Assembly (NCBI GenBank): GCA_013821605.1
Contig: JACDGP010000022.1
Location: forward strand, 1-53,752
Length of the DNA: 53,752 nucleotides
Direction of reading: 5' to 3'
DNA from: Herpetosiphonaceae bacterium
Lineage (GTDB): Bacteria; Chloroflexota; Chloroflexia; Chloroflexales; Kallotenuaceae
How positions within the stretch are numbered: position 1 is the stretch's first letter; each line of letters begins with the position of its first letter. The translations under genes were made by a program, and so were the position numbers. The notes below the pieces were generated by a model. It did no database searches, was not told the DNA's origin, and saw only the letters and a list, made by a program, of their open reading frames with translations. Positions 1-53,752 of the stretch are shown one piece after another.

Positions 1-1
1 T

Positions 2-2491
2 GCTCAGTTGACGCTGCTGACCTATGATGACCTACACCGCCGCGTCTTGCAGTGGGCCGATCGAGCCTGGAAGTGGCTTTGGCCCAGACTGCAGTTCATG
101 GCTTTACCGGCGCTCCATCACGCTAGGGGTGCGACGGGTGGTCATGTGCTTTGGCTGGTACGGCGGGTTGAGCGGCTGGTTGGCCCGGTGCAACTGCTGG
201 TAGCACTTGCGCCAGTCGCCGGCGCAGATAGCACCTTACCACGCTTGCTTGGTCACTCCATGCGGCTGATTGCAGCGGGCAGCGGGCCGACAACTTCGAC
301 ATTGGTTGCCTTATGGCATACCGGTGCCGACCGGCAGGCAACGCTGCGGCAGATCGTAGCGGGATTGAGCCGGCATCAGCTGGCACTTACGGTACTAGGA
401 CGTGATCATAGCGAAACAGCGGCGCTCGAAGCCAGCTTTCAGGCAGAGGTTGCCGTGGGGAGTGGTCCCGAGGTCGCACGCATCGCGTTGGTAGCAGGGG
501 TGCCCGCGTTCGAGGATGACCGCCAGCGTTTGTTGCGCGCGGGCTACCGGCTGATCCTTTTGCTAGCCGGGGATACGCCATACGAGCGGCTGCTGCTAGC
601 CCAACCGGAGCTATTGGGACAAACGTTACCGGCATGGCCACTCCCACGGGCGAATCGCTTGATTAATGTAGCTGAACTCATGTGTGTAGCCAGCGAGCGC
701 CCAATCAGCGCGACTGAGGTTGAGGATTGGCAAGTTGCGGATCACGTGCGGAAACTTACCGAGCAGGGGCAACTCCAGCCACTCGCCACAGATGGAGAGT
801 GGCAACCGGCAGCGGTCGTGAGCGATCCCTATGAACGGATTGATCCACATGCGGTACGGGGGCAAGCGATTGGGGTCGTTGATGCGAGCGGTGATGCCTG
901 TGGCCATGTTACACCGGGTGTGGCCGAACGCTGGGGGCTGGTCGGCGCAGTTTGGTCACCGGGCCGCGTGGTTGAGAGTTCGGGCAAGGTGGAGGTGATC
1001 CTGGCAGCGACCGGTGAAGATCATGCGACATGGCCGGTCGAAGTGGTCCGGGTGGTCGTACGCGACGAGCTCGCGAAACGTAGCCTGCAATGGAAGCAGC
1101 ATCGCTTGGAGCTACGGCGTATTACCGTCCATGCCAATGCCCGCGTCCGGGGACTGATCGAGCTATGGCCAGGGCAGCAACCACGCGAAGTGCCGGTAGC
1201 ACGCACAGTGGAGCGGCAATGGGAAGCTGTAGCATTGGCATTGCCGGCCGAGATACCGGAGGGGCATCTGGCAGCCGGTTGGGCGCTGCTCGCAACGCTG
1301 CCGGTGGTTGTCAATAGCAGCCCTGGTGCTTTGCTGCCCTGGTATGACCGAGCACAGGCCCAGCTGCTGCTGATCGAAGTCGATCCGGGGGGTGTAGGGC
1401 TGGTTGAGGCGCTGTATACGCAAATGGAGCGTTGGCTTGAGCTGGCTCAGCAATTGGCCCAGGCGTGTGCGACATATTCTTTGTATGCGCCGTTCGCCGC
1501 TCCCGAGTTGCAGTGGCTCCAAGCCTTAAAACTCCCAGCAGTACGGCCGGTCGCTGCCAGGGAACAGGTTCCCGTCAAGGAGATGGTGGCGCGGACAGCG
1601 GCAGCGACCGTGGAACACAAGCCGCAAGGAGAGGTGGCCACGCCACTACCACAGCGTGCGCCAGAAGTGCCGCAGGAGGCACGACGACGGGGGCCAGTGG
1701 TTCGAACATATAGTATGCCGGCTTCTGCCGTTCCGTCGGTTGCGCTTGCGGTACCACAGGTTCCGCCGGAGCTTGAGAATGAGCGATCGGACGTAATTAT
1801 GAGCAGCCCGGTAGCGCAGACGGAATTGCCTATGGAAGTGGATGCACCCTTGGCGGTGGCTGAGCCGAAGCCAAGGGTGGAGCAGGTTGATGACATTGCC
1901 TGGGGGCTCGATGCCCCCGCTGGGCCTGAGGCGGTCGAAGATATAGCTTGGGAAGTGGATGTTCCACCACCACTGGCGTTTCCGACGATCCAGCGTGCGC
2001 CAGTGGCTAGCCGTGAGCCGATGCGTCGCTCCACGCCACCGCGCTATCCACCGTCACGGCCAGTCGCACTGCCACCGCGTCAGGTGCCCCCTGCGAACAA
2101 CGGGGTGCCAACACGTAACGAAGTGCGGCGTGATATTGCACCGGACAGGCCACCGGTTGAGGAACGGGCGGGCGATGTAGGCGGGATGATCGCGCGGCTT
2201 CGACAGCTACGCACCACCCGTGATAGCGGAGCAGAAGGTAGTGATACGCCAGCACGTGGCACCAGGCTGCCTGACGAGCCCGTCGAGCCGCGCTTTAAGC
2301 GTGGTGACCGAGTACAATGTGTGCCCTATGGTGAAGGACGTGTGGTTGAAAGTGTGGTTATTGGCGGACGTGAACAGCTACGGATCGACTTCGGAGAAGA
2401 CGGGATCATCGAAGTCGATCCGGTCATCAGTCTCGTCCGACAGGTCAAGCAAGCACAGATAGCCACCAGTGAGGAGGAGCTTAGCGACTGA
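2..2491 (+). CDS. Degenerate MrfA/YprA-like DEAD/DEAH helicase, C-terminal part (5' end outside window)
   Basis: The reading frame is open to the window edge; the first start-like codon (TTG at 8) need not be the true start. Counting from base 8 (827 codons), the first ~500 residues follow the second half of MrfA-type helicases, including the late region ending in DPGGVGLVEALYTQMERW that matches the DUF1998 module. The motor is inactivated. Where active proteins have DEVH followed by YRGVFGSHV, this one reads PALH then HARGATGGHV (residues 34-47), so both acidic Walker B residues are lost. Motif III SAT is replaced by LAP, and the GRAGR arginine finger is reduced to LRAGY. The Zn-binding cysteines of DUF1998 are missing. 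Residues ~510-750 are Pro/Ala-rich linker. Residues ~765-815 (FKRGDRVQCVPYGEGRVVES) resemble the Tudor-like tail of PcrA/UvrD, which binds RNA polymerase. I infer a non-motor DNA- or polymerase-associated protein. Family assignment is fairly sure; function is unknown. Confidence 0.6.
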   Translation, partial: AQLTLLTYDDLHRRVLQWADRAWKWLWPRLQFMALPALHHARGATGGHVLWLVRRVERLVGPVQLLVALAPVAGADSTLPRLLGHSMRLIAAGSGPTTSTLVALWHTGADRQATLRQIVAGLSRHQLALTVLGRDHSETAALEASFQAEVAVGSGPEVARIALVAGVPAFEDDRQRLLRAGYRLILLLAGDTPYERLLLAQPELLGQTLPAWPLPRANRLINVAELMCVASERPISATEVEDWQVADHVRKLTEQGQLQPLATDGEWQPAAVVSDPYERIDPHAVRGQAIGVVDASGDACGHVTPGVAERWGLVGAVWSPGRVVESSGKVEVILAATGEDHATWPVEVVRVVVRDELAKRSLQWKQHRLELRRITVHANARVRGLIELWPGQQPREVPVARTVERQWEAVALALPAEIPEGHLAAGWALLATLPVVVNSSPGALLPWYDRAQAQLLLIEVDPGGVGLVEALYTQMERWLELAQQLAQACATYSLYAPFAAPELQWLQALKLPAVRPVAAREQVPVKEMVARTAAATVEHKPQGEVATPLPQRAPEVPQEARRRGPVVRTYSMPASAVPSVALAVPQVPPELENERSDVIMSSPVAQTELPMEVDAPLAVAEPKPRVEQVDDIAWGLDAPAGPEAVEDIAWEVDVPPPLAFPTIQRAPVASREPMRRSTPPRYPPSRPVALPPRQVPPANNGVPTRNEVRRDIAPDRPPVEERAGDVGGMIARLRQLRTTRDSGAEGSDTPARGTRLPDEPVEPRFKRGDRVQCVPYGEGRVVESVVIGGREQLRIDFGEDGIIEVDPVISLVRQVKQAQIATSEEELSD

Positions 2492-2578
2492 AAGAAAGCA
2501 CGTAATCTGCCGAGCAGGTTTGCTCAGCCAATTGTTTCCGCGTATACTCCCAAGCCGTAGCCGCCGACTGTGTACAAG

Positions 2579-2609
2579 TTGTCACAAAGTTTGGTAACAG
2601 TGGTATCAT
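2579..2609 (+). promoter_or_regulatory. Possible sigma70-type promoter of the cytochrome oxidase operon
   Basis: TTGTCA (2579-2584) and TATCAT (2604-2609) lie 19 nt apart, about 130 nt upstream of ctaC. The spacing is longer than ideal, so the call is tentative. No other gene was seen between 2492 and 2738. Confidence 0.35.
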
Positions 2610-2738
2610 GGGACCGTAGGCGTAGATTAGCAATACACGAATGTCACTCCAAGCCGGGTGCCTACTGCGTTCGGATAGGCCTCCCCGCTGCCGTCGCTTA
2701 ATTGTTATTTTGATGCTTGTGTTTGTTAAGGAGGCCGC

Positions 2739-3887
2739 ATGGCTTTGTTCCGAGTGCTTCGCCGCCGAGGATGGCAACTCATCCCTCTGATCGGTATGAG
2801 CCTATTTCTTTTGCCAGCGCTTGCCTTTGCCGCGCCTAAAGGGAGTGGCGATTGGCTTAATCCATTTGCCGCAACAGCGCGCGAGATTTCTCAACTGTAT
2901 GGGTATGTGTACTACATCGCGATTGCCGTCTTTGTGCTCGTTGAAGCGTTGATTTTATATGCCAGCTTTCGCTACCGCTTCAAGCTCAACCGCGAAGGGC
3001 AGACCATACCGCAAGTGCATGGCAATACGAATTTAGAAATAACCTGGACGGCGATCCCGGCCATCATCGTCGCCGGGCTCTTCATCATGACCTTTAATGT
3101 AATGACCAACATTCAGCGTGGCCCTGATAGTGGCTCGACGACGGTTACCGCGGAGCACGCCGTGCATGATGCGGAACAAACGTTGGCCGGACCGGCTCCG
3201 GCCGGTGCGCTACAAGTAACGGCGATTGGTCACCGGTGGTGGTGGGAGTTCCGCTATCCAGAACTAGGTGTCACGACAGCAACGATGATGCACGTGCCAG
3301 CAGGTCGCGCGATCGAGGTAACCACGACCTCAGTGGATGTAATCCATGCGTGGTGGGTGCCGCAAATGCAAGGTAGCCTGGATGCAGTACCAGGGGTGAA
3401 GACGGCGACCTGGTTTGTTGCCGATGCAAATGCTGTGGGTCAGAACAATGTTTATCACGCGCAGTGCAACGAATATTGTGGGACGGAGCATGCGCTTATG
3501 CAGTTCCGGGTAGTGGTTGATACCGACGCAGAGTTTGCCGCGTGGGCGGCAGCGCAGGCCAAGCCCGCCACGCCAATGAATGTGGATTTGGCTAAACGAG
3601 GCGAGGCGGTCTTTGCGGCGAAAGCGTGTGTTAGCTGCCATGCGATCAGTGGCTATCCCGGCAACCAAGCGGTCGGCATCACCGGCCCCAACTTGACCCA
3701 CTTTTACTCGCGACCGGTCTTTGCCGGTGGTGCTTTTACCCAAAACACACCAGACACGATCAAGACGTGGCTGCGGAACCCAGAGGCCGCCAAACCCGGC
3801 AACATCATGTCCACAGTGGTCAAACCCGGCTACCTCAGTGATGACGAGATTGATGCTCTGACGGCGTATCTCACGACCTTAAAATAA
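2739..3887 (+). CDS. ctaC: Cytochrome c oxidase subunit II with fused cytochrome c domain (caa3 type)
   Basis: Subunit II accepts electrons at the binuclear CuA centre and passes them to subunit I. The 382-residue protein has a signal peptide (residues 1-31, ending ALAFA), two membrane helices (about 55-77 and 103-123) and a periplasmic cupredoxin domain. All CuA ligands are visible: His203, then Cys243, Glu245, Cys247, His251 and Met254 in CNEYCGTEHALM. The C-terminal ~90 residues form a cytochrome c domain with heme motif CVSCH (297-301) and probable axial Met in NIMSTVV, which defines the caa3 subtype that takes electrons from small cytochrome c or another soluble donor. Start ATG follows AAGGAGG. 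It is the first gene of the oxidase operon, 24 nt before ctaD. Confidence 0.96.
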   Translation: MALFRVLRRRGWQLIPLIGMSLFLLPALAFAAPKGSGDWLNPFAATAREISQLYGYVYYIAIAVFVLVEALILYASFRYRFKLNREGQTIPQVHGNTNLEITWTAIPAIIVAGLFIMTFNVMTNIQRGPDSGSTTVTAEHAVHDAEQTLAGPAPAGALQVTAIGHRWWWEFRYPELGVTTATMMHVPAGRAIEVTTTSVDVIHAWWVPQMQGSLDAVPGVKTATWFVADANAVGQNNVYHAQCNEYCGTEHALMQFRVVVDTDAEFAAWAAAQAKPATPMNVDLAKRGEAVFAAKACVSCHAISGYPGNQAVGITGPNLTHFYSRPVFAGGAFTQNTPDTIKTWLRNPEAAKPGNIMSTVVKPGYLSDDEIDALTAYLTTLK

Positions 3888-3911
3888 GCATGGGACAGCG
3901 ACGGAGATAGT

Positions 3912-5603
3912 ATGGCAACTACAGCACTTCCAATCGGTCGCACGCGTCGGCGCTGGCACATCTTCGATGTTATCCAGGATTACGCCACGACCGTCGATCA
4001 TAAAAAGATCGGCCAGATGTACCTGGGGCTCACCTTCTTCTTCTTTCTGCTGGGCGGGTTAATGGCGCTATTGGTGCGCCTTGAACTGGCGTTTCCCGGC
4101 AGTCGCCTGCTCTCGCCGGACATGTACAACCAGCTCTTTACCATGCACGGCACCACGATGATCTTTTTGTTCATCATCCCGATGTGGGCGGGCATGGGCA
4201 ATTACTTTATTCCCCTGATGATCGGCGCGGCCGATATGGCCTTCCCACGGATCAATGCGTTGTCGCTGTGGTTGCTCCTAACCGCCGGCATCGTGTTAGA
4301 GATGGGCTTTGTCGCGGGCAGCGGCGCAGCGGCGGGTGGTTGGACCGGCTATACGCCGCTCACCGAAAAAACGTATTCGCCGACCTTGTCGATTGATTTC
4401 TGGATTATTGGTCTGATCCTGGTCGGCACGTCGTCACTTGGCGGCTCGGTCAACTTCCTGGTAACGCTTTACCGCATGCGTGCGCCGGGCATGAGTTGGT
4501 TTCGGATTCCGATGTTTGCTTGGTCAATCCTGACCATGTCGCTGATGATTTTGTTCGCGACACCGATGATCACCGGTGCACTGATCATGCTGCTGGCCGA
4601 CCGGAACCTGGGCGCGCACTTTTTCGACCCGGCCTTGAACGATACGCGCTTGTGGCAGAACATGTTCTGGTTCTATTCACATCCGGCAGTGTATATCATG
4701 ATCCTGCCCGCCTTTGGCATCGTTTCCGAAATCGTCCCCGTTTTTTCGGGCAAACCGCTGTTCGGCTACAAGGCGATGGCCTTTGCCACAGTCGGCATCG
4801 CGTTGCTCGGTTTTACGGTATGGGCGCATCATATGTTCGCCACGGGTCTGACACCGGTGTTGCAGGGCTTCTTTATGGCAGCGACGATGTTGATCGCGTT
4901 GCCGACAGGCGTCAAGTTCTTTAACTGGATCGCGACGATGTGGTATGGGAACCTGCGCTTCGACACGCCCATGTTGTATGCCGTTGGCCTGATGACGATG
5001 TTTTTGATCGGTGGGATCAACGGCGTATTCCTGGCGCTGGTGCCGATCGACTGGCAGATGACCGATACCTACTGGGTCGTGGCGCATATTCACTATGTCT
5101 TGTTTGGCGGCTCGGTCTTTGGTATCTTCGCCGGGCTATACTACTGGCTGCCGAAAATCACCGGGCGCATGTTGAGCGAACGATTGGGTCGGGTTCAGTT
5201 TTGGGTGATGATGATCGGCTTCAATCTGACCTTCTTCCCGCAACACATGCTGGGTCTGCTAGGCATGCCACGGCGGATCTATACGTACCGGGCCGATCTT
5301 GGCTTCAATACGTACAATCTCATCTCGACAATCGGCTCCCAGATGATCGCGCTGTCGGTGCTGATCTTCCTCATCAACTTCTTTATTTCACTCCGTAATG
5401 GTGCGATTGCGGGCGACGATCCTTGGCGTGCCAACACACTCGAATGGGCAACCTCGTCGCCGCCGCCGCCGCATAACTTTGACGTCGTGCCCTTGGTCAC
5501 GAGCGAACGGCCGGTACGCGACCGCCGGATCGAACGTGAAGGCCGGCGAGAGGCCGCTAAGGTTAAGCCAAGTCCAGCGGACAAACAGACGATCGGCAGC
5601 TAG
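3912..5603 (+). CDS. ctaD: Cytochrome c oxidase subunit I, type A2 heme-copper oxidase
   Basis: This 563-residue, 12-helix catalytic subunit reduces O2 at the heme a3-CuB site and pumps protons. CuB ligands are His257 (in YSHPAVYI) and His306/His307 (WAHHMF); Tyr261 is the residue normally cross-linked to His257. Heme-ligand histidines are in the NQLFTMHGT and VVAHIHYV segments. The usual D-channel glutamate (GHPEVYI) is Ala259 here, preceded by Tyr255-Ser256. This YS pattern defines the A2 subfamily, known from thermophiles such as Rhodothermus and Thermus, where the tyrosine and serine carry the proton path. The C-terminal ~60 residues are hydrophilic, rich in Arg/Lys and probably cytoplasmic. 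It sits between ctaC and the CtaA/CtaB fusion, 9 nt upstream of the latter. Confidence 0.97.
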   Translation: MATTALPIGRTRRRWHIFDVIQDYATTVDHKKIGQMYLGLTFFFFLLGGLMALLVRLELAFPGSRLLSPDMYNQLFTMHGTTMIFLFIIPMWAGMGNYFIPLMIGAADMAFPRINALSLWLLLTAGIVLEMGFVAGSGAAAGGWTGYTPLTEKTYSPTLSIDFWIIGLILVGTSSLGGSVNFLVTLYRMRAPGMSWFRIPMFAWSILTMSLMILFATPMITGALIMLLADRNLGAHFFDPALNDTRLWQNMFWFYSHPAVYIMILPAFGIVSEIVPVFSGKPLFGYKAMAFATVGIALLGFTVWAHHMFATGLTPVLQGFFMAATMLIALPTGVKFFNWIATMWYGNLRFDTPMLYAVGLMTMFLIGGINGVFLALVPIDWQMTDTYWVVAHIHYVLFGGSVFGIFAGLYYWLPKITGRMLSERLGRVQFWVMMIGFNLTFFPQHMLGLLGMPRRIYTYRADLGFNTYNLISTIGSQMIALSVLIFLINFFISLRNGAIAGDDPWRANTLEWATSSPPPPHNFDVVPLVTSERPVRDRRIEREGRREAAKVKPSPADKQTIGS

Positions 5604-5612
5604 GACACGTTT

Positions 5613-7022
5613 ATGGTTTCCTTCTTCCAATTGCTCGGACACCGCCGCGACGGCGTGCGGCTTACGGCCAAGGACGGGCTCAGGCAGGTCTGGTTCACAA
5701 CGGTCACGGTGTGGCTAGCACTGCTGCTTGGCACACTGGTCGGTAGTGCCAACCTTGGCTGGACCTGCCCAACTTTGCCCGGCTGCCGGATCGATAGTTT
5801 CTGGCCAGGAGATGCGCCAGCTCAGGTTCATATGCTGTTTCGCACGGTGTTGCTGCTCAGCGTCGTGCTCGTATGGTTCGTCACGCTGCGGTCTTGGGCT
5901 GTCCAGCCACGCGCAGTACGGCTGGTGAGTACGCTCACTACGGCCATCGCAACGCTCTACCTCGTGCTGGTTGATAGCGTTGTCATGGGGGCAAACTGGC
6001 AATTCTTCGCGCTACTGCACATTGTGGTCGGCGGAGGGCTGTTCGTGAGCGTGACAGCTTTACTGATCGTCTTCTTGCGTTATGGACAGCGGGTGCCAAT
6101 CAAGAAAAAGCTACCGGTCGATGCGGCTGCCACAACCGGGACCAGAGGACTGATCCGCGACTTTGTCGCCCTCACTAAGCCACGCATTATTTCGCTCTTG
6201 CTGCTGACGACGCTCGCCGCGATGCTCTTGGCCGTGGATCACGCGCATCCAATTTCGTTTGGCCTGGTTATGTGGACGCTGCTGGGGGGTTATCTGGCTG
6301 CTGGGGGTGCAAACGCGATCAATATGTATCTTGATCGGGATGTCGATGCACTGATGGGCCGGACGAGTCGTCGTCCGTTGCCGAGTAGTCGACTGCGACC
6401 GATCGATGCCTTGATCTTTGGACTGCTGCTGAACGTGCTGGCTTTTGTGGTTTTAGCACTCAGTTCCAATGTGCTGGCGGGTGCGTTGGCAATCGGCGGC
6501 TCGATTTATTATGTGCTGGTGTATACCCGCTTGCTCAAGCGGACGACGACCCAGAATATTGTGATTGGTGGTGCAGCGGGTGCCGTCCCACCGCTCGTCG
6601 GTTGGGCAGCAGTAACCGGCCATATCAATCTAGCGGCCTTGCTGCTGTTTGCGATTATCTTCTACTGGACACCGCCGCACTTCTGGGCGCTGGCGCTCTT
6701 GCGGCGAGCTGACTATGCGCGAGCCGGTATTCCGATGCTGCCGGTAGCACATGGTGAGGCCGAAACCAAGTGGCAGATTCTGCTGTATTCGTTTCTGATG
6801 GTCGCCATTTCGGTGCTACCTACACCCTTACGAATCACGGGGTTGTTGTACTTGGTGGTGGCGCTGGGCTTAGGAGTATGGTTTATTCGCTTAGCCTTTA
6901 AACTCTTCCGTGAACCGGGTACGCGCATGGCGTGGCCGTTGTATAAGTACTCGCTGTTATACCTGGCCTTGTTGTTCGGCGCGCTGGTCGTCGACCACCT
7001 CCTTATGCTATCGCTGGCCTAA
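5613..7022 (+). CDS. ctaB: Fusion of a half-size heme A synthase-like domain with protoheme IX farnesyltransferase
   Basis: Residues ~180-469 are CtaB, the UbiA-family membrane enzyme that farnesylates heme b to heme o. The Asp-rich motif is D241-R-D243-V-D245 followed by RTSRRPLPSSRL, and the family block YWTPPHFWALALLRR is present. Residues 1-~155 form four membrane helices resembling the first half of heme A synthase CtaA: a Cys pair (Cys52, Cys58 in CPTLPGC) and two potential heme-ligand histidines (His73 and His136) 63 residues apart, the same spacing as in the N-half of CtaA. The glutamate three residues before the first histidine, catalytically important in CtaA, is Ala70. No full-length ctaA lies in the window, so whether this half-domain oxidises heme o is open. 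It may be structural, or heme o may be used directly. Confidence 0.9.
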   Translation: MVSFFQLLGHRRDGVRLTAKDGLRQVWFTTVTVWLALLLGTLVGSANLGWTCPTLPGCRIDSFWPGDAPAQVHMLFRTVLLLSVVLVWFVTLRSWAVQPRAVRLVSTLTTAIATLYLVLVDSVVMGANWQFFALLHIVVGGGLFVSVTALLIVFLRYGQRVPIKKKLPVDAAATTGTRGLIRDFVALTKPRIISLLLLTTLAAMLLAVDHAHPISFGLVMWTLLGGYLAAGGANAINMYLDRDVDALMGRTSRRPLPSSRLRPIDALIFGLLLNVLAFVVLALSSNVLAGALAIGGSIYYVLVYTRLLKRTTTQNIVIGGAAGAVPPLVGWAAVTGHINLAALLLFAIIFYWTPPHFWALALLRRADYARAGIPMLPVAHGEAETKWQILLYSFLMVAISVLPTPLRITGLLYLVVALGLGVWFIRLAFKLFREPGTRMAWPLYKYSLLYLALLFGALVVDHLLMLSLA

Positions 7023-7040
7023 CGTACACTCAAGGAGCTT

Positions 7041-7298
7041 ATGACGATGTCGAATTCGCACGATACCCATTCTGCTACGGGCCATGAAACGCATGAGCAC
7101 GGCGCGCACCATATGCCCGATCCGAGTATCTTCCCTCTCGTCCTGGCGATTGGCATAACCCTGGTCGCGCTCGGTACCGTCCTTGGTCTGCTTGTCCTAA
7201 TCATTGGATTAATCATTTTTGCGATTGGCATGGGCGGATGGCTGACCGAAGATACCCGAACGCATTTGAAGGCGCGGCGGCAAAAGCAAAATCATTAA
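7041..7298 (+). CDS. Small single/double-helix oxidase-associated subunit, His-rich N-terminus
   Basis: The 85-residue protein has a soluble N-terminus with many histidines (nine within the first 30 residues), then one long or two closely spaced hydrophobic helices (about 31-67) and a basic C-terminal tail. A good ribosome site (AAGGAG) precedes the ATG. Its position between ctaB and ctaE suggests a small accessory subunit of the caa3 oxidase, like the short subunit IV proteins of other aa3 oxidases. A copper- or zinc-binding role for the His cluster is speculative. It has no catalytic motif. Confidence 0.75.
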   Translation: MTMSNSHDTHSATGHETHEHGAHHMPDPSIFPLVLAIGITLVALGTVLGLLVLIIGLIIFAIGMGGWLTEDTRTHLKARRQKQNH

Positions 7299-7321
7299 TG
7301 TGCAGCCCATAAGGAGTCTTG

Positions 7322-7954
7322 ATGGCAACCGCGAAACAACTCTCAAATACCCTGCACGATACGACCGAGGTTGTGGCCGGCGGCGAGAATATGAAGTTCG
7401 GCATGTGGCTATTCCTGGCCTCGGAAGTCATGTTCTTCACCTCGCTGATCGGCGGCTCACTCACGATCCGGCGCGTGTCAGCACGCTGGCCCGAGCCAGG
7501 CACAATCTTGAACGTACCGCTGACGAGCTTAAACACCTTTATCTTGATCGTCAGCAGCGTGACGGTGGTCATGGCACTCGCCAGCATTCAGGAAAACAAC
7601 ATCCGGCGCTTCCGCATGTTTTTGATTGCCACCCTAGCCCTTGGGCTGACCTTCCTCGGCATTCAGGCCGTGGAGTACACAAAGTTGCTGGGCGAAGGGC
7701 TCAATATGCGGGATGCCATTACGCACGGTGGGATTACCTATCCAGCGACCTATGGCAGTACCTTCTTTATCCAAACTGGCTTCCACGGTATGCACGTTTT
7801 CGCGGGCGCGATCTGGCTGTCGATCGTGCTTTTCAAATCCTTTAGGGGTGTATATACGCGGGAAGATTATCTGGGGGTCGAGTTATTCGGCCTTTACTGG
7901 CACTTCGTCGACCTGGTGTGGATTATATTGTTCACGATTGTGTATCTGATTTAG
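7322..7954 (+). CDS. ctaE: Cytochrome c oxidase subunit III
   Basis: This ~210-residue membrane protein with five hydrophobic helices matches the short bacterial form of subunit III, which stabilises the oxidase core. Family signatures are KFGMWLFLASEVMFFTSLIG near the N-terminus, FHGMHVFAGAIWL in the middle, and YWHFVDLVWIILF at the C-terminus. The ATG at 7322 is chosen because AAGGAG lies 5 nt upstream; a TTG directly before it is an alternative. It is separated from the next oxidase gene by under 10 nt, so the two are co-translated. Confidence 0.95.
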   Translation: MATAKQLSNTLHDTTEVVAGGENMKFGMWLFLASEVMFFTSLIGGSLTIRRVSARWPEPGTILNVPLTSLNTFILIVSSVTVVMALASIQENNIRRFRMFLIATLALGLTFLGIQAVEYTKLLGEGLNMRDAITHGGITYPATYGSTFFIQTGFHGMHVFAGAIWLSIVLFKSFRGVYTREDYLGVELFGLYWHFVDLVWIILFTIVYLI

Positions 7955-7963
7955 GGGTTTGTG

Positions 7964-8308
7964 ATGGCAAAAGAATATGGGGTATCGCGGGGCGATGAAG
8001 TCCATGAGATGCAGCACACACACCAGCATCCGCCGTACATGACGATCTTTTACCTATTAACGGCACTAACGATTATTGAGGTAAGTTCGACCGGTGTGAT
8101 CAACCGCTATGTCGGACTATCACCTGAAATCGCATTACCACGCAGTATCGGCGTGCCATTTCTGCTGGTTGTTAGTGCGATCAAGGCGGTCATGGTGGCG
8201 ATGTTCTACATGCATCTGAAGTACGACAAGCGGCTATATTCGGTGGTCATCGGCGGCCCGTTGATCTTCGCCGCAATCTTTATCGTATTGACGATTCATT
8301 GGGGCTGA
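7964..8308 (+). CDS. ctaF: Cytochrome c oxidase subunit IV, prokaryotic type
   Basis: The 114-residue protein has three hydrophobic helices. The block AIKAVMVAMFYMHLKYD is the signature of the prokaryotic COX4 family, a small non-catalytic subunit that supports CuB-site assembly. The N-terminus is soluble and His-rich (EMQHTHQHPPY). ATG at 7964 is preferred; GTG at 7961 is possible. This is the last gene of the operon, 40 nt before the terminator hairpin. Confidence 0.88.
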   Translation: MAKEYGVSRGDEVHEMQHTHQHPPYMTIFYLLTALTIIEVSSTGVINRYVGLSPEIALPRSIGVPFLLVVSAIKAVMVAMFYMHLKYDKRLYSVVIGGPLIFAAIFIVLTIHWG

Positions 8309-8347
8309 CGACCAGCTTCGGGTAGTACAATGATGGATAGCAACACC

Positions 8348-8375
8348 AAAGGGTAGGTATATAACCTACCCTTTT
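8348..8375. terminator. Bidirectional rho-independent terminator
   Basis: An 11-bp perfect inverted repeat (AAAGGGTAGGT / ACCTACCCTTT) with a 5-nt loop is flanked by A-run on one side and T-run on the other. It therefore terminates the oxidase operon on the plus strand and the tRNA cluster on the minus strand. Confidence 0.85.
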
Positions 8376-8378
8376 GTT

Positions 8379-8456
8379 TGGTGCCGAGTCCCGGCGACGA
8401 TCCGGGCACCTCACACTTTTCAGGCGTGCGCTCTACCGAACATGAGCTAACTCGGC
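8379..8456 (-). tRNA. tRNA-Phe (GAA), atypical T-loop
   Basis: Cloverleaf: acceptor GCCGAGT/ACTCGGC with encoded ACCA, D-arm GCTC/GAGC, anticodon stem CACGC/GTGTG with loop CTGAAAA giving anticodon GAA. The T-stem CCCGG/CCGGG is intact but its loop reads ATCGTCG instead of TTCRANN. The usual T54-A58 pair is reversed to A54-T58. It is last in a cluster read Leu-Val-Phe. Confidence 0.88.
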
Positions 8457-8468
8457 ATCTCTCGATTG

Positions 8469-8544
8469 TGGTGGGCGATGACGGGCTCGAACCGCCGACA
8501 TTCTGCGTGTAAAGCAGACGCTCTACCAACTGAGCTAATCGCCC
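8469..8544 (-). tRNA. tRNA-Val (UAC)
   Basis: Complete 76-nt cloverleaf: acceptor GGGCGAT/ATCGCCC with encoded ACCA, anticodon stem TCTGC/GCAGA with loop TTTACAC (anticodon TAC), and a standard GTTCGAGCC T-arm. Only 12 nt separate it from tRNA-Phe. The valine codon GTC read by the downstream T-box would use a different isoacceptor (GAC). Confidence 0.97.
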
Positions 8545-8577
8545 GTGATGTGCAGCAAATCCCGCACCAATCACGTA

Positions 8578-8664
8578 TGGTGCCGAGGATGGGACTTGAA
8601 CCCATACGGGGTTGCCCCCACTACCCCCTCAAAGTAGCGCGTCTGCCAATTTCGCCACCTCGGC
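8578..8664 (-). tRNA. tRNA-Leu (GAG)
   Basis: 87-nt class II tRNA: acceptor GCCGAGG/CCTCGGC with encoded ACCA, anticodon loop TTGAGGG (anticodon GAG), long variable arm GGGGGCAACCCC and T-loop TTCAAGT. It is the first gene of the minus-strand tRNA cluster. Confidence 0.97.
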
Positions 8665-8675
8665 ACAGGGCTTGT

Positions 8676-8703
8676 ATTATACCTATAGGGAGTCAGTTGT
8701 CAA
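8676..8703 (-). promoter_or_regulatory. Promoter of the tRNA Leu-Val-Phe cluster
   Basis: Reading the minus strand, perfect TTGACA (8703-8698) and perfect TATAAT (8681-8676) are separated by 16 nt. The -10 box ends 11 nt before the tRNA-Leu 5' end. The promoter overlaps the stop codon of the amidase remnant. Confidence 0.85.
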
Positions 8704-8821
8704 GCACGGCGAGTTGCTCAACGGCGTGGGCCACCCGTAACACAGTTGCATCCTCCCTATGGCGACCGATCAGCATCATTCCGACCGGACGGCCTTCTGA
8801 TAGTCCGCAGGGCACTGACTG
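8693..8821 (-). pseudogene. C-terminal remnant of an amidase (amidase signature family)
   Basis: On the minus strand, 42 codons ending in TGA at 8693-8695 read [19 protein letters not shown], then ...[15 protein letters not shown]. This is the conserved C-terminal end of amidase-signature enzymes such as GatA and related amidases. An in-frame TAG at 8822-8824 lies directly upstream and no start codon or catalytic Ser-Ser-Lys part exists, so only the last ~8% of the gene is left. It lies just downstream of murF-alr and abuts the tRNA promoter. The upstream remainder was presumably lost by deletion. Confidence 0.8.
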
Positions 8822-8893
8822 CTAGGGTATGTTGCGAGCACGTCGAGATTGAGTATGTTTGCTCCATGACTTGGATTTTACAACAGTTAAGTG

Positions 8894-11458
8894 CTAGACC
8901 AGCCGGGGTACCCGTGGCAGGATGGCGGCGACGACCTCATAGTTGATGGTGCCGAGCCAGCCTGCGACCTCTTCGGCAGTGATGCAATCGGTGCCTTGTG
9001 GGCCGATCAATACCACCTCCGTACCGACGCGCACGCCGGGTATATTTGTTATGTCGATCATTGTATAGTCCATGCACACGCGACCCGTGATCGGCGCCCG
9101 CCGGCCGTTGACCAAGACGGCCTGCCAGGCCGGGGAACGGCGAAAGCCGTCGGCATAGCCGATCGGGATGGTCGCGATGGTTGAGGGCCGGGGTGCCTGC
9201 CAGGTGGCACCATAGGAGACCGGAGCACCGGCGGGCAGGGTTTTGATTTGGGCTATCTCAGTTTTAAATTGGAGAGCCGGTCGGAAGCCGGCGGGACAGG
9301 GGGTTTCGTTTGAGGGCGAAAGGCCATACAAACAGATGCCAGGTCGTACCAAATCATAGTAGGCCTGCGGATAGCGCAAGATAGTGGCGCTATTGGCCGC
9401 ATGGACGAGCGGTGGCCGTAAACCAGCAGCAGTAATATCTTGCAGGACGGCATCGAAGCGTCGCAGTTGTATTTGAGCGAAGTGGGGATCGGCGCTGTCA
9501 GCGGTTGCGAGATGTGTGAATATGCCCACAACGTCGATGCCAGGCAGGTCATGAAGGAAATGGAGGAACGCGGGAGCTTCGTCGAGAGCCAGTCCCAGAC
9601 GCGCCATGCCCGTATCGACCTTGACATGCACGCGGGACGTCCGTTGTAACTCCTCGGTGGCGATCGAGATTTCGCGGGCCACGTGTGCATCCCAGAGTGC
9701 GAGCTCCACATTGTAGCGCAGGGCATCGCGAACTTGCCAGGGCGGTGTGTAGCCGAGGATCAGCAGCGGGGCTCCAATACCGGCATTGCGCAGAGCCATC
9801 GCCTCACCCAGCGTCGCAACGGCCAGATGAGTTGCGCCATGCTGCAAAACGGTACGGGCGACGGGAAGTGCGCCATGACCATAGGCATCGGCTTTGAGCA
9901 CGGCCATGATTTTCCGTTCAGCGCCAACGATGTGCCGGAGTTGTTCAGCATTATGTGCGATGGCTCCCAGATCGATCTCAAGCCATGTCGGGCGGTCGGC
10001 TTCGGCTACGCGCACTTTTTCCCAGGCCGCTTCTTGGCGCACCAGCACAGCCGGGACATTGACCGTAGGTGGTAGCAGCCCCGCGACAATTTGCTCCATG
10101 CGCGCCGCCGCAGAGCCTTTGACCAGCACCAGATCGCCGGGCCCTAGCTGCGGGCGGAGGAAGGCCAGCGCGTCGGCGTTGGTCGCCTGGATGTTGAAGC
10201 GCGAGAGCGACTGCACTGAGTTAGGGTGAGGAGGCACGAATTGGGCGGCCAGATCACCGACCGTCAGCACCAAATCACAGACGGATGCTGCTGTTACTCC
10301 CAGCGCTTGATGCCAGTGCGTGCTTTGCTCACCTAGCTCTAGCATCGGACCCAGCACCGCAATGCGGCGCCGAGCAGGAAGTGCGGCCAGCGTACGGAGA
10401 GCCGCTTCCACTGATCGTGGCGAGGCATTATAGCTATCATCAATGATCGTGCTACCGTGCAGACCGGGCAACGGATTGAGGCGACCGGCTTGCCGCTCGA
10501 TCAACGGAAGGCGTGCTACGGCCTGGGCACATGGAAGACCACAGCATAGGGCTACGGCGATAGCGGCAAGGGCTGCGTACACGGTATGTTCGCCGACGAA
10601 CGGAACAGTCGCCGGATAGACGGCGGCGTCATAGTGCAGGTCAAAGCACGTACCGTCCAAGGTGACCGTGATATTGGTGGCAGAGAGGATAGGGAAAGGC
10701 GAGCGTGGGAGCTTGCATTCGTCAACGAGTTCGGGAGCACAGCTATACCAGAAGATGGATGCAGCCGTCTGCTCGGCCATCGCTCTGACCAGGGGATCAT
10801 CGGCATTTAGCACAGCATAACCATCCGGCGGCAGGGCAGCGACCAGCTTGCATTTTTCTTGCGCAATGTGCGCTTCGTCGCGCAAGTAGTGCAAATGCGT
10901 TGGCGCAACGTTGGTGACCGCTGCGATGTGGGGAGGAAACAGGCTCGCCAACCGTTCCATCTCGCCAAAGCGGTCAACGCCCATCTCCAGCACAGCCCAG
11001 CGTTGCTCAGGCAGGAGATGGGCAAGAGTCAGTGGCAAGCCAAGGAGGGAGTTAAACGAGCGCCGTGAACTGAAGACCGGCCCGAGCGCACCAAGCACGG
11101 TGGCAATCGCGCGTTTGGTGCTGGTCTTGCCAACACTCCCGGTCACACCGATCACGTGCGGCGCATAGCGCTGCAGCCGTGAGCTTGCCCAGCGCTGCAA
11201 GGTGGCCCGGACATCCGCCACCTGGATCATCGTCACGGCTACGCCCGCCTCCGGCTGTGAGCACAAGACGCCAGTACAACCACGCGCAAGCGCATCCCTA
11301 ATAAACGCATGGCCATCACGACGTTCGGTCCGAAGCGCGACGAAACATTGACCCGGTTCAGCAAGGCGCGAGTCGTAGCACCAATCCGCAAAGGTGTGTT
11401 CAAAAACCGGCCCACACAGCGTGCCACCTGCCTGGAGGAGTTCGTCGAGTTCGATCAT
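8894..11458 (-). CDS. murF-alr: Bifunctional MurF (UDP-MurNAc-tripeptide:D-Ala-D-Ala ligase) / alanine racemase
   Basis: This 854-residue fusion joins two consecutive steps in supplying D-alanine to peptidoglycan. Residues 1-~455 are MurF, the ATP-dependent ligase that adds D-Ala-D-Ala to UDP-MurNAc-tripeptide. It shows the P-loop GVTGSVGKT (104-112, Lys111) and DDSYNASPRS. Residues ~480-854 are alanine racemase, a PLP enzyme: Lys522 in AVLKADAYGHG binds PLP, and VKVDTGMARLG and the catalytic-Tyr region SYGATWQ are present. Similar fusions are known in Bacteroidetes. I chose the ATG at 11458; an upstream ATG at 11500 would add 14 unconserved residues. No Shine-Dalgarno precedes 11458, but a TACAAT box ends 6 nt upstream, which would give a leaderless mRNA. 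Confidence 0.95.
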   Translation of the reverse strand: MIELDELLQAGGTLCGPVFEHTFADWCYDSRLAEPGQCFVALRTERRDGHAFIRDALARGCTGVLCSQPEAGVAVTMIQVADVRATLQRWASSRLQRYAPHVIGVTGSVGKTSTKRAIATVLGALGPVFSSRRSFNSLLGLPLTLAHLLPEQRWAVLEMGVDRFGEMERLASLFPPHIAAVTNVAPTHLHYLRDEAHIAQEKCKLVAALPPDGYAVLNADDPLVRAMAEQTAASIFWYSCAPELVDECKLPRSPFPILSATNITVTLDGTCFDLHYDAAVYPATVPFVGEHTVYAALAAIAVALCCGLPCAQAVARLPLIERQAGRLNPLPGLHGSTIIDDSYNASPRSVEAALRTLAALPARRRIAVLGPMLELGEQSTHWHQALGVTAASVCDLVLTVGDLAAQFVPPHPNSVQSLSRFNIQATNADALAFLRPQLGPGDLVLVKGSAAARMEQIVAGLLPPTVNVPAVLVRQEAAWEKVRVAEADRPTWLEIDLGAIAHNAEQLRHIVGAERKIMAVLKADAYGHGALPVARTVLQHGATHLAVATLGEAMALRNAGIGAPLLILGYTPPWQVRDALRYNVELALWDAHVAREISIATEELQRTSRVHVKVDTGMARLGLALDEAPAFLHFLHDLPGIDVVGIFTHLATADSADPHFAQIQLRRFDAVLQDITAAGLRPPLVHAANSATILRYPQAYYDLVRPGICLYGLSPSNETPCPAGFRPALQFKTEIAQIKTLPAGAPVSYGATWQAPRPSTIATIPIGYADGFRRSPAWQAVLVNGRRAPITGRVCMDYTMIDITNIPGVRVGTEVVLIGPQGTDCITAEEVAGWLGTINYEVVAAILPRVPRLV

Positions 11459-11464
11459 GGGGGG

Positions 11465-11470
11465 ATTGTA
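11465..11470 (-). promoter_or_regulatory. Possible -10 box giving a leaderless murF-alr transcript
   Basis: On the minus strand TACAAT ends 6 nt before the murF-alr ATG, so transcription would begin at or next to the start codon. No clear -35 element was found. Confidence 0.35.
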
Positions 11471-11507
11471 GCAGGCTTCATATGACAGGCAGCAGAGCAT
11501 GGACAGG

Positions 11508-11513
11508 TATAAT
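11508..11513 (+). promoter_or_regulatory. -10 box upstream of speB
   Basis: TATAAT lies 19 nt before the speB ATG. The -35 region is weak (ATGACA at 11482-11487, 20-nt spacer). It is divergent from the murF-alr promoter, only ~38 nt away. Confidence 0.5.
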
Positions 11514-11532
11514 GGCCAGGGAAGGACAAGCT

Positions 11533-12432
11533 ATGCATTACGAATTTTTGCCTGCGGCCAACTTTTTGGGCTTGCCAGCTGAAGCAAGCGACCGCACAAC
11601 CAGCAAGGTTGTGATCTTACCAGTACCTTACGAGCTTACCACTAGTTACGGGCAAGGCACGCGACAGGGACCCCAAGCTATTATCGCCGCCTCACAGCAG
11701 GTGGAGCTGTATGATCGGGAGTTCAAGACAGAATGTGCGCTGGCGTGGGGCGTCCACACCATGCCGGCACTAGCACCCAACTACCAGTCGCCCGAAACGG
11801 CGCATGCCGAAATTGCCGCTGCGGTCGCGGACCTTGCCCAGCCCGATGGACTGCTGTGTGTGCTCGGTGGTGAGCACTCGATCTCCGGCTCGGTTGCCCG
11901 AGGCTTGCATGCCGCACATGGTCCGTTTGTAACGGTGCAGCTGGATGCACACGCCGACCTGCGGGCGCAATATGAGGGCACACCATTCTCGCATGCGTCT
12001 GCTATGCGGCGGGTGCTCGACAATAGTGGTGGCCCACTCCTGGAACTAGGTATTCGGTCGCTGAGCATAGATGAGGCCGAGTTTATCCAAGATAACCCGG
12101 AGCGAGTGCAGGTGTTTTTTGCGGAACAGGTCCACGCGGGCGAACATCGCGCGGCACTTAAACAGTTTGTCCAGGGCAAACCGGTCTATTTGACGATCGA
12201 CATTGATTGTCTAGATGTAGCCTTAATGCCGGCAACCGGCACGCCCGAGCCGGACGGTTTGCTATGGCATGAAGTGCTCGACATCGTGCGCTTGATCGTG
12301 GGCAGTGCAGAACGGGTGCTGGCCTTCGATGTTGTCGAACTCGCGCCGGTGCCCGGATTGCATGCACCCAATTATCTAGCAGCCAAGCTGACCTATAAGG
12401 TGATGAGTCTGGTGATGGAAGGACGACGATGA
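11533..12432 (+). CDS. speB: Agmatinase / ureohydrolase family protein
   Basis: Arginase-fold hydrolase of 299 residues. Agmatinase splits agmatine into putrescine and urea for polyamine synthesis. The binuclear Mn ligands are visible in GGEHS, DAHADLR and DIDCLD, followed by the substrate loop ATGTPEPDGL. The usual DPA after the second metal motif is DVALMPATG here, a mild variation. ATG at 11533 is chosen because GAAGGA lies 5 nt upstream; the frame extends upstream to 11482 without conservation. It overlaps the HAD gene by 4 nt (ATGA), so the two are translationally coupled. Substrate could also be guanidinobutyrate or another guanidino compound. Confidence 0.88.
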   Translation: MHYEFLPAANFLGLPAEASDRTTSKVVILPVPYELTTSYGQGTRQGPQAIIAASQQVELYDREFKTECALAWGVHTMPALAPNYQSPETAHAEIAAAVADLAQPDGLLCVLGGEHSISGSVARGLHAAHGPFVTVQLDAHADLRAQYEGTPFSHASAMRRVLDNSGGPLLELGIRSLSIDEAEFIQDNPERVQVFFAEQVHAGEHRAALKQFVQGKPVYLTIDIDCLDVALMPATGTPEPDGLLWHEVLDIVRLIVGSAERVLAFDVVELAPVPGLHAPNYLAAKLTYKVMSLVMEGRR

Positions 12433-13100
12433 GCGAGACAATTCAGGCTCTCATTTTCGATTTCGATGGCTTGCTGGTTGATACCGAAACACCAGCCTAT
12501 GAGAGCTGGGTCGAAATCTATCGGCAACACGGTGCCAAGCTACCACGTCAGCTGTATCAGCTAGATATCGGTACCGCCGGAGTTTTCGATCCGATCGGCG
12601 AACTGCAACGGTTGACGGGCAAAGTGCTCGACGAAGCCACGATCTTGGAGGCACGCCAGACACTGAAGGAGCATATGAGCGTCGAGCAACCGTTACTGCC
12701 GGGTGTCGCAGCGATGTTGCAGGACGCCCAGGCTTTGGGCTTGCCCATTGCGGTAGCATCGTCTAGCAGCAGAAGATGGGTTGAAGGATGGCTTGAACGG
12801 CACGCCATACGCTCCTTTTTCCACTGTGTCGTGACCAGCGATGATGTGGCCCATGTCAAGCCAGCGCCCGATCTGTTCCTAGGGGCAGCCGCGTGCCTTA
12901 GCATTGCTCCAGCGCACTGCTTGGTCTTCGAGGACGCGCCCAATGGTATGCTGGCCGCAGCCGCTGCCGGTATACGTTGCGTCGCTGTACCAGGACCAAT
13001 CACGGCAGATTTGACACTCCCGCCAGTAGCGATGAGGTTGAGTTCGTTGGCCGAACTGCCGCTCAGGAGGTTGCTGGCACAGTTGGATCATGAGCATTGA
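12429..13100 (+). CDS. HAD-superfamily phosphatase / beta-phosphoglucomutase-like
   Basis: The 223-residue protein has all HAD motifs: DFDGLLVDTE (motif I, nucleophile and general acid aspartates), ASSSSRRW (motif II serine), HVKPAPD (motif III lysine) and FEDAPNG (motif IV). The cap between motifs I and II is the helical C1 type of the beta-phosphoglucomutase/phosphoglycolate phosphatase group. It probably dephosphorylates or isomerises a small sugar phosphate; the substrate cannot be read from sequence. It overlaps speB by 4 nt and the next gene by 4 nt (TTGA). Confidence 0.9.
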   Translation: MSETIQALIFDFDGLLVDTETPAYESWVEIYRQHGAKLPRQLYQLDIGTAGVFDPIGELQRLTGKVLDEATILEARQTLKEHMSVEQPLLPGVAAMLQDAQALGLPIAVASSSSRRWVEGWLERHAIRSFFHCVVTSDDVAHVKPAPDLFLGAAACLSIAPAHCLVFEDAPNGMLAAAAAGIRCVAVPGPITADLTLPPVAMRLSSLAELPLRRLLAQLDHEH

Positions 13101-13948
13101 ACATTACACTGCGGCTTGACCGCTTAATTCCGCTGCTGACCTTGATTCTGGCCGGCTTTGGCATCATCTTTTTGCTCGACGCGGGACCAACCCAGGTTGT
13201 TTTTAACCTGGGAGGCGATCTGCCTAAGATTGCGGTGGTCTGGCCACTGGTGCTGCTCGTTTCGTTGCTAGCGGGCGTGGGCGTTGAGTTCCTGCTGCGG
13301 GCGCATCCGCGCTTTAAGCGCAGCATGCTCACGTCCATACACATTGGTCCGTTCGAGGGCGCGGCGCTGCTACCCTGGTGGATCTTACCGGCCCTGACCC
13401 CGGCGGCGGTCTTCGCCTTTTTCCGCTTGTTCAGGGGGCAATACGGCAGCGCCGCTCGCTTGGGAGCGCTGATCGCGACAGGGCTCATCCTGATCCTCTT
13501 GTATGTGGCCCAGCATGGCTTGCTCTTCGGCACGGCTTCACAACAGACGGCAGCACGTACGACGCAAACCATCGTCGCCTATGGGCTGGCATTTGCCGTC
13601 TTTGCGGCAGTCGCCTCCAGTCACTACCGCACGCTTTACGCCGCCTGTGTGCTGGTGCCAGTGGTAACACTGCTCAGCTATCACCTGCTCCACGAGCAGC
13701 ACCAGCACGCCTGGACTCTGGCACTACGCATCGCGTTCGCGCTCGTGGGAAGTTACTGGGTGCTCGGCTTCTGGTCGGCTCGCTTTCTGCTTAACGCTGC
13801 AGCATTGTTGCTGATCTTTTATGCGGTAACCGGCAGTCTACAGCACGCGGACGAGAACGGTATTCCGCGCCATGTCCTTGCCGAATATGGCTTGATTGTG
13901 CTTGTGGGCCTGCTGGTACTCGGCATTGCGGCCTTTGGACGCCATTGA
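13097..13948 (+). CDS. Polytopic membrane protein of unknown function
   Basis: The 283-residue protein has about eight predicted membrane helices covering nearly the whole length, with short loops. I recognise no family motif. The TTG start overlaps the HAD stop codon (TTGA), which indicates translational coupling. Together with agmatinase and the HAD protein it forms a three-gene operon whose shared role is not evident. The stop codon overlaps the -35 box of the amylase promoter. Confidence 0.8.
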   Translation: MNITLRLDRLIPLLTLILAGFGIIFLLDAGPTQVVFNLGGDLPKIAVVWPLVLLVSLLAGVGVEFLLRAHPRFKRSMLTSIHIGPFEGAALLPWWILPALTPAAVFAFFRLFRGQYGSAARLGALIATGLILILLYVAQHGLLFGTASQQTAARTTQTIVAYGLAFAVFAAVASSHYRTLYAACVLVPVVTLLSYHLLHEQHQHAWTLALRIAFALVGSYWVLGFWSARFLLNAAALLLIFYAVTGSLQHADENGIPRHVLAEYGLIVLVGLLVLGIAAFGRH

Positions 13949-13972
13949 CGTTGGTCAGGCTTCGCTTATAAT
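13945..13972 (+). promoter_or_regulatory. Promoter of the secreted amylase/pullulanase gene
   Basis: TTGACG (13945-13950) and perfect TATAAT (13967-13972), 16-nt spacer, ~95 nt upstream of the gene. The -35 box overlaps the stop codon of the preceding membrane-protein gene. Confidence 0.75.
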
Positions 13973-14067
13973 CGTGGGGCAGCGTCTTTAAGTATCATAA
14001 CTGTGCCTTCGCTGGCCCGTCTTGGAAGTTTGTCACCTCGTTCAAAGATGAAAGGTGGGAAGTCGCT

Positions 14068-17000
14068 ATGAAGATCGACTATCGTAAAGCTCCTGGCTTA
14101 GCTCTGCTGCTGAGCTTGCTGCTCGTCGCTCTTGCACCGTTTTCGACGCCACGAAGCCTGGCCGCCGTTCGCCCCCACTCCTCGACGCCCACCAGCGTGA
14201 CATTGGCAGGCAGTCTTGAGGACCAAATCACCGGTTGTGGCGTTTGGGATCCCGCCTGTGCAGCCGCCCATCTGACTGACATGGGGAATGGGGTGTGGCG
14301 CGGCGAATGGTCGATTACAGCCGGCAGCTATGCGTATAAGATGGCGCTGAACGATAGCTGGACCGAAAGCTATGCGGGTAACCATCAGGATGGCGGCGGT
14401 AACACGACGCTGGTCGTACCCACGACCCAAAATGTGCGCTTCTACTTCGATACGAAGACCAATGCTGTCGAGGACAGCATTATGGATCAGGTGGCAGTCG
14501 CGGCAGGTACGTTTCAAAGTGAACTTGGCTGCTCCGCTGATTGGCTGGCAGACTGTGTCCGCAGTTTGCTCACTGACCAGGATGGCGACGGTACCTATGC
14601 TTTCGAGTCGGCAGCGATTCCGGTCGGAACCTACCAATTCAAGGTTGCCCTGAACGAAGCGTGGGACGTCTCGTATCCAGCCAATAACGTGGCCTTCTCG
14701 GTCACGACGGCAGGTCAAAACGTCCGAATTACCTGGAACAAAACCACCAATGCGGTGACGGTCACCGCCGGCCATGGTCACGACAATAACGTGGAGTACG
14801 CCGGACTAAGCCACGACACACGCAACAGTTTGTATCGCGTGCCGTTCGGGGCCGTTAATCCGGGGACGGCCGTGATGCTACGCTTGCGCACCTTCCACAA
14901 CGATGTGACCGGGGTTGTGATCCGCTTGTATGACACAGCGGTCGGGCAAGAAAATAAGCAACCGATGGTGCTGGCAGCCACCAATGTTGATTGCTTCGAT
15001 GCTGCACTGACAGCCAGTGGGTCAACCTGCGACTATTACCAGTATGTGTACACGCCGCAAGCGCTTAGCACGGTTTATTACCGGTTCATCATCAGCGATG
15101 GCAGTGCAACGGCCTACTATGCCGATACGGATAATCGCTACGATGGACTGGGTGTGGCGACGTCGACTGAGATAGATAACGGCTTCCGCTTGAACGTGGT
15201 CGATCCCAACTTCAAGATCATTCCATGGATGCAGAACGGAGTCATGTATCAGATCTTCCCCGACCGCTTCCGCAACGGTACTACGAGCAATGATCCTAAT
15301 CCCACCGACTTCCGCTATGATTATCCGGCGCCGCCGAACCCTTCACCGCAGCAAATCCAGGCTGCTGCCGATGCGCAGATTCAAAACCGACCGTGGACGG
15401 CACTGCCCGAAGGCTACTGCGTGGCCTATGTCAATCCCGCAACTCCCTGTACCGAGACACCGAAGGGCCGCGACTATTTCGGTGGCGATCTCAAGGGCGT
15501 GGATGATAAGCTCGATTATCTTAAGAGCGTCGGCATCAGCGTTGTTTACTTCAACCCAATCTTTGAGTCGGGGTCGAACCATGGCTATGATACGCGCGAT
15601 TACCTCACGATCAGCCGCTACTTCGGCAGCAACGCTGACTTTACCAAGCTGGTAAGTGATGCCAGCGCACGCAACATGCGCATCGTCCTGGATGGGGTCT
15701 TCAACCATCTGTCGTCGGATAGCCCCTTCTTCGACCGCTACCATCACTACACCTCGGTAGGTGCCTGCGAAAGCTTCGACTCGCCCTACCGCTCATGGTT
15801 CGTTTTCCATGATGTTGCGCCGGGGGCCGGCCCATGCGTCGGCAGCGACGCCAACCATTCCGCTACCTATGATGGCTGGGCTGGCTTCGACTCGATCCCC
15901 GTGATCGTGAAACGGAGCCCGACCGATCCTAACCAGCCGTACCAGCCGGTCGCGCAGTATTTCTATGCCGACCCACAAAACAGCGTTGCAGGCTATTGGC
16001 TGCACCAGGGTAGTTCGGGCTGGCGCTTCGACGTGATGACCGATCCATCGTTCCCACCGTCCTACTGGCAGCAACTGCGCACCATCACCAAAGGGATCAA
16101 GCCCGACGAGATTTTGATCGCCGAAGCATGGCATTGGTACGACGTTCTGCCGTTGACACATGGCGATCAGGCTGACACCGCTATGGGCTATCGCTTCCGC
16201 GATGCGGTGCTGGGGCTATTGGGCGCGGTCGATAACAAGGGCTTTCCGCAAGAGAACGATCCGAACCTGCCGCCATCGACCTTCGCAACGCGGATGAGTT
16301 CGATACGAGAGGATTATGCGGACGCAACCTACTATACGTCCCAGAATCTGTTGGACAGCCACGACACCAAACGTATCTTGTGGAGCCTCACACCGGGACA
16401 GGATAATCGCGAGGATAAAGAGTTCAACGCGGCAAATTTGGCAGTAGGCAAGGCGCGCGAAGCCGTTGCGGCGACGGTGCAAATGACGGTACCGGGCACG
16501 CCCTCGATCTATTATGGCGATGAAGTCGCATTGACGGGTGCCGATGACCCAGACGACCGGCGTACCTTCCCCTGGAACCAGAATCCGACCGCCGGCGACA
16601 AGCCAGCGAGCAACAGATTCTATTTTGGCGCGGGCGGTGATCATGCCTTGCTTGATCTCTACCGCCAACTAACAACAATTCGTCGCGACCACCACGTCCT
16701 ACGGCAGGGCAAGCTGACATTTTTGTTGACGGATGACACCAACAAGACGCTGGCATATGCTCTGCGCGATGGGAATACGCTGGCCACGGTCGTTATTAAC
16801 CGAAATGAAAGCGTGGCGCAAACGATCAACGTCCCAACGGCAGGCTACCTGCGGGATGGGGTGACGTTGAAGGATGTGCTCACGCCCAGCAATCCGGCGG
16901 TCACCACCGCAGGCGGGAAGTTCAGCGTGACCTTGCCGCCGTTGGGTGCAGCGATCCTGGTGATGCCGGTTGGCCAAGACATTACGGGCCCACTCGTCAC

Positions 17001-18630
17001 GCCGTTGCTGACGGCGACCGCCAGTAATGGCGTGACGAGCAGCGTTATCCTGAAGTGGAATGCGAGCCCCCAAGCGACGAGCTACAACGTGTATCGTAGC
17101 CCGGTGCAGGGCGGTGGCTATGTCAAGATCGCGACAACCCCGAGCGTGGCGTATAACGATGCGACAGTCCATAATGGCACGACCTACTATTATGTCGTGC
17201 GTGGCGTTGATGCGCTGGGCAACGAAGGCAACCAATCGCGGGAAGCGAGTGCGACACCAGCTTTCCCGATCGGCTATGCCGTGCTGCAATATCCCAAGAC
17301 TGTGAATCAGGTGATCAGCGCTACGCCAGTCACCGTGTATGGCCAATTTTATATCCAAGGGTTGACCGATGCGGGAGGGGATCCTAGCGCGATTCAGGCC
17401 CAAGTTGGCTTCGGGCCTTTTGGCACGGCATACACAACCTGGAACTGGCAGCCGATGACATTCAACGCGGCCCACGGTGGCGACAACAATTACGAGTATA
17501 TGGGCAACATTCGGGCCGATACACCGGGGACCTACAACTATCTCGTGCGCTTCTCGGATGATGGCGGACGGACGTGGGTTTATGGCGACCAGAATGGGGT
17601 GGGTACGGCACAGCCGGGCGTGATGACGATCACGGCGAGCAGTGATCATACTGCCCCGACCACACCGGTTGCTGCCATCGACTGGAGCGCGACGAGCTTA
17701 ACGGTCAGTTGGACGGCGTCGACCGATCCGGATGACGCGGTTGCCGAGTACCACGTCTACCGTGGCACGACACCTGGCGGCGAAAGTACAACGCCCATCG
17801 CAATCGTACCCGGCACGGTCACGAACTATGTCGACACTACCGTTGGCAATGGCCAGACGTACTACTACGTTGTCAAAGCCTACGACACTGCGCTCAATGC
17901 GTCGCCCGCATCGAATGAGGTGGGTCATATGGTGACGGCCAAGCTGATTCATACGACCTTCAAGGTGAAGGTCCCAACCTGGACGCCGGCGGGAGACACG
18001 ATCTACATTTCCGGCTCACCCGACCCATTGTGCAACTATTGCGGTGGTGGGACGCCGGCAACGACGATGACGGAGACAGCACCCGGCTCGCACATCTGGC
18101 AGATCACGATTGATATCGCGGATGGCACACCGATCCAATACAAGTACACGCGCGGGAACTATAACTACGTCGAAGAGTGGGGTTCAATCACCGGCCTCAC
18201 GAATCGTGTCGCTACCGTGCATGCTAATAGCCCAAGTGATCAAACGCAACTATTTGATGACACGAGCGATACAAACCCCGACGATAACCACAAGGCCGTT
18301 CAAAACTGGCGGGATGCGATCGTGACCGGCACTACGCCCAGTAATGGCGCGACAGGAGCAGCACCAGCTACGATCAACGTGACGTTCAACTGGGATGTTA
18401 AGCCAGAAGGTACCGATTTCAGCAACGCCATCACGGTCACGAAGACAGGCAGTGCTGTCACCGGCACCATCAGCCACGATAGCTCATCGCAATCGCTGAC
18501 CTGGACACCGGCGTCATCGTTGACGAGTGGTACATACAGCGTGACGGTCGATCACGTTGTTTCGGTTACTCCCACCAACGATGGGATCAAGATTCGCACG
18601 CCTTACACGTTCAGCTTCACGGTCAACTAA
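14068..18630 (+). CDS. Secreted multidomain GH13 alpha-amylase / amylopullulanase
   Basis: The 1520-residue exported starch-degrading enzyme has a signal peptide (~1-33). Two X25-type pullulanase modules follow (about 45-135 and 145-235), each with the pattern GxYxxKxALNxxW. Next come an N-terminal CBM34-like module (~240-380) and the GH13 barrel (~390-860). Catalytic residues are Asp655 (WRFD), Glu686 (LIAEAWHW) and Asp766 (DSHDTKR); the N-terminal barrel motif DGVFNH is also present. The tail has a fibronectin III module (~985-1070), an unrecognised beta domain (~1075-1185), a second fibronectin III module (~1195-1280), a CBM20-like starch-binding module (~1290-1390) and a C-terminal Big_5-type Ig fold. 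There is no LPXTG or SLH anchor, so it is probably released. It has its own promoter and is monocistronic. Alpha-1,4 versus alpha-1,6 specificity cannot be fixed from sequence. Confidence 0.93.
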   Translation: MKIDYRKAPGLALLLSLLLVALAPFSTPRSLAAVRPHSSTPTSVTLAGSLEDQITGCGVWDPACAAAHLTDMGNGVWRGEWSITAGSYAYKMALNDSWTESYAGNHQDGGGNTTLVVPTTQNVRFYFDTKTNAVEDSIMDQVAVAAGTFQSELGCSADWLADCVRSLLTDQDGDGTYAFESAAIPVGTYQFKVALNEAWDVSYPANNVAFSVTTAGQNVRITWNKTTNAVTVTAGHGHDNNVEYAGLSHDTRNSLYRVPFGAVNPGTAVMLRLRTFHNDVTGVVIRLYDTAVGQENKQPMVLAATNVDCFDAALTASGSTCDYYQYVYTPQALSTVYYRFIISDGSATAYYADTDNRYDGLGVATSTEIDNGFRLNVVDPNFKIIPWMQNGVMYQIFPDRFRNGTTSNDPNPTDFRYDYPAPPNPSPQQIQAAADAQIQNRPWTALPEGYCVAYVNPATPCTETPKGRDYFGGDLKGVDDKLDYLKSVGISVVYFNPIFESGSNHGYDTRDYLTISRYFGSNADFTKLVSDASARNMRIVLDGVFNHLSSDSPFFDRYHHYTSVGACESFDSPYRSWFVFHDVAPGAGPCVGSDANHSATYDGWAGFDSIPVIVKRSPTDPNQPYQPVAQYFYADPQNSVAGYWLHQGSSGWRFDVMTDPSFPPSYWQQLRTITKGIKPDEILIAEAWHWYDVLPLTHGDQADTAMGYRFRDAVLGLLGAVDNKGFPQENDPNLPPSTFATRMSSIREDYADATYYTSQNLLDSHDTKRILWSLTPGQDNREDKEFNAANLAVGKAREAVAATVQMTVPGTPSIYYGDEVALTGADDPDDRRTFPWNQNPTAGDKPASNRFYFGAGGDHALLDLYRQLTTIRRDHHVLRQGKLTFLLTDDTNKTLAYALRDGNTLATVVINRNESVAQTINVPTAGYLRDGVTLKDVLTPSNPAVTTAGGKFSVTLPPLGAAILVMPVGQDITGPLVTPLLTATASNGVTSSVILKWNASPQATSYNVYRSPVQGGGYVKIATTPSVAYNDATVHNGTTYYYVVRGVDALGNEGNQSREASATPAFPIGYAVLQYPKTVNQVISATPVTVYGQFYIQGLTDAGGDPSAIQAQVGFGPFGTAYTTWNWQPMTFNAAHGGDNNYEYMGNIRADTPGTYNYLVRFSDDGGRTWVYGDQNGVGTAQPGVMTITASSDHTAPTTPVAAIDWSATSLTVSWTASTDPDDAVAEYHVYRGTTPGGESTTPIAIVPGTVTNYVDTTVGNGQTYYYVVKAYDTALNASPASNEVGHMVTAKLIHTTFKVKVPTWTPAGDTIYISGSPDPLCNYCGGGTPATTMTETAPGSHIWQITIDIADGTPIQYKYTRGNYNYVEEWGSITGLTNRVATVHANSPSDQTQLFDDTSDTNPDDNHKAVQNWRDAIVTGTTPSNGATGAAPATINVTFNWDVKPEGTDFSNAITVTKTGSAVTGTISHDSSSQSLTWTPASSLTSGTYSVTVDHVVSVTPTNDGIKIRTPYTFSFTVN

Positions 18631-18647
18631 GGCGCGGTTAGTGGTGC

Positions 18648-18675
18648 AGGGCGGCACCCCAGCGGGTGTCGCCCT
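18648..18675 (+). terminator. Strong hairpin after the amylase gene
   Basis: A 12-bp stem (AGGGCGGCACCC / GGGTGTCGCCCT, one G-U) with a 4-nt loop begins 17 nt after the stop codon. No T-run follows, so it may act as a 3' stabiliser or a non-canonical terminator. Confidence 0.5.
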
Positions 18676-18698
18676 CACGATTCACGGTAAGAGTACCC

Positions 18699-18728
18699 TT
18701 GACAGTCCTTGTGTCAGACCGCTACAAT
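18699..18728 (+). promoter_or_regulatory. Promoter of the T-box/valS transcript
   Basis: Perfect TTGACA (18699-18704) and TACAAT (18723-18728) are 18 nt apart; transcription should start near 18735, just before the T-box leader. Confidence 0.8.
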
Positions 18729-18735
18729 AGCCGCA

Positions 18736-18984
18736 ACGCTGTGAACAGGAAGAGTAGGTGTGCACGGCTGAGCAGAGATGATGGGCCACCGGCTGTAAGC
18801 CCATCGCAGAGAAGGCATACCGAAGGTCGCCTGGGAGCGGGACGAGTGAAGGCTGAGGCTGTGTAACTTGTTTCGGGGACGCCCGTTAGCGCGTGATTGA
18901 GTGAGTGCACCCGTTGGTGCATTAATCAAGGTGGTACCACGTGAGGCTAGCCTCTCGTCCTTGGATGGACGAGGGGTTTTGTGT
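18736..18984 (+). promoter_or_regulatory. T-box riboswitch, valine specific (GTC specifier)
   Basis: This is a tRNA-sensing transcriptional leader. The Stem I part contains GAAGGTCGCCTGGGAG, in which GTC is the likely specifier codon that pairs with the GAC anticodon of tRNA-Val. The T-box sequence AAGGTGGTACCACG is at 18928-18941. A competing terminator stem CCTCTCGTCC/GGACGAGGGG (10 bp, one G-U) followed by TTTT lies at 18951-18980. Uncharged tRNA-Val would stabilise the antiterminator and switch on the downstream valine tRNA ligase. Specifier and target agree. Confidence 0.93.
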
Positions 18985-19020
18985 TTATGCGGCGAGCAAA
19001 TGCGCCACAGGGGGATGATG

Positions 19021-21786
19021 ATGAAGAAACAGAGTGCAATCGACACAATTCTAGCGGCTGCCGACTTAAGCAAGCCTTATGACGCGCAGGCCGTCGAACA
19101 GCCGTTGTATGCGTGGTGGGAAGAGTCGGGCTACTTTAAGCCGCGCGATGATGCTCAGAGACAGCCTTTCGTGATTGCGATTCCGCCGCCGAACGTGACA
19201 GGTGCACTGCATACGGGGCATGGCCTGACGAATACGGTTGAGGATATCTTAATCCGCTGGCACCGCATGTTGGGCGATCCGACGCTATGGATTCCCGGCA
19301 CCGACCATGCGGGGATCGCGACGCAGAACGTGGTCGAAAAGCTGTTAGCTAAGGATGGGCAGACCCGCCATGATCTGGGACGTGAGTTGTTTGTTGAGAA
19401 CGTGTGGGAATGGAAAGATCGTTATCACGGGCGCATTACCGACCAACTTAAGCGCCTCGGCACGTCTGCGGATTGGGATCGGGAACGGTTTACGCTTGAT
19501 GAGGGGCTATCGCATGCGGTGCGCGTGGCTTTTAAGCGCTTATACGACGATGGGTTGATCTACCGCGGCTCGTATTTGGTGAACTGGTGCCCCCGGTGTA
19601 TGAGCGCGATCTCGGATTTAGAGGTGGTGTATCGCGACGAGCCGGAGCAAGGACATCTGTGGTATATCCGCTATAAGCTGGCCGATGGCGACGATACGGA
19701 GTGGCAGCTCAGCAAGGACAGCGAGGCGCGGGCGATCACAATTGCCACGACGCGTCCTGAAACGTTGCTGGCCGATACCGCGATTGCCGTTCACCCCGAG
19801 GACGAACGCTACCGCGACCTCATAGGACGGGAGGTGCTACTCCCCGCGCTTGGGCGACGTATCCCGATCATTGCCGACGAGTATGTCGACCGCGAGTTTG
19901 GGACCGGCGCGCTCAAGATCACACCGGGGCATGACCCTAATGACTATGCGGTGGGCGAGCGCCACAAGCTGCCGAAGATCAACATGTTGAATACCAACGG
20001 CACGATCAACGCCGCCGGTGGTCCATATGCTGGCATGGACCGCTTCGATGCCCGTAAGCAGATCGTGGCCGATCTCGAAGCGGCCGGTAATTTGATCAAG
20101 GTCGAGCCGCATCTCATGAAGATCGGGCGTTGCGAGCGGTGTGACACGATCGTTGAGCCCTTGATCAGCACGCAATGGTTCCTTAAGTCGACAGTGTTAG
20201 CCGGTCCTGCGATTGCGGCGGTGCGCGAAGGGCGGACCATCATCGTACCTGAACGCTTCGACAAAATCTATTACCACTGGATGGAAAACATTCGTGATTG
20301 GTGTATCAGCCGGCAGCTGTGGTGGGGCCACCGGATTCCCGTGTGGTACGGACCGGACCAAACTCAGTTTGTGGCACTGGATGAGGCCGAGGCCCAGCAG
20401 CAGGCGTTGCAGCATTATGGCCAGCAGGTCAAGATCGAGCAGGATGAGGATGTGCTTGATACCTGGTTTTCATCGGGGCTGTGGCCCTTCTCGACGCTGG
20501 GCTGGCCGGCTGAGACGGAGGATTTCGAGCGTTTTTACCCGACTAGTGTGTTGGAAACGGGCTATGACATTCTGTTCTTCTGGGTCGCTCGGATGATGAT
20601 GCTGGGGATTTATCTGACGGGCAAAGAGCCGTTCCATACGGTGTACCTGCATGGGCTGGTGCGCGATGAGCAAGGGCGTAAGATGTCGAAGTCGTTGGGC
20701 AATCAGGTTGATCCGCTCGATCTAATGGACCAGTATGGTACTGACGCGGTGCGGTTTACCTTTGCCACGTCGTCGACGCCCGGGCAGGACTTTGCGCTGC
20801 AACCGCTGCGCTTGGAAGCGGCGCGCAACTTCGCAAACAAGCTGTGGAATGCTACACGCTTTGTGATTGGTAAGCTTGATACGCTGCCGCGCACGCATGC
20901 AAGTCTGGTGACCGCCGCACGCTTGGCTGGTGAAGAGTATGGCTTAGCCGACCGCTGGATTCTCAGCCGCTTCCATATGTTAGCGGGCGATGTGCAACGG
21001 CTGCTCCAGGCCTTCAATCTGGGTGAGGCCGGGCGGCAGATCCAGGCCTTTTTCTGGGATGATTTCGCTGACTGGTATATCGAGGCCGCCAAGGTGCAGT
21101 TGGAAGGCGATGCCGATCAGCAAAGACGGACGCGCGAAGTGCTGTATACGGTGCTTGATGGAACCCTGCGGCTGCTGCATCCGTTCATGCCATATGTTAC
21201 CGAAGTCGCCTGGCAGCAGCTCCACGCGGGGACAACGATTCGTGAACGGTCAGCAGCACTGATCGTGGCACCGTTCCCAGAACGTGATCCTGGTGCCTTG
21301 GATCCGGAGGCCGAACGTGATTGGATGTTGGTCCAGGAGATCGTACGGGGCATTCGTAATATCCGGAGTGAGCGCGGCGTCGAGGCTAACAAGTGGATCG
21401 AGGCGGTTATCGCGGCGGGCGACCGAGTAACCATGCTACAACGCGAGCAGGCGATCATTAGCCGCCTGGCACGGGTGGCAGCCGATAAGCTGAACATCGC
21501 GGAGACAATTGCGGCCAAGCCTGAGCAAGCGACGACGTTGGTAGTAGGAGCTACCGAAGTATTTCTGCCACTGGCCGGCATGGTCGATCTCAAGGAAGAG
21601 CGCGACCGGCTGCGCAAAGCCTACGAGCGGATTATGGCCGATGTCGAGCGGCGGCGCGCCAAGCTCGGCAATGCAAGCTTCACGAGCCGCGCACCGGCGG
21701 CTGTGGTCGACAAAGAACGACAAGCACTCGCAGAAGCTGAGGCGAGCGCGACGACGCTGGAAGCACAGGTGGCGGCGTTAGGGTAG
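19021..21786 (+). CDS. valS: Valine--tRNA ligase
   Basis: This 921-residue class I aminoacyl-tRNA synthetase charges tRNA-Val. The ATP-binding HIGH motif is HTGH (64-67) within PPPNVTGALHTGH, and the KMSKS loop is residues 554-558. The central editing domain (~190-340) contains ATTRPETLLADTA. The C-terminal anticodon-binding region and a coiled-coil tail (~855-921, Arg/Glu/Ala-rich) complete the protein. Three consecutive ATGs occur (19015, 19018, 19021); the last is best spaced from GGGGG. The open frame runs upstream into the T-box but that part is leader RNA. Control is by the T-box. Confidence 0.97.
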   Translation: MKKQSAIDTILAAADLSKPYDAQAVEQPLYAWWEESGYFKPRDDAQRQPFVIAIPPPNVTGALHTGHGLTNTVEDILIRWHRMLGDPTLWIPGTDHAGIATQNVVEKLLAKDGQTRHDLGRELFVENVWEWKDRYHGRITDQLKRLGTSADWDRERFTLDEGLSHAVRVAFKRLYDDGLIYRGSYLVNWCPRCMSAISDLEVVYRDEPEQGHLWYIRYKLADGDDTEWQLSKDSEARAITIATTRPETLLADTAIAVHPEDERYRDLIGREVLLPALGRRIPIIADEYVDREFGTGALKITPGHDPNDYAVGERHKLPKINMLNTNGTINAAGGPYAGMDRFDARKQIVADLEAAGNLIKVEPHLMKIGRCERCDTIVEPLISTQWFLKSTVLAGPAIAAVREGRTIIVPERFDKIYYHWMENIRDWCISRQLWWGHRIPVWYGPDQTQFVALDEAEAQQQALQHYGQQVKIEQDEDVLDTWFSSGLWPFSTLGWPAETEDFERFYPTSVLETGYDILFFWVARMMMLGIYLTGKEPFHTVYLHGLVRDEQGRKMSKSLGNQVDPLDLMDQYGTDAVRFTFATSSTPGQDFALQPLRLEAARNFANKLWNATRFVIGKLDTLPRTHASLVTAARLAGEEYGLADRWILSRFHMLAGDVQRLLQAFNLGEAGRQIQAFFWDDFADWYIEAAKVQLEGDADQQRRTREVLYTVLDGTLRLLHPFMPYVTEVAWQQLHAGTTIRERSAALIVAPFPERDPGALDPEAERDWMLVQEIVRGIRNIRSERGVEANKWIEAVIAAGDRVTMLQREQAIISRLARVAADKLNIAETIAAKPEQATTLVVGATEVFLPLAGMVDLKEERDRLRKAYERIMADVERRRAKLGNASFTSRAPAAVVDKERQALAEAEASATTLEAQVAALG

Positions 21787-21800
21787 CTAAGCGGCAGTTG

Positions 21801-21826
21801 GAGGGGCGGCTCAACGCGCGCCCCTC
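21801..21826 (+). terminator. Hairpin after valS
   Basis: Stem GAGGGGCG/CGCCCCTC (8 bp, 10-nt loop) starts 14 nt after the valS stop. There is no clear T-run, so termination strength is uncertain. Confidence 0.45.
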
Positions 21827-21903
21827 ACTGCTACACGTCAGTGTTTGCTATACTTCCCCCATCTTCGATATCCTAAGACGAATGACCGCGCTGGAGCAGA
21901 GTT

Positions 21904-22512
21904 ATGATAAGCGCTTCCGATGTTCTCGACGTTCTCCCGGTCGTACATCCTGCCGACCATATTCTAGGGCCTGAGCAAGGTCAGTGGACCTACACTGACT
22001 ATGCTGCGGTGCCCAATGACGGGCACCGTTATGAGGTCATTGAAGGAGTGTTGTATATGGCACCGGCCCCCGGCTCAGCCCACCAATCTGCAAACAACCT
22101 GCTTCAGACCTACCTTACGATACATGTGCAATTCACGGGTTTAGGTCGGGTGTTTGGGCCTCCGTTCGACGTTGAACTTGCGCCAGGGACCGTTGTACAG
22201 CCGGACGTGACAGTTGTGCTTGCTCCAAACCTGGGCGTCGTTACGCCACGCGGCATTGTGGGAGCACCTGATTTGGTCGTTGAGATCGCCTCCCCTGGGA
22301 CGGCGACGCACGATCGGAGTACGAAATTACACGCGTATAGCGGAGCCGGCATTCGGGAATATTGGATCGCTGATCCTCATGCTTACACCGTAGAATTGCT
22401 GGTGCTTGAGCATGGGAGCTACCGGGCTGCAGGCGTGTTTCAGGGTAAGGCACTCCTACCATCAACGGTGGTGCCGGGGTTACCGGTACGGGTTGAACAA
22501 TTTTTTGCGTAA
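21904..22512 (+). CDS. Uma2 family endonuclease (DUF820), copy 1
   Basis: The 202-residue protein belongs to the Uma2/DUF820 family, which has a restriction-endonuclease-like PD-(D/E)XK fold and is strongly expanded in Cyanobacteria and Chloroflexota. The fold is visible in order: GHRYEVIEGVLYMAPAPGS, then QPDVTVVLAPN (metal-binding Asp), PDLVVEIASPGT (Glu) and DRSTKLHAYSGAGIREYWI (Lys). All catalytic positions are intact. The biological target of the family is unknown. The next gene is a close copy in the same orientation, sharing even the ~20 nt upstream (GGAGCAGAGTT before ATG). Confidence 0.9.
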   Translation: MISASDVLDVLPVVHPADHILGPEQGQWTYTDYAAVPNDGHRYEVIEGVLYMAPAPGSAHQSANNLLQTYLTIHVQFTGLGRVFGPPFDVELAPGTVVQPDVTVVLAPNLGVVTPRGIVGAPDLVVEIASPGTATHDRSTKLHAYSGAGIREYWIADPHAYTVELLVLEHGSYRAAGVFQGKALLPSTVVPGLPVRVEQFFA

Positions 22513-22572
22513 GGCTTGCTCAACGTGCATAAGTGAGCGCCACGACTTAATGACAGAGTTGGAGCAGAGTTT

Positions 22573-23172
22573 ATGACAAGTGCCTTTGATGTACTCCCAG
22601 CAGTAAGTTCCGCCGACCATATTCCGGGGCCGGAGCAAGGTGAGTGGACCTACGCCGACTATGCTGCTGTTCCCGATGACGGGCACCGTTATGAAATCAT
22701 TGAAGGAGTGCTGTATATGGCTCCGGCTCCTGGGTCAGCCCATCAATCCGCAGTGACATGGTTTATCTTCTACCTCACGACCTATGTCCAGGTACCGGGG
22801 CTAGGACGAGTATTCACCGCTCCCTTTGACGTGGAACTTGCGCCAGGGACCGTGGTCCAGCCGGACGTGACAGTTGTCCTTGCTCTAAACCTAGGAGTCG
22901 TTACACCACGCGGGATTGTGGGAGCACCTGATCTAGTCGTTGAGATTGCCTCGCCAAGCACAGCGACGCATGATCGAAGTACAAAATTACAGGTGTATAG
23001 TCAGGCTGGCATTCGTGAATATTGGATCGTTGATCCCCATGCTCACACGGTAGAATTGCTTGTGCTTGAGCATGGGAGCTACCGGACCGTGAGTGTATTT
23101 CAAGGCAAGGCGCTGCTACCATCAGCGGTGGTGCCAGGGCTACCGGTGCGGGTTGAGCAATTTTTTGCGTAA
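22573..23172 (+). CDS. Uma2 family endonuclease (DUF820), copy 2
   Basis: The 199-residue tandem paralog of the preceding gene is very similar over its whole length, including the upstream leader (GGAGCAGAGTT). Catalytic segments QPDVTVVLALN, PDLVVEIASPST and DRSTKLQVYSQAGIREYWI are intact. Differences cluster in the segment after HQSA (about residues 55-75), where copy 1 reads NNLLQTYLTIHVQFTG and copy 2 VTWFIFYLTTYVQVPG; this segment may bear specificity. The pair arose by local duplication of gene plus leader. No partner gene or antitoxin is apparent. Confidence 0.9.
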   Translation: MTSAFDVLPAVSSADHIPGPEQGEWTYADYAAVPDDGHRYEIIEGVLYMAPAPGSAHQSAVTWFIFYLTTYVQVPGLGRVFTAPFDVELAPGTVVQPDVTVVLALNLGVVTPRGIVGAPDLVVEIASPSTATHDRSTKLQVYSQAGIREYWIVDPHAHTVELLVLEHGSYRTVSVFQGKALLPSAVVPGLPVRVEQFFA

Positions 23173-23179
23173 CGCTTGC

Positions 23180-23638
23180 TCAAGGTGTTGTATCGGGTGC
23201 ACCTGCGAATAATTCGGCAATAGGTAATGAGAGCGTTGGCAAGCAGTCGAAGGTGATTGTGTCGCCGATCATTACGGTACGCGGGTAGGCGTAGCGTCCG
23301 CGCGAGTCGAGGCGATAGTGGTTGAGAGAGCGAGTGGCGGGGTTAATAATGGCATACTCGGGCACACCAGCTACGGCATAGGCAAGGAACTTAATGCGCT
23401 CGTCGAAGGTTTTGTTGCCCGGCGATAGCACCTCAACGATCAAACCGGGGACGCCCCAGATGCGCCGGTCATGAATGATGCCGACGTTTTGCTGTAGTAC
23501 TATGATATAGTCGGGCTGTACAGGATCACAGTTCGGCATAAGAACGCCGATTGGGGCCATAAAGGCAAAAGCCAAGCCTTGGTCTTCGGCAGGAATACCC
23601 AGATAACGATATAAGCGCCGCACAAGCCATCTTTTCAT
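23180..23638 (-). CDS. Uma2-like endonuclease, N-terminally short form
   Basis: The 152-residue divergent Uma2-family protein has CDPVQPDYIIVLQQN, VPGLIVEVLSPGNKTFDERIK and a C-terminal LPTLSLPIAELF. Core Asp, Glu and Lys positions are kept. It lacks the ~50-residue N-terminal block (GHRYE...EGVLYMAP) that precedes the core in copies 1 and 2. Translation starts at ATG 23638, 7 nt after the amidohydrolase stop, with GAGGT between them. It is convergent to copy 2, with only 7 nt between their stop codons. It could be a shortened active nuclease or a 5'-truncated copy. Confidence 0.75.
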   Translation of the reverse strand: MKRWLVRRLYRYLGIPAEDQGLAFAFMAPIGVLMPNCDPVQPDYIIVLQQNVGIIHDRRIWGVPGLIVEVLSPGNKTFDERIKFLAYAVAGVPEYAIINPATRSLNHYRLDSRGRYAYPRTVMIGDTITFDCLPTLSLPIAELFAGAPDTTP

Positions 23639-23644
23639 GATACC

Positions 23645-25234
23645 TCACGCCGGTGCTTCCCACACGCTTTGGCCGCCAACCACGGTTTGGAGTACACGAA
23701 CACGTTGAAGTTCCGCGGACGGGATGGCAAACGGATCAGCGTCGAGGACGACGAGGTCGGCGAGCTTGCCGGCGATGAGTGCGCCTTTAAGGGCAGTCTC
23801 GGCAGAGGCATGGGTTGGGCCGAGGGTATAGGCGTCGAGAGCGGCTTGTAGGCTGATGGCAAGCTCGGGGTGCCAACCACCGGGGGGGGTGTTGTCCGGA
23901 CGCTGGCGGGTGACGGCAGCGTGGATGCCACGCCAGGGATCAAAGGTTTCGACCGGAGCATCAGAGCCAAAGGCCAGGATAGCACCACTCCGTAGCAAGG
24001 GCTGCCAGGCATAGGAGGAGGCACAGCGTTCGCGGCCAAGCAGGCGCTCAGCGATCTCCATGTCGGCGGTGGCGTGGATCGGTTGCATTGAGGCTACGAC
24101 ACCAAGCTGGGCGAAGCGATCAATGTCGGCGGGATCAAGATGCTGGGCATGTTCGATGCGATGCGGCATCGCGCAATGCGCGGCACGCACGGCGGGATGC
24201 GAGAGCGCGTCTAGGACATTGCGATTAGCACGGTCACCGATGGCATGGATGGCGAGGGCAATGCCGTTCGTCGCGGCCTTAATGACAGCAGCGTGTAGCT
24301 CTTCCTCAGGCACCGTAGGCAGGCCATAGTTTGACTCGGTACCGACAAAGGGCGCGAGCATATGGCAGGTACACGATCCGAGCGAACCATCGCTAAAGAT
24401 TTTGACACCGCCGACGCGGACCCACTCGTCGCCCAGACCCGAGCGTAGGCCGAGCTCGATGGCCTGGTCCAGCTGGTTATAGCGCAGGTGACAGAGGCCA
24501 CGGATCCGCAACTCATTCGCGTCGCGGAGATCGCGAAAGATCGCCAGAGCGGCGGGACCTTCGGGCATATGCAGGCTGGTCAGGCCCAGACGATGGCAGT
24601 GGGCAATCGCCTGCTGCATAGCAGTGCGCTTTTCGGCGTAGGTGTAGTCGGGTACGGCATCGTAGCCCAGATCGTTGGCCGTTTCCAGGAGAATACCGTT
24701 CGGCTCGCCTTGAGCATCACGTTGGATAGCGCCGCCGGATGGATCACCGGTGGCAGCATCAACGCCGGCCAGTTGCAAGCCTGCGCTGTTAAGCCAGACG
24801 GAATGGCCGTCTTTGCGTGATAGCAAGGCGGGGTGGCCAGCGGTGACGCGGTCGAGGTCGGCAGCGGTCGGCCAGCGATTGCCCCACAAGGCATGGTTCC
24901 AGCCGTGGCCACGTACCCAGGCACCATCCGGAAGCTGAGCAGCGTGTGCAGCAATACGGTCGAGCGCCACATTGAGCGAGGCCACTTCATCGAGATCGAT
25001 GCTGAGCGCGTTGAGACCGGTCCACATTAAGTGAATATGTGCGTCGGTCAGGCCGGGCATGAGGGCATGGCCGTTAAGATTGACCTCTTCATAGTGTCCC
25101 TCGATCACACTGCGAACGACCGGGGCGGGTCCGACCGAAATGATCCGGTCGTCGCGCACGAGCAAGGCATCGACGAGCGGCTGCTGCGGATCGAGCGTAT
25201 AAATCGGGCCATTGTGAAATAGGAGGTCAGGCAT
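23645..25234 (-). CDS. Amidohydrolase family protein (YtcJ-like, Amidohydro_3)
   Basis: This 529-residue metal-dependent hydrolase has the HxH metal motif GLTDAHIHLMWTG near residue 60, the segments HAIGDRANR and HRIEHAQH (metal-binding histidines), and the conserved C-terminal FGSDAPVETFDPW. The YtcJ group cleaves amide, carbamate or formamide bonds of unknown natural substrates. The start ATG at 25234 overlaps the psuG stop by 8 nt (ATGCCTGA), which implies translational coupling; an upstream start at 25303 would overlap psuG deeply and is rejected. With psuG and the Uma2-like gene it forms a minus-strand operon. The substrate is unknown. Confidence 0.9.
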   Translation of the reverse strand: MPDLLFHNGPIYTLDPQQPLVDALLVRDDRIISVGPAPVVRSVIEGHYEEVNLNGHALMPGLTDAHIHLMWTGLNALSIDLDEVASLNVALDRIAAHAAQLPDGAWVRGHGWNHALWGNRWPTAADLDRVTAGHPALLSRKDGHSVWLNSAGLQLAGVDAATGDPSGGAIQRDAQGEPNGILLETANDLGYDAVPDYTYAEKRTAMQQAIAHCHRLGLTSLHMPEGPAALAIFRDLRDANELRIRGLCHLRYNQLDQAIELGLRSGLGDEWVRVGGVKIFSDGSLGSCTCHMLAPFVGTESNYGLPTVPEEELHAAVIKAATNGIALAIHAIGDRANRNVLDALSHPAVRAAHCAMPHRIEHAQHLDPADIDRFAQLGVVASMQPIHATADMEIAERLLGRERCASSYAWQPLLRSGAILAFGSDAPVETFDPWRGIHAAVTRQRPDNTPPGGWHPELAISLQAALDAYTLGPTHASAETALKGALIAGKLADLVVLDADPFAIPSAELQRVRVLQTVVGGQSVWEAPA

Positions 25235-26141
25235 CGGTGGCTTCCTCCACAAGCGCAACCGCAATTTGGGCGGCGATGCTTGCATTATTACGAAGTAAGG
25301 CAATGTTGGTCCGTAGGCTTTCGCCGGTAGTTTCGCACTCCATGGCCGCGAGTAGAAAGGGTGTTACTGCAGCGCCCCGGATATGGTTGGTCTTCGCCGT
25401 GCTCAATGCGCGCTCAATCGCGGCTTCGGCGGTAGCACGTGGAAGGGCAACCTCGGGGGGTGGCGGAACACATACAAGCAGCCCGCTGCCACCACCGTAT
25501 TGGAGGTGAGCGTGCCAGATACGTGCAACCTCGGCGGGAGTGTTGGCGCGGATCGTAAGCGGGAGACCACTAGTTGTGCTATAAAAGGCCGGTAACTCGT
25601 CGCAACCGTAGCCGACAACAGGCACACCCAGGGTTTCTAGCAGTTCGAGCGTCGCGGGCAAGTCGAGGATCGCTTTGGCCCCGGCACAGACGACCAGCAC
25701 TGGGGTACGACTAAGCTCACCAAGATCGGCCGATACATCCCAACTTTCGCGCGCGCCGCGATGGACACCGCCGATGCCGCCAGTGGCAAAGACCGCGATG
25801 CCGGCCAGGTGTGCCAGGGCCATCGTAGCCGCCACGGTCGTGGCACCATCCGCAGCCTGGGCTACGGCCGCTCCCAGATCGCGGCGTGAGAGTTTTCGGA
25901 TGCCTTCACGACCGACGAAGCGCATGAGCGCCGGCTCGTCTAAGCCGATCATGGGCACGCCGTGGCCGACACCAATCGTTGCCGGCTGTGCGCCACCGTC
26001 GCGCACAGCTTGCTCCAAAGCCTGTGCTGTTTCGAGGTTGAGGGGATAGGGGAGGCCGTGCGATATTAGGGTGGATTCGAGGGCGACGACCGGCTTGTGC
26101 TCTTGTAAGGCGGCATGAATATCGGGGCGAATGGTCAGCAT
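25227..26141 (-). CDS. psuG: Pseudouridine-5'-phosphate glycosidase
   Basis: The 304-residue protein reversibly splits pseudouridine 5'-phosphate into uracil and ribose 5-phosphate in pseudouridine breakdown. It matches PsuG throughout: ALESTLISHGLPYP near the N-terminus, VGHGVPMIGL, KLSRRDLGAAVA, FATGGIGGVHRGA and VVCAGAKAILDLPATLE. The kinase partner PsuK is not in the window. The gene heads a three-gene minus-strand operon with the amidohydrolase and the short Uma2-like protein, so the amidohydrolase may act on a nucleobase or related amide (inference). Confidence 0.95.
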   Translation of the reverse strand: MLTIRPDIHAALQEHKPVVALESTLISHGLPYPLNLETAQALEQAVRDGGAQPATIGVGHGVPMIGLDEPALMRFVGREGIRKLSRRDLGAAVAQAADGATTVAATMALAHLAGIAVFATGGIGGVHRGARESWDVSADLGELSRTPVLVVCAGAKAILDLPATLELLETLGVPVVGYGCDELPAFYSTTSGLPLTIRANTPAEVARIWHAHLQYGGGSGLLVCVPPPPEVALPRATAEAAIERALSTAKTNHIRGAAVTPFLLAAMECETTGESLRTNIALLRNNASIAAQIAVALVEEATDA

Positions 26142-26377
26142 ATGATTTGGACTCCAGTTGAGAGGGGATTAATGGTTGCGTGGCTTCGCGTGGTCATAGC
26201 ACACCTCATCATGGCAATCGTAACATACTCCAAGGCTTGTAAAAAGCAAGGATCAAGATGGAAAAGCAGCAACAGTATCAAGCATACGGTGCGTAACGAT
26301 CTGCTTCATGATTCGTTAAACTTATGAAACAAGATGAACCAGTTGTTCATATAGAGAAGGTTGGTACAGAGGTATCT

Positions 26378-27937
26378 ATGAAACAAGCATACTCGTCCCA
26401 TGATGGTCTGATGCATTCGCACCGGTTGCGCTCCTTTGGTGTTTGTCGGCGGCAAGCCGTGGTCGTGCTCATGTGTCTGCTGCTCACGGTGTTGCTACCG
26501 GTCACGATCACTGCTCGATCTTCAAGCATACTTGTTCCCGCGCGAGCAGGGTGCGCGACGGCACATTGTGACCCAGTGATGCCGCATGATGTGTCTCATT
26601 TCACCGTTTTGCTACCGGTCGTGATCGCTGGGCAATCTGTAAGTGCACTTTTTCCGGCACAAACAGGATGTGCAATGGCACATTGTGACCCAATGATGTC
26701 GGATAACGCGAATACTGCTGCACCCTTGACGCAAGTCCACGCCTATTGGCATGACACTACGGTTACCGGTTCCAACATAGGTCTTGGTTGTTCCTCGAAT
26801 AGTTCCATTGCCGTTTGTACGTTGCTACCGAATAGCACTGCGACAACGACATTGAAAGCGTATACCGCTTCAGGTTCAAGTCCTTGGTCGTCAACCTTAC
26901 TCAACAACACTGCTCCCTATTCGGCCCCGATGGTTAATGCCGATGGCAGCGTGATTGCGGCCGATAGTGAGAAGGTTTTCCGCTTAAATCCTGATGGTTC
27001 TCCTGCTTGGATCACGAACACTCCAGGCGGTATACCGATCAGCCCAACGACGACCGGTGATAACTCTATTATTTTGGCAACCTTAGGTGGACCGGTCTCA
27101 GCATATGATGCAAATACCGGCGTCATGCTTGCCAGTCTAGCCATTAACGCCAGTATTAACGACAATGGTGTGGTGAAAACTGGTATTTTTGATACGGCAA
27201 ATACGCCCACGATTCAGGGAAATCGTATTTATATCTCTACACAATTTCACGAAACCGCTACAGGGGCGATCCTACCATATGGTAGACTCTACGCCTTAGA
27301 CTTGATGCGAACTGGCGAAACAGCACAGCTTTCGATTGCGTGGTTTTATGAGTTCCAAGCACCAAGTGGTGCATCACCACTGCTGATTCAAACGGATAAT
27401 GGCACAACTATTTATTTTGACGGCAACGGTGTCATACCGGGTGGTTCAGTCGATCCTCATACGTTCGCTGTGGTTGATAAAGGCGATCATGGAGAACTGG
27501 TGTGGTCATACCAAATGCCGACCCGAGCCCTTGCAGGAGCAGCACGCGATCCGCGCGGTGGGCTGTGGATATTTGTGCCCCAAGAGCCATACTTAATCCG
27601 ATTGGATCAAACGACTGGAACTGAATTACAGCAACTCGATGTGGGTGCTCTTATTAATGAGTCGGTTGTTTATTGGCCTAGTTCAGCAATGAGTATTAGC
27701 GGTACAGCAACACAGCCAGTCATGATCGTCTCAACGAGAACGGCGACAGCGACCTCCAGCTATCTTATCGCTATTGACTTGTCCGCTGGAACACTACTGT
27801 GGAAATTCCGTTATGATGAAGGGAAAGGGTTCGATGGTCATAGCTATGGACAATTTCCAATTGTCACCTCAGCTACTGGGCAACCGGTTGTAGTGTTTAC
27901 CACAAGCGACAACGGCACCTGGGCTTTCGGGCAATAA
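26378..27937 (+). CDS. Secreted or membrane-anchored PQQ-like beta-propeller protein with duplicated Cys segment
   Basis: The 519-residue protein has a hydrophobic segment at ~27-45 (signal or anchor). A 39-residue unit starting TVLLPV is repeated in tandem (37-75 and 76-114) and each copy ends GCAxAHCDPxM. The rest (~150-519) has beta-rich PQQ-like repeats, for example AYDANTGVMLASL and AIDLSAGTLLWKF, suggesting a propeller with no visible catalytic site. ATG at 26378 has AGAGGT upstream and is preferred over ATG at 26324, which has no ribosome site. Base composition looks more AT-rich than the neighbours, which suggests transfer. It is 11 nt upstream of the 227-residue gene, so the two are probably an operon. 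Function is unknown. Confidence 0.7.
   Translation: MKQAYSSHDGLMHSHRLRSFGVCRRQAVVVLMCLLLTVLLPVTITARSSSILVPARAGCATAHCDPVMPHDVSHFTVLLPVVIAGQSVSALFPAQTGCAMAHCDPMMSDNANTAAPLTQVHAYWHDTTVTGSNIGLGCSSNSSIAVCTLLPNSTATTTLKAYTASGSSPWSSTLLNNTAPYSAPMVNADGSVIAADSEKVFRLNPDGSPAWITNTPGGIPISPTTTGDNSIILATLGGPVSAYDANTGVMLASLAINASINDNGVVKTGIFDTANTPTIQGNRIYISTQFHETATGAILPYGRLYALDLMRTGETAQLSIAWFYEFQAPSGASPLLIQTDNGTTIYFDGNGVIPGGSVDPHTFAVVDKGDHGELVWSYQMPTRALAGAARDPRGGLWIFVPQEPYLIRLDQTTGTELQQLDVGALINESVVYWPSSAMSISGTATQPVMIVSTRTATATSSYLIAIDLSAGTLLWKFRYDEGKGFDGHSYGQFPIVTSATGQPVVVFTTSDNGTWAFGQ
26486..26719 (+). repeat. Two tandem 117-bp repeats inside the propeller gene
   Basis: Two in-frame 117-bp units (26486-26602 and 26603-26719) encode 39 residues each, starting TVLLPV and ending in a conserved GCAxAHCDPxM block. 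They differ by about a third at the protein level, so the duplication is not recent. Confidence 0.75.
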
Positions 27938-27948
27938 AGGACGTAGAG

Positions 27949-28632
27949 ATGCCACAGGCAAATAGCGCACCGGAACTAACACTGCGCGATAGGATTGAGG
28001 CGTGGAAAGCAAAGCAGGATCAGGATGAGTTCCTAGCTATCATCAATGACGTTTGCAACGATGTCGTCAGCACCATCCGTGATGGAAGCGGAGCGGAGCG
28101 CGGGCAACTGGCTACCGATCTGGCAGTGCTCCGGAAGATCCAACCATTGCCGTTCCCTGGCACCGATGACTTTCTCCATGTGCTGCAATTGATGCTACGC
28201 AACCAGCCGGGCATGGCTCGGCAGGCTGCACAGTTGCGAGCCGAGTTACCGGAAGCCTTTGCAGTCACACTGACAACGATGGAGCGCTTGATCGCGGGCG
28301 AGACGGTGCCGGAAGAGCCCGAGGGGACACCAGCAGCGGCAATGTTGCCCGTGGAGCAGCCCGATCCGGTGGAGGTGCTGGAACAGGTGGCGCCAGCCTT
28401 TGAGCAAGTGACATTGATGCTACATGACCCACAGTTTGGTAGCCGGGCGATGGTGGCCCAGTATGTCGAGAAGATGGCAACACAGGCAACAGAGGGCGAA
28501 ACAGCAGGTTCACCTTGGCTTGACGCAGCAGCAGGACTGCGCGCATTGGCCGCACTGTTGCGCGACGAAACTCCAAATGTGGAGATGTTGACGCCGACGT
28601 ATCGTAAGCTGGTGGAGGAGGCACGGGGATAG
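27949..28632 (+). CDS. Stand-alone homolog of the CHAT-STAND protein C-terminal domain
   Basis: The 227-residue acidic, helix-rich protein has no family I recognise. It aligns over nearly its full length with residues ~1153-1376 of the large CHAT protein at 29117-33247. Shared blocks include TLRDxIExWKxxQDxDE, LPFPGTDDFLHVLQLMLR versus LPLPGANDFLHALQLMLR, TMERLIAGE, and the C-terminal GSPWLDAAAGLRALAALLR. An acidic, Pro-rich linker of variable length (~125-145) separates an N and a C half. It follows the propeller gene by 11 nt. It could be a partner, competitor or regulator of the large protein, or a domain released by duplication. There are no catalytic motifs. Confidence 0.75.
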   Translation: MPQANSAPELTLRDRIEAWKAKQDQDEFLAIINDVCNDVVSTIRDGSGAERGQLATDLAVLRKIQPLPFPGTDDFLHVLQLMLRNQPGMARQAAQLRAELPEAFAVTLTTMERLIAGETVPEEPEGTPAAAMLPVEQPDPVEVLEQVAPAFEQVTLMLHDPQFGSRAMVAQYVEKMATQATEGETAGSPWLDAAAGLRALAALLRDETPNVEMLTPTYRKLVEEARG

Positions 28633-28671
28633 GGGGCGACAGGATGCGGATTCAAGGGAAGGACCGGATTG

Positions 28672-28830
28672 ATGACAACAATTGAGATTGAAGTTGATAG
28701 AAACACAGCTACGGCCTATGCTTCCGCCTCACTAGAAGTTCGGCAGAAGATCCAGCTCCTCCTAGACATATGGGTGCCAGACGTAGTTACGATGCCAAAG
28801 CGGACCTTACCGCGTCAAGCTCTTGATTAG
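28672..28830 (+). CDS. Short antitoxin-like peptide, possibly truncated
   Basis: The 52-residue frame starting ATG at 28672 reads MTTIEIEVDRNTATAYASAS and continues LEVRQKIQLLLDIWV. This resembles the N-terminus of small antitoxin-like proteins that precede toxin genes. The normal C-terminal helix is replaced by an unrelated tail (VVTMPKRTLPRQALD), so it is probably truncated. It stands directly upstream of the decayed VapBC-type pair. The family call comes from pattern memory only. Confidence 0.45.
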   Translation: MTTIEIEVDRNTATAYASASLEVRQKIQLLLDIWVPDVVTMPKRTLPRQALD

Positions 28831-28841
28831 AGGAGCATGAT

Positions 28842-28993
28842 ATGGCAACAGCAGATTACAGTGATGTGTTGGAGTGCGAGAGGTAGTAGCTCGCCTAGGT
28901 GACCTGGCCGTGCCAGATGATAGCTTTGCTGCAGACCTCGAAGCAGTGCAGTCCTCTCAGCCCAAAGTTGGCAGTCCAGAATGGCACAACTGA
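28842..28993 (+). pseudogene. Decayed type II antitoxin gene (frameshift/deletion)
   Basis: ATG at 28842 with AGGAG upstream begins MATADYSDVLECER and hits a stop at once. In another frame (28883-28993) the sequence continues as VVARLGDLAVPDDSFAADLE and ends SPEWHN, the typical C-terminus of VapB-like antitoxins found before PIN toxins. The middle is missing and the frame is broken. The end overlaps the start of the PIN remnant in the usual antitoxin-toxin manner. Confidence 0.6.
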
Positions 28994-29034
28994 TCGACTC
29001 AAGTGTCTTCATTGCCCTAGAGCGTTGCTGGTAA
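28981..29034 (+). pseudogene. PIN-domain (VapC-type) toxin remnant
   Basis: ATG at 28981 overlaps the antitoxin remnant's stop and reads MAQLIDSSVFIALERCW before a stop codon. This is the first beta strand of a PIN ribonuclease with its first active-site Asp (LIDSSVFIALER). All later acidic residues are gone. The toxin gene is reduced to 17 codons. Confidence 0.6.
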
Positions 29035-29116
29035 GCTGGTAAGACGCCATCCCTCAAATCCTTTAATTTGTGCTATGCTTCCTCGCAATCCTTTCGTAAC
29101 CTAAACAGGAGTGCGT

Positions 29117-32100
29117 ATGCCGCTGATCCTGACCTTGCGCCGTGATGCCCCCGATCGCGCGACCGCTCTGGTCGGCGATTCGGTATTGCACAGCTTCGAT
29201 CCGCTAGCGTTACGTTCCTTTGAGCCTGCATCCAAGGAGCAGCCAGTCCCAAAAGAGCCCGTGGCCTATGGCAAGCGCTTGTTTGCCGCACTCGGGGGCG
29301 AGGAACTCAAACGGCTGCTACCCAAGAAACTTGCGCCCAATCTTGACAGCCTGATTGCCCTCGAAAGTTCTGACTTGGAGCTCATGGCGATTCCGTGGGA
29401 ATATGTGTATGGACCCGCTGGCTTCCTGATCCTGGACTATCTATTTATACGCTCCGTCCCAGACGCTCCCTTGCCAGATGATCCGCGCCCTGACCAGCCT
29501 TGGCGTTTGGTTGCGTTAGGCAGCGATCCGGTGTTGGCAGAGGTCCGGGATCCGAACGACAAGCTGTTGGGCTTTGCTCCAATGCTTCCGCTGCGGGTGG
29601 TCGCGGAGTTGGATGACTTGAGCAAGAGCTTAACAGCATACCAGCCGCCACTTCCCCTACGCTGGCAACGTCTGGCCCCGACGCAGAACGCCCTGATCAA
29701 CCTGAATACCGGCGATGAGCCAATCATCCTGCACTATACGGGTCATGGTGATGTCATAGCAGGTGAGCCGTATTTGTGTTTCGATGACGGCACGGGCATG
29801 ATGGAGCCGGAACCGGTGCGCGACCTAGCGGCAGAACTCCGTGAGCGGACCTACCTAGCATTCTTTAACGCCTGCCGTACTGCGGACGTGACTGAGCCGG
29901 GTGCGAACCTTGCGTTGGCGCTGGTACAGGGCGGGATTCCAGTGGTGGTTGGGACACAATTCACGGCACAGGACAATGCTGCCGCACCCTTTGCATGGAC
30001 CTTCTACCAACACCTCGTGAGCAACGGACCACTCATCGCGCTGTGGCGCGCTCGTCGCCAACTCAAAACGCTTTATCCCCATGATCCCGGCCAGTGGGGC
30101 ATTCACACACTATATCTTGCCGCAGGCTATCAATGGCCACAACGACAGATGCGCGTTGAGCAGCCGCTCCAGCCGCTCGATGGACCGCCGTTCAATATCC
30201 TCGCCTTGCAAGCACCGGCAGTCGTGTTAGGTCGCCACCACGAGCTGCACGATCTAGCCACCTTGTTTGTGCACGATCATAAACAGATTGTGACGATTCT
30301 GGGTCCGGGAGGCATGGGTAAAACAGCGTTGGCGAGTGCTGTTGCACAGCGGCTCCGCTTTCACTTTCCAGGAGGGGTCTTTGCAGTATCGCTGGTCTTA
30401 CCCGAAGCCAATGCCTCCCTCAGTGCAGCCGCCATTCGTCGTCAGATTGCCGAGCTACTGGGGGCGTTGGATGCAAGCTTTGAGGATCCTACGGCTGCGC
30501 ACGCACAAGAAGAGGCGATCCTCCGAGTCCTGCAAGGCCGTCAGCGTAGCTTGCTGATCTTCGACAATTATGAAACCGTTTTGTGGCTGCTAGGGAAAGA
30601 GCCCATCGAGGGGGAAGGCGCTCCCAAGCCGGCACAGTGGAGCGAGGCAGACGCAGTTCAGCGCCTGGTGACACGTTTAGCAAAAGCCCAGACGCATCTG
30701 TTGTTTACATCCAGGCAGGCACCCGTTGGCTTGGCTAACGAAGTTACCTATCCGCCTCGAAAACAGCAACTAGGTGGCCTGGAGCGTGAAAGCAGCAACG
30801 AGTTATTCAAGCAAAATGTCGGTGAACGATCAGCAAATGAGACCTTTCGTGACGCGGTTGCGGAGAAGGTCGGTGATAGCCCGCTGGCAATCATTCTTGC
30901 TGCGAAGCGCTGGAGCACGGGTCACCTAGCGGAAGCGGACTTTCTTCAACATATTGTCGATGAGTTGATCCTGGCTGAACAGCAGGGGGTACCGGAGAAT
31001 CAGCGCTCAGCACTCGCTAACGTCCGATTGTCGATCAACGACCTCACTGCTGACAGGCGACAAGACTTCCTAGCACTTTCGATCGTCGGCAACCCAATGA
31101 TCCAGCCAATGCACGGCGCAGTGGTTTGGGGCCTTGAGGACGAGCAGCAATGGTTTACGGAGCAGGCGCACGAGCGACTCCAGGAGTTCTGTGATCGCTC
31201 GCTGCTACAGCCGATCTTACGTGACGTGCAGTTGATGGTCGATGAGCAGCAGAACCGAGCACTCGCCTATAGCCTCCAGCCAGTCATTGCGCAGGTTGCG
31301 GGGCATCTTGCCAAAGCGGACGGGCCGCTGCTCGAAGAACCACAGGCTCGCTATGCTCGTTGGGCAGAAATGAAGGTGAATCGCGCATTCGGAAAAGGAG
31401 GAATGAGTTTCAAGCCGGAGATTGCGCGTGAAATGCAGGTGATGCTACCTGATTTACAAGCCGCATTACCGCATTTGCCCCTTGAGCAACGAGGATGGGC
31501 AGCTTGGAGAGCGGCTGATGCTGCTTATAACCTCGGTCGCCCAGATGTGGCAGATAGAATGCTGCAACTTGGCGAAGACACAGCACGGGAAGCCGAAGAT
31601 CGCATATTGGAAGGGCGTCTGAAGGTTGTACAGGGAAAACAGGCTGTGCTCAGAGGAAACTTAGATGACGCCATTCAGCACTACCAAACGGCCTTGACGA
31701 TTATTGATGGATTAGACGATCAGCTGGGTGAGCGGGCCGTTATCATGAGCCAAATGGCCGGGGTGCTGGTGACGCGCGGCGACCTCACTGGGGCTATGGA
31801 ACTCTACCAGCAGTCCTTAGCAAGCCACGAAAGCATCGGCAATGTCCAAGGCAAAGCCGCGACCCTTGCGAATATGGCGATCCTTCAATGGCGACAAGGC
31901 GCGCATGAGGTTGCACTCAGCAATATCCGCGCAAGTCTGCGACTCCTTGAACGAGTGGGAGCGGTACGCGAGGTTGAACAGGTACGTCGCATCCTTGCGA
32001 AGATGGAAGGCGCGGTCCAAGTAGACACACCAGACGGCTTGTCGCCGGGCCAGCTTGCTGGGGCATTGGTAGCTGCAACGACACGTGCATTACGGGGACA

Positions 32101-33247
32101 ACTATCACGTGATAAGGTGCGTGAGGATCTCGTGGGATTGCAGGTTGACGAGGTGCTAACAGCGTACATCAATGGGCTGGTGGACGTGCTCGATGGGAAG
32201 GGTACGGTAGGGGCGTTGCTGAGCGCGGTGGAGCAAATACTGCAATCTGCAATGCCAGCCGAGCGAGCCAGTGTATATCGAGGAATCAGTAACGTTGCCG
32301 ACGAAATTGGCGACGTTGAAGGGGAAATTAAGGCACGCCAGCAAGCTATAGCAGTACAGCGCCAGGTGGGCGAGGACCGTGAGAATTTAGTTGAATTGAG
32401 CGTGATGCTGTTTAACCTTGCAACTACGTACGCCGGGCAGGGACAGCACGCGATGGCAGTTCCTCTGCTTGAAGAGGTGGTGGCACTGGATGAGCGCAAT
32501 CAGCATCCTGATCTTGAATCAGATCGGCAGGCGCTAGAAACAGCACGGCAGCGGGCGGGTGGAGCACCGAAGCAGACCTTGCGCGATGTCATTGAGAAGT
32601 GGAAGCACGACCAGGATAAGGACGAGTTAGCGAAGCTGATCAACGCAATTTGCAATGTTGTCATCGATGTCGTGCGCGATGGTGACACAGTCTTACGTAG
32701 TCAGGTTGCCGAAGATTTATCAGCCCTACGGATGGTGCGTCCACTGCCGCTTCCGGGAGCCAATGATTTCCTCCATGCCTTACAATTGATGTTGCGCGAC
32801 CAGCCGGGGATGGCAGAACGAGCAGCACAGGTGCGGGCGGTCTTGCCAGAGGGGTTTGCCCGAGTGCTGGTGACGATGGAGCGGATGATTGCAGGCGAGA
32901 GCACGGAAGATGAGGCTGAGGAAGAGCCGGAGGAGGAAGAAGCCCTCGCCAACCTTTCACCCGAGCAGCGACGCGAGATGCAGGTCTTGGCCCAAGTGTT
33001 TCCGGCTTTCGAGCAAGCTGCTCAGAGCCTGCACGATCCGAAGATTACGTTTGTGCAACGCATGGAAGCAGCAAAGCAAGTCGATGGTATGGCAACCAAA
33101 GCCGCCGAAGGTGAAGAACTGGGATCGCCGTGGCTTGATGCAGCGGCAGGATTACGGGGGTTAGCTACGCTATTACGAGGTGGCACACCTGACATTGCGG
33201 CATTGGGGCCGGTGTATCGCAAGCTGTTGGAAGATGTGAAGGGATGA
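29117..33247 (+). CDS. CHAT protease - NB-ARC-like STAND NTPase - TPR protein with novel C-terminal domain
   Basis: The 1376-residue protein has four parts. (1) A CHAT caspase-like domain (~1-330) with the catalytic dyad His210 (HYTGHGD) and Cys253 (FFNACRTA). (2) An NB-ARC/STAND ATPase (~370-700) with Walker A GPGGMGKT (396-403), Walker B LLIFDN (Asp483) and sensor LLFTSRQAP. (3) Tetratricopeptide repeats (~790-960 and ~1050-1150). (4) A C-terminal domain (~1153-1376) homologous to the separate 227-residue protein just upstream. The architecture is that of NLR-like proteins in which repeats sense a ligand, the NTPase oligomerises and the CHAT protease is unleashed; several CHAT-STAND proteins are antiphage. 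Function here is inferred. ATG at 29117 has AGGAG 5 nt upstream. It is followed closely by a zinc-ribbon gene and a membrane-protein gene. Confidence 0.88.
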   Translation: MPLILTLRRDAPDRATALVGDSVLHSFDPLALRSFEPASKEQPVPKEPVAYGKRLFAALGGEELKRLLPKKLAPNLDSLIALESSDLELMAIPWEYVYGPAGFLILDYLFIRSVPDAPLPDDPRPDQPWRLVALGSDPVLAEVRDPNDKLLGFAPMLPLRVVAELDDLSKSLTAYQPPLPLRWQRLAPTQNALINLNTGDEPIILHYTGHGDVIAGEPYLCFDDGTGMMEPEPVRDLAAELRERTYLAFFNACRTADVTEPGANLALALVQGGIPVVVGTQFTAQDNAAAPFAWTFYQHLVSNGPLIALWRARRQLKTLYPHDPGQWGIHTLYLAAGYQWPQRQMRVEQPLQPLDGPPFNILALQAPAVVLGRHHELHDLATLFVHDHKQIVTILGPGGMGKTALASAVAQRLRFHFPGGVFAVSLVLPEANASLSAAAIRRQIAELLGALDASFEDPTAAHAQEEAILRVLQGRQRSLLIFDNYETVLWLLGKEPIEGEGAPKPAQWSEADAVQRLVTRLAKAQTHLLFTSRQAPVGLANEVTYPPRKQQLGGLERESSNELFKQNVGERSANETFRDAVAEKVGDSPLAIILAAKRWSTGHLAEADFLQHIVDELILAEQQGVPENQRSALANVRLSINDLTADRRQDFLALSIVGNPMIQPMHGAVVWGLEDEQQWFTEQAHERLQEFCDRSLLQPILRDVQLMVDEQQNRALAYSLQPVIAQVAGHLAKADGPLLEEPQARYARWAEMKVNRAFGKGGMSFKPEIAREMQVMLPDLQAALPHLPLEQRGWAAWRAADAAYNLGRPDVADRMLQLGEDTAREAEDRILEGRLKVVQGKQAVLRGNLDDAIQHYQTALTIIDGLDDQLGERAVIMSQMAGVLVTRGDLTGAMELYQQSLASHESIGNVQGKAATLANMAILQWRQGAHEVALSNIRASLRLLERVGAVREVEQVRRILAKMEGAVQVDTPDGLSPGQLAGALVAATTRALRGQLSRDKVREDLVGLQVDEVLTAYINGLVDVLDGKGTVGALLSAVEQILQSAMPAERASVYRGISNVADEIGDVEGEIKARQQAIAVQRQVGEDRENLVELSVMLFNLATTYAGQGQHAMAVPLLEEVVALDERNQHPDLESDRQALETARQRAGGAPKQTLRDVIEKWKHDQDKDELAKLINAICNVVIDVVRDGDTVLRSQVAEDLSALRMVRPLPLPGANDFLHALQLMLRDQPGMAERAAQVRAVLPEGFARVLVTMERMIAGESTEDEAEEEPEEEEALANLSPEQRREMQVLAQVFPAFEQAAQSLHDPKITFVQRMEAAKQVDGMATKAAEGEELGSPWLDAAAGLRGLATLLRGGTPDIAALGPVYRKLLEDVKG

Positions 33248-33259
33248 GGAGATAGCAGG

Positions 33260-33466
33260 ATGAGTGATGCGACTACCGTGACGTATACGTGTGGGGCGTG
33301 CGGATGGGTCAATACCTGGACACGGGATGAGATTGTTCAACGGGGTGATGTGGTGGTGTATAAGGCAGTTCCAAGTGCCAAAGAGGATCGCTACAGTCTG
33401 AAGTGCCGGAATCCTAAATTCAACTGTCCGGGGCACGAGATCGTTGCGGTCGAGCGAAAGGTGTAA
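33260..33466 (+). CDS. Small zinc-ribbon-like protein
   Basis: The 68-residue protein has two Cys pairs: CGAC (Cys11, Cys14) and Cys49 with Cys56 (LKCRNPKFNCPGHE). This spacing fits a single zinc ribbon or knuckle; His59 is an alternative ligand. It has no enzymatic motif. The start is 12 nt after the CHAT gene stop and the following gene begins 4 nt after its own stop, so the three are an operon. Possible roles are nucleic-acid or protein binding. I do not recognise the family. Confidence 0.75.
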   Translation: MSDATTVTYTCGACGWVNTWTRDEIVQRGDVVVYKAVPSAKEDRYSLKCRNPKFNCPGHEIVAVERKV

Positions 33467-33470
33467 GTAT

Positions 33471-33899
33471 ATGCATGTCGTGGGACCGGAGACGGCAAGC
33501 GACCGCGCTCGCCGCGAGTGGTTCGAGGAGCAGGAAAAGAAGAATACCGACCGGCTCGAGGATGGAGCGAAGACGATCACGACCCTCGTTACGGGGCTGT
33601 ATGGAGTGCTGTTTGGCGTTTTGGCATTAAGCACACATCCCGAGTTTTTAAAACGTCCGAGTGTGCAGTGGCTTGGCACGGCAGGGGTTGTAGTCTTTTT
33701 TCTTGCGCTGCTAGCAGCTCTCACGACAACATATCCTTGGCCTAACCTGGCACAGCGCGACAATGTGACCGAGATGGAAGCGGCTTACACTGCCCTTGTT
33801 AAACGTAAAGTTTGGAGTCTGAGCGTCGCATTGGTTGCCTTCGTTGTTGGCACACTCCTGTTGGGCTGCTTGATTAGTGCAGTGCTGTGGGGATGGTGA
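33471..33899 (+). CDS. Three-helix membrane protein of unknown function
   Basis: The 142-residue protein begins with a charged N-terminal helix (~1-34, rich in Glu, Arg and Lys), followed by membrane helices at ~35-54, 66-86 and 114-140 and a charged segment between the second and third. ATG at 33471 lies 4 nt after the zinc-ribbon stop; a GTG/ATG further upstream would overlap that gene. As the last member of the CHAT operon it could be a membrane effector or a target cleaved by the CHAT protease, as in other CHAT and CBASS-like systems. That is inference; no known effector family is evident. Confidence 0.7.
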   Translation: MHVVGPETASDRARREWFEEQEKKNTDRLEDGAKTITTLVTGLYGVLFGVLALSTHPEFLKRPSVQWLGTAGVVVFFLALLAALTTTYPWPNLAQRDNVTEMEAAYTALVKRKVWSLSVALVAFVVGTLLLGCLISAVLWGW

Positions 33900-33936
33900 G
33901 AAGGATGCTATACTGACCAGGGAGTCAGGAGAGGCT

Positions 33937-34866
33937 ATGCCCCAGTCGTCCGGTTATCAGCGCAAGCCTGAATGGTTACGGAAGAATATTCACGCGAGCG
34001 ACGAGGTTCGTTCGGTCAAGCATTTGTTACGGGACTTGCATCTCAATACGGTCTGCGAAGAGGCAGCGTGCCCGAATTTGAGCGAGTGCTTTGGGCGGGG
34101 GACGGCGACGTTTATGATTGGCGGCGATTTATGTACACGGCGCTGCCATTATTGCGATGTTAATACGGGGCGACCACAGGCACTCGATCCGTTGGAGCCG
34201 CGCAATGTGGCGGAGGCGGCGCGGCGGCTGCAACTGAAGTATGTGGTGGTAACCGCCGTGGCACGGGATGATGTGCCGGATGGTGGGGCGCTGCATTTTG
34301 CGGCGACGATTCGTAATCTGCGACAGGCGTTGCCCCAAGCTGAGGTTGAGGTGCTGATCCCGGATTTCAAAGGGCACCAAGCGTCGCTCCAGACGGTGCT
34401 TGATGCCCGGCCACATGTGCTCAATCATAATATTGAGACGGTGCGCTCGATCTTTAAGCGTGTCCGACCACAAGGTGATTATGATCGGACGCTCGTATTG
34501 CTTGAACGCTCACGGCAGTTGGCACCCCATATTCCGACCAAGTCGGGATTTATGGTAGGGCTGGGCGAGACCGACGACGAGCTTCGTGCGACGATGCGCG
34601 ATTTGCGCGCGGTAGGCGTCGAATTGCTGACGATTGGGCAGTATTTGCAGCCTTCGCTTAAGCATGTGCCGGTGGCGGAGTATGTGACGCCTGACCGCTA
34701 TGCTAGCTTCCGTCAGTGGGGTCAGGAACTCGGCTTTCGCGCCACCTTCGCTGGGCCGTTCGTGCGCTCATCCTTCCATGCCGGCGAACTATTACATGCC
34801 GATGACATTAGAGAGCAGCAAACGGTAACCGACGTTGGGAATTGGATTGCACTAGAAGCACGTTGA
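33937..34866 (+). CDS. lipA: Lipoyl synthase
   Basis: The 309-residue radical SAM enzyme inserts two sulfurs into octanoyl groups on lipoyl domains, the last step of lipoic acid synthesis. Radical SAM cluster CTRRCHYC (CxxxCxxC) and the auxiliary cluster CEEAACPNLSEC (CxxxxCxxxxxC type) are both present, along with the conserved PDFKGHQ segment and the C-terminal RSSFHAGE. ATG at 33937 follows AGGAGAGG and gives the family's usual ~300 residues; the frame extends upstream into the preceding gene without conservation. A TATACT at 33910-33915 may be its -10 box. The octanoyltransferase LipB is not in the window. Confidence 0.97.
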   Translation: MPQSSGYQRKPEWLRKNIHASDEVRSVKHLLRDLHLNTVCEEAACPNLSECFGRGTATFMIGGDLCTRRCHYCDVNTGRPQALDPLEPRNVAEAARRLQLKYVVVTAVARDDVPDGGALHFAATIRNLRQALPQAEVEVLIPDFKGHQASLQTVLDARPHVLNHNIETVRSIFKRVRPQGDYDRTLVLLERSRQLAPHIPTKSGFMVGLGETDDELRATMRDLRAVGVELLTIGQYLQPSLKHVPVAEYVTPDRYASFRQWGQELGFRATFAGPFVRSSFHAGELLHADDIREQQTVTDVGNWIALEAR

Positions 34867-34876
34867 GTGCTATAAT
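34847..34876 (+). promoter_or_regulatory. Promoter of accD-accA
   Basis: TTGCAC (34847-34852) and perfect TATAAT (34871-34876) are 18 nt apart; the -35 part lies inside the end of lipA. The accD start codon is 24 nt downstream of the -10 box. Confidence 0.75.
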
Positions 34877-34900
34877 GCGCCGACGTTTCCGGAGCTACAT

Positions 34901-35764
34901 TTGAAAGAGTTTCTACGACGCACACCGCGTTATTTCACCTCGCCTAAGCAAGCCGAGCAACAAATCCCAGACGATCTATGGAAGAAGTGTCCCGGCTGTG
35001 GTGAGCTAACGTACACCAAGCAATGGCTCGACAACGCCAAGGTCTGTCCCAAGTGCGGTCATCATGAACGTATGGCAGCCGCCGAGTGGATCGAACTATT
35101 GGTAGACAAAGGTTCGTGGCAAGAGCACGATGGCGATCTGCAGCCGGCCGACCCGCTCCATTTTGTGTCCCCCAGAAATAATTATGCCGAGAAGGTTGCT
35201 ACGCTGCAAGAGCAGGGCCTGAACGAGTCATCGGTCTCGGGCAACGCCCAGATCGAGGAACAGCCATTCGCGCTGTGTGTCAGCGAGTTCGGCTTTATGG
35301 GTGGCTCCATGGGCTCGGTGATGGGCGAGAAGATCGCACGGGCAGCCGAGCGCGCCGCCGATGAAGGCATGGCGCTCGTAACGATCAATGCTTCGGGTGG
35401 CGCCCGCATGCAAGAGGGTATCTTGTCCTTAATGCAGATGGCGAAAACATCGGTCGCCCTGGCACGGCTAGGCGACGTGGGCCAACCACATATCTCGATC
35501 TTGATCGATCCATGCTTAGGCGGTGTGACGGCCTCGTATGCTTCGTCGGCCGATATTATTTTGGCCGAACCAGGCGCAGTCGTCGGCTTCGCCGGTCGCC
35601 GGGTGATCGAGCAAACGATCCGCCAGAAGCTGCCGCCCGAGTTCCAGACGGCGGAGTTTTTGCTGGAACACGGAATGATCGATATGGTGACGCCTCGCGC
35701 GGAGCTGCGCGGTGTTTTGGCAAAATTCTTGCGGCTGTACCGGCGCCAATCCGTCCGGGCCTAA
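34901..35764 (+). CDS. accD: Acetyl-CoA carboxylase carboxyltransferase subunit beta
   Basis: The 287-residue beta subunit of carboxyltransferase transfers the carboxyl group from biotin to acetyl-CoA to give malonyl-CoA for fatty acid synthesis. The N-terminal four-cysteine zinc ribbon is CPGCGE...CPKCGH (residues ~29-50). The crotonase-fold core has the oxyanion-hole glycines in SGGARMQEG and the block PCLGGVTASYAS. The start is TTG, with CCGGAG 7 nt upstream. accA follows after 32 nt. AccB and AccC are not in the window. Confidence 0.97.
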   Translation: MKEFLRRTPRYFTSPKQAEQQIPDDLWKKCPGCGELTYTKQWLDNAKVCPKCGHHERMAAAEWIELLVDKGSWQEHDGDLQPADPLHFVSPRNNYAEKVATLQEQGLNESSVSGNAQIEEQPFALCVSEFGFMGGSMGSVMGEKIARAAERAADEGMALVTINASGGARMQEGILSLMQMAKTSVALARLGDVGQPHISILIDPCLGGVTASYASSADIILAEPGAVVGFAGRRVIEQTIRQKLPPEFQTAEFLLEHGMIDMVTPRAELRGVLAKFLRLYRRQSVRA

Positions 35765-35796
35765 GCGACAGCTGCGCTAGTGCGAGAGGTTTTAAT

Positions 35797-36633
35797 TTGA
35801 CTGCTCCTGAATTGACGCCGTGGGATACCGTTCAGATCGCCCGCCATGCGCAACGACCACATACCCTTGATTATATACGTGGCTTGACCGAGGATTTTGT
35901 GGAGTTACGGGGCGACAGGCGCTTCGGCGATGATGCCGCAATGATTGCCGGTGTAGGACGCTTCGCCGGACAGACCGTGGCAATCCTGGGACATCAAAAA
36001 GGCAGCAATACCAAGGAAAACCTTAAGCATAACTTCGGTAGCCCCCATCCTGAGGGGTTCCGCAAGGCGCTACGCATTATGCAACACGCTGCTAAGTTCG
36101 GTTTCCCCCTTCTCTGCTTTATTGATACCTCCGGTGCTAGCCCTAATCTGGCATCGGAAGAGCGCGGTCAAGCCGAGGCTATCGCCGAAAATCTGCTGGT
36201 GATGGCCGATTTACCGATCCCAATCGTCGCAACCGTGATCGGCGAAGGTGGCTCGGGAGGTGCACTGGCGATCGGCATTGCTGATCGGCTGCTGATGCTC
36301 GAGCATGCCGTTTACTCCGTAGCTTCGCCCGAAGCCAGCGCGGCCATTCTATGGCGCGACGGGGCGCAAGCACCAGAAGCGGCGGCAGCGATGCGCATTA
36401 CCGCCCGAGATTTGGCAGAGTTCGGTATCATCGATGAGGTGATTCCCGAGCCCGAGGGTGGAGCACATCTTGACCCCGTAGCGGTCATCGCCCAGGTGCG
36501 CACGGCACTGCAGCAGCATCTCGACGCGATTGCAGCCCATTCGATCTCAGCGTTGCTGGAGCAGCGCTACCACAAGTACCGGCGCATCGGCGTTGTGCAT
36601 GAGCGCCAAGCAGCACTGTTCGACAGCCGCTAG
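35797..36633 (+). CDS. accA: Acetyl-CoA carboxylase carboxyltransferase subunit alpha
   Basis: The 278-residue alpha subunit pairs with AccD in carboxyltransferase. It has HKPRGxxTKE-type sequence GHQKGSNTKENL, the GSPHPEGFRKA block, FIDTSGASPN and GEGGSGGALAI (oxyanion-hole glycines). I chose TTG at 35797, preceded by GAGAGG; the frame is open further upstream inside accD, but that sequence is not conserved. It is shorter than E. coli AccA (319) because the N-terminal coiled extension is reduced. The operon order accD-accA is the common arrangement. Confidence 0.96.
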   Translation: MTAPELTPWDTVQIARHAQRPHTLDYIRGLTEDFVELRGDRRFGDDAAMIAGVGRFAGQTVAILGHQKGSNTKENLKHNFGSPHPEGFRKALRIMQHAAKFGFPLLCFIDTSGASPNLASEERGQAEAIAENLLVMADLPIPIVATVIGEGGSGGALAIGIADRLLMLEHAVYSVASPEASAAILWRDGAQAPEAAAAMRITARDLAEFGIIDEVIPEPEGGAHLDPVAVIAQVRTALQQHLDAIAAHSISALLEQRYHKYRRIGVVHERQAALFDSR

Positions 36634-36646
36634 ATAACCTGGGGTC

Positions 36647-36671
36647 AGGAGCGTGCCATGCTGCCGCTCCT
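36647..36671. terminator. Hairpin between accA and the convergent ABC remnant
   Basis: Stem AGGAGCG/CGCTCCT (7 bp, 11-nt loop) lies 14 nt after the accA stop; T-run absent. It is a weak candidate for termination in either direction. Confidence 0.3.
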
Positions 36672-36682
36672 TGAGGAGGATG

Positions 36683-37213
36683 CTATTCGTTAAGACGTGG
36701 GTCAAGCGCGTCGCGTAATGCGTCGCCGATGATACTGAGAACCAGCACGGTGACGGTGATAAACAGCCCAGGAATCCAGACCAGCCGAGTCGCATGATAG
36801 AAATATTGTGTGGAGTTGGTCAGCATATTGCCCCAGGAGGAAGCTGGTGGCTGAATGCCAAAGCCAAGAAAACTGAGGGCTGCTTCCGTCAGGATAAAGC
36901 CAGGAACGGCAAGCGTGGCCCAGACGATGATGATATGCACGACGTTCGGCAAAATATGCCGTGTAACGACACCCCAGTCGGAGACGCCGACGACATGGGT
37001 GATATAGCGCGAGACGAGCGGTGCGTTGAGCGCGAAGAGGATGATAGCAAGGGCTACGACCAAGGCCACCAGTGCTAAACGGTTGTTGCGAAAGCGACGC
37101 CAAGCACGAGAAAGATTCGTCGCCGGCTGACGCACGATAGCACCTGAACTCCCAGTGGCAGGTGTAGCATCTGGGACCGACGTTTGAGGATCAACGTTGG
37201 CTGCCATTGGCAC
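36683..37213 (-). pseudogene. Peptide/nickel ABC permease DppC-like, internal deletion
   Basis: The 176-residue frame begins and ends like DppC/OppC: N-terminus LSRAWRRFRNNRLALVALVV then APLVSRY, and C-terminus ALSFLGFGIQPPASSWGNML to GDALRDALDPRL. Complete family members have ~290-320 residues. Here the sequence jumps near residue 72 from the first helix directly to VVGVSDWGVVTRHILPN, which omits ~125 residues including most transmembrane helices and the EAA-loop start that contacts the ATPase. The deletion is in frame, but a functional permease is most unlikely. Confidence 0.8.
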
Positions 37214-37221
37214 TCCTTCCC

Positions 37222-37647
37222 CTAGGTGTAATGAATACGGGGATCGGCGACACCGTACATCATATCCGCGAGTAGGTTAGAAAGCACGGTGACGATCGAG
37301 ATAAAGAAGACGGTGCCCATGACCATGGTATAGTCGCGCGTTGAGGCGGCATCAAGGGCTAGGCTGCCAATGCCTGGCCAGCTAAAGATCGACTCGATGA
37401 TGACGGCACCACCAAACAGCTGTGGCAGCGCCAAGCCGACCAGTGTGATCAACGGCAACACGGCGTTCCGAAAGGCATGCTCCAGCATGACCCGCGTTTC
37501 GCTCAGCCCTTTCGCACGGGCGGTGCGTACGTAATCCTGACGAATGACTTCCAGCACCTGGGAACGGATAAAACGCGTCCAGCCCGCCAACTGAGCAATA
37601 GACAGCGTGAGCACCGGGAGGATGAGATGCCGTACGCGGTCGCCCAA
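37222..37647 (-). pseudogene. Peptide/nickel ABC permease DppB-like, 5'-truncated
   Basis: The 141-residue frame covers only the C-terminal half of DppB/OppB (full length ~310-330): GDRVRHLILPVLTLSIAQL, the EAA-type loop YVRTARAKGLSETRV and IFSWPGIGSLALDA. The N-terminal half with the first three helices is missing. The frame begins immediately after the stop of the substrate-binding remnant, so a deletion joined the two. It cannot form a normal permease. Confidence 0.8.
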
Positions 37648-37653
37648 TGTGTA

Positions 37654-39177
37654 CTACTTGCCGTCTTTCACATACCACTGGTTGGCGTATAAGGCTGTGC
37701 CAACGGCATTGGGGATAAAGTTGCCGACGCGGTTGTTGACACCGGCCAGGGCCTTGGGGAAGTCGGTGATCAGCGCAGGCGCATCGGCCATGACGAGGTT
37801 TTGCATGTCGGCGTAGATCTGCTTGCGCTTCTCCTGATCAACTGTTTTCAACCCTTGATCCAGCAACTGATCGACTTTGGGATTGCTGTAGTCGTACAGG
37901 TTAAAGCCTGGCCCGTGCTGTTTGCTATCCCACATCGTTTGCTGGTCGGGATCAACGCCCCAGGAGAAGCCGACGAAGAAGGATTGAAAGTCGAAGGTTT
38001 TGGTCAAGCGCGTGACGAAGGCACTGAACTCCTCGTATTGGGGCGTCATGTCCACCCCAATATCCTTCCAGTTCTGTTGCAGGACGGTCATGTAACCTTC
38101 GATGGTCTTGTCGCCACTGTAGGTATACATGCTGAAGGATAGCTTCTTACCGTCCTTCGCACGGCTACCGTCGGCACCTTTCACATAGCCGGCCGCATCC
38201 AACATCTGGTTTGCCTTGGCCGGATCGAAGTCGTAGCGGGTCGTCATTTTATCTGGCTGGTAGGCCCATGAGAGGACCGGCATCGTCCCCTGAGCAACGC
38301 TGCTGAGGCCAAAGCGGATTTTTTGACGATGCCATCGCGATCAACCGCATAAAAGAGTGCCTGCCGAACTTTCGGGTCCTGGAAGATCGTCGGCCCTTTT
38401 TGCGGATCGAGGTTGTAGCCAAAAAACTGGAAGTTGAAGGTGTCGTAGACATAGGTCGTGAAATTCGTCTGCGACTTGGCATCATCGTACAAGCTGGGCT
38501 GGACCGGCGCAATGTCAACGTCGCCAGTCTTCAGTTGCTGGTAGAGGGCCGAACTGTCTTTGACGAACTTCCAAATATAGGTATCGAGCGCGGGAGCACC
38601 AGCAAAGTAATCGGGATTGGCGACCAAGGTCACACTTTCGCCCGGCTTTTGCTCTTTAAACTTGAAGGGACCCGTCCCAATGGGCTTCGATTTCGTAAAG
38701 TCGCTGGTCGGGATGTCCTTGGGTGCTACGCTGCTCAAGATGTGCTTAGGAACGATGCCGTAGCTGACGTCGCTTACCATGAATGGAGCGATTACGTCGT
38801 TGAGCGTAAACACTACCGTCGTGGGATCCTTCACCTCTACCGATTTGATGTGCTTGATCAGCGTGCCGGCACGCGGCGTACCGGTGTCTTTATTCATATA
38901 CAGATCGTAGCTAAACTTCACATCGTCAGCGGTGAAGGGCTGACCGTCATGCCACTTCACACCATTCCTGATGGTAAAGGTATACGTCTTACTATCAGAC
39001 GAAACCTCCCATTTGGTGGCCAAGTCGGGGAGTGGCTGCAAGGTGTCGGGATCGATAAAGACCAAATCGTCGAAGACGAGACTGGTGATACGACCCGAAG
39101 ATGTGTCTGAGACGAGGACGGGATTCACGGTCCGGACGTCCGTATGACGGAAACGTAAAGAAAGGTTTATTTCCTCC
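37654..39177 (-). pseudogene. Peptide ABC substrate-binding protein (SBP_bac_5), frameshifted and without signal peptide
   Basis: Two overlapping frames together match an extracellular solute-binding protein family 5. The first (to ~38310) reads LVFDDLVFIDPDTLQPLPDL, NGVKWHDGQPFTADDV and PIGTGPFKF, then VRQALFYAVDRDGIV; the second continues GLSSVAQGTMPVLSWAYQPD and DPDQQTMWDS to the end. They join at a run of six A's (minus strand, GTCAAAAAATCC, near 38320-38325). One extra A restores a continuous protein. The N-terminus lacks the signal peptide and lipobox, and the homologous region starts right after the stop of the neighbouring S9 peptidase. It is a pseudogene, or an assembly error plus a true 5' deletion. 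Confidence 0.8.
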
Positions 39178-41181
39178 TCAACTACTGGGGTCTGCCAGTA
39201 CATAGCGGTTCATCCACTCGAGCAAGGCGTCGTTTTGGGCGCGACGTAGGGCTAGGTCGCCACGGATTGAGCCAGCATGCGAGCTGGCCGGCAGTCGCAA
39301 CATTTCGACCGGGCAGCCGTTCGCTTTGAGAACAGCAAAGAACTGCTCCGATTGTTCGGCCGGGCAGCGGTAGTCGGCTTCGCCTTGGACCAACAAGGTC
39401 GGGGTTGTGCAACGATGAGCATAGGTGATCGGGGAACAGCGCCGGTAGACCTCGGGGATCTCATGCGGTTTTCCACCCAGTTCCTCGACGGCAAACCAGG
39501 GGCCGATGTCGCTGACGCCGTAGAAGCTTACCCAGTTGGTGACTGGGTTTTCGGGGACCGCTGCCTTGAAACGCGCGGTCTGGCCGACGATCCAGCTTGA
39601 AAGATTGCCACCACCAGATAGACCACAGACGCCGAGACGCTCAGGATCTGCCAAACCCTGGGCAACTGCTGCATCGACGCCGGCCATGAGGTCACCGTAG
39701 TCAAGGTTGCCCCAGTCGCCGATGATCGCAGTGGCGAAAGCATCGCCATAGCCGGTAGAGCCACGCTGGTTGACGAAGAGTACGGCGTAGCCTGCGCCGG
39801 CCAGCATCTGAAAGTCAAACGAGAACATATGGCCAAAGCCGGAGTGCGGCCCACCGTGAATATAGAGAATGGTGGGATATGGAGCTTGGCCATGGGAGGG
39901 CTTGAGCAGCCAACCCTCGACCGGCACGCCGTCGGTACCATGGAACTGAAGATGCTCGACCGCCGGTAGCTCCAGTGTACTCAGCACATCGTCGTTGAGA
40001 TGGGTCAATTGCTGTTCATCGCTGCCCACTCCTGTGCAGCAGTACAGGTCAGCCGGATTATCAAGCCGGCTGGCAGCAAAAAGGAGCTTGTCACCGACAA
40101 GGTCAAGTGGAACGCAGGCACGGTCGCCGGTCACAACGGGGACCACTTCCTCTTGACCCCTGAGTGCCACGCGCACAATCCGGACGGTACCGCCCTCCTG
40201 ACTTTGGACAAAGGCAGCAGTAGCGTCAGCAGTCACCAGAATAGCTGCAGTGGCGATGTCGCCAAAGGCGGCCATATCAGGCTGCAGGGATCCACCGACA
40301 CCATTGGGGAGACTCGTCGTGCGACAGACGGGTGTGCCACCGGCGCGGTCAACAACCCAAAGATCCTGCTTGGAACCAATCGGTCGCCCATGCGCTCCGC
40401 CAATATATACAATCTGTTGCCCATCAGGGGTCCACGTCATAGCAAGCACATTACCCCGGTCACCAATGATCTCGCGTACGTTGCCATCGAGATTAACGGC
40501 GCGCAGCCGCGCGTACATACGGTACTCGTCGGGAAAAAGCGATGCGAGATAGAGCAACTCAGAACCATCGGGAGACCACACTGGCATGCTATTCTGGCAG
40601 CCATCGTCCGTAAGCTTGCGGGGTTCGCCACCGGCAACATCGACCACCCATATGTCGTGAGCAACGCCATCAAGATAGCCTGCCGCGTCAAAGCGATACA
40701 TGTTGCGGGTGATACGGTAGGGCCGATCGCGATCAGGCGGATCTGCATCCGCTGGTGCGGCAAAGGCTAAACGCTGCCCGTCTGGCGACCAAACGGCTCC
40801 TCCACCAGCACCCTGCTTGAGGAAGGTCACGCGCCGGGCCTCACCGCCGCTAACCGGGATGGTATAGATCTGGGGCTTTTCGTCGCGCGTCGATAAAAAG
40901 GCGATCTGCGAGTCGTCGGGTGACCATTGGGCATTGCTATCCTTGGCCAAGCCGGTCGTTAACTGACGGACCTGACTGCTGTGAAGATTCAGCAACCAGA
41001 GCGCCACATACTCTTTTTCTTCGCCGTCCTTGGCATCCTCCTTAGCAGGTCCGTCTTGCCGGATGGTGGACGCCGCATAAACGACGGTTGACGCGTCGGG
41101 CGATACGCGGGCGCCTTGGAGCAAGGTAAGTCGAAAGAGATCCTGGGGCTCGACCGGACGGCGTTCCTCGTGCATGGTCAT
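39178..41181 (-). CDS. S9 family (prolyl oligopeptidase-like / acylaminoacyl) peptidase
   Basis: The 667-residue serine peptidase has an N-terminal beta-propeller (~1-390) with TolB-like repeats (WSPDDSQIAFLS, WSPDGQRLAFAA, WSPDGSELLYLA) and a C-terminal alpha/beta hydrolase domain (~400-667). The triad is Ser in GLSGGGNLSSW, Asp in QGEADYRCP and His in PASSHAGS; the oxyanion-hole tyrosine lies in the LYIHGGPHSGFG region. There is no signal peptide, so it is cytoplasmic and likely cleaves short or N-acylated peptides. ATG at 41181 follows GGAGG at 5 nt. A second S9 peptidase is transcribed divergently 200 nt away. The remnant peptide transporter begins directly after its stop codon. Confidence 0.93.
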   Translation of the reverse strand: MTMHEERRPVEPQDLFRLTLLQGARVSPDASTVVYAASTIRQDGPAKEDAKDGEEKEYVALWLLNLHSSQVRQLTTGLAKDSNAQWSPDDSQIAFLSTRDEKPQIYTIPVSGGEARRVTFLKQGAGGGAVWSPDGQRLAFAAPADADPPDRDRPYRITRNMYRFDAAGYLDGVAHDIWVVDVAGGEPRKLTDDGCQNSMPVWSPDGSELLYLASLFPDEYRMYARLRAVNLDGNVREIIGDRGNVLAMTWTPDGQQIVYIGGAHGRPIGSKQDLWVVDRAGGTPVCRTTSLPNGVGGSLQPDMAAFGDIATAAILVTADATAAFVQSQEGGTVRIVRVALRGQEEVVPVVTGDRACVPLDLVGDKLLFAASRLDNPADLYCCTGVGSDEQQLTHLNDDVLSTLELPAVEHLQFHGTDGVPVEGWLLKPSHGQAPYPTILYIHGGPHSGFGHMFSFDFQMLAGAGYAVLFVNQRGSTGYGDAFATAIIGDWGNLDYGDLMAGVDAAVAQGLADPERLGVCGLSGGGNLSSWIVGQTARFKAAVPENPVTNWVSFYGVSDIGPWFAVEELGGKPHEIPEVYRRCSPITYAHRCTTPTLLVQGEADYRCPAEQSEQFFAVLKANGCPVEMLRLPASSHAGSIRGDLALRRAQNDALLEWMNRYVLADPSS

Positions 41182-41381
41182 GGTAACCTCCACTGTATCC
41201 GGCTAGAATACACGCTTTCAGCCGTGATGGACATGCTGGTGCGCCCCTCGGGTGACACGAGACAGGATGGCGAAGCTGCGTGCCGGGCGACGGCAAGGTT
41301 GTACAATGATTGTATAGCAGAGCACGCTCCGGTGGCCCGGTAGAGCTCATGCTCGTGGGTCGAAGATGAAGGGAGACGCAC

Positions 41382-43205
41382 ATGCCCAACCACCTCCAAA
41401 TTGATGATAGCGCTCCGTGGAAGCAGCGGTTTCGCGCACAAACCGTTCTGTGGGCCCAAGTTGCTAAGCAAAACCCGACAACTGGCCTAGCCTGTACCAA
41501 CCGGTCCGGCCTGTATCAGCTCTATGCCTGGGATGTGCCGACTGGCGAGCTGCGCCAGCTGACGAGTCGCCCGGAAGGGCAGTTAGGAGGGTATCTTGAC
41601 CCAGACGGCACATTCGTGTACTACCTCGACGACCAGGAAGGCGATGAAATCGAACACTTTGTGCGCGTGCCCTGGTCCGGTGGCTCACCCAAGGATGTGA
41701 CGCCAGATACGCCCCGCTACGCGTCATGGTCGCTCGTCGCAAGCCAGACAGGAGGTTTGCTCGGTACAGTTGTAGCGTACGACAACGCGTTTCATCTGGG
41801 TTGTCTAGAGATCGATGCGGAGGAAACTCCAGGCCCGGTCCGGTTCCTCCACGAGTCGGCGGCTACGATGGGCAATCCAACGCTGTCGTATGGTGGCGAG
41901 ACTATCGTCGTCGGATCGACCGAGCGCGCCGGAAGGCTTCACTATAACCTCGTGGCGTTCGACACGCGCTCCGGGGCTCAGATCGGAGAACTGTGGGATG
42001 GGCCGGGGAGCAGTCTCCAACCGGTGGCCTTTGCACCGCTGTCCGACGACATTCGCTTGCTGGTCACGACCAATAGGACCGGAGTGGTACGACCATGCAT
42101 CTGGAATCCCGTAACCAGTGAACGCCGCGATCTGGCACTGGCTGAGTTGCAGGGCGATGTTATACCGTGGGATTGGTCGCCTGATGGCCAGCGGATTCTG
42201 CTCTGCCAGTATCACAGTGCCGTCCAGCACCTGTTGGTCTACGACCTATCGAGCGACGAACTCACCCACTTGGAGATCTCTGCTGGTACATATGGCGAGG
42301 GGTACTTCGCGTCCCATGACGAAATCTGGACCCAGTGGACAGATGCCCGCCATCCCGGGCAGTTGATCGCGCTCGACGCGACCACGGGCCAGCTCTTGCG
42401 CACAATTCTGGCTGCCGGCGACCCACCGGTCGGGCAGCCCTGGCAGTCGGTGAGCTTTCCTTCGTCAGATGGACAGATGATTCAGGGCTGGCTGGCAGTA
42501 CCGGCTGGAAGCGGGCCTTTCCCGACGATACTGCATACCCATGGTGGACCGGACGACGTCCAAACGGAGGTCTTCAGTCCCGATAGTCAGATGTGGCTGG
42601 ATCATGGCTTCGCGTTTCTGACCGTCAACTACCGGGGCTCGATGACCTTTGGCCGCGCCTTTGAGGAGCAAATTTGGGGCGATCTGGGCCATTGGGAAGT
42701 TGAAGATATGGTAGCAGCACGGGAGTGGCTCGTTAGCACAGGCATCGCCCGCCCTGAAGCAATCTTGCTGACCGGCTGGTCATATGGTGGCTACCTGACG
42801 CTGATGGGGCTGGGGGTGCGCCCCGACCTATGGGCCGGAGGAATGGCAGGTATTGCCATCGCCGACTGGACTGGACTGTATGAAGATTCGGCGGAAACGC
42901 TGCGTGGCTATCAGGTGGGAGTCTTCGGCGGTACGCCGGACGAAAAGCCAGCTGAGTATGTGAAGAGTTCACCCGTGACCTACGTTGACTCCGTCAAGGC
43001 GCCTCTCTTGATCATTCAGGGTCGACATGATACCCGAACGCCTCCGCGACAGGTCGAAGAGTACGTTTCCCGGCTGAAAGCGCGCCATCACCCAGTCGAA
43101 CTGCACTGGTTCGAGACGGGGCATCTTGGAGCGTTTACCGACTCCGAGCTGAGTATTGCCCACTACGAGCGGATGCTGCGCTTTGCCTATGGCGTCTTGG
43201 GGTAG
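41382..43205 (+). CDS. S9 family (prolyl oligopeptidase-like) peptidase
   Basis: The 607-residue cytoplasmic serine peptidase has an N-terminal propeller (~1-340; for example WDWSPDGQRILL) and a hydrolase domain (~350-607). The triad is Ser in GWSYGGYLTLMG, Asp in GRHDTRTP and His in ETGHLGAF; the nucleophile elbow GxSxGG is typical of the family. It differs clearly from the divergent neighbour and is not a recent duplicate. Peptide substrates are expected; specificity cannot be read. Its start ATG at 41382 follows GGGAGA. The 200-nt divergent region contains TACAAT/TATAG-like boxes. Confidence 0.93.
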   Translation: MPNHLQIDDSAPWKQRFRAQTVLWAQVAKQNPTTGLACTNRSGLYQLYAWDVPTGELRQLTSRPEGQLGGYLDPDGTFVYYLDDQEGDEIEHFVRVPWSGGSPKDVTPDTPRYASWSLVASQTGGLLGTVVAYDNAFHLGCLEIDAEETPGPVRFLHESAATMGNPTLSYGGETIVVGSTERAGRLHYNLVAFDTRSGAQIGELWDGPGSSLQPVAFAPLSDDIRLLVTTNRTGVVRPCIWNPVTSERRDLALAELQGDVIPWDWSPDGQRILLCQYHSAVQHLLVYDLSSDELTHLEISAGTYGEGYFASHDEIWTQWTDARHPGQLIALDATTGQLLRTILAAGDPPVGQPWQSVSFPSSDGQMIQGWLAVPAGSGPFPTILHTHGGPDDVQTEVFSPDSQMWLDHGFAFLTVNYRGSMTFGRAFEEQIWGDLGHWEVEDMVAAREWLVSTGIARPEAILLTGWSYGGYLTLMGLGVRPDLWAGGMAGIAIADWTGLYEDSAETLRGYQVGVFGGTPDEKPAEYVKSSPVTYVDSVKAPLLIIQGRHDTRTPPRQVEEYVSRLKARHHPVELHWFETGHLGAFTDSELSIAHYERMLRFAYGVLG

Positions 43206-43586
43206 TCTCTTGCCTGGTTAGGGTGCCTCGCCCATGCTCGATGGAGGTACAGTTGGGGGCGAGGCATGGTCCTGTTTATGCCTAGGATGCTTGGCGAGTG
43301 ACGGACGAATGCTGAGAGTTGATGGCAAATGCTTGACGATCCGTAAGGACGTTGGTATAGTGCCTGTGTAAAGCACGCTGTCCTCATGGCGATCGCTTGT
43401 TCTTTACCTTTACAATGTACGGCGTCGCTCTAGCACATTTGTCCGTTGGTTGCGATTCTGCTACCATACACTCAACCGTAACCGTCTACGCTCGAACCCC
43501 CGCAGCAGCCGGGTAGCTGTCGCCCATCGCCCCGCAGCGAGCGCCGTAGGAATGACAATGCCCCGGAACAGGGCAGGAGGAATCAC
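43206..43586 (+). other. Intergenic region and long 5' leader of the prkA operon
   Basis: This 381-nt stretch has no gene. It contains a hairpin GCCTCGCCC/GGGCGAGGC (43225-43265), which may end the peptidase transcript, the promoter at 43333-43361, and then about 220 nt of untranslated leader before prkA. No riboswitch family was recognised in the leader. Confidence 0.55.
43333..43361 (+). promoter_or_regulatory. Promoter upstream of prkA
   Basis: TTGACG (43333-43338) and TATAGT (43356-43361) with an ideal 17-nt spacer. The implied leader to the prkA ATG is about 220 nt. Confidence 0.75.
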
Positions 43587-45665
<2,079 letters not shown>

Positions 45666-45698
45666 TGCGCGGGCGGTAGTTGAGAAGGTAAAGCGCAC

Positions 45699-46805
45699 AT
45701 GGCTGACCGGGTAGATCGCGACTTAAATCGCTTCCGACAGATTGTGCGGGGTAGGATCAAAAAAGACCTGCGCAAATATATGTCGCAGGGCGAGTTGATC
45801 GGGCGGCAGGGGCGACGCTATGTGTCGATCCCCCTGCCGCAAATTGATATTCCGCAATTTCGGTTTGGCCAGAAGCAGAGCGGCGGCGTCGGTCAAGGCG
45901 ATGGCGACGTCGGCGATCCGATCGGGCGCGGCGATGGCCAACCCGGCCAAGGTGAAGCCGGTGAGGAGTCGGGGGGCCACGCAATCGAGGTGGATGTGTC
46001 GCTGGAGGAGCTAGCCAAGATCCTGGGCGAGGAGTTGCAACTGCCGAACATCCAGCCCAAAGGCAAGCAAAATATTATCGCTGAGAAGGACAAGTATTCG
46101 GGCATTGCACTGGTGGGACCCGAGTCACTACGCCATTTCAAGCGCTCCTACCGTGAGGCTTTGAAGCGTCAGATCGCTAGTGGCGAATATAATCCTGACG
46201 ATCCGATCATCGTGCCGATCAAGGGCGATATGCGCTATCGCACCTGGAAGACCAAGCTGCAACCCGAGTCGAACGCCGTGATCATCTATTCGATGGATGT
46301 GAGCGGCTCGATGGGCACCGAGCAAAAAGAACTCGTGCGTATCACAGCCTTCTGGATCGAGACCTGGCTCCGCTCGCAGTACAAGAGCATCGATATCCGC
46401 TATATTGTGCATGATGCGGCGGCCAAAGAGGTCGATCAACAGACCTTTTACTATATTCGTGAGGGCGGCGGCACCAAGATCAGCTCGGCCTACAAGCTGA
46501 CGTTGCGGATGATCGAAGAGCGCTACTCGCCCGACGAGTGGAATATCTATGCCTTCCACTTTTCAGACGGCGATAACTGGGGTGGCGGTGATACACGCGA
46601 GTGTGTCGAGTTGCTACGCGGGCAACTGTTGCCCAAGCTCAATTTATTCGCCTATGGGCAAGTCCGCTCGTTGTATGGGTCAGGCCGTTTTGCACATGAT
46701 CTTGAGGAATACGTTGGACGGGCCGAGAATTTGGTCATCTCCGAGATTGCCGACCGCGACGATGTGTACGACACGATCAAAGACTTTCTGGGCAAAGGCA
46801 AGTAG
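45699..46805 (+). CDS. yhbH: YeaH/YhbH family protein (DUF444)
   Basis: The 368-residue protein is of the DUF444 family, always linked to PrkA. The central von Willebrand A-like domain has the metal motif MDVSGSMG (Asp200, Ser202, Ser204). The N-terminus is basic, with a Gly-rich linker ([20 protein letters not shown]) at ~70-95. It is probably a partner or adaptor of the PrkA kinase. It is the second gene of the trio. Confidence 0.94.
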
Positions 46806-46823
46806 AAAGAACACAGAGCGTCT

Positions 46824-48326
46824 ATGCGAAACACGCGATTACCGCCGGATCTGCAAGCGGCGTGGGACGAGATCGAAGGCTACGCACGGGGCTACGGCCT
46901 GGACTTTTTTCCGATCTCGTTCGAGGTACTGGACTACCGCACGTTGTACGAGGTCGCGGCCTTCGGCGGCTTTCCGACCCGTTACCCGCACTGGCGCTTC
47001 GGGATGGACTTCGACCAGATGATCAAAAGTCATACGTACGGCTTGTCGATCATCTACGAGATGGTAATTAATAACAATCCCTCGTATGCCTATCTGCTCG
47101 AAGGCAACGAGATGACCACCCAGAAGATGGTCATGGCGCACGTGACCGGGCATGTCGACTTCTTCAAGAACAATATGTGGTTTTCACATACGAACCGGCA
47201 TATGTTGGACGCGATGGCCAACCATGCCGTGCGGGTGCAAAAGGCGATCGACCGCTATGGCTATGAGCCCGTTGAGGATTTTATCGACGTTTGCCTGTCG
47301 CTTGAAAACCTGATCGATTACCACGCACCATTTATTCTGCGACCGGAGTCGCAAACGAATGTGCCGGTGGTCGAGCAGGAGGACGAGGAGCAGACCGTGG
47401 CGCTGGGCTTGCCCGTTGATAAGCCGTATATGCGCGGCTATATCAACCCGCCCTCATTCCTGGAAGATCAGCGCAAAAAACAGGAAGCCGAACGCCAGCA
47501 GGCACGCAACTTTCCCGAGAATCCCCAAAAAGATGTGCTCTTGTTCTTGCTCAACTATGCACCGCTGGAGCGCTGGCAGCACACGATCCTCGAAATCATT
47601 CGCGATGAGGCGTATTATTTCGGTCCACAGGCGATGACGAAGACACTGAATGAGGGATGGGCCTCTTTTTGGCATAGCGAGATCATGACTAAAAAGGCAG
47701 CCAGAGCCTCGGAGATTGTGGATTTCGCGGAGCATCATGCGGGAGTCGTGGGCACCAGTCCGGGCCGCATGAACCCTTACAAGTTGGGGATCGAGTTGCT
47801 GCGCGATATCGAAGATCGGTGGAATAAGGGCAAGTTCGGCAAAGAGTGGGACGAGTGTGACGACATGGAGACGCGACGCAACTGGGACAAAAAGCTGGGC
47901 CTGGGGCGCCAGAAGTTGTTCGAAGTGCGGCGCTTCCATAATGACATCACCTTTCTAGACGAGTTCCTGACGCCCGAGTTCGTGCTGGATCAGAAGATGT
48001 TCACCTTCCAATATAATCGCGATACGGATCTGTACGAGATTGCCTCGCGCGAGTTCCAGCAGATCAAGCAAAAACTGCTGTTCCGCATGACCAACTTCGG
48101 CCAGCCGTTTGTGTGCGTGCAGGACGGTAATTATCATAATCGGGGCGAGCTGTATCTCAAACACCGGCATGAGGGCATCGATCTGCGGTTGGATTATGCA
48201 CGCGATACGCTACGCAGTCTCCATAAGATTTGGACGCGTCCGGTGCATATCGAGACGGTGCTAGACGAAAAGAAACAGCTCTGGTCCTTTGATGGGCGAG
48301 ATTATAGCGAACGGCGGATCGATTAA
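46824..48326 (+). CDS. spoVR: SpoVR family protein
   Basis: The 500-residue SpoVR/YcgB protein was first described as needed for spore cortex formation in Bacillus but also occurs in non-sporulating bacteria. Characteristic segments are [14 protein letters not shown] (near 45-60), [14 protein letters not shown] (~105-120), [13 protein letters not shown] (~275) and the C-terminal [20 protein letters not shown]. Molecular activity is unknown. It completes the prkA-yhbH-spoVR operon; no sporulation genes were seen in the window, so a stress role is more likely. Confidence 0.95.
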
Positions 48327-48346
48327 AGGCTAGCGGGCATACCTGT

Positions 48347-48823
48347 ATGACGACACCACTGCACAAAGAACTCACGGAGCAATTGCGTAAGGCGCAAGGC
48401 CAGGGCGAGGTCACAGTCGAAGCTCAGGCTGAGGATGTGACGGTCGTGGTCGATATGGAACACTGCGACCGGTATGCCGGTGGTATTCGCCAGATTACGG
48501 TTAGGCCAGATGCGCCCTTGCCCGATGTGGGCACGACTGCCGGTAAGATCGCTGAACATATCAACGTGATCGATCCGCTACAGGTAGTCGAGGTTGAAGG
48601 TGGCGAAGGACGGGCGATCCTACGCACTACCGATCCGGAGACCGACCAGGAGGGCGTCACCTACTGGGAGGCGACCGTCACACCGGACGCGACGACCTTG
48701 CAACGCTTCCATAAAGAGCATAGCGAACCGGATCGCGCCGTGGTGGACGAGCCGCTCTTGCATCGTGAGCTAGGCTCACTGGTTGATCAGGTGGCCGAGG
48801 CACTGGAGGCGGCGCGTGAATGA
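48347..48823 (+). CDS. Unknown protein downstream of spoVR
   Basis: The 158-residue acidic protein (about a quarter Asp/Glu) has no family I recognise. Mixed beta/alpha pattern, no signal peptide or membrane helix. It lies 20 nt after spoVR and its stop overlaps the start of the XdhC-like gene by 8 nt, so it is part of a long operon. It links the stress trio to the molybdo-enzyme maturation genes. Confidence 0.7.
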   Translation: MTTPLHKELTEQLRKAQGQGEVTVEAQAEDVTVVVDMEHCDRYAGGIRQITVRPDAPLPDVGTTAGKIAEHINVIDPLQVVEVEGGEGRAILRTTDPETDQEGVTYWEATVTPDATTLQRFHKEHSEPDRAVVDEPLLHRELGSLVDQVAEALEAARE

Positions 48824-49130
48824 GGTCTTAGCGTTTATTGAGGCAGCTCAGGCGCGTGGGGCAGCGGTAGCGCTGGCGACCGTGGCGCGCACCTATGGAT
48901 CGGCTCCACGGCGCGTGGGTGCCAAGCTCGCCGTCGCCAGCGATGGAGCCATGGCGGGCTCGGTCAGTGGTGGCTGTATCGAAGGCGCGGTCTTTGAGGC
49001 TTGTCAAGACGTGATTCAGACAGGAGAACGACAACTGCTGCATTTTGGTGTAGCCGACGAGCAAGCCTGGGAGGTTGGTCTCGCATGCGGCGGCGAGATC
49101 GAAGTGTTTGTGGAGCGGCTCGATTGGTAG
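48816..49130 (+). CDS. XdhC/CoxI-type protein, N-terminal domain only
   Basis: The 104-residue protein matches the XdhC_CoxI N-terminal domain: GSAPRRVGAKLAVASDGAMAG then SVSGGCIEGAVFEAC, and LACGGEIEVFVE. XdhC proteins bind molybdenum cofactor and insert the sulfurated form into xanthine dehydrogenase and CO dehydrogenase-type hydroxylases. The usual C-terminal Rossmann domain is absent here but is in the next large gene. Start GTG at 48816 overlaps the upstream stop by 8 nt (GTGAATGA). Confidence 0.88.
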   Translation: MNEVLAFIEAAQARGAAVALATVARTYGSAPRRVGAKLAVASDGAMAGSVSGGCIEGAVFEACQDVIQTGERQLLHFGVADEQAWEVGLACGGEIEVFVERLDW

Positions 49131-49141
49131 AAGGGTAATCT

Positions 49142-49255
49142 ATGGATTATACAGGCTTTAATCCGGCCTTCGTTGTCATCTACCTCACACTAGCAGCTTG
49201 TATTGTGGTTAGTATCCGCTGGGTTGCCAGCCTGATCCAGCGCAAGCGCCGCTGA
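49142..49255 (+). CDS. 37-residue single-helix membrane peptide
   Basis: ATG at 49142 opens a 37-codon frame: MDYTGFNPAFVVIYLTLAAC continuing to VASLIQRKRR, i.e. a polar N-terminus, one hydrophobic helix (~10-30) and a basic end. It sits 11 nt after the first XdhC-like gene and 14 nt before the second, so it is placed as an operon member. It may be a membrane tether for the XdhC proteins, or a chance frame. It is in the same strand and has in-frame spacing consistent with translation. Confidence 0.45.
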   Translation: MDYTGFNPAFVVIYLTLAACIVVSIRWVASLIQRKRR

Positions 49256-49269
49256 GTTCAATTTCCTCT

Positions 49270-49998
49270 ATGATTTTCACAACACTTGTGGAGGCCCTTG
49301 ACCAGCAACATCCGGTGGCACTGGCGACGGTTGTGCGTGGGTCAGCTCTCGGGGCCAAGCTGTTGCTTGACGAGCAGGGACTGGGGCTGGGAACGTTGGG
49401 CGATGAAGAGTTGGATGGCGCAGTACGCGCGGTGGCGCTGGCGTTGTTGGATGCGGAGCAGAGCGAGACGCGACCTTTCCACACCCTTGCGGGGGAGGCC
49501 GTCGAGGTTTTGATCGAGACGTATCCTGCACCGCCACATCTGGTGATTGTAGGCGGCGTGCATATCGCGATCCCACTCACCGATGCAGCCAAGTTGCTCG
49601 GATTTCGCGTGACGGTGGTTGATCCACGGACTGCTTTCCTGACTGCCGAACGCTTTCCGCAGGCCGATGCACTGGTAGCCGAATGGCCGGATGAAGCACT
49701 GCCCGGCCTCCAGCTCAACCGCTCGACAGCCGTCGTGATTCTGACGCATGATCCCAAGCTCGACAATCCTGCGACCGAAGCAGCGCTGCGTTATCCGGTG
49801 CGCTACCTTGGCGCCATCGGATCAACGAAGACGCAAGACAAGCGACGAGCGGCACTGCACGAGGCCGGGGTGAGCGAGGAGGATCTGGCGCGGATTCACG
49901 GACCGATTGGACTACCCATTGGCGGTGTGTCACCGGGGGAGATCGCAATCAGCATCTTAGCCGAAATCATCGCCGTGTGGCGCGGCAAACAACCATAG
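49270..49998 (+). CDS. xdhC: XdhC family protein, with C-terminal Rossmann domain
   Basis: The 242-residue protein has a partial N-terminal XdhC domain (~1-75; LVEALDQQHPVALATVVRG and GAKLLLDEQGLG) and the C-terminal XdhC_C Rossmann-like domain (~95-242; LVIVGGVHIAIPLTD, VVDPRTAFLTAERFP and the end IGLPIGGVSPGEIAISI). It should act with the N-only protein upstream in maturation of molybdenum hydroxylases. The molybdo-enzyme itself lies outside the window. The MocA-like gene follows at once. Confidence 0.92.
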   Translation: MIFTTLVEALDQQHPVALATVVRGSALGAKLLLDEQGLGLGTLGDEELDGAVRAVALALLDAEQSETRPFHTLAGEAVEVLIETYPAPPHLVIVGGVHIAIPLTDAAKLLGFRVTVVDPRTAFLTAERFPQADALVAEWPDEALPGLQLNRSTAVVILTHDPKLDNPATEAALRYPVRYLGAIGSTKTQDKRRAALHEAGVSEEDLARIHGPIGLPIGGVSPGEIAISILAEIIAVWRGKQP

Positions 49999-50000
49999 AG

Positions 50001-50609
50001 ATGGTGGCCGGGCTCATTCTGGCTGCCGGCATGAGCCGGCGCATGTGCCAGCCCAAGATGCTACTGTCATGGCGAGGACAGCCACTCGTGCGCCACCTAG
50101 CCCAGGTGGCGCTGGCCGTACCTCTCACACCGCTTATTGTGGTTACCGGCCATGTAGGCGAAGCAGTCGCTGCAGCACTGGGCGGGCTACCGCTGGTGAT
50201 CGCGCATAATCCCGATTTCGAGCAGGGACAAAGTACGTCGTTGATCGCGGGCATACGAGCACTTGGCTCTGACGTCGACGCAGTCGCCGTGCTGCTGGTC
50301 GATCAGCCACTCGTAACGCCAGAACTGCTCCTGTGCTTGGTGAGCGAGCAGGCGCAGTGGCCTGAACAGATCATTGCCCCGAGCTTTTGTGGGCAGCGTG
50401 GCAATCCGGTCATCTTTCCGCGCGGCATCTGGCCTGAACTGCTAACCGTTACCGGTGATCGTGGGGCGCGAGCCGTTATACAGCGTTCGCCCGAACGCCT
50501 TCAGCTGGTGCCGGTCGATACTTCTGCGGTCATTGACGATGTCGATACGCCTGCAGAATATGCAGCGCTGCAAAACGCAACTCAGCGAGAGGGCCCACCG
50601 AACGCCTGA
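50001..50609 (+). CDS. mocA: MobA-like NTP transferase (molybdenum cofactor cytidylyltransferase, MocA type)
   Basis: The 202-residue nucleotidyltransferase has the signature GLILAAGMSRRMCQPKMLL near the N-terminus and LVDQPLVTPELL, the metal-binding aspartate region. MocA adds CMP to molybdopterin, giving the cofactor of CO and xanthine dehydrogenases, consistent with the XdhC neighbours. ATG at 50001 matches the family start; GTG at 49977 is an alternative that overlaps xdhC by 22 nt. It is the last gene of the operon. Confidence 0.88.
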   Translation: MVAGLILAAGMSRRMCQPKMLLSWRGQPLVRHLAQVALAVPLTPLIVVTGHVGEAVAAALGGLPLVIAHNPDFEQGQSTSLIAGIRALGSDVDAVAVLLVDQPLVTPELLLCLVSEQAQWPEQIIAPSFCGQRGNPVIFPRGIWPELLTVTGDRGARAVIQRSPERLQLVPVDTSAVIDDVDTPAEYAALQNATQREGPPNA

Positions 50610-50675
50610 GGGCTCACAGGCTCGACACATATCGATTACAATTCAGCCTGCTCGCGCTTGATGGTGGGCAGACGA

Positions 50676-53354
50676 ATGGACAATATGAGCGGAGATTCAG
50701 CCGCGAAGAGCCTAGTGCATCCAGGACACAATGGCCTGGTCAGCTTGCCACATCCACGCACGCCGTTGATCGGTCGCGACGAGGAGTTGGCTACTGTGCG
50801 CGGCTTACTCCTGCGGGACGACGTCGGCTTGTTAACGCTGACCGGACCGGGTGGTGCCGGCAAAACGCGTCTGGCCGTCCAACTTGCCCATGATGTGCAA
50901 GCGACGTTCGCTGACGGTGTGGGATTTGTGTCATTGGCACCCGTGACGGAGCCTGTACTCGTAGGTGCCATGATCGCCGGTGCATTGGGGATGACCGAAG
51001 TTGCCGGCCACCAGATGGTCGATCAACTGCGCGAGCACCTGGCCGACCGGCAAGTGCTGCTGGTCCTGGATAGCTTTGAGCGGGTGCTGCCGGCCGGTGC
51101 GTTGGTGGCTGAACTCTTACGTGCGTGTCCACGTCTTAAAGTGCTGGTAACGAGTCGTAGTCCGTTGCAGCTCTACGGTGAGCAGGATTTCCTCGTCCCA
51201 CCCTTGACGTTGCCGGACACAGAGCACCTGCCAACCACCGAACATCTTGCAGAATACCCCGCCATCCAGCTTTTCGTTGAGCGTGCACAAGCGGCACAGG
51301 CTGATTTCGCCCTAACGGACGCCAATGCAACAGCCGTGGTTGAAATTTGCGCTCGACTTGACGGGCTACCGCTAGCGATTGAGCTGGCGGCGGCGCGTAT
51401 CCGCCTGTTTACGCCACAGACCCTGCTGGCACGGCTCGACCGGCGCCTGCCACTTCTAACGGGTGGAGCGCGCGATCTGCCCATGCGCCAGCAAACACTG
51501 CGCGGCACCATCGACTGGAGCTATATGCTGCTCAGCGATGATGAGCAGCGCTTGTTCGCGCGACTCGCGGTCTTCGTAGGCGGGTGGGCACTGGAGGTAG
51601 CCGAAGCAGTGTGCGGGCATATACAGGGACCGGAGGCGACCCGCATCGACGTGCTGGCAGGTACACAGTCGTTGTTAGACAAAAGCCTCATTCGGCAGGG
51701 GGAAAGCCTCAACGGTGAATTACGGTTTAGCATGCTGGAAACGATCCGCGAGTATGCACTTGAACGGCTAGAGGCGAGCCCTGGGATGGATGAAACGAAG
51801 CGGCTCCACGCTGCCTATTATCTCGCGCTGGCCGAAGCAGCGGAACCGGCCCTGCGGGGCAAGGAGCAGCTCGACTGGTTTGAGCGGTTGGAGCGGGAGC
51901 ATGATAACCTGCGAGCTGCGTTGGACTGGTATGTTGCCAGCGGCGAGCTTGAGACAGCACTACGGATGGGAGCGGCACTGGCATGGTTCTGGTATCTGCG
52001 TGGCCATCTACGTGAAGGGCGAGAGCGGTTAACGGACCTGCTGGCCCGGGTGGGCGTCGACTTAGCCCAATTGGAGGTCGAGCAGCCGAGCGGCAGCCAG
52101 TACTTGGCGAAGGTCCTCTTCGGTACCGCCTTGATCTTTGGTCCACGCTATCCCCAGAGTGATGCTACGACGACCTCGCTGTTAGCTGCCAGCGTGGCTA
52201 TCTTCCAAGATCTCGGGGATGCTCTCGGTCTCGGCGTTGCGCTTGGACAGCTCGGCGTGCATGGCTGGGGCGACAAGGAGACGGATGCAACCTCAATTGA
52301 TGGAAGCAAGTCGCTCTTCCGGCAGTTTGGCGATAGGTGGGGTGAGGCCTTAGCCCATGTCTGGCAGAGTGAGGCGGCGGCTCGCCGTGACGACCTACAA
52401 GCAGCTCACATGCATGCCGAGCAGGGACTGCGCTTGTTTCAGGAGTTGGGCGACCGCTGGGGCATCTCCTTTGCGCGGCAGCAGTTGGCCTGGATCATGT
52501 ACCTCCATGATGATCCCACTCTCAAGCACCACCCTGCAACGGAACGGCTGGAGCCGTTGCGCGAAGCGGGGGACCAAGCAGGCATTGCAGTCGCGCTCAA
52601 TCATCTGGCAAATGCACTGCGCTGGCGCGGCGATTATGAGCGTGCTGCGTTAATCTATGAGGAGTGCATCACGCTGTACCGCGACCTCGGGCTCAAGCCC
52701 GGCCTGGCAACGGCATTACATGGCCGTGGCTATGTGGCCCTATGGCAAGCCAGCCTACCGGAAGCTGAGCGCTTGTTTCATGAAAGCTTGCGCTTGTTCT
52801 TGAACCTGGAGCACATGGACGGGATCGCGTGGTGCTTCCATGGACTGGCCGGCATTGCAGGATCATTGGGAGTCCAGGGTGCCGGGCGTGCGGCACGTCT
52901 GCTCGGAGCGGCTGAAAAGCTCACCTTACCGGTAGCAGAGTGGGGCCCAGAGCCGGCTGCCGAATACGAGCGCGTCGTCACCTCAGCACGCACGCAGCTT
53001 GAGCCGGCAGTCTGGAGTGCTGCCTGGACCGAGGGACAGGCGCTGGCACTGGATGATGCGCTGGCCTATGCCGTCGAGCCTTTTCTTGAGACGCCGGAGC
53101 CCACCGCGGCGCTCATAGTGCCTCCCGCGCCAGTCGTCGAGACCAACGTGCGCAGCTACCCCGCAGGGCTCAGCGAGCGGGAAGTCGCCGTGCTGCGACT
53201 GATCGCCCAAGGGCTCACCTATGCCGAGATTGCCCAACAGTTGATTATTAGCCCGCACACGGTCAACGCCCATCTACGCAGGATCTACAATAAGCTCGGC
53301 GTCACCTCACGCAGTGCTGCAACACGTTTTGCCGTTGAGCATGAATTGATCTAG
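50676..53354 (+). CDS. LuxR-family transcriptional regulator with NB-ARC/AAA ATPase and TPR domains
   Basis: This ~892-residue STAND-type regulator starts with an ATPase (~30-300) with Walker A GPGGAGKT (57-64), Walker B LLVLDSF and sensor [14 protein letters not shown] winged-helix linker region and tetratricopeptide-like repeats (~400-760) follow. A C-terminal LuxR helix-turn-helix (~832-890) has [20 protein letters not shown] and [13 protein letters not shown]. The ATPase and repeats sense an unknown ligand, then the HTH binds DNA; proteins of this type are common in Chloroflexota and actinomycetes. ATG at 50676 is preferred (GGTGGG 7 nt upstream); TTG at 50658 and ATGs at 50661 and 50685 are alternatives. 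It has no clear co-transcribed partner. Confidence 0.9.
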
Positions 53355-53413
53355 TGCCCCACCCCTGCTCATCGAAGTGGCTCCAACCTCACTCGCTATC
53401 GATTAGCATGGCT

Positions 53414-53435
53414 CATTAGCGAGAATTCGCTAATG
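53414..53435. repeat. Perfect 9-bp inverted repeat after the LuxR gene
   Basis: CATTAGCGA - GAAT - TCGCTAATG lies 60 nt downstream of the LuxR gene and ~145 nt upstream of the next start. There is no T-run, so it may be an operator site for a dimeric regulator (possibly the LuxR protein) rather than a terminator. The rest of 53355-53579 shows nothing else. Confidence 0.45.
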
Positions 53436-53579
53436 GTTGAGGGCCAATCGGACCGAATAGCTAGTCCTAATAGCGTAGTCTCGCGATGTGCTGAAAGCCT
53501 CCAGAGCGTAAAGTTATATCAGGGCAACGCGAGAAGCGCGGCCCGCAGTACCTAACATTACGGGAGATGGAGACAGAAA

Positions 53580-53752
53580 ATGGATTATGCAACATATATT
53601 CGCGTCAAGGCCGAAATGGCGGCACATCGCCGGTTCATGCACGAGCGCGAGTTTCCGAACGAGGTCAACGACTGGCGCGCACAACCAAACCTGCTTCAAC
53701 GGCTGGGAGCCAGCGTAAGTACGATGCTCCGTTCTTCGGAGCAACATCAGAC
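53580..53752 (+). CDS. Start of a small unknown protein (runs off window)
   Basis: ATG at 53580 with GGGAGATGG upstream opens a frame of at least 57 codons to the window edge, starting MDYATYIRVKAEMAAHRRFM. It is charged, helix-like and without membrane segment; the family is not recognised. The 3' end is outside the window. Confidence 0.5.
   Translation, partial: MDYATYIRVKAEMAAHRRFMHEREFPNEVNDWRAQPNLLQRLGASVSTMLRSSEQHQ

Follow-up and report, generated by a model that had tools for sequence, protein, structure and literature searches.

The gene that opens the window (the whole stretch of DNA analysed here, 53,752 nucleotides from a Herpetosiphonaceae bacterium) encodes a protein that resembles an MrfA/YprA helicase and lacks the motifs of its motor. 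The question it raises is whether such a gene is in decay or has been conserved for a function other than that of a motor, and, if the latter, what that function could be.

Gene structure and predicted fold

Positions 2–2491 of the plus strand form a single open frame of 829 codons (827 counted from TTG), which is open at its 5' end because the contig begins there. A second contig of the same genome (C7 of the 259 contigs of G000) overlaps the first 173 bases of the window with one mismatch and supplies 141 further N-terminal residues from an ATG; the frame joined across the overlap encodes a 970-residue protein with the N-terminus MATIADMLRQL. The uninterrupted frame described in the first-pass annotation is thus confirmed, with its 5' end cut by the contig edge. 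On C7, the hexamer TACAAT lies six bases upstream of the ATG (L003 612–595, minus strand) and no ribosome-binding site stands out clearly; the mRNA of this gene may therefore be leaderless. A plasmid search gave no match. In NCBIfam and Pfam, the window protein has no matches other than TIGR03817 (helicase; E 2e-15, far under the cut-off) and MZB (under the cut-off; Table 1).

A full-length AlphaFold2 model was made of the Roseiflexus orthologue L131 with 22 relatives, while the window protein was modelled for its tail. The L131 model (mean pLDDT 82; linker at residues 673–769 disordered) contains the RecA1-RecA2-OB/CON-MZB fold, and MrfA is its best match: the first four PDB matches in Foldseek are MrfA chains (best E 2e-40), and VIA-align gives a Z of 29.1 to MrfA 6znp over 578 residues, with the next family, Lhr, at 21.2. 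A profile search of the PDB sequences likewise found MrfA at E 8e-44. The claim that the fold landmarks of the MrfA/YprA family have been kept is supported by these matches of a predicted fold. The domains are listed in Table 1, where the OB/CON names follow PMC12458937.

Table 1. Features of the pseudohelicase gene, in window coordinates unless another contig is named
Feature	Position	Strand	Basis
First 141 codons, with lost Walker A	contig C7 (L003), ATG at L003:595	minus	translation and contig overlap
Remainder of degenerate RecA1	2..298	+	translation, contig overlap, alignment to active MrfA paralogues
Motif Ib-like TYDDLH, RecA1	20-37	+	alignment
Motif II remnant ALPALHHARG, RecA1	101-130	+	alignment
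Motif III remnant LVALAPVAG, RecA1	197-223	+	alignment
Degenerate, shortened RecA2	299..652	+	alignment, orthologue model
Motif VI remnant RQRLLRAGYR, RecA2	521-550	+	alignment
Helical/winged-helix-like region	653..943	+	alignment, orthologue model
OB/CON-like beta-rich part of MrfA canopy	944..1258	+	alignment, orthologue model
MZB (DUF1998)-derived domain, without most zinc cysteines	1259..1543	+	Pfam MZB E 0.0023, cysteine counts
Long Pro/Ala-rich linker	1544..2173	+	predicted disordered in orthologue
Short basic helix before tail, DVGGMIARLRQLRTT	2174..2218	+	family alignment, orthologue model helix 772-793
C-terminal PcrA/UvrD-type Tudor domain	2288..2446	+	hhalign, AlphaFold2 model, Foldseek
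Acidic C-terminal end and stop codon	2447..2491	+	translation

Compared with the SF2 helicase MrfA/YprA (DUF1998) of B. subtilis (PDB 6znp, 6znq, 6zns), the pseudohelicase has the same domain order and predicted fold (residues 3–671 of the L131 model), but it is without the ATPase motifs and most of the zinc cysteines, its RecA2 is shortened, and a long linker and a Tudor tail have been added. The long Pro/Ala linker that had been reported from the window is indeed present, and the basic helix that follows it is found across the family in the alignment. Within the linker of the window protein, at 1880–1960, are two DDIAW/EDIAW repeats; they were seen in no other locus (33 mapped) and were therefore set aside.

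Loss of the motor and conservation of the gene

Motifs were counted in 32 orthologues (L042 and L069 being left out of 34 loci) that had been aligned together with 19 active MrfA-type paralogues from the same phylum. Twenty such paralogues were found, with DExH in all 20 and Walker A in 19, the exception being the N-truncated L109, which was left out. The alignment shows that, at the level of sequence, motifs I, II, III, V and VI and most of the MZB zinc cysteines have been lost across the family. The Walker A lysine is present in 0/32 orthologues and 19/19 active paralogues, and the Thr/Ser position is Thr in a single orthologue. On C7 the Walker A region upstream of the window reads ALMGHGAVPHDDLL, with no GK[ST], and the row of the window protein in the alignment has MGHGAVPHD at Walker A and LPALHH at motif II; the question of whether Walker A is also lost, left to the upstream sequence by the first-pass annotation, is thereby answered. 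That annotation had also described a motif II without its two acidic residues and eroded SAT and GRAGR motifs, and both descriptions hold. Motif II of the window protein is LPALHHAR, in place of the DExH of the active paralogues, and the motif II Asp and Glu are retained in 0/32 and 1/32 orthologues, respectively (19/19 active paralogues for each). Motif III is LAP in place of SAT, and motif VI is LLRAGYR in place of QxGRAGR; across the orthologues the first Arg of motif VI is found in 10/32 and the second in 3/32, each being present in 19/19 active paralogues. The motif V Asp is retained in 2/32 orthologues, motif Ia looks degenerate (as judged by eye from the alignment), the Q-motif position is Gln in 25/32, and RecA2 is shortened. 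The cysteines of DUF1998, said to be gone, are mostly so: the first MZB Cys is found in 6/32 orthologues, Cys at +0 in 13/32 and Cys at +9 in 0/32 (29 gaps), but the window protein still has a single Cys, in CATYS. An intact motor elsewhere in the protein was ruled out by the upstream sequence and the motif counts.

In a first search of 60 relatives the gene was found in 59, including 51/51 genomes of good quality. A profile search of 81 genomes from the order gave matches at E 1e-10 or better in 80 (56/56 of good quality), a count that alone mixes orthologues with active paralogues; these are separated by the count of orthologue-level matches (230 bits or more), which is 75/81. Five of the 81 genomes have tail or N-terminal fragments only, and one genome, 76% complete, has no match. 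Among 400 genomes from the phylum the strong matches number 41, all in the same order, and no orthologue-level match was found beyond it, the best there reaching 142 bits; the sub-orthologue matches examined outside the order are active paralogues. The records that carry a name come from Roseiflexus, Oscillochloris, Chloroflexales and relatives.

For the tree and for the comparison of identity by domain, eight rows, mostly near-copies, were left out, leaving 25 pseudohelicases. In the unrooted tree a single branch (SH-aLRT 100) separates these from the 19 active proteins, and the pseudohelicase side spans four families with no active copy inside it. The pseudohelicases cluster mostly by family, which is the pattern that one loss followed by vertical inheritance would give.

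The family is under purifying selection of a strength similar to that on active MrfA. By the Nei-Gojobori method, 14 pairs of relatives gave a dN/dS of 0.02–0.27 for the part from the motor to MZB (14/14 pairs at 0.27 or less), 0.08–0.45 for the linker and 0–0.36 for the Tudor domain, as compared to 0.09–0.19 in four pairs of active MrfA. These ratios, all well under 1, are those of relatives, since the window gene is too distant from its nearest relatives (about 40% identity) to have a direct estimate of its own. In the same five genomes, the mean identity of pseudohelicases versus active paralogues is 0.45 versus 0.70 in RecA1, 0.40 versus 0.66 in RecA2, 0.49 versus 0.62 in the helical region, 0.50 versus 0.63 in OB and 0.53 versus 0.69 in MZB; it is therefore lower in every domain, with the greatest fall in RecA1 and RecA2 and a smaller one in the canopy. 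The most conserved domain of the family is the Tudor domain, with a mean identity of 0.51, RecA2 being at 0.31.

It is almost certain that the motor is dead and the protein conserved. The presence of the gene nearly throughout the order, on one branch without an active copy, fits a conserved non-motor function rather than decay, as had been argued from the window alone and as the purifying selection also indicates.

The Tudor tail and its pocket

The C-terminus had been annotated as a PcrA-type Tudor-like tail that resembles a polymerase-binding domain, and the first part of this claim is well supported. A profile of 31 tails (in 3 of the 34 loci the pattern found no tail), searched against 12331 ORFs of the collected loci, recovered the family, then PcrA/UvrD tails only (E 2e-5 to 0.02) and then noise, and hhalign aligned it to a PcrA/UvrD profile without gaps (probability 97%, E 1.3e-10). 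For the AlphaFold2 model of the window tail (2279–2488; pLDDT 86), ranks 1–8 in Foldseek are all UvrD/PcrA Tudor domains, with Mfd and CarD next, and the top match in VIA-align is 5dma (Z 8.1), slightly ahead of other Tudor domains (7.2–7.4). Weak sequence matches of the tail to CarD in the PDB were also found, at E 0.26–1.8. At the curated cut-off of Pfam PF21196 the window protein is not among the matches, and the lone match in its genome is a different gene, an 815-aa frame on contig C123.

The likeness to a polymerase-binding tail stands only in part. In PcrA, H681, W684, K712 and L714 are required for polymerase binding (PMC5397179), and the same Lys (K727 in B. subtilis) has been invoked for UvrB too (PMC8318588). 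We placed these four positions, and the equivalence of K712 and K727, by counting residues along the tails with the numbering of the two papers as the starting point, and used for comparison 12 PF21196 loci, of which 9 PcrA-type tails were counted. The position of H681 is Cys in 31/31 tails of the family and that of K712 is Leu/Ile/Val in 31/31, while that of W684 is Y/F/W in 29/31 and that of L714 is Ile/Val in 31/31. The tail thus agrees with the PcrA/UvrD C-terminal Tudor (PF21196; PDB 5dma, 9dqs, 7egs) in profile alignment, fold and aromatic pocket positions, and differs from it in having Cys for His681 and Leu/Ile/Val for Lys712 and in being attached to another kind of helicase. The pocket has thus kept its aromatic and hydrophobic parts, and its polar parts have been replaced. 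With two of the four polymerase contacts replaced throughout the family the partner may differ, and with a pocket altered in this way PcrA-type binding to a TGE hairpin in its known form is unlikely. The strict helicase-interaction motif was found in UvrB in 5/7 genomes (a looser DPLTGE in 7/7) and in RpoB in 1/7 (TG[ED]-like strings in all 7); because the tail has lost the matching Lys, these counts name no partner.

In genome G389, the 926-aa protein L110 is an active MrfA-like helicase with a PcrA/UvrD Tudor tail (25.3 bits, over the Pfam cut-off). It belongs to the same helicase family as the pseudohelicases and its tail is of the same type, but its Walker A and DEVH are intact, and in the present tree it sits among the active proteins and is not sister to the dead branch. 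The combination of an intact motor with this tail makes a Tudor-tailed active ancestor of the pseudohelicases possible.

Possible roles of a helicase without a motor

On balance, we favour the explanation that the protein is an ancient non-motor adaptor derived from an MrfA helicase. ATP binding and hydrolysis would have been lost once in a branch of the MrfA/YprA (DUF1998) family, in or before the ancestor of the order, and the protein kept since. The RecA pair would now be a rigid scaffold, the OB/MZB canopy would still bind single-stranded or structured nucleic acid, and the Tudor domain, on its long flexible linker, would dock a protein partner through the aromatic pocket that it has kept. 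The result would be a stand-alone housekeeping adaptor that tethers machinery of transcription or repair to nucleic acid but does not itself translocate. Because the motor was lost long ago and the gene has been kept almost order-wide with its putative nucleic-acid-binding roof and docking tail, the protein is probably a scaffold and not a motor, and we lean slightly towards this mode of action. That the partner belongs to transcription or repair is plausible but less than an even prospect; with two of the four PcrA contacts replaced, the grip on it probably differs from that of PcrA, and the tail may bind RNA polymerase at a different site or some other protein. Against the adaptor stand the faster evolution of the canopy in pseudohelicases than in active MrfA and a gene neighbourhood that points to no pathway, and since the DNA-facing motifs Ia and V look degenerate, nucleic-acid binding is not assured. 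More tentatively, the protein could be a lineage-specific core factor exapted from a DNA-repair helicase: a nucleic-acid-binding clamp whose UvrD-type Tudor domain, with changed pocket chemistry, would tie it to some universal machine, for instance RNA polymerase or the excision-repair complex. Such a factor would matter for growth or for the stability of the genome across the order.

A precedent is the PriA pseudohelicase of Deinococcus radiodurans, which has lost its ATPase and keeps DNA and partner binding (PMC4504706). There, too, helicase activity was lost lineage-wide with other functions kept, although PriA is of a different helicase family and its role in replication-fork restart is known. 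To judge from the literature searched, pseudohelicases are seldom described in bacteria; the present one adds to a known family a new branch that is catalytically dead. In the passages considered from PMC12458937, which treats the YprA family in defence systems and DNA repair, 'inactivated' refers to nucleases, an RNase H fold and a GTPase, and no motor-dead YprA branch is mentioned; nor did we find a report of a motor-dead YprA/MrfA family in the open-access literature searched. That a dead helicase with a helicase-type docking tail is nearly universal and vertically inherited suggests a use for the MrfA architecture without its motor. The family is also well suited to showing what the canopy and the Tudor tail do alone, and active paralogues, some in the same genomes, are natural controls. 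Of the 20 active paralogues found, seven lie in six genomes of the order (G001, G002, G010, G013 (twice), G022 and G052).

A rather doubtful alternative is a role in transcription, as a factor akin to CarD, Mfd and UvrD. The Tudor domain would bind the beta subunit of RNA polymerase, and the dead helicase core would make contact with upstream DNA or RNA and so change pausing, termination or transcription-coupled repair. The order of the structural matches to the tail (UvrD/PcrA, then Mfd and CarD) and its weak sequence matches to CarD are consistent with such a factor, as is the binding of RNAP by the PcrA Tudor (PMC5397179, PMC8318588). However, a common fold is no proof of a common partner, and two of the four polymerase contacts are replaced in every tail of the family.

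We consider it unlikely that the protein is a non-catalytic subunit which stimulates or positions an active helicase or nuclease, as DrmB does with DrmA in DISARM. DrmB, which carries the OB-CON-DUF1998 part, forms a complex with DrmA (PMC12458937), and the canopy of the present family is kept better than its motor. However, across the 34 loci that could be mapped (of 35, L070 having given no match), there is no conserved neighbour or operon partner: neighbours are conserved among close relatives only and none is common across families, so the gene stands alone. Active MrfA was also not found in the window's own genome, which makes MrfA itself unlikely as a general partner. YprA-type defence systems have a patchy, mobile distribution. 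Membership in such a system (DISARM, ARMADA, Druantia) was ruled out by the lack of a shared operon, the occurrence in 75/81 genomes and the grouping by family. DISARM DrmAB and other YprA-family defence systems share the YprA-type helicase core and canopy with the pseudohelicase, but they are multi-gene systems (PMC12458937), whereas the pseudohelicase is one near-universal gene with no conserved operon.

A nucleotide-gated clamp, in which ATP is bound and not hydrolysed, would accord with the Gln that most orthologues keep in the Q-motif, but is highly improbable; retained ATP binding was rejected on the residue counts for Walker A (Lys and Thr), motif II (Asp) and motif VI (second Arg) in the 32 orthologues. 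Decay into a pseudogene, or an assembly artefact, to which the contig break across the window gene and stops within the matched stretch in three relatives (G059, G043 and G426) might point, has a negligible probability and was rejected for the family, as frames are open in nearly all the listed orthologues, dN/dS is far under 1 and the near-universal gene forms one branch across four families.

In G043, about 25 kb separates the motor part from the tail (C1:171598-173283 and C1:198045-198611), with a TAG in the match; this arrangement may be a split, a rearrangement or mis-scaffolding. Elsewhere in the window are a Mur ligase and an alanine racemase joined in a single frame (8894–11500, minus strand), a pullulanase-like amylase with X25, starch-binding and Ig-like domains (14068–18630), and two large NTPases, one of 1378 aa that joins CHAT with NB-ARC/NACHT and TPR repeats (29111–33247) and one of 898 aa of the NB-ARC/AAA type with a LuxR-type DNA-binding end (50658–53354).

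Follow-up and report, generated by a model that had tools for sequence, protein, structure and literature searches.

We found that the C-terminal domain of a CHAT-NACHT/NB-ARC-TPR protein is also encoded by a separate, intact gene lying just upstream of the full-length one in the window, that is, the whole 53,752-nucleotide stretch of DNA that was analysed. The two copies are homologous over the entire domain, arose within their own lineage and have evolved under equal constraint. A trans-acting component (an adaptor, a decoy or a competitor that sets the threshold) is the simplest interpretation, because a free copy of the sensor end has been kept and is as constrained as the fused one. On sequence and analogy, we tentatively favour, at a little less than even confidence, a solo protein that acts in trans as an adaptor or regulator derived from the NLR-like protein's sensor end. 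It is possible, but more doubtful, that the locus forms a larger module, in which an undescribed two-repeat sensor domain has split off and tunes its NLR-like CHAT parent in trans, with a three-TM membrane protein as partner.

The solo gene, the CHAT protein and their surroundings

The solo ORF starts with an ATG that is preceded by a Shine-Dalgarno-like stretch, AAAGGA. Its residues 3-227 align with residues 1148-1378 of the 1378-aa CHAT protein (29111-33247) at 55% identity (BLASTP, 229 bits, E 5e-73), and a separate whole-genome search returned the same pair at 57% identity (E 1.1e-72). The ORF is the end-to-end counterpart of the final 231 residues of the CHAT protein, and the gene boundary of the solo copy is the domain boundary. 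The original prediction, in which a 227-residue protein was aligned with the end of the CHAT protein through several shared blocks, is confirmed by these searches; the blocks are present in both copies, and the alignment supports a detached copy of the sensor-side domain beside the full-length gene. Low-complexity helix similarity was rejected as the source of the match, the E-value of 5e-73 being far beyond it.

At the DNA level, the likeness between the solo and CHAT genes is 65-70% and limited to the domain. The rest of the CHAT gene was absent at any meaningful E-value from the 6.1 kb upstream (23001-29110; tblastn and blastn). The suggestion of a newly mobile domain is not supported, since no flanking duplicated DNA was found around the solo copy, no copies were found in plasmids, phages or viral contigs, and the 5.88-Mb genome yielded two full two-repeat copies, the solo and the fused one, and no other. 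The profile search adds a weak half-repeat on contig 95 (G000:C95), at the end of an NB-ARC-TPR protein; this 594-aa ORF (L068:7030-8814, minus strand) has a PIN-like start and is possibly a fusion or read-through of two genes. The codon-position composition of the solo gene resembles that of the CHAT gene, unlike that of the propeller gene upstream. Scans for promoters and terminators gave signals no better than in shuffled sequence.

The true start of the CHAT protein is probably the ATG at 29117 rather than the GTG at 29111, since relatives begin with MPITI... or MSVAL.... Reading the sequence by eye, we found the His and Cys motifs of the CHAT domain (HYTGHGD and FNACRT) and the Walker A motif (GPGGMGKT) intact. 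The NTPase reached 39.7 bits as NACHT (cut-off 26.7) and 42.3 bits as NB-ARC (cut-off 23.5), and TPRs were detected towards the C-terminus (TPR_12, E 9e-13; TPR_2, E 5e-8). This order of CHAT, NACHT/NB-ARC and TPR gives the effector-switch-sensor layout of NLR-like proteins, a type of protease switch that bacteria employ in immunity, and the CHAT His/Cys motifs, the STAND NTPase with Walker A and the C-terminal repeat sensor together place the protein in the CHAT-STAND-TPR class. For the same protein, PADLOC hits were limited to a TPR model and a weak match to TRIP13.

The solo and CHAT genes are 478 bp apart, with apparent dead gene fragments between them; we take the debris in 28633-29110 to resemble a broken VapBC-type toxin-antitoxin pair. 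Upstream, a PQQ-like propeller gene stops 11 bp before the solo ORF. Its N-terminus is self-repeating (TVLLPV...CATAHCDP / TVLLPV...CAMAHCDP), and it was perhaps acquired recently, as its GC3 is 0.45 against about 0.6 in neighbouring genes and only weak matches to it were found in the phylum sample. It was rejected as an operon partner: it was found near no relative, and the matches to it in 200 genomes of the phylum were weak.

Table 1. Features at and around the solo gene (positions in the window).
Feature	Position	Strand	Description
Uma2-family putative endonuclease genes	21904-22509, 22573-23169	+	two genes in tandem
PQQ-like propeller gene	26324-27937	+	secretion-type N-terminus
Solo copy of the CHAT protein's C-terminal domain	27949..28632	+	227 aa, two helical repeats, sole domain content
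Repeat 1 (N-half) of solo copy	27979..28296	+	helices 12-22, 25-45, 48-63, 72-84, 89-98, 102-115
Variable linker between solo repeats	28297..28362	+	pLDDT <50 at residues 122-136; 30% identity to fused copy
Repeat 2 (C-half) of solo copy	28363..28629	+	contains GSPWLDAAAGLR block; helices 140-159, 166-181, 189-204, 216-226
Debris ORF	28669-28830		53 aa, MTTIEIEVDRNTATAYAS...; between solo and CHAT genes
Debris tail	28874-28993		...DDSFAADLEAVQSSQPKVGSPEWHN; between solo and CHAT genes
Truncated debris	28981-29034		MAQLIDSSVFIALERCW*; between solo and CHAT genes
CHAT-NACHT/NB-ARC-TPR protein	29117..33247	+	ORF opens at GTG 29111 (1378 aa); ATG 29117 probable
CHAT protease domain	29267..30097	+	PF12770, E 8.2e-15, above cut-off
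NACHT / NB-ARC STAND NTPase	30287..30817	+	PF05729, E 6e-10; PF00931, E 7e-11
Fused two-repeat domain	32552..33244	+	C-terminal to TPRs of CHAT protein
142-aa 3-TM protein	33471..33899	+	three predicted TM segments; adjoins CHAT gene

A two-repeat helical domain, its hosts and its neighbours

Using an alignment of twelve homologous sequences, we compared the profiles of the domain's two halves with hhalign; the halves match each other with a local E of 1.2e-6 and a probability of 91%. An AlphaFold2 model of the solo protein, run along with four relatives (mean pLDDT 81), is all helical and has the same four-helix order in both halves, with a disordered linker at residues 122-136 between them; its pTM of 0.49 is low, so how the halves are placed relative to each other is uncertain. 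Structure prediction of the two copies, which had been proposed as a check, gave agreement: modelling of the CHAT protein's TPR-plus-domain region produced the same helices. By profile and model, the domain is an internal duplication of homologous four-helix repeats. The variable acidic linker described in the original prediction does exist and does vary, but it is better seen as the joint between two mutually homologous repeats, since the halves are homologous and share their helix pattern.

No family in Pfam or NCBIfam reaches its cut-off for the two-repeat domain, which is uncatalogued in both. The prior concern that it might prove a common known repeat, or that the two copies might share mere helix composition, is not borne out. 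Foldseek with the solo model gave no match better than E 0.9, and the PDB sequences matched in a profile search were all designed helical repeats, with E-values of 0.003 or worse. VIA-align returned middling 14-3-3-like helical matches, mostly within residues 6-133 at most, with few exceptions; the best comparison with the 14-3-3 fold (Z 7.2 over ~100 residues) is at or below the background for helical models. A weak PADLOC match of the solo protein to ZorG / DUF3348 was rejected (E 0.0016, 16.4 bits), as it covers only residues 21-114 of 227 onto 71-158 of 260.

Relatives of the domain are largely confined to one order. A search with the solo protein matched 19 of the 158 genomes of the class, every one of them in the order of the source; with the profile, matches were found in 24 of 82 genomes of the order and in 19 of 400 sampled across the phylum. 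In scans of contigs, the two window copies found nothing and a ten-row alignment was too divergent, while a five-row alignment recovered three loci. The profile search that had been recommended for listing domain partners placed the domain mainly at the C-termini of CHAT-type, and in some cases caspase-type, STAND-TPR proteins of the same order. The hosts are CHAT-STAND-TPR proteins of ~1350-1900 aa and, in L036, a caspase-type TPR protein. The number of units per protein varies from half to two, with only the C-half in L033, L034, L037 and L038, the N-half in G023 and tandem sets in L035 and L036. Half-repeats also terminate other NB-ARC-TPR proteins, and a 283-aa standalone protein of such repeats is found in a genome of a different class (G236), where its neighbour is an ABC transporter rather than a CHAT gene. 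The named matches come from a Chloroflexus MAG, a Chloroflexi MAG and a Chromatiaceae MAG, the last of which may reflect transfer or misbinning.

Several of these loci have features of their own. In L035 and L036 (G049 and G050), the domain ends CHAT and caspase TPR proteins and clusters with a MoxR-like AAA ATPase, joined in L036 by a Trypco1 gene, a combination that resembles ternary conflict systems in the literature. A CHAT-STAND gene in G046 (L032:5636-11352) is split by ~2.5 kb containing other ORFs, which leaves a 159-aa C-half ORF. Two adjacent ORFs in G023 each carry a TPR end and repeat 1.

The solo two-repeat gene itself was found beside a CHAT gene in none of five genomes of the same family and, among the 158 of the class, in the source genome (G000) only. 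By comparison, the 3-TM protein adjoins a CHAT gene in 13 loci, the window and 12 others (L025/L075, L026, L027/L074, L028, L031, L032, L033, L034, L038, L041, L070 and L076), and is a more general partner of these CHAT genes than the solo copy. Its gene usually lies ~190-330 bp downstream on the same strand, though just upstream in L041; extra copies in the class sit beside other CHAT genes in L108, L110 and L111, but not in L109 and L112. Pfam matches to the 3-TM protein were all below threshold, among them, in relatives, the Pycsar effector PycTM (E 0.008-0.12). The protein is a candidate effector or substrate of the CHAT protease, and a protease paired with a membrane protein recalls gasdermin-type systems.

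Constraint on the solo copy and competing explanations

Maximum-likelihood analysis groups the two window copies as sisters (94/94 support), separate from the clade that holds the closest other CHAT homologues; the duplication is therefore lineage-specific. It is not recent, since synonymous sites are near saturation (dS 2.4). With dN at 0.36, dN/dS is about 0.15, a pairwise value that averages both branches and cannot assign constraint to one of them, which the rate tests can do in part. Divergence at codon positions 1, 2 and 3 is 33, 28 and 56%. Despite this near-saturated divergence, the solo ORF has no stop or frameshift; in simulations of neutral decay, the chance of no stop was below 1% at 0.3 substitutions per site, and none of 2000 runs was stop-free at 0.5. 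Of 75 residues invariant in five relatives, the solo copy retains 53 and the fused copy 54. Eight outgroups were used for relative-rate tests, which revealed no difference between the two (chi2 at most 1.5), although the solo branch in the tree is somewhat longer (0.51 vs 0.34). Taken together, the intact frame, the simulations, the invariant residues and the equal rates make loss of function unlikely. They suggest that residues required in the fused copy are also required in the solo copy, which by these measures is not a decaying fragment but is as constrained as its fused counterpart.

These results bear directly on whether the solo gene could be what is left, at the 3' end, of another CHAT-STAND gene in tandem that lost its front, a remnant that stayed readable with no selected function. 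Such breakage does occur in relatives, as in the interrupted gene of G046 and the adjacent ORFs of G023, and there is other gene debris in the spacer; but the uninterrupted frame at near-saturated synonymous sites, a substitution rate equal to that of the fused copy, the lack of any TPR or NACHT trace upstream, and an in-frame ATG with a Shine-Dalgarno-like stretch exactly at the domain start leave this improbable. The same rates and invariant residues suggest unchanged binding surfaces instead of a new job, and so tell against a functional helical-repeat protein no longer tied to CHAT-STAND, whose adjacency would reflect its tandem-duplication origin. We consider this explanation unlikely but worth keeping in view, given the standalone repeat protein of G236, the half-repeats that end other NB-ARC-TPR proteins and the plausibility of separate transcription. 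That the solo copy serves as a reserve of sequence for gene conversion of the fused domain is disfavoured and very improbable: the copies are in tandem and in the same orientation, but they differ to a similar degree throughout the domain (repeat identities of 61% and 57%), no stretch stands out as recently homogenised, and the best DNA match is about 70%.

A decoy, which would bind an invader or host inhibitor aimed at the CHAT-STAND sensor end, or display the targeted surface as a trigger, fits the retention of the same residues in both copies, and STAND sensor ends are known as sites of diversification (PMC10907252). We give it little credence, as no phage-encoded binder or mimic is known and phages and viral contigs yielded no relative, although sequence cannot tell a decoy from an adaptor. 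The adaptor reading has points against it as well, namely a pair present in one genome, a 478-bp spacer with debris and an unrelated secreted propeller 11 bp upstream; because the pair was found in one genome only, there is no basis for judging whether the arrangement is conserved. The original suggestion of a regulator, decoy or subunit thus stands as a possibility and, given the shared constraint, as the preferred class, with no second genome that contains the pair.

On the adaptor or regulator reading, the NLR-like CHAT protein has an N-terminal caspase-like protease, a STAND NTPase switch and a TPR solenoid ending in the two-repeat domain. The terminal domain alone was duplicated in this lineage and would have been kept as a separate protein under purifying selection. 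Presumably expressed and working in trans with the CHAT-STAND machinery, the solo protein could bind the ligand of the fused domain, or pair homotypically with the fused domain itself or with its docking site. It might thereby set the threshold of CHAT-STAND activation or recruit partners to it, with either sign of effect conceivable, and the adjacent membrane protein would be a candidate effector or substrate. Such control would offer a small, separable point of access to how a bacterial NLR-like protease is kept inactive and switched on, and a two-repeat domain already delimited for direct binding assays. The linked 3-TM and CHAT genes offer a testable pair of protease and membrane protein.

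Comparison with published conflict systems

The window protein shares with bacterial NLR-like STAND proteins that have a CHAT effector and a TPR sensor the N-terminal CHAT domain, the central NACHT/NB-ARC and the C-terminal TPRs. It differs from them in the extra two-repeat helical domain after the TPRs and in a second copy of that domain as a separate gene. The sensor of characterised STAND proteins consists of their C-terminal repeats, and in clade 5A MoxR-linked and DGR-linked ternary loci a short CLec-only gene lies beside a long CLec target (PMC10907252). The layout is alike, with a short sensor-only gene next to a long gene ending in the same domain, while the fold is C-type lectin there and helical here.

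Additional EAD (adaptor-domain) genes occur near core conflict genes (PMC8195603). Like EADs, the window domain is small, all-helical and non-catalytic, occurs as part of an effector/NTPase protein as well as in a gene nearby, and has relatives near MoxR-like and Trypco1 genes; as with EADs, it is common to the core NTPase protein and a neighbouring gene. Unlike EADs, it is C-terminal after the sensor repeats, not beside the effector, and is internally duplicated, and no EAD family matched it at cut-off in the Pfam and NCBIfam libraries, which possibly lack some EADs. By analogy, the solo and CHAT genes may represent a parallel, with other folds, to the published sensor-only and extra-EAD genes.
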